Assembly (NCBI GenBank): GCA_029260695.1
Contig: JAJDCT010000004.1
Span: 1 to 9,344 of the forward strand
Length of the DNA: 9,344 bases
Reading direction: 5' to 3'
From: Phycisphaeraceae bacterium
GTDB lineage: Bacteria > Planctomycetota > Phycisphaerae > Phycisphaerales > Phycisphaeraceae
The position numbers and the translations under genes are program-made. The notes below the pieces were generated by a model. The model worked only from the letters and a program-made list of their open reading frames with translations, made no database searches and was not told where the DNA came from. Positions 1 through 9,344 of the stretch are shown piece after piece. Each line of letters begins with the position of its first letter. Within the stretch, counting starts at the first letter, position 1.

Positions 1-668
1 TCGGATACATCCGCCGCCGGGGAGAACACCACAATATCCCCCTCCCGGTAGTCAGGCATCATCGATTGGCCAATCACCGCCGCAGCAAAAGCATCGACAT
101 CGTTCAGACCAGGGCAACTCAGGTAGTCGTCCGCGACACGCGCAGGGTAGTCCAGATCGGTGAACCCACTTGGGTAACCCGCCGCCACCTTGTTCACAAG
201 AGGCACGCGATACAACGCCACCTCGCCCCGAGTCACAGACGACAAATCATTAGCCTCATCACGACTCGTCTCTTCCCGACCAAGCGCCCGCTCAATCCGA
301 CGCCGCAGTTCTCCGCTTCGATAAAGCTCGTCAAGATTTTTTCCTCCACCTCGACGTGCCGTCGCAGACTCTTTGATAAAGCGCGCAAGGTCACGCCCCC
401 GAGCCACATCACCCGCCAACCGTTGAACCTGGTCTCGCACAGCCTCAGGAGCACGCTCCCAATCCCCAGCAAGGCACAAACGCCCGTCTGTCACACCGAG
501 AGCCGCTTCCAAAGACCTAAGCACCTCGTAGGACGGCGGCCGGGCAACCTTGCGATTCTCGATCATCGAAAGGTACCCCTTCGTCGACCCGATCGTCTCT
601 GCAAGTGCCGACAGCGTCAGCCCACGTTCCTGCCGTAGTGTCCGGATCAACTCACCCAGTGTTTGCAT
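1..668 (-). CDS. CI/LexA-like phage repressor, XRE HTH + S24 peptidase (3' end cut by window)
   Basis: Reading leftward from ATG 668-666, an open frame of 222 codons runs off the left edge. Residues about 1-60 form an XRE-type helix-turn-helix DNA-binding domain (LRQERGLTLSALAETIGSTK followed by GYLSMIENRK). Residues 70-150 are a charged linker. From about 152 the protein looks like the S24/LexA self-cleavage domain: VPLVNKVAAGYP carries an Ala163-Gly164 pair where CI and LexA proteins cut themselves, and GQSMMP places the nucleophile at Ser202. The catalytic lysine would lie about 35-40 residues further on, outside the window. By family, such proteins hold a prophage silent and are destroyed after RecA activation during DNA damage. 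The divergent gene at 778 and the palindromic operator between them fit a lysogeny switch. The fold assignment is firm; SOS induction is inferred. Confidence 0.9.
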   Translation of the reverse strand, partial: MQTLGELIRTLRQERGLTLSALAETIGSTKGYLSMIENRKVARPPSYEVLRSLEAALGVTDGRLCLAGDWERAPEAVRDQVQRLAGDVARGRDLARFIKESATARRGGGKNLDELYRSGELRRRIERALGREETSRDEANDLSSVTRGEVALYRVPLVNKVAAGYPSGFTDLDYPARVADDYLSCPGLNDVDAFAAAVIGQSMMPDYREGDIVVFSPAADVS

Positions 669-698
669 GTTAGGTCTCAAAAATAAAGTTCAAAATAT

Positions 699-727
699 AT
701 TAAACATTCTCTTGACGCAGACGTCAA
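699..727 (-). promoter_or_regulatory. Leftward sigma-70-like promoter for the repressor gene
   Basis: On the minus strand TTGACG (727-722), a 17-bp spacer and TTTAAT (704-699) form the exact mirror image of the rightward promoter. Transcription would start near 692 and give a leader of about 24 nt before the repressor ATG at 668. The two promoters overlap by their -35 boxes. Confidence 0.68.
712..727. promoter_or_regulatory. Palindromic operator overlapping both -35 boxes
   Basis: TTGACG-CAGA-CGTCAA is a perfect 6-bp inverted repeat with a 4-bp spacer, nested inside a second perfect inverted repeat, TATTAAAC (698-705) and GTTTAATA (734-741). Both share the centre 719/720. A dimeric XRE repressor is the obvious ligand. 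If so, it would repress both directions at once, including its own gene. Binding itself is inferred. Confidence 0.6.
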
Positions 728-740
728 TATCCGGTTTAAT
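712..740 (+). promoter_or_regulatory. Rightward sigma-70-like promoter for the phage operon
   Basis: TTGACG at 712-717 and TTTAAT at 735-740 are separated by exactly 17 bp, a near-consensus housekeeping promoter. Transcription would start near 747, giving a leader of about 30 nt before ATG 778. The -35 box is one arm of a palindrome, so a bound repressor would block it. Confidence 0.7.
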
Positions 741-777
741 ACCTAACATAACCCATACTTTACTTGGTAGCAACACC

Positions 778-1194
778 ATGCAGCACCGATTGAACAACCT
801 CTCCACCCTCGCCCACGATCACCGTCAGATCAAGCGCCAACAGATCGACGATTTGCTGGCACTCGCGGAGTATCTTCCAAAGACCGATCGAGTCCTGATT
901 CAGCAGATTCTACATGGCGACATGCCTGTCGCCCAGATCGCAAGGCTCTACCAAAGGCACCCAAGACATCTTCAGCGTCAAGCCATGTCAATCATTAAAC
1001 GTTTGTCAAATAACTTATTTAAATTTGTAGCTATCCAGATGAATACCCTCCCCATAGAAGTCCGCCCCACCGCCAGGTATGTGGTTTTGCATGGAATGAG
1101 CATGCGAAAAGCCTCCCAGGTCTCCGGCCTGACACTTCACCGTGTCAGACAGTATATGAACACCGTACAAGCGACCGCCCGGCTGTTTTCTTGA
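778..1194 (+). CDS. Small two-HTH protein resembling sigma-70 region 4
   Basis: This 138-residue basic protein opposes the repressor and sits where a lambdoid phage would carry cro or an early regulator. Residues about 37-76 (DRVLIQQILHGDMPVAQIAR and on to KRL) follow the pattern of sigma-70 region 4: a helix, then a turn-containing helix-turn-helix. Residues about 98-132 (ARYVVLHGMSMRKASQVSGL and on) repeat the same layout, so it may be a tandem two-HTH protein. It has no region 2 (core-binding) segment. ATG 778 is chosen because conserved-looking sequence begins there and the promoter lies just upstream; frames starting earlier would cross the promoter. No Shine-Dalgarno is visible. It could be a transcription activator of the downstream operon, an antirepressor, or a distant terminase-type HTH protein. 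I recognise no named family. Confidence 0.7.
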   Translation: MQHRLNNLSTLAHDHRQIKRQQIDDLLALAEYLPKTDRVLIQQILHGDMPVAQIARLYQRHPRHLQRQAMSIIKRLSNNLFKFVAIQMNTLPIEVRPTARYVVLHGMSMRKASQVSGLTLHRVRQYMNTVQATARLFS

Positions 1195-1306
1195 GACGAG
1201 CTTTAACCTCGAAGTCCGACCTGTACCCCCCCCTCGATCGGTCTATCCGGCGGCAACTCTAATTACTCAAAAATGTTCATTAACTATTAAATCAGTGACT
1301 CTCCTC

Positions 1307-1984
1307 ATGCAACTCACCCTAGCCCATAGCGTCCAGTCAGCAGTAGAGCCGACTCCCAACGTCTGCGAGGTCGCCACGATGTTCGGCCTGGGGATCGACC
1401 AAAGCCGACCGATCCAGCTGATCCCAAAGACCGAACTTAAGTTAAGCCCTGGCCAACTCATCTTTGTTACGGGCGCAAGCGGCAGCGGTAAATCCACGAT
1501 CCTCCGGCTGATCCACGAGCAGATCAAACAGGATCCCAACACCCATGCCATTGGCTTCGATAATCTCCCCAAACTCCAGGACAGGCCGCTGGTCGATGTC
1601 TTTCCCAGCCGCCCGCTCAGCAAGACCCTCCAATTGCTAAGCCTCGCGGGACTCAACGATGCATTTGTCATGCTACGCAAACCCTCTGAACTATCCGACG
1701 GGCAGCACTACCGACTCCGGCTGGCACAGGCTATGGCGATGGTCGAAGCCGACGTCATACCCAGCAAACTAAAGATCATCCTGGCAGACGAATTCTGTTC
1801 CACACTCGACCGAGTCACCGCCAAGGTTCTCTCACGCAACGTCCGTAAATGGGTCACCAAATCAAGAGTCTGTTTTGTCGCGGCAACCACACACGACGAC
1901 TTGCTGGAGCCCCTGGCACCGGACACACTCATCGAAAAACACCTCGGCGAGTCGTTGGACCTTGTTGAGAGACCTGCACAATGA
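1307..1984 (+). CDS. Soluble ABC-type ATPase of the phage module
   Basis: This 225-residue protein contains every ABC nucleotide-binding element in order: Walker A GASGSGKST (56-64), signature LSDGQ (129-133, one change from LSGGQ), Walker B KIILADEF with D161 and E162, D-loop STLD (165-168), and switch His196 in TTH. There are no membrane segments and no permease gene nearby, so it is not a transporter. Soluble ABC ATPases usually act on DNA, RNA or a partner enzyme. Its stop overlaps the next start (ATGA), implying coupled translation with the GNAT protein. I recall this pair also occurring as a single fused protein in other bacteria, but that is not checked. ATG 1307 was preferred over GTG 1295; neither has a ribosome-binding site. 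The 112-bp gap upstream has an AT-rich stretch (1262-1292) but no convincing promoter, so read-through from 712-740 is likely. Confidence 0.85.
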   Translation: MQLTLAHSVQSAVEPTPNVCEVATMFGLGIDQSRPIQLIPKTELKLSPGQLIFVTGASGSGKSTILRLIHEQIKQDPNTHAIGFDNLPKLQDRPLVDVFPSRPLSKTLQLLSLAGLNDAFVMLRKPSELSDGQHYRLRLAQAMAMVEADVIPSKLKIILADEFCSTLDRVTAKVLSRNVRKWVTKSRVCFVAATTHDDLLEPLAPDTLIEKHLGESLDLVERPAQ

Positions 1985-2778
1985 TGTCCCCCATCCAGGA
2001 TCGCTTCCTGACGCAGGCCGCCAACAAACTGGATGATGATCTTGAATTGGTGGACGGTTCATTGGCAGATTACAACGCACTAAAAGAGCACCACTACCGC
2101 GCCGATCGACCCGCAACCGCGACGCGCGTACTGGCTTTGCGGTCGACCTCCCGGTCAGTATCCCAGAGATTTCTGGGTAAACCCACGTGCAAGCAGACCG
2201 TAGCTGTGCTGATCGAGTCTTTGCCCAGTCTTTCGTGCACACTTCGTAATTGGGCTCTACACGACCGGTACGGGAATTGGCTGGCTCCCCAACAGCGGGC
2301 AACCCTACTTAACCGTGAGGTCCGAGTGATCAGCCGAGTGGTGGTCCACCCGTGCTGGCGCGGAGTCGGCCTGGCGGTTTGGCTGGTCAAGGCCGCGCTT
2401 AACAAACCAACGACCCTATACACCGAGGCGCTCGCGGCTATGGGCAAAGTTAATCCGTTCTTCGAGCGTTCCGGGATGACCGCATACCACCGCCCCCCGC
2501 ACGCCTTCGATTCAAGGCTCACCGACGCCATGGAATCCGTCGGCCTAAACCCCAACAACCTCGCCTGTCTCGATCAAATACTCACGAAGATCAACTCGCT
2601 CACCGGGATACAACGTGACTGGTTCCACAAGGAGCTATACCGCTGGTACCGACAAAACGGTGGGCGGGGTGTCGTCCACAGCACCAACCCGATGACACAC
2701 CTGCGCACAGCCAGACAACGCCTGATGCTTGAGCCCGTTTACTACCTGCACAACAACTCCGCCACCAAATCAATCTAA
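1981..2778 (+). CDS. GNAT-fold acyltransferase-like protein, possibly Mom-like
   Basis: This is a 265-residue protein. The centre is a GNAT domain: beta strand RVISRVVVHP (115-124), then RGVGLA (127-132), matching the acyl-CoA pyrophosphate loop R-x-x-G-x-G/A, then a helix, and FFERSGM (160-166) as the typical late GNAT motif. The N-terminus holds YNALKEHHYR (31-40). Residues 170-265 form an extension beyond a minimal GNAT, rich in basic and aromatic residues and probably helical. GNAT enzymes usually acetylate amines; phage Mu Mom is a divergent GNAT-fold enzyme that modifies adenine in DNA. The position between an ABC ATPase and ParB/terminase genes suggests DNA or packaging machinery as substrate. 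That role is inferred, and a protein or small-molecule target is possible. ATG 1981 is used; ATG 1984 is an equivalent alternative. The start overlaps the upstream stop by four bases. Confidence 0.78.
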   Translation: MMSPIQDRFLTQAANKLDDDLELVDGSLADYNALKEHHYRADRPATATRVLALRSTSRSVSQRFLGKPTCKQTVAVLIESLPSLSCTLRNWALHDRYGNWLAPQQRATLLNREVRVISRVVVHPCWRGVGLAVWLVKAALNKPTTLYTEALAAMGKVNPFFERSGMTAYHRPPHAFDSRLTDAMESVGLNPNNLACLDQILTKINSLTGIQRDWFHKELYRWYRQNGGRGVVHSTNPMTHLRTARQRLMLEPVYYLHNNSATKSI

Positions 2779-2791
2779 TTACCAATACGCC

Positions 2792-3421
2792 ATGCAAACC
2801 CAAACGATCAAACTCGACAACCTGCGCACTCACCCCGCCAACAGCAACGTCATGCCCGAACACCTCATAACAAAACTCACCAACCATATCGAAAGCACCG
2901 GGCGATACCCTCCCCTGATTGTTCGGCCAATCACAGACAATGACAAAGCCAACACGTCTGGCAACGGTTTCCATGCCTACCAAATCCTAGACGGACATCA
3001 CCGTGTCGCCGCCTTACGCAGACTTGAGCACGATGCTGCCGAGTGTGTCGTCTGGGAGGCGGACGACCGCGAGGCCCTGGTGTTACTGGCGTCACTGAAC
3101 CGACTCCAGGGCCATGACGACCCGCGCAAGCGTGCCAACCTTATCGGATCGCTTGCCGAGAAATACAAGCTCGCATCATTGGCCGATCTCCTCCCGGAGC
3201 GCAAAGACCAACTAAAAAAACTACTCGAAATCCGTGGCCGACCTCCTTCACCTCGCCCGCCCCAGCCAACAGAGCAGATGCCGATGGCGGTACATTTTTT
3301 CCTGTTGCCTCATCAGAAAAAGCAACTGGATAAAACTCTGCGCAGCCTCGGTGGAACACGGGAGGAGGCATTGATGCTACTACTGGACCGACACGCTGAC
3401 ACGGTAGCTCCCAACTCTTGA
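2792..3421 (+). CDS. ParB/Srx-fold domain protein
   Basis: The 209-residue protein starts with the ParB N-terminal pattern: IKLDNLRTHPANSN (6-19), PLIVRP (41-46), and ILDGHHRVAALRRL (65-78), where DGHHR takes the place of the GEHR/GERR nucleotide-handling motif. A helix with SLNRLQGHDDPRKRANLI (101-118) follows. The centre (150-162) is proline-rich, and residues 165-203 form a separate C-terminal region ending in a helical EEALMLLLDRHAD. The canonical ParB central HTH is not evident, so chromosome partitioning through parS is unlikely and no parA is present. Phage proteins with this fold include nucleases and nucleotide-dependent enzymes. ATG 2792 lies 13 bp after the GNAT stop; an earlier in-frame start would overlap that gene and add a low-complexity tail. 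Function within the module is unknown. Confidence 0.82.
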   Translation: MQTQTIKLDNLRTHPANSNVMPEHLITKLTNHIESTGRYPPLIVRPITDNDKANTSGNGFHAYQILDGHHRVAALRRLEHDAAECVVWEADDREALVLLASLNRLQGHDDPRKRANLIGSLAEKYKLASLADLLPERKDQLKKLLEIRGRPPSPRPPQPTEQMPMAVHFFLLPHQKKQLDKTLRSLGGTREEALMLLLDRHADTVAPNS

Positions 3422-3471
3422 ACCTGTCCAACACGCCAAATACACGCACGCACCCCCACAGCAGAGTACCC

Positions 3472-3954
3472 ATGCCTAGAAAAATCAGCGCCAAGAGACG
3501 CTCAGCCTTGATAAACGACCTGATCAATGCAGATTTTGACCTCACCGCACTACACTCCAAGTACGCACTATCACCGAAAAACCTCTCCATGTGGATCCAG
3601 GATGAAGACAACCATCGTTGCTTGGCCGGGCTGTGTGTTCTCGCAGACCTCCAGACCCAGTTACTTCTCAGCCGGTACCGATTGATCGCGGCCGGGAAAC
3701 TGATTGACCTGGCAACCAGCCAACCCGATGACGGGAAGGCCGGCATGGACATATCCAGGCGTGCCTGTGTTGATCTTTTAAAGCTCGAACTGAAGCGGGC
3801 AGATATCAACGCCGACCTAAGCGTTCGCGCAATCGACAAAGAGACCGCAGACGGCGTGGATTCGCTACGCCAACTCCTCTACTCTGTATCAAGCCCCGAT
3901 GACACCCCGGCATTGATCGCAACCAACTCACCAACAGGTGCCGTGGATGACTAA
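3472..3954 (+). CDS. Helix-turn-helix protein, probable terminase small subunit
   Basis: This 160-residue, mostly helical protein ends eight bases inside the terminase large-subunit gene. A basic N-terminus (PRKISAKRR) is followed by an HTH-like segment (about 16-45: INDLINADFDLTALHSKYAL and on through PKNLSMWIQD), then long helices at 51-82 and 93-114 suited to oligomerisation, and an acidic, flexible tail (125-160). Small terminase subunits have this plan (DNA-binding HTH, helical oligomer core, tail touching the large subunit) and usually lie immediately upstream of the large subunit, as here. They recognise the phage DNA for packaging. The call rests mainly on position and layout. A TTG at 3418 overlapping the ParB stop would add 18 unstructured residues; ATG 3472 is preferred. 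Confidence 0.55.
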   Translation: MPRKISAKRRSALINDLINADFDLTALHSKYALSPKNLSMWIQDEDNHRCLAGLCVLADLQTQLLLSRYRLIAAGKLIDLATSQPDDGKAGMDISRRACVDLLKLELKRADINADLSVRAIDKETADGVDSLRQLLYSVSSPDDTPALIATNSPTGAVDD

Positions 3955-5455
3955 GCGACCGCTCGAAGCGCCGGCTACTTCCATCAAGCAAATCCTTGCA
4001 CTCGAGCCTCTAACGCCCGACGAGTTGCATCGGTTTGTTTGCGTAGCTCTTGGGATGACGGTCCCCCGCGTGCCTCTGGTAGACGGGAGTAGCGCACCAT
4101 TTGATTATCTGATACATGCCTTCTTCGAGGACGTCCACTCCAACGCAACCGCATCCAACAAGGACGCCGTTGTCTGGGCAAACCGAGGCGGCGGCAAGAC
4201 GATGCTGGGTGCGACAGCCACCCTCCTGGACCTGATTTTCAAGCCCGGCATCCAGATCCGAATCCTCGGGGGATCACTGGAGCAGTCATCCAAGATGTTT
4301 GAGCACCTCATCGCGTTGCTTGATCGGCCTTGGTTCCGCAGCCTCTTGGATGGCGAACCCACACAGCGCCGTGTGGCACTGCTCAACGGGAGCCGAGCAC
4401 AACTGCTCGCCGGGTCCCAGCGCTCGGTGCGTGGTGTTCGAGTTCACAAGCTGCGCTGCGACGAAGTCGAGGAATTTGAGCCCGGGGTCTGGGAAGCCGC
4501 TCAGATGGTGACGCGGTCCGGCACCTGCGGAAAAAAGCATGTCCACGGGGCTGTCGAAGCACTGTCGACGATGCACCGACCCTTCGGTCTCATGGCGAAA
4601 ATTACCGACGGCTTCCAGAGAAGCCAACCGGGTGCCTCAAAGCTATTCAAGTGGACCGCACTGGACGTGATCGAGCGGTGCCCCACAGACCGGCAGTGCG
4701 ATGAGTGCGTCCTCTGGGAAGACTGTCGTGGGTTAGCTAAATCGGCGATCGGGTTCATCCCCGTCGACGACCTGGTACGGCAGTGGCACAGAACAAGCCG
4801 GCGTGCCTGGTCTGTCGAGATGATGTGCAGACAACCCCAGGTCAGCGACTGTGTCTACCCCGAATTCGATCCACTCAAACATGTCCTCGAAGACGGCTTG
4901 CCTGACAATCAGGGCCAATGGATTGGCGGCATGGACTTCGGCCTGCGCAACCCGACCGTCATGCTGTGGGCCCGGGTCGACCACACCGATGATTGTGACG
5001 GCCAAACCATATTGCACGTCATCGGTGAATACATCCAGGCCGGCGTGACATTCGACCAACACATGGAGACGATCGACCGACAAGCATCGCTCAACAGCTG
5101 GCCCCGTGCAGACTGGCTGGGGGTTGATCCCGCGGGGAACCAGCGCAACAGCCACACCGGTATCAGCGACGTTCAGGCCCTACGGAAACTCGGCCACACC
5201 GTGAAGACCAAGAGCTCGCCTCTCCGTGACGGCATCGAACGCATCAGACGCCGGCTCGACCGGCACACCCTGCGCATACACCCCCGGTGCAAGAGGCTGA
5301 TCGAAGCGATGAGGTGCTACCACTTCGATGTGAATAACCCCCAAAGGCAAGAGCCGATCAAGGACGGCCCCGACCATCTTTGTGATGCGCTGCGGTATAT
5401 GGTCATCAACCTCGAAGCGGATGCCGGACGCCTGACGGCCTCAAGCTACCTATAA
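3947..5455 (+). CDS. Phage terminase large subunit (ATPase-nuclease)
   Basis: This complete 502-residue packaging motor has an N-terminal ATPase with Walker A in VVWANRGGGKT (75-85) and Walker B in VHKLRCDEVEE (D172, E173), and a C-terminal RNase H-like nuclease with acidic residues at D330 (GGMDFGLRNPTVMLW), D394 (GVDPAG) and D476/D480 (GPDHLCDALRYM). By family the protein cuts concatemeric DNA and pumps it into a procapsid. Between the domains lies a cysteine cluster, C245, C251, C254 and C260, that could bind zinc. All catalytic positions are intact, which argues against decay. ATG 3947 has an AGGTG a few bases upstream; GTG 3938 would be an alternative. No portal or capsid gene follows, and the stop lies 46 bp from a convergent host gene. 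Confidence 0.93.
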   Translation: MTKRPLEAPATSIKQILALEPLTPDELHRFVCVALGMTVPRVPLVDGSSAPFDYLIHAFFEDVHSNATASNKDAVVWANRGGGKTMLGATATLLDLIFKPGIQIRILGGSLEQSSKMFEHLIALLDRPWFRSLLDGEPTQRRVALLNGSRAQLLAGSQRSVRGVRVHKLRCDEVEEFEPGVWEAAQMVTRSGTCGKKHVHGAVEALSTMHRPFGLMAKITDGFQRSQPGASKLFKWTALDVIERCPTDRQCDECVLWEDCRGLAKSAIGFIPVDDLVRQWHRTSRRAWSVEMMCRQPQVSDCVYPEFDPLKHVLEDGLPDNQGQWIGGMDFGLRNPTVMLWARVDHTDDCDGQTILHVIGEYIQAGVTFDQHMETIDRQASLNSWPRADWLGVDPAGNQRNSHTGISDVQALRKLGHTVKTKSSPLRDGIERIRRRLDRHTLRIHPRCKRLIEAMRCYHFDVNNPQRQEPIKDGPDHLCDALRYMVINLEADAGRLTASSYL

Positions 5456-5501
5456 ATAAAACCTACGACACACACCGAGTGACCCGCCACAATCGAGGAT
5501 C
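5456..5501. other. Convergent junction, candidate right edge of the mobile region
   Basis: Only 46 bp separate the terminase stop from the FHA gene stop on the other strand. No hairpin terminator, tRNA or obvious repeat is visible. The change from phage genes to cellular genes happens here, so the element boundary or a deletion scar probably lies in or near this stretch. The opposite end is outside the window, so no attachment-site pair can be tested. Confidence 0.35.
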
Positions 5502-5963
5502 TTACTTCCGTCTTTTTCCAAATGGCAGCAGCGAGCGGAGCCCAAGCGTCGCCCCCGATATCTCTTCCCGACGTTCATTCTCGGCCTCACGCATGTGATC
5601 GATCTCTCTTTGAAACTTCTTCTCACAGTTACGCAGGTACCGCCTTGCCTGGAGGTCATCATCAAACTCATCGAGCGTGACCGCCATTAATGTGTGGCCG
5701 ATCTGTATCACGTCGCCCTCGTGCAAAGCCTTGAACTTAACCACCCGCTCGCTGTTCACAAACACGCCGTTGTGGCTTTCCATATCCACGGCGTAGTAGC
5801 AGTTGTCGCTGGACTCTTTACGGACCTCCATGTGTTCGCGAGAGACGCACGGGTCGTTGATCTGCGCCAACAGCTTGTTGTCTCGACCAAAAACAAACGC
5901 TTTGCCACCGATCGTGTACCATTCGCCCTTGTTTTGACCGTTGAGAACTACGATGGTTGCCAT
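5502..5963 (-). CDS. FHA-domain protein
   Basis: This 153-residue cytoplasmic protein is built around one forkhead-associated domain, which binds phosphothreonine peptides. The signature residues are visible: GR at 26-27 (FVFGRDNK), SREH at 41-44, and the SxN-type loop SHNGVFVN at 63-70, ending with HEGDVIQIGHTLMAV (81-95). Residues 100-153 form a highly charged, probably helical tail with a basic end (FGKRRK). FHA proteins usually partner with Ser/Thr kinases, which planctomycetes encode in numbers; no kinase gene is in this window. ATG 5963 is chosen because GGAGG lies 9 bases upstream and the domain begins directly after it. Frames starting further upstream would add an arginine-rich stretch read from the leader. 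Confidence 0.9.
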   Translation of the reverse strand: MATIVVLNGQNKGEWYTIGGKAFVFGRDNKLLAQINDPCVSREHMEVRKESSDNCYYAVDMESHNGVFVNSERVVKFKALHEGDVIQIGHTLMAVTLDEFDDDLQARRYLRNCEKKFQREIDHMREAENERREEISGATLGLRSLLPFGKRRK

Positions 5964-5972
5964 AGACAAACG

Positions 5973-5977
5973 CCTCC
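5973..5977 (-). promoter_or_regulatory. Ribosome-binding site GGAGG of the FHA gene
   Basis: GGAGG on the minus strand lies 9 bases before ATG 5963. It settles that start over the in-frame codons upstream. Confidence 0.75.
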
Positions 5978-6006
5978 GCCGACGTAGATGTCGGGCTCCG
6001 AAACAC

Positions 6007-6022
6007 TTGGCAGAACTGCCAA
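6007..6022. promoter_or_regulatory. Perfect palindrome, operator candidate in the FHA leader
   Basis: TTGGCAGAACTGCCAA has 7-bp perfect arms around a 2-bp centre. It sits just downstream of the candidate -10 box, where a bound dimeric repressor would block transcription. No regulator for it can be named. As RNA it would form a short hairpin, but there is no U-run, so a terminator is unlikely. Confidence 0.45.
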
Positions 6023-6026
6023 CCCC

Positions 6027-6057
6027 AGTATACACCGCGAGGCATAGCTGTGGTCAA
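6027..6057 (-). promoter_or_regulatory. Candidate FHA gene promoter
   Basis: On the minus strand TTGACC (6057-6052) and TATACT (6032-6027) are 19 bp apart. The spacing is longer than ideal but both boxes are close to consensus. The predicted start falls at the palindrome at 6007-6022. Confidence 0.4.
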
Positions 6058-6183
6058 ACCGTGGCTTGCCTTACACCTAGTGGTGGCCCGATATACAGAG
6101 TATAGACCCGTTAAATCATCGAAGTTTCCGATCGCTTGTGCCGCTGGACCGCGACACAACCCCGGTCTTATTAACGCCATCCC

Positions 6184-6210
6184 CGTTACATCTGCCCTTA
6201 CTGATGTACG
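6184..6210 (-). other. Small hairpin downstream of the amidase gene
   Basis: TACATC (6187-6192) and GATGTA (6203-6208) pair around a 10-base loop, and outer CG/CG pairs can extend the stem past one bulged base. It lies 16 bp after the amidase stop in the direction of transcription. There is no clear U-tract, so a terminator role is weak. The rest of the 262-bp spacer 5964-6225 shows only the FHA promoter signals. Confidence 0.25.
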
Positions 6211-6225
6211 CCCCGGGTTTGGCCC

Positions 6226-6936
6226 CTACTCTGGCATCGGGATCATCTCCGTCGGACCACCCTCAAGAGCAGGCCCCAGATCGATCACAGCCGACTCTCC
6301 GTCGCGGAACCGATTGACCCATCCAAGGAACTTCCCATCTTCAAGGTAACGGTAGAAGTCCGCGCCGGGACAACTCGTATCCTCAGCCACATCCCGATGG
6401 CCACCAATTAAAGCATCATCAACGCCGTACTCCTGCGACAACCATGCGACTAAATGTATCGCCGACGTGACCTGGTGTGAACTGATACGTTGGACTTCAA
6501 AGTTTCCCCAGAGTTGGACGCCGATGTGGCCGTGTACGTCGTAATTGGTATTGGTCTCCGGCTCGTACTCAAGGGGCCGACCCTCAAAGACACGACCGTC
6601 CGGCGCGATCAGAAAGTGGTACGGCAGGTCAGGCCAATTTTTGCCGCCGTCCTCGACCGTCTTCTTCCCCCACGCCTGCAAATCCCGGATCTTCTTAAAT
6701 GGATCGCTACCCGCTTTCCAATCAACCCCCGCGTGATGGATCGTGATGAACTTAGGCGTGTGCTTACGTTCTTCTGGGATCTGCAGCGGGTCCGAACCCC
6801 ACTGCTCGGCAGAGATCGTCGAGGGCTTCTCGACTAGGTGTCGAGTCTCTGCGGCATCCTCACCAGAAACACTTCGTGACGTGCAACCACACAACAATCC
6901 AAGGCACAAAGCGCCCGCAAACAGTCTCGTCAGCAT
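6226..6936 (-). CDS. Lipoprotein N-acetylmuramoyl-L-alanine amidase (PGRP/Amidase_2)
   Basis: This 236-residue protein has a short hydrophobic signal (MLTRLFAGALCLGLLCGC) ending in an LCGC lipobox, so Cys18 is probably lipidated and the enzyme anchored in an envelope membrane. The catalytic domain (about 62-205) is the zinc amidase fold of T7 lysozyme, AmpD and PGRPs: FITIHHAG with ligand H67, YHFLIAPDGRVFEGRP (106-121), HIGVQLWGNF (137-146), and GGHRDVAEDTSCPG with ligands H180 and C189. It cleaves the bond between MurNAc and L-Ala in peptidoglycan, for wall turnover or recycling. All metal ligands are present. ATG 6936 is chosen over TTG 6963 because GGAG lies six bases upstream and the signal peptide begins there. 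The 53-bp gap to the upstream mqnD-like gene allows co-transcription; a weak TATATT in it could be an internal promoter. Confidence 0.92.
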   Translation of the reverse strand: MLTRLFAGALCLGLLCGCTSRSVSGEDAAETRHLVEKPSTISAEQWGSDPLQIPEERKHTPKFITIHHAGVDWKAGSDPFKKIRDLQAWGKKTVEDGGKNWPDLPYHFLIAPDGRVFEGRPLEYEPETNTNYDVHGHIGVQLWGNFEVQRISSHQVTSAIHLVAWLSQEYGVDDALIGGHRDVAEDTSCPGADFYRYLEDGKFLGWVNRFRDGESAVIDLGPALEGGPTEMIPMPE

Positions 6937-6989
6937 CTCACGCTCCGTTCTGCCTTTACTCAAAATATAATCATCACGTAATCGAGCGT

Positions 6990-7898
6990 TCAGCCGGGAT
7001 CGACAAAATCAATCTCACCGCAGTCCGGGACCAGCCCCGCAGCCACCGCTTCGCTCAGCAGCTTGCGAACCGCCTCCCGGCCACGGTCGCCGTAGTCAAG
7101 CGTCCACTGATTGACGTACATACCGACGAATTCATCCGCCAACTCCGAGCCCATATCGCGGGCCCAGTTCAACGCAAAATCCACCGCTTCGTCACGGTGT
7201 TCCAATGCATACTCGATCGAGTCAAGCAACACCCGGCAGATCGCCGGCATCTGTTCGCCCAGGTCCCGGCGGATCGCGTTACCACCCAGTGGCAGCGGCA
7301 ACTTCCTAGAATCGGTCCACCACTGGCCCAAGTCACAGACACACGCCAAGCCGTCGTTGCTGTAGGTCAGCTGCCCTTCGTGGATGATAAGACCCGCGTC
7401 GAACTCCCCTGCGACCACCTTGGGGATGATCTCGTCGAACATCACAAACTCGGCGGTCAAATCATCCTTGCTCATCCCCTGCTCCGCGAGCATGAGCTGC
7501 GCCGCCAGCCAGGCCGTGGTCTGATACCCCGGGATCGCCAGGCGTTTGCCCTTGAGGTCCGCGACACTAATCGGCTTGGTCGAGACGATCATCGGGCCGT
7601 ACCCGTCACCCATCGACGATCCGCAACTGGTCAGCGCGTACTTGTCCGCGATGAACGGGTACTGGTGGATCGACAGCGCCGTGATTTCAAGCTCACCCTT
7701 TTCACTGCGCTCGTTCAGCGACTGGATATCCTCCAGCACATGAATGAAATCGTACCGTCCGGTGTCGATCTTCGGGGTCAACACCTTGCCGTCCGGCGCG
7801 GTGAAGTTAGCTAACGGGTACCACATAAACGCGTCATCAGGATCCGGGCTGTGCCCGATCCGCAGCGTCATGCGCTCGGCATCGATTTTGGTGTTCAT
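6990..7898 (-). CDS. mqnD: 1,4-dihydroxy-6-naphthoate synthase (MqnD family)
   Basis: This 302-residue protein has the periplasmic-binding-protein-like fold of the MqnA/MqnD family and acts in the cytoplasm. IGHSPDPDDAFMWYP (14-28) is the family's N-terminal signature, and GLIIHEGQLTY (169-179) contains H173, matching the catalytic histidine of MqnD. In the futalosine route MqnD converts cyclic dehypoxanthine futalosine to 1,4-dihydroxy-6-naphthoate on the way to menaquinone. Other motifs include TSCGSSMGDGYGP (90-102), GKRLAIPG (117-124) and FDEIIPKV (154-161). No other mqn gene is in the window, so MqnA remains a less likely alternative. ATG 7898 gives nine residues before the next Met; neither start has a good Shine-Dalgarno. 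A minus-strand TACACT (7912-7907) lies so close to the start that the transcript might be leaderless. Confidence 0.85.
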   Translation of the reverse strand: MNTKIDAERMTLRIGHSPDPDDAFMWYPLANFTAPDGKVLTPKIDTGRYDFIHVLEDIQSLNERSEKGELEITALSIHQYPFIADKYALTSCGSSMGDGYGPMIVSTKPISVADLKGKRLAIPGYQTTAWLAAQLMLAEQGMSKDDLTAEFVMFDEIIPKVVAGEFDAGLIIHEGQLTYSNDGLACVCDLGQWWTDSRKLPLPLGGNAIRRDLGEQMPAICRVLLDSIEYALEHRDEAVDFALNWARDMGSELADEFVGMYVNQWTLDYGDRGREAVRKLLSEAVAAGLVPDCGEIDFVDPG

Positions 7899-8067
7899 GC
7901 AGGGAAGTGTACCGAGATCGCCCCTCCCCGGCGAGGGCCAGAAGGTTCAGCCCCGGCAAGCCCAAGCCGTTTACGGACACAAAATCGCCTGCCAGAACTA
8001 CTAAACCCGCGCGGCCTTACCCATGTTTTTCAGTGAGCTCTCAAGGCCGAGGGAAGGTCATATAAAA

Positions 8068-8136
8068 AATCATAGCTATAATTTCACACAGGCGCATCAT
8101 GTTTGATAGAATAGCATTATAAATTCATCTATGATT
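8068..8136. repeat. Nested inverted repeats in the AT-rich leader
   Basis: AATCATAG (8068-8075) pairs with CTATGATT (8129-8136), and inside it TATAAT (8077-8082) pairs with ATTATA (8116-8121), with a 1-by-7 base internal loop. This makes one long imperfect stem-loop upstream of the pseudopilin gene. The low GC means moderate stability only. Confidence 0.4.
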
Positions 8137-8159
8137 GCCGGCGCATCGATAGAGGAGAT

Positions 8160-8164
8160 GGAGG
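8160..8164 (+). promoter_or_regulatory. Strong Shine-Dalgarno GGAGG upstream of overlapping starts
   Basis: GGAGG, within the purine tract 8151-8164, lies 9 bases before ATG 8174 and 11 before GTG 8176. The ATG opens a 26-codon leader frame; the GTG opens the pseudopilin frame with an 18-residue extension. It is the best ribosome-binding site near this gene and makes the true start uncertain. Confidence 0.55.
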
Positions 8165-8173
8165 ATAAGTAGA

Positions 8174-8254
8174 ATGTGCTCACAGACTTGCCCTGTAAGT
8201 CTTACAACCAACGGGGGTATAATGGAATCATGCTACGTAAAGCTTTTACCTTAA
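8174..8254 (+). CDS. Possible 26-codon leader peptide overlapping the pseudopilin start
   Basis: ATG 8174 follows a strong Shine-Dalgarno at good spacing. It opens a 26-residue frame ([20 protein letters not shown] and six more) that ends at TAA 8254, inside the pseudopilin gene in another frame. It has no recognisable domain; three cysteines are notable. It could act as a translational leader that couples ribosomes onto ATG 8230, or be chance. Confidence 0.22.
8218..8223 (+). promoter_or_regulatory. TATAAT six bases before the pseudopilin ATG
   Basis: A perfect -10 hexamer ends six bases before ATG 8230, so a transcript started from it would begin at about the A of the ATG and be leaderless. 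No good -35 box lies 16-18 bp upstream, which weakens the call. Confidence 0.3.
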
Positions 8255-9036
8255 TTGAGTTGCTGGTAGTCATATCAATCATCGCCCTATTGGTTGGCGT
8301 TCTTCTGCCGGCCTTGGCTGCCGCACGCGAGAGCGCCAAGAACATGATTTGTAAGGCCAAGCTCAAGCAGGTCGGAATAGCCCACGAACTCTGGCTGGAA
8401 GACAGCGGACGCCGGGCGCTAAGTAAGCAAGCTCTGGGTAACCGCTGGCCGCTGTTCCTGTTAGCGAGATACCCCTCGCAGATCGCCTCGCCGGGCGGGA
8501 ACGGCCACCTGGATGATTCCACCTTGATCTGCCCCAATGACGCCGAACCCGCCTTGACCGGTTCACTGACCCCCGCCCCTTATGCTGCCTACACCGTCGA
8601 AATCGGGGGCAGCTACTACCTGAACAATGACATCAACAACTATGGACCGGGCAACGTAGATGCCGGGCCCAGAGCCGATTTTAATTGGGCTGAAGTTGCT
8701 CGAAAAGCGGGAAACGGAGTAGTCGCGGACGGCATTGATGCGACCGAACTCTGGGCCGGCGACGACATCGATGCGGTGAAAGCCACCAGCAACTACTCAA
8801 TCATGTGGGACAGCGCAGGGCACAGGTGGGCCAACAACCGCCCTCTCGAAAACAACAGGACACATTCCTGGTTCTACCACGGTGCCCGTCAACTGGAATT
8901 CTTTACACCCGATCCCGAGCGCCACAGAGGCACCGGCAACGTACTTTTCTTTGACACCCATGTCGACAGCAGAACGCCTGAGGAGATCGACTACAACATC
9001 ATCCGCTGGGACAATGTAAACGAGAAGAGACAGTAA
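8230..9036 (+). CDS. Prepilin-type pseudopilin with H-X9-D C-terminal motif
   Basis: This 268-residue protein begins [19 protein letters not shown], a class III prepilin signal. The prepilin peptidase would cut between Ala5 and Phe6 (Ala instead of the usual Gly), with the conserved Glu at +5 (E10) and a hydrophobic helix to about residue 29. After the conserved AAARESAK the globular region contains CPND (101-104), WD-rich segments and, near the end, [14 protein letters not shown] (232-245). This matches the planctomycete H-X9-DG processing-associated domain except that Thr follows Asp242. Planctomycetes carry large families of these proteins, thought to assemble pilus- or type II secretion-like fibres; no assembly genes are nearby, so it appears to be an orphan. 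ATG 8230 is used. GTG 8176 with a better Shine-Dalgarno would lengthen the leader to 23 residues and is plausible. Confidence 0.88.
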
Positions 9037-9055
9037 GCGGCAAAGCCGGAGATGT

Positions 9056-9120
9056 CCGTCAAACCGGGCCGGGGCCTGCAAGGGGGTCGGGCCTCGCTCT
9101 ATACATGCTTTAATTGACGG
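9056..9120. repeat. Inverted repeat CCGTCAA/TTGACGG between convergent genes
   Basis: CCGTCAA (9056-9062) and TTGACGG (9114-9120) are perfect 7-bp arms 51 bp apart, filling the gap between the pseudopilin stop and the stop of the leftward gene. A G-rich stretch lies between. It may help terminate both transcripts, but the long loop and missing U-tracts make this weak. Confidence 0.25.
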
Positions 9121-9344
9121 TCACCGTGTTGAGAGGGTTGGTTGTTCTGCGCGTTCCGAGATCTGCTTAATCAGACGTGCTTCCAGGTACGGGTCTCTGC
9201 CGACCGGCTCCCAGTAGTTGCCGGTGACGCCGCGGTCAATCAGGTCCTTGGGGGGAGCGGCGAGGTTGGAGAAGACGTTTCTACGCGCAGAGCCGGCGAG
9301 ACGGCGGGTGGGGATTTGCCTGCGTTCGAGAATCACCTCGACTT
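9121..9344 (-). CDS. C-terminal end of an unrecognised gene (5' end beyond window)
   Basis: A leftward frame enters from the right edge and ends at TGA 9123-9121, giving 73 residues. The frame stays open to the edge with good codon use, so a GTG at 9336 is probably internal rather than a start. The visible piece is hydrophilic and basic, with LAAPPKDLIDRGVTGNYWEP and RDPYLEARLIKQISER, then a polar tail (AEQPTLSTR). There is no membrane segment or known motif. I do not recognise the family. Confidence 0.55.
   Translation of the reverse strand, partial: VEVILERRQIPTRRLAGSARRNVFSNLAAPPKDLIDRGVTGNYWEPVGRDPYLEARLIKQISERAEQPTLSTR

What the first reader, a model, noticed from the sequence alone, without database searches (positions are those of the whole stretch)
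1307..3421. ABC ATPase + GNAT + ParB module in front of a packaging terminase: candidate DNA-modification or DNA-marking system
Seen: three adjacent genes, the first two coupled by an ATGA overlap and the third after 13 bp, with intact Walker/signature motifs, an acyl-CoA loop (RGVGLA) and a ParB-type DGHHR motif, followed by terminase subunits. Known: phage Mu Mom is a GNAT-fold enzyme that modifies adenine in DNA, ABC ATPases without permeases often work on nucleic acid, and phage ParB-fold proteins include nucleic-acid enzymes. Inferred: the three proteins act together on phage DNA, with the ATPase loading or scanning, the GNAT transferring an acyl or related group, and ParB marking or cutting, to evade host nucleases or license DNA for packaging. 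The chemistry is not known.
Basis: partly seen in the sequence, partly recalled or inferred. Interest (0 to 1): 0.75.

Follow-up and report, generated by a model that had tools for sequence, protein, structure and literature searches.

The report
Planctomycete gene-transfer-agent packaging operon
This stretch of a planctomycete genome is a virus-derived DNA-packaging operon that is found, together with a separate cluster of capsid genes, across much of its bacterial class, and it is likely the packaging half of a domesticated virus (a gene transfer agent) that would move the bacterium's own DNA between cells.

Summary
The three genes are real and placed as described: soluble ABC ATPase, GNAT, ParB-like protein, then a TerS-like gene and a TerL with its catalytic residues. 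They are not shown to be a DNA-modification cassette, and no prophage surrounds them. The window is one operon (divergent LexA/CI-type repressor, HTH regulator, ABC, GNAT, ParB, TerS, TerL) beside ordinary host genes in a Phycisphaeraceae-like planctomycete. TerL is found in 150 of 298 genomes of the class. In 23 of 24 operon-bearing genomes an SPP1-type portal lies elsewhere (8.5-83 kb away in 14 of 17 measured pairs), heading a portal-scaffold-capsid cluster; the window's own genome has it on another contig. TerL and capsid co-occur (both 124, neither 140 of 298). TerL and portal trees largely follow the host, near relatives share the flanking host genes, and dN/dS is 0.075-0.20 for all seven genes. 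Best reading: an ancient gene transfer agent that I found unreported in this phylum, probably released when the repressor self-cleaves. What ABC-GNAT-ParB does is unproven: the trio precedes the terminase in some 109-115-kb phages too, yet fused ABC-GNAT genes also occur without packaging genes. No particle has been shown; this is comparative evidence only.

The parts
3..668 (-). LexA/CI-type repressor (HTH + S24 peptidase), cut by the contig start
   Evidence: Pfam HTH_3 2.1e-11, Peptidase_S24 1.9e-5; AAGY cleavage-like site and GQSMMP
688..705 (.). likely repressor operator GTTCA-N8-TAAAC (one mismatch to GTTCA-N8-TGAAC)
712..740 (+). promoter-like TTGACG-17-TTTAAT, read by eye; the promoter scan did not call it
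778..1194 (+). HTH regulator, weakly sigma-factor-like, likely activator
   Evidence: TIGR02937 6e-4, 19.5 bits, below its cut-off of 42.9; in 60 of 61 named loci
1307..1984 (+). soluble ABC ATPase
   Evidence: Pfam ABC_tran 2e-10; phrog_293 1.8e-29
1981..2778 (+). GNAT acyltransferase
   Evidence: phrog_886 1.2e-12; model and fold matches
2792..3421 (+). ParB-like protein
   Evidence: phrog_723 6.2e-13; Pfam ParB_N 0.0012, below cut-off
3472..3954 (+). small-terminase-like protein, named by position only
   Evidence: no Pfam or PHROG match; homologue before TerL in 24 of 61 named loci
3947..5455 (+). terminase large subunit
   Evidence: phrog_5653 1.9e-16; ATPase and nuclease residues invariant in 18 rows
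5502..7898 (-). host flank FHA - amidase - MqnD, shared by L156, L157 and L159; not part of the element

Best explanation
The window carries the regulatory and DNA-packaging operon of a virus-derived element whose portal and capsid genes lie on another contig of the same genome, and it most likely works as a vertically inherited gene transfer agent. Shown by sequence: repressor, HTH, ABC, GNAT, ParB, TerS-like and TerL genes in one block; a portal-scaffold-capsid cluster elsewhere in the genome; class-wide co-occurrence; gene trees that largely follow the host; purifying selection. Inferred: the LexA/CI-type repressor holds the operon off through the GTTCA-N8-TGAAC operator; damage-induced self-cleavage would release the HTH regulator, which would switch on the structural cluster in trans; ABC-GNAT and ParB would prepare or choose chromosomal DNA for the terminase (ABC as an ATP-driven switch on DNA, GNAT acetylating a DNA-bound protein or the DNA, ParB loading on DNA); TerS/TerL would fill heads with host DNA; a holin-like protein would release them.
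For: TerL at E<=1e-20 in 150 of 298 class genomes. SPP1-type portal in 23 of 24 operon-bearing genomes, against 5 of 24 for the HK97-type portal run as a control. Shared cluster: portal in 20 and capsid (SU10_MCP 1.5e-86) in 20, scaffold-like in 19, holin-like in 11 of 21 stretches. Own genome: portal, scaffold, capsid and the next gene on contig C444. TerL and capsid both in 124, neither in 140, Fisher 1.4e-46; 16 f4 genomes lack TerL, capsid and GNAT together. Distances of TerL, portal, MCP, GNAT, ABC track RecA, r 0.62-0.79, p=0.0002; TerL and portal trees recover most host families. Shared host flank in three relatives and omega 0.075-0.202 in 21 of 21 operon comparisons. TerL catalytic residues kept. 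Cleavage-like A-G in 50 and SMxP in 53 of 56 repressors; operator in 38 of 57 repressor-HTH regions, 6.3 expected; the same logic as RogA-GafYZ of the Caulobacter agent (passages).
Against: No particle, packaging or transfer data. Of 150 TerL genomes 26 gave no capsid hit and 15 no GNAT hit; 8 have capsid without TerL; G131 (98% complete) lacks portal and capsid; strain ZRK34 has the operon but no capsid match. Capsid genes are broken or interrupted in G053, G167, G001, G066 and G206, and four listed TerL and four listed capsid matches hold a stop. Two IMG/VR contigs that look like phages (L236, L237) carry capsids 61-67% identical, nested in the element's clade. G005's TerL groups with viral TerLs. 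The capsid tree follows the host less well. A tail-region protein of a relative found nothing in the 77%-complete own genome, without positive control. Most tail-region genes have no annotation. dS of 0.96-2.18 makes omega approximate. ABC-GNAT persists without packaging genes elsewhere.
Confidence: 0.68

Rival explanations
1. A domesticated virus kept for something other than gene transfer, for example release of lytic or killing particles, or protein shells, with packaging genes kept for head assembly or DNA disposal.
For: The vertical inheritance, split loci and constraint fit any domesticated particle; tail-region genes are mostly unannotated; no transfer evidence exists.
Against: TerL ATPase and nuclease residues are invariant and TerL is under constraint, which a DNA-free particle would not need.
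Confidence: 0.15
2. A very common temperate phage or satellite lineage that keeps re-entering this class, seen partly as remnants.
For: Related TerL and capsid genes in IMG/VR contigs; two phage-like contigs nested in the capsid clade; interrupted or broken copies; CI-type repressor.
Against: Portal and TerL lie 8.5-980 kb apart in 17 same-contig pairs; shared host flank; trees follow the host; TerL neighbours read are host genes.
Confidence: 0.08
3. One reading: ABC-GNAT-ParB modify or mark DNA to protect it or license it for packaging.
For: Mom and RNA/tRNA acetyltransferases lead the Foldseek list for the GNAT; one phage ParB homologue profile is annotated as DNA methyltransferase (phrog_498); the trio sits before terminases. 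A licensing role is compatible with the best explanation.
Against: Mom is not distinct from other GNATs by VIA Z; no base-modification partner enzyme in the operon; solo ABC-GNAT genes without packaging genes.
Confidence: 0.07
4. A decaying relic with no present function in the window's genome.
For: Broken copies exist in some relatives; the genome is fragmented.
Against: All seven window genes are open and constrained, and the capsid cluster is intact as far as the 4.8-kb contig shows.
Confidence: 0.02

Closest known systems
Gene transfer agents, above all the Caulobacter one (RogA/GafYZ), and RcGTA
   Same: Split loci, host-tracking inheritance, constraint, retained TerL/portal/capsid, and a LexA-like repressor with inverted repeats at the activator promoter rather than at the structural cluster (passages of PMC9632790, and PMC12946183).
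   Different: Other phylum; SPP1-type portal and SU10-type capsid; packaging genes sit with the repressor and with ABC-GNAT-ParB; no transfer shown. Homology to RcGTA or CcGTA genes was not tested.
Packaging block of 109-115-kb phages nickie, RHEph10 and BUCTxx99, and the phage-plasmid-like SSU5
   Same: ParB-like, ABC and GNAT genes just upstream of a DNA-binding protein, TerL and portal; SSU5 has ParB, ABC and GNAT at the end of its record, terminase not in the stretch read.
   Different: There the ParB genes come first; their TerL is only distantly related (2e-10 to 4e-8); portal and, where read, capsid follow.
Phage Mu Mom; TmcA/NAT10
   Same: GNAT fold; TmcA also joins a P-loop ATPase to a GNAT.
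   Different: Sequence identity 10-16% in those alignments; the ATPase here is ABC-class; substrate unknown.
Fused ABC-GNAT proteins (recalled as COG2401; no such model in the libraries used, and no paper found)
   Same: The same two domains in one chain.
   Different: In the window they are two overlapping genes inside a packaging operon.

Membership tests
Gene transfer agent | virus-derived packaging and head genes retained (TerL, portal, capsid) | tested here: met
Gene transfer agent | genes dispersed over more than one chromosomal place | tested here: met
   17 same-contig pairs: TerL-portal 8.5-83 kb in 14; 169, 690 and 980 kb in 3; some genomes are contiguous (L120, L124)
Gene transfer agent | vertical inheritance with the host | tested here: met
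   Mantel tests against RecA and trees, shared flank; one marker gene only
Gene transfer agent | kept by purifying selection | tested here: met
   omega 0.075-0.202, seven genes in three relatives
Gene transfer agent | no replication or integration genes of its own | tested here: inconclusive
   none recognised among neighbours read by eye; no exhaustive search made
Gene transfer agent | a clade apart from viral relatives | tested here: inconclusive
   TerL: 23 of 24 rows in one group, support 93, G005 with viruses; capsid clade holds two phage-like contigs
Gene transfer agent | particles that package mainly host DNA and deliver it | not testable with these tools
   needs experiment
Rhodo-, Barto- and Brachygtaviriformidae | homology to their TerL and capsid | not tested
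   no comparison run; families known from passages of PMC9662315
Mom-type DNA modification enzymes | closer in structure to Mom than to other GNATs | tested here: inconclusive
Anti-phage defence systems (PADLOC) | match to a defence model over the whole system | tested here: inconclusive
   ABC matches ATPase models (mad3 1.3e-10), ParB a methyltransferase model weakly (0.0032); GNAT and TerL none

The most novel reading that the evidence does not exclude
Phycisphaerae planctomycetes have their own ancient gene transfer agent of independent origin, freed by self-cleavage of a LexA-type repressor, in which an ATP-driven acetyltransferase (ABC-GNAT) and a ParB clamp choose and license stretches of the host chromosome for the terminase: a packaging-site selector unknown in other gene transfer agents.
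Probability: 0.2. Interest if true: 0.92.

Novelty: new variant of a known kind. Interest (0 to 1): 0.8.

Why it matters
Gene transfer agents studied in detail come from few lineages, mostly Alphaproteobacteria (passages of PMC12946183), though that paper also reports activity in gut Oscillospiraceae and Ruminococcaceae. One spread through a class of Planctomycetota would be another domestication, a route of gene exchange in an abundant and hard-to-work-with phylum, and comes with named handles (repressor, regulator, packaging operon, capsid) that make it directly testable. It also turns an odd ABC-GNAT-ParB trio of large phages into a packaging question. A cultured carrier exists: strain ZRK32 (CP066225) has the operon (L174) and the capsid gene, and hexagonal particles reported from it were attributed to a 21.9-kb extrachromosomal phage (passages of PMC10945688).

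Tried and rejected
Rejected: permease-coupled ABC transporter (no permease gene recognised in the operon). Rejected as the general reading: intact prophage around TerL (neighbours read by eye are host genes). Tested and not found: the GTTCA-N8-TGAAC operator upstream of the portal (3 of 25 against 4.2 expected), so the repressor is not inferred to act there. The promoter scan did not call the promoter I read by eye. Own-genome searches with ParB_N and DUF1559 added little. A tail-region protein gave no match in the own genome, without a positive control. Defence-model scan: generic ATPase matches only.

Literature: 'gene transfer agent' with 'Planctomycet' gave 34 papers, 20 listed, none of those titles on a planctomycete gene transfer agent; with 'terminase' and 'Phycisphaer' one paper, listing only; seen as listings; COG2401 and SSU5/ParB searches gave none. 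PMC7947584 (seen as passages) places the TerL of a predicted prophage of the planctomycete Zavarzinella near RcGTA-like TerLs; that is a different class and was not compared. The library lacks most subscription papers, so 'unreported' means only not found in these searches. PMC10945688, PMC7947584, PMC9662315, PMC12946183 and PMC9632790 were seen as passages, the others as listings.

Counting rules: the TerL set of 150 leaves out 19 of 169 genomes with E above 1e-20; MCP at E<=1e-10 and GNAT at E<=1e-5; handles were copied by hand from the listings. GNAT occurs in 194 of 298, 59 of them without this TerL; all three genes in 116, none in 85. G053 was left out of the RecA comparisons, short or split proteins out of trees, and TerL-portal type comparisons used 17-22 genomes. 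Rows L207 and L220 (first part out of frame) were in A6 but not in A7. ORFs came from a simple script, so starts are approximate; one search read one file only and was redone. In the phylum run 22 of 51 capsid matches lie outside the class; of 7 such genomes looked at, six show the capsid without our portal or scaffold models and one 3-kb contig (L412) shows scaffold- and next-gene matches too. Confidence in the best explanation was lowered from 0.70 to 0.68 on the recount of stops and missing capsids.

Full report
What is there. The window is the whole of contig C4 (9,344 bp) of a 77%-complete genome. It holds a divergent repressor (minus strand, cut by the contig end), an HTH gene, then ABC ATPase, GNAT, ParB-like, TerS-like and TerL on the plus strand, followed by FHA, amidase and MqnD (minus) and a pilin-like gene (plus). 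The four closest named relatives are Phycisphaeraceae or Planctomycetota MAGs (TerL 72-85% identical), so I take the host to be a Phycisphaeraceae-like planctomycete and the searched 'class' to be Phycisphaerae (inference).

The trio in phages. tblastn finds the ABC gene in 90 and the GNAT in 6 of 50,697 phage records. In nickie, RHEph10 and BUCTxx99 the order is two ParB-type genes, ABC, GNAT (annotated as ABC subunit or hypothetical), DNA-binding or hypothetical protein, TerL, portal (the GNAT identified). So the link between this trio and packaging is not peculiar to the window.

No prophage around it. The window's TerL has matches in 169 of 298 genomes of the class, 150 at E<=1e-20, in most listed rows one match per genome. 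Twenty stretches of 17-20 kb from 20 genomes, and 80 named loci, show the same block: of 61 named loci with enough upstream sequence, 55 have the divergent repressor, 60 HTH, 61 ABC, 61 GNAT, 45 ParB, 24 a recognisable TerS; one has a portal within the locus and none a capsid or scaffold gene. Genes beside TerL that I read by eye are host genes.

The missing half. An SPP1-type portal occurs in 23 of 24 operon-bearing genomes; the HK97-type portal, run as a control, in 5 of 24. The portal neighbourhoods share portal (20 stretches), capsid (20), scaffold-like (19) and following genes, with a holin-like protein in 11 and a lipoprotein in 7 of 21 stretches. The capsid protein is SU10-type (1.5e-86), mean column identity 68% over 14 genomes. 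The window's own genome has portal, scaffold, capsid and the next gene on the 4.8-kb contig C444. Of 17 genomes with both genes on one contig, TerL and portal lie 8.5-83 kb apart in 14 and 169-980 kb in 3. In G009 (L120) repressor, HTH, ABC, GNAT, TerL, portal, scaffold and capsid form one run, perhaps the ancestral layout.

Inheritance and selection. TerL and capsid are both present in 124 and both absent in 140 of 298 genomes (Fisher 1.4e-46); 16 genomes of family f4 lack TerL, capsid and GNAT together. Protein distances follow RecA (r 0.62-0.79, p at the permutation floor). TerL and portal trees recover most host families and the order (support 99), with an f19 row inside f22 in the TerL tree; the capsid tree is poorer. 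Three close relatives share FHA-amidase-MqnD after the operon, and the seven operon genes are constrained (omega 0.075-0.202; flanking FHA, amidase and MqnD 0.033-0.102). TerL ATPase and nuclease residues are kept in 18 rows. This pattern is expected of a gene transfer agent or another domesticated virus rather than of a mobile prophage.

Control logic. The repressor has an S24 domain, with a cleavage-like A-G in 50 and SMxP in 53 of 56 homologues. A GTTCA-N8-TGAAC dyad (up to two mismatches) occurs in 38 of 57 repressor-HTH regions (6.3 expected) but at the portal in 3 of 25 (4.2 expected). The HTH protein has a weak, below-cut-off sigma-factor match. This resembles the Caulobacter system, where LexA-like RogA represses gafYZ, whose products activate the structural cluster (PMC9632790 passages). 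That damage induces the system, and that the HTH protein acts on the portal cluster, are inferences.

Evidence against and limits. There is no particle evidence. G131 lacks portal and capsid; ZRK34 has the operon without a capsid match; capsid genes are interrupted or broken in five genomes, and stops occur in four listed TerL and four listed capsid matches. Three IMG/VR contigs fall in the capsid clade: L238 carries the structural cluster and may be host DNA, but L236 and L237 carry replication- or methylase-like genes by eye and look like phages, so capsid exchange with phages is likely. G005's TerL groups with viral ones. Outside the class, 22 of the 392 genomes searched have a more distant capsid; six of seven looked at show a different cluster, in one confirmed case next to argS.

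Verdict.

Noticed in passing
L080 and L416 (G167), L413 (G001), L414 (G066), L415 (G206): The capsid gene of the element is interrupted by inserted or rearranged DNA, near codons 57-66 in G167 and G001, near codon 62 with an inversion in G066, and at codon 323 in G206. The G167 insert (~11.5 kb) carries a large serine recombinase, an AAA ATPase and a phage capsid protein (Pfam); recombinase-like ORFs in G066 and G206 were seen by eye. Satellites or phages may use the capsid gene as attachment site.
   Followed up: partly
L113-L117, L121, L122: Fused ABC-GNAT genes without packaging genes in four other families, in three stretches with an S24-type repressor; in L117 the gene sits between an RpoC-like and a Kdp-like gene by eye.
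   Followed up: partly
L404, L406, L408-L411: In another part of the phylum (family f48 and relatives) a more distant single-copy SU10-type capsid lies in its own conserved cluster with a weak SPP1-portal match, in L409 beside an arginyl-tRNA synthetase gene: possibly a second domesticated element.
   Followed up: partly
L174 (CP066225, strain ZRK32): Cultured planctomycete with the operon and capsid gene; published hexagonal particles were attributed to an extrachromosomal 21.9-kb phage. Whether they belong to this element is untested.
   Followed up: partly
window 667-675 and 741-749: ATGTTAGGT at the repressor start and its inverted copy ACCTAACAT after the operon's -10-like hexamer, the latter repeated in several relatives: a possible second regulatory site.
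   Followed up: no
L041 and L079 (G053): TerL with an internal stop and a truncated capsid gene: an apparently decaying copy.
   Followed up: no
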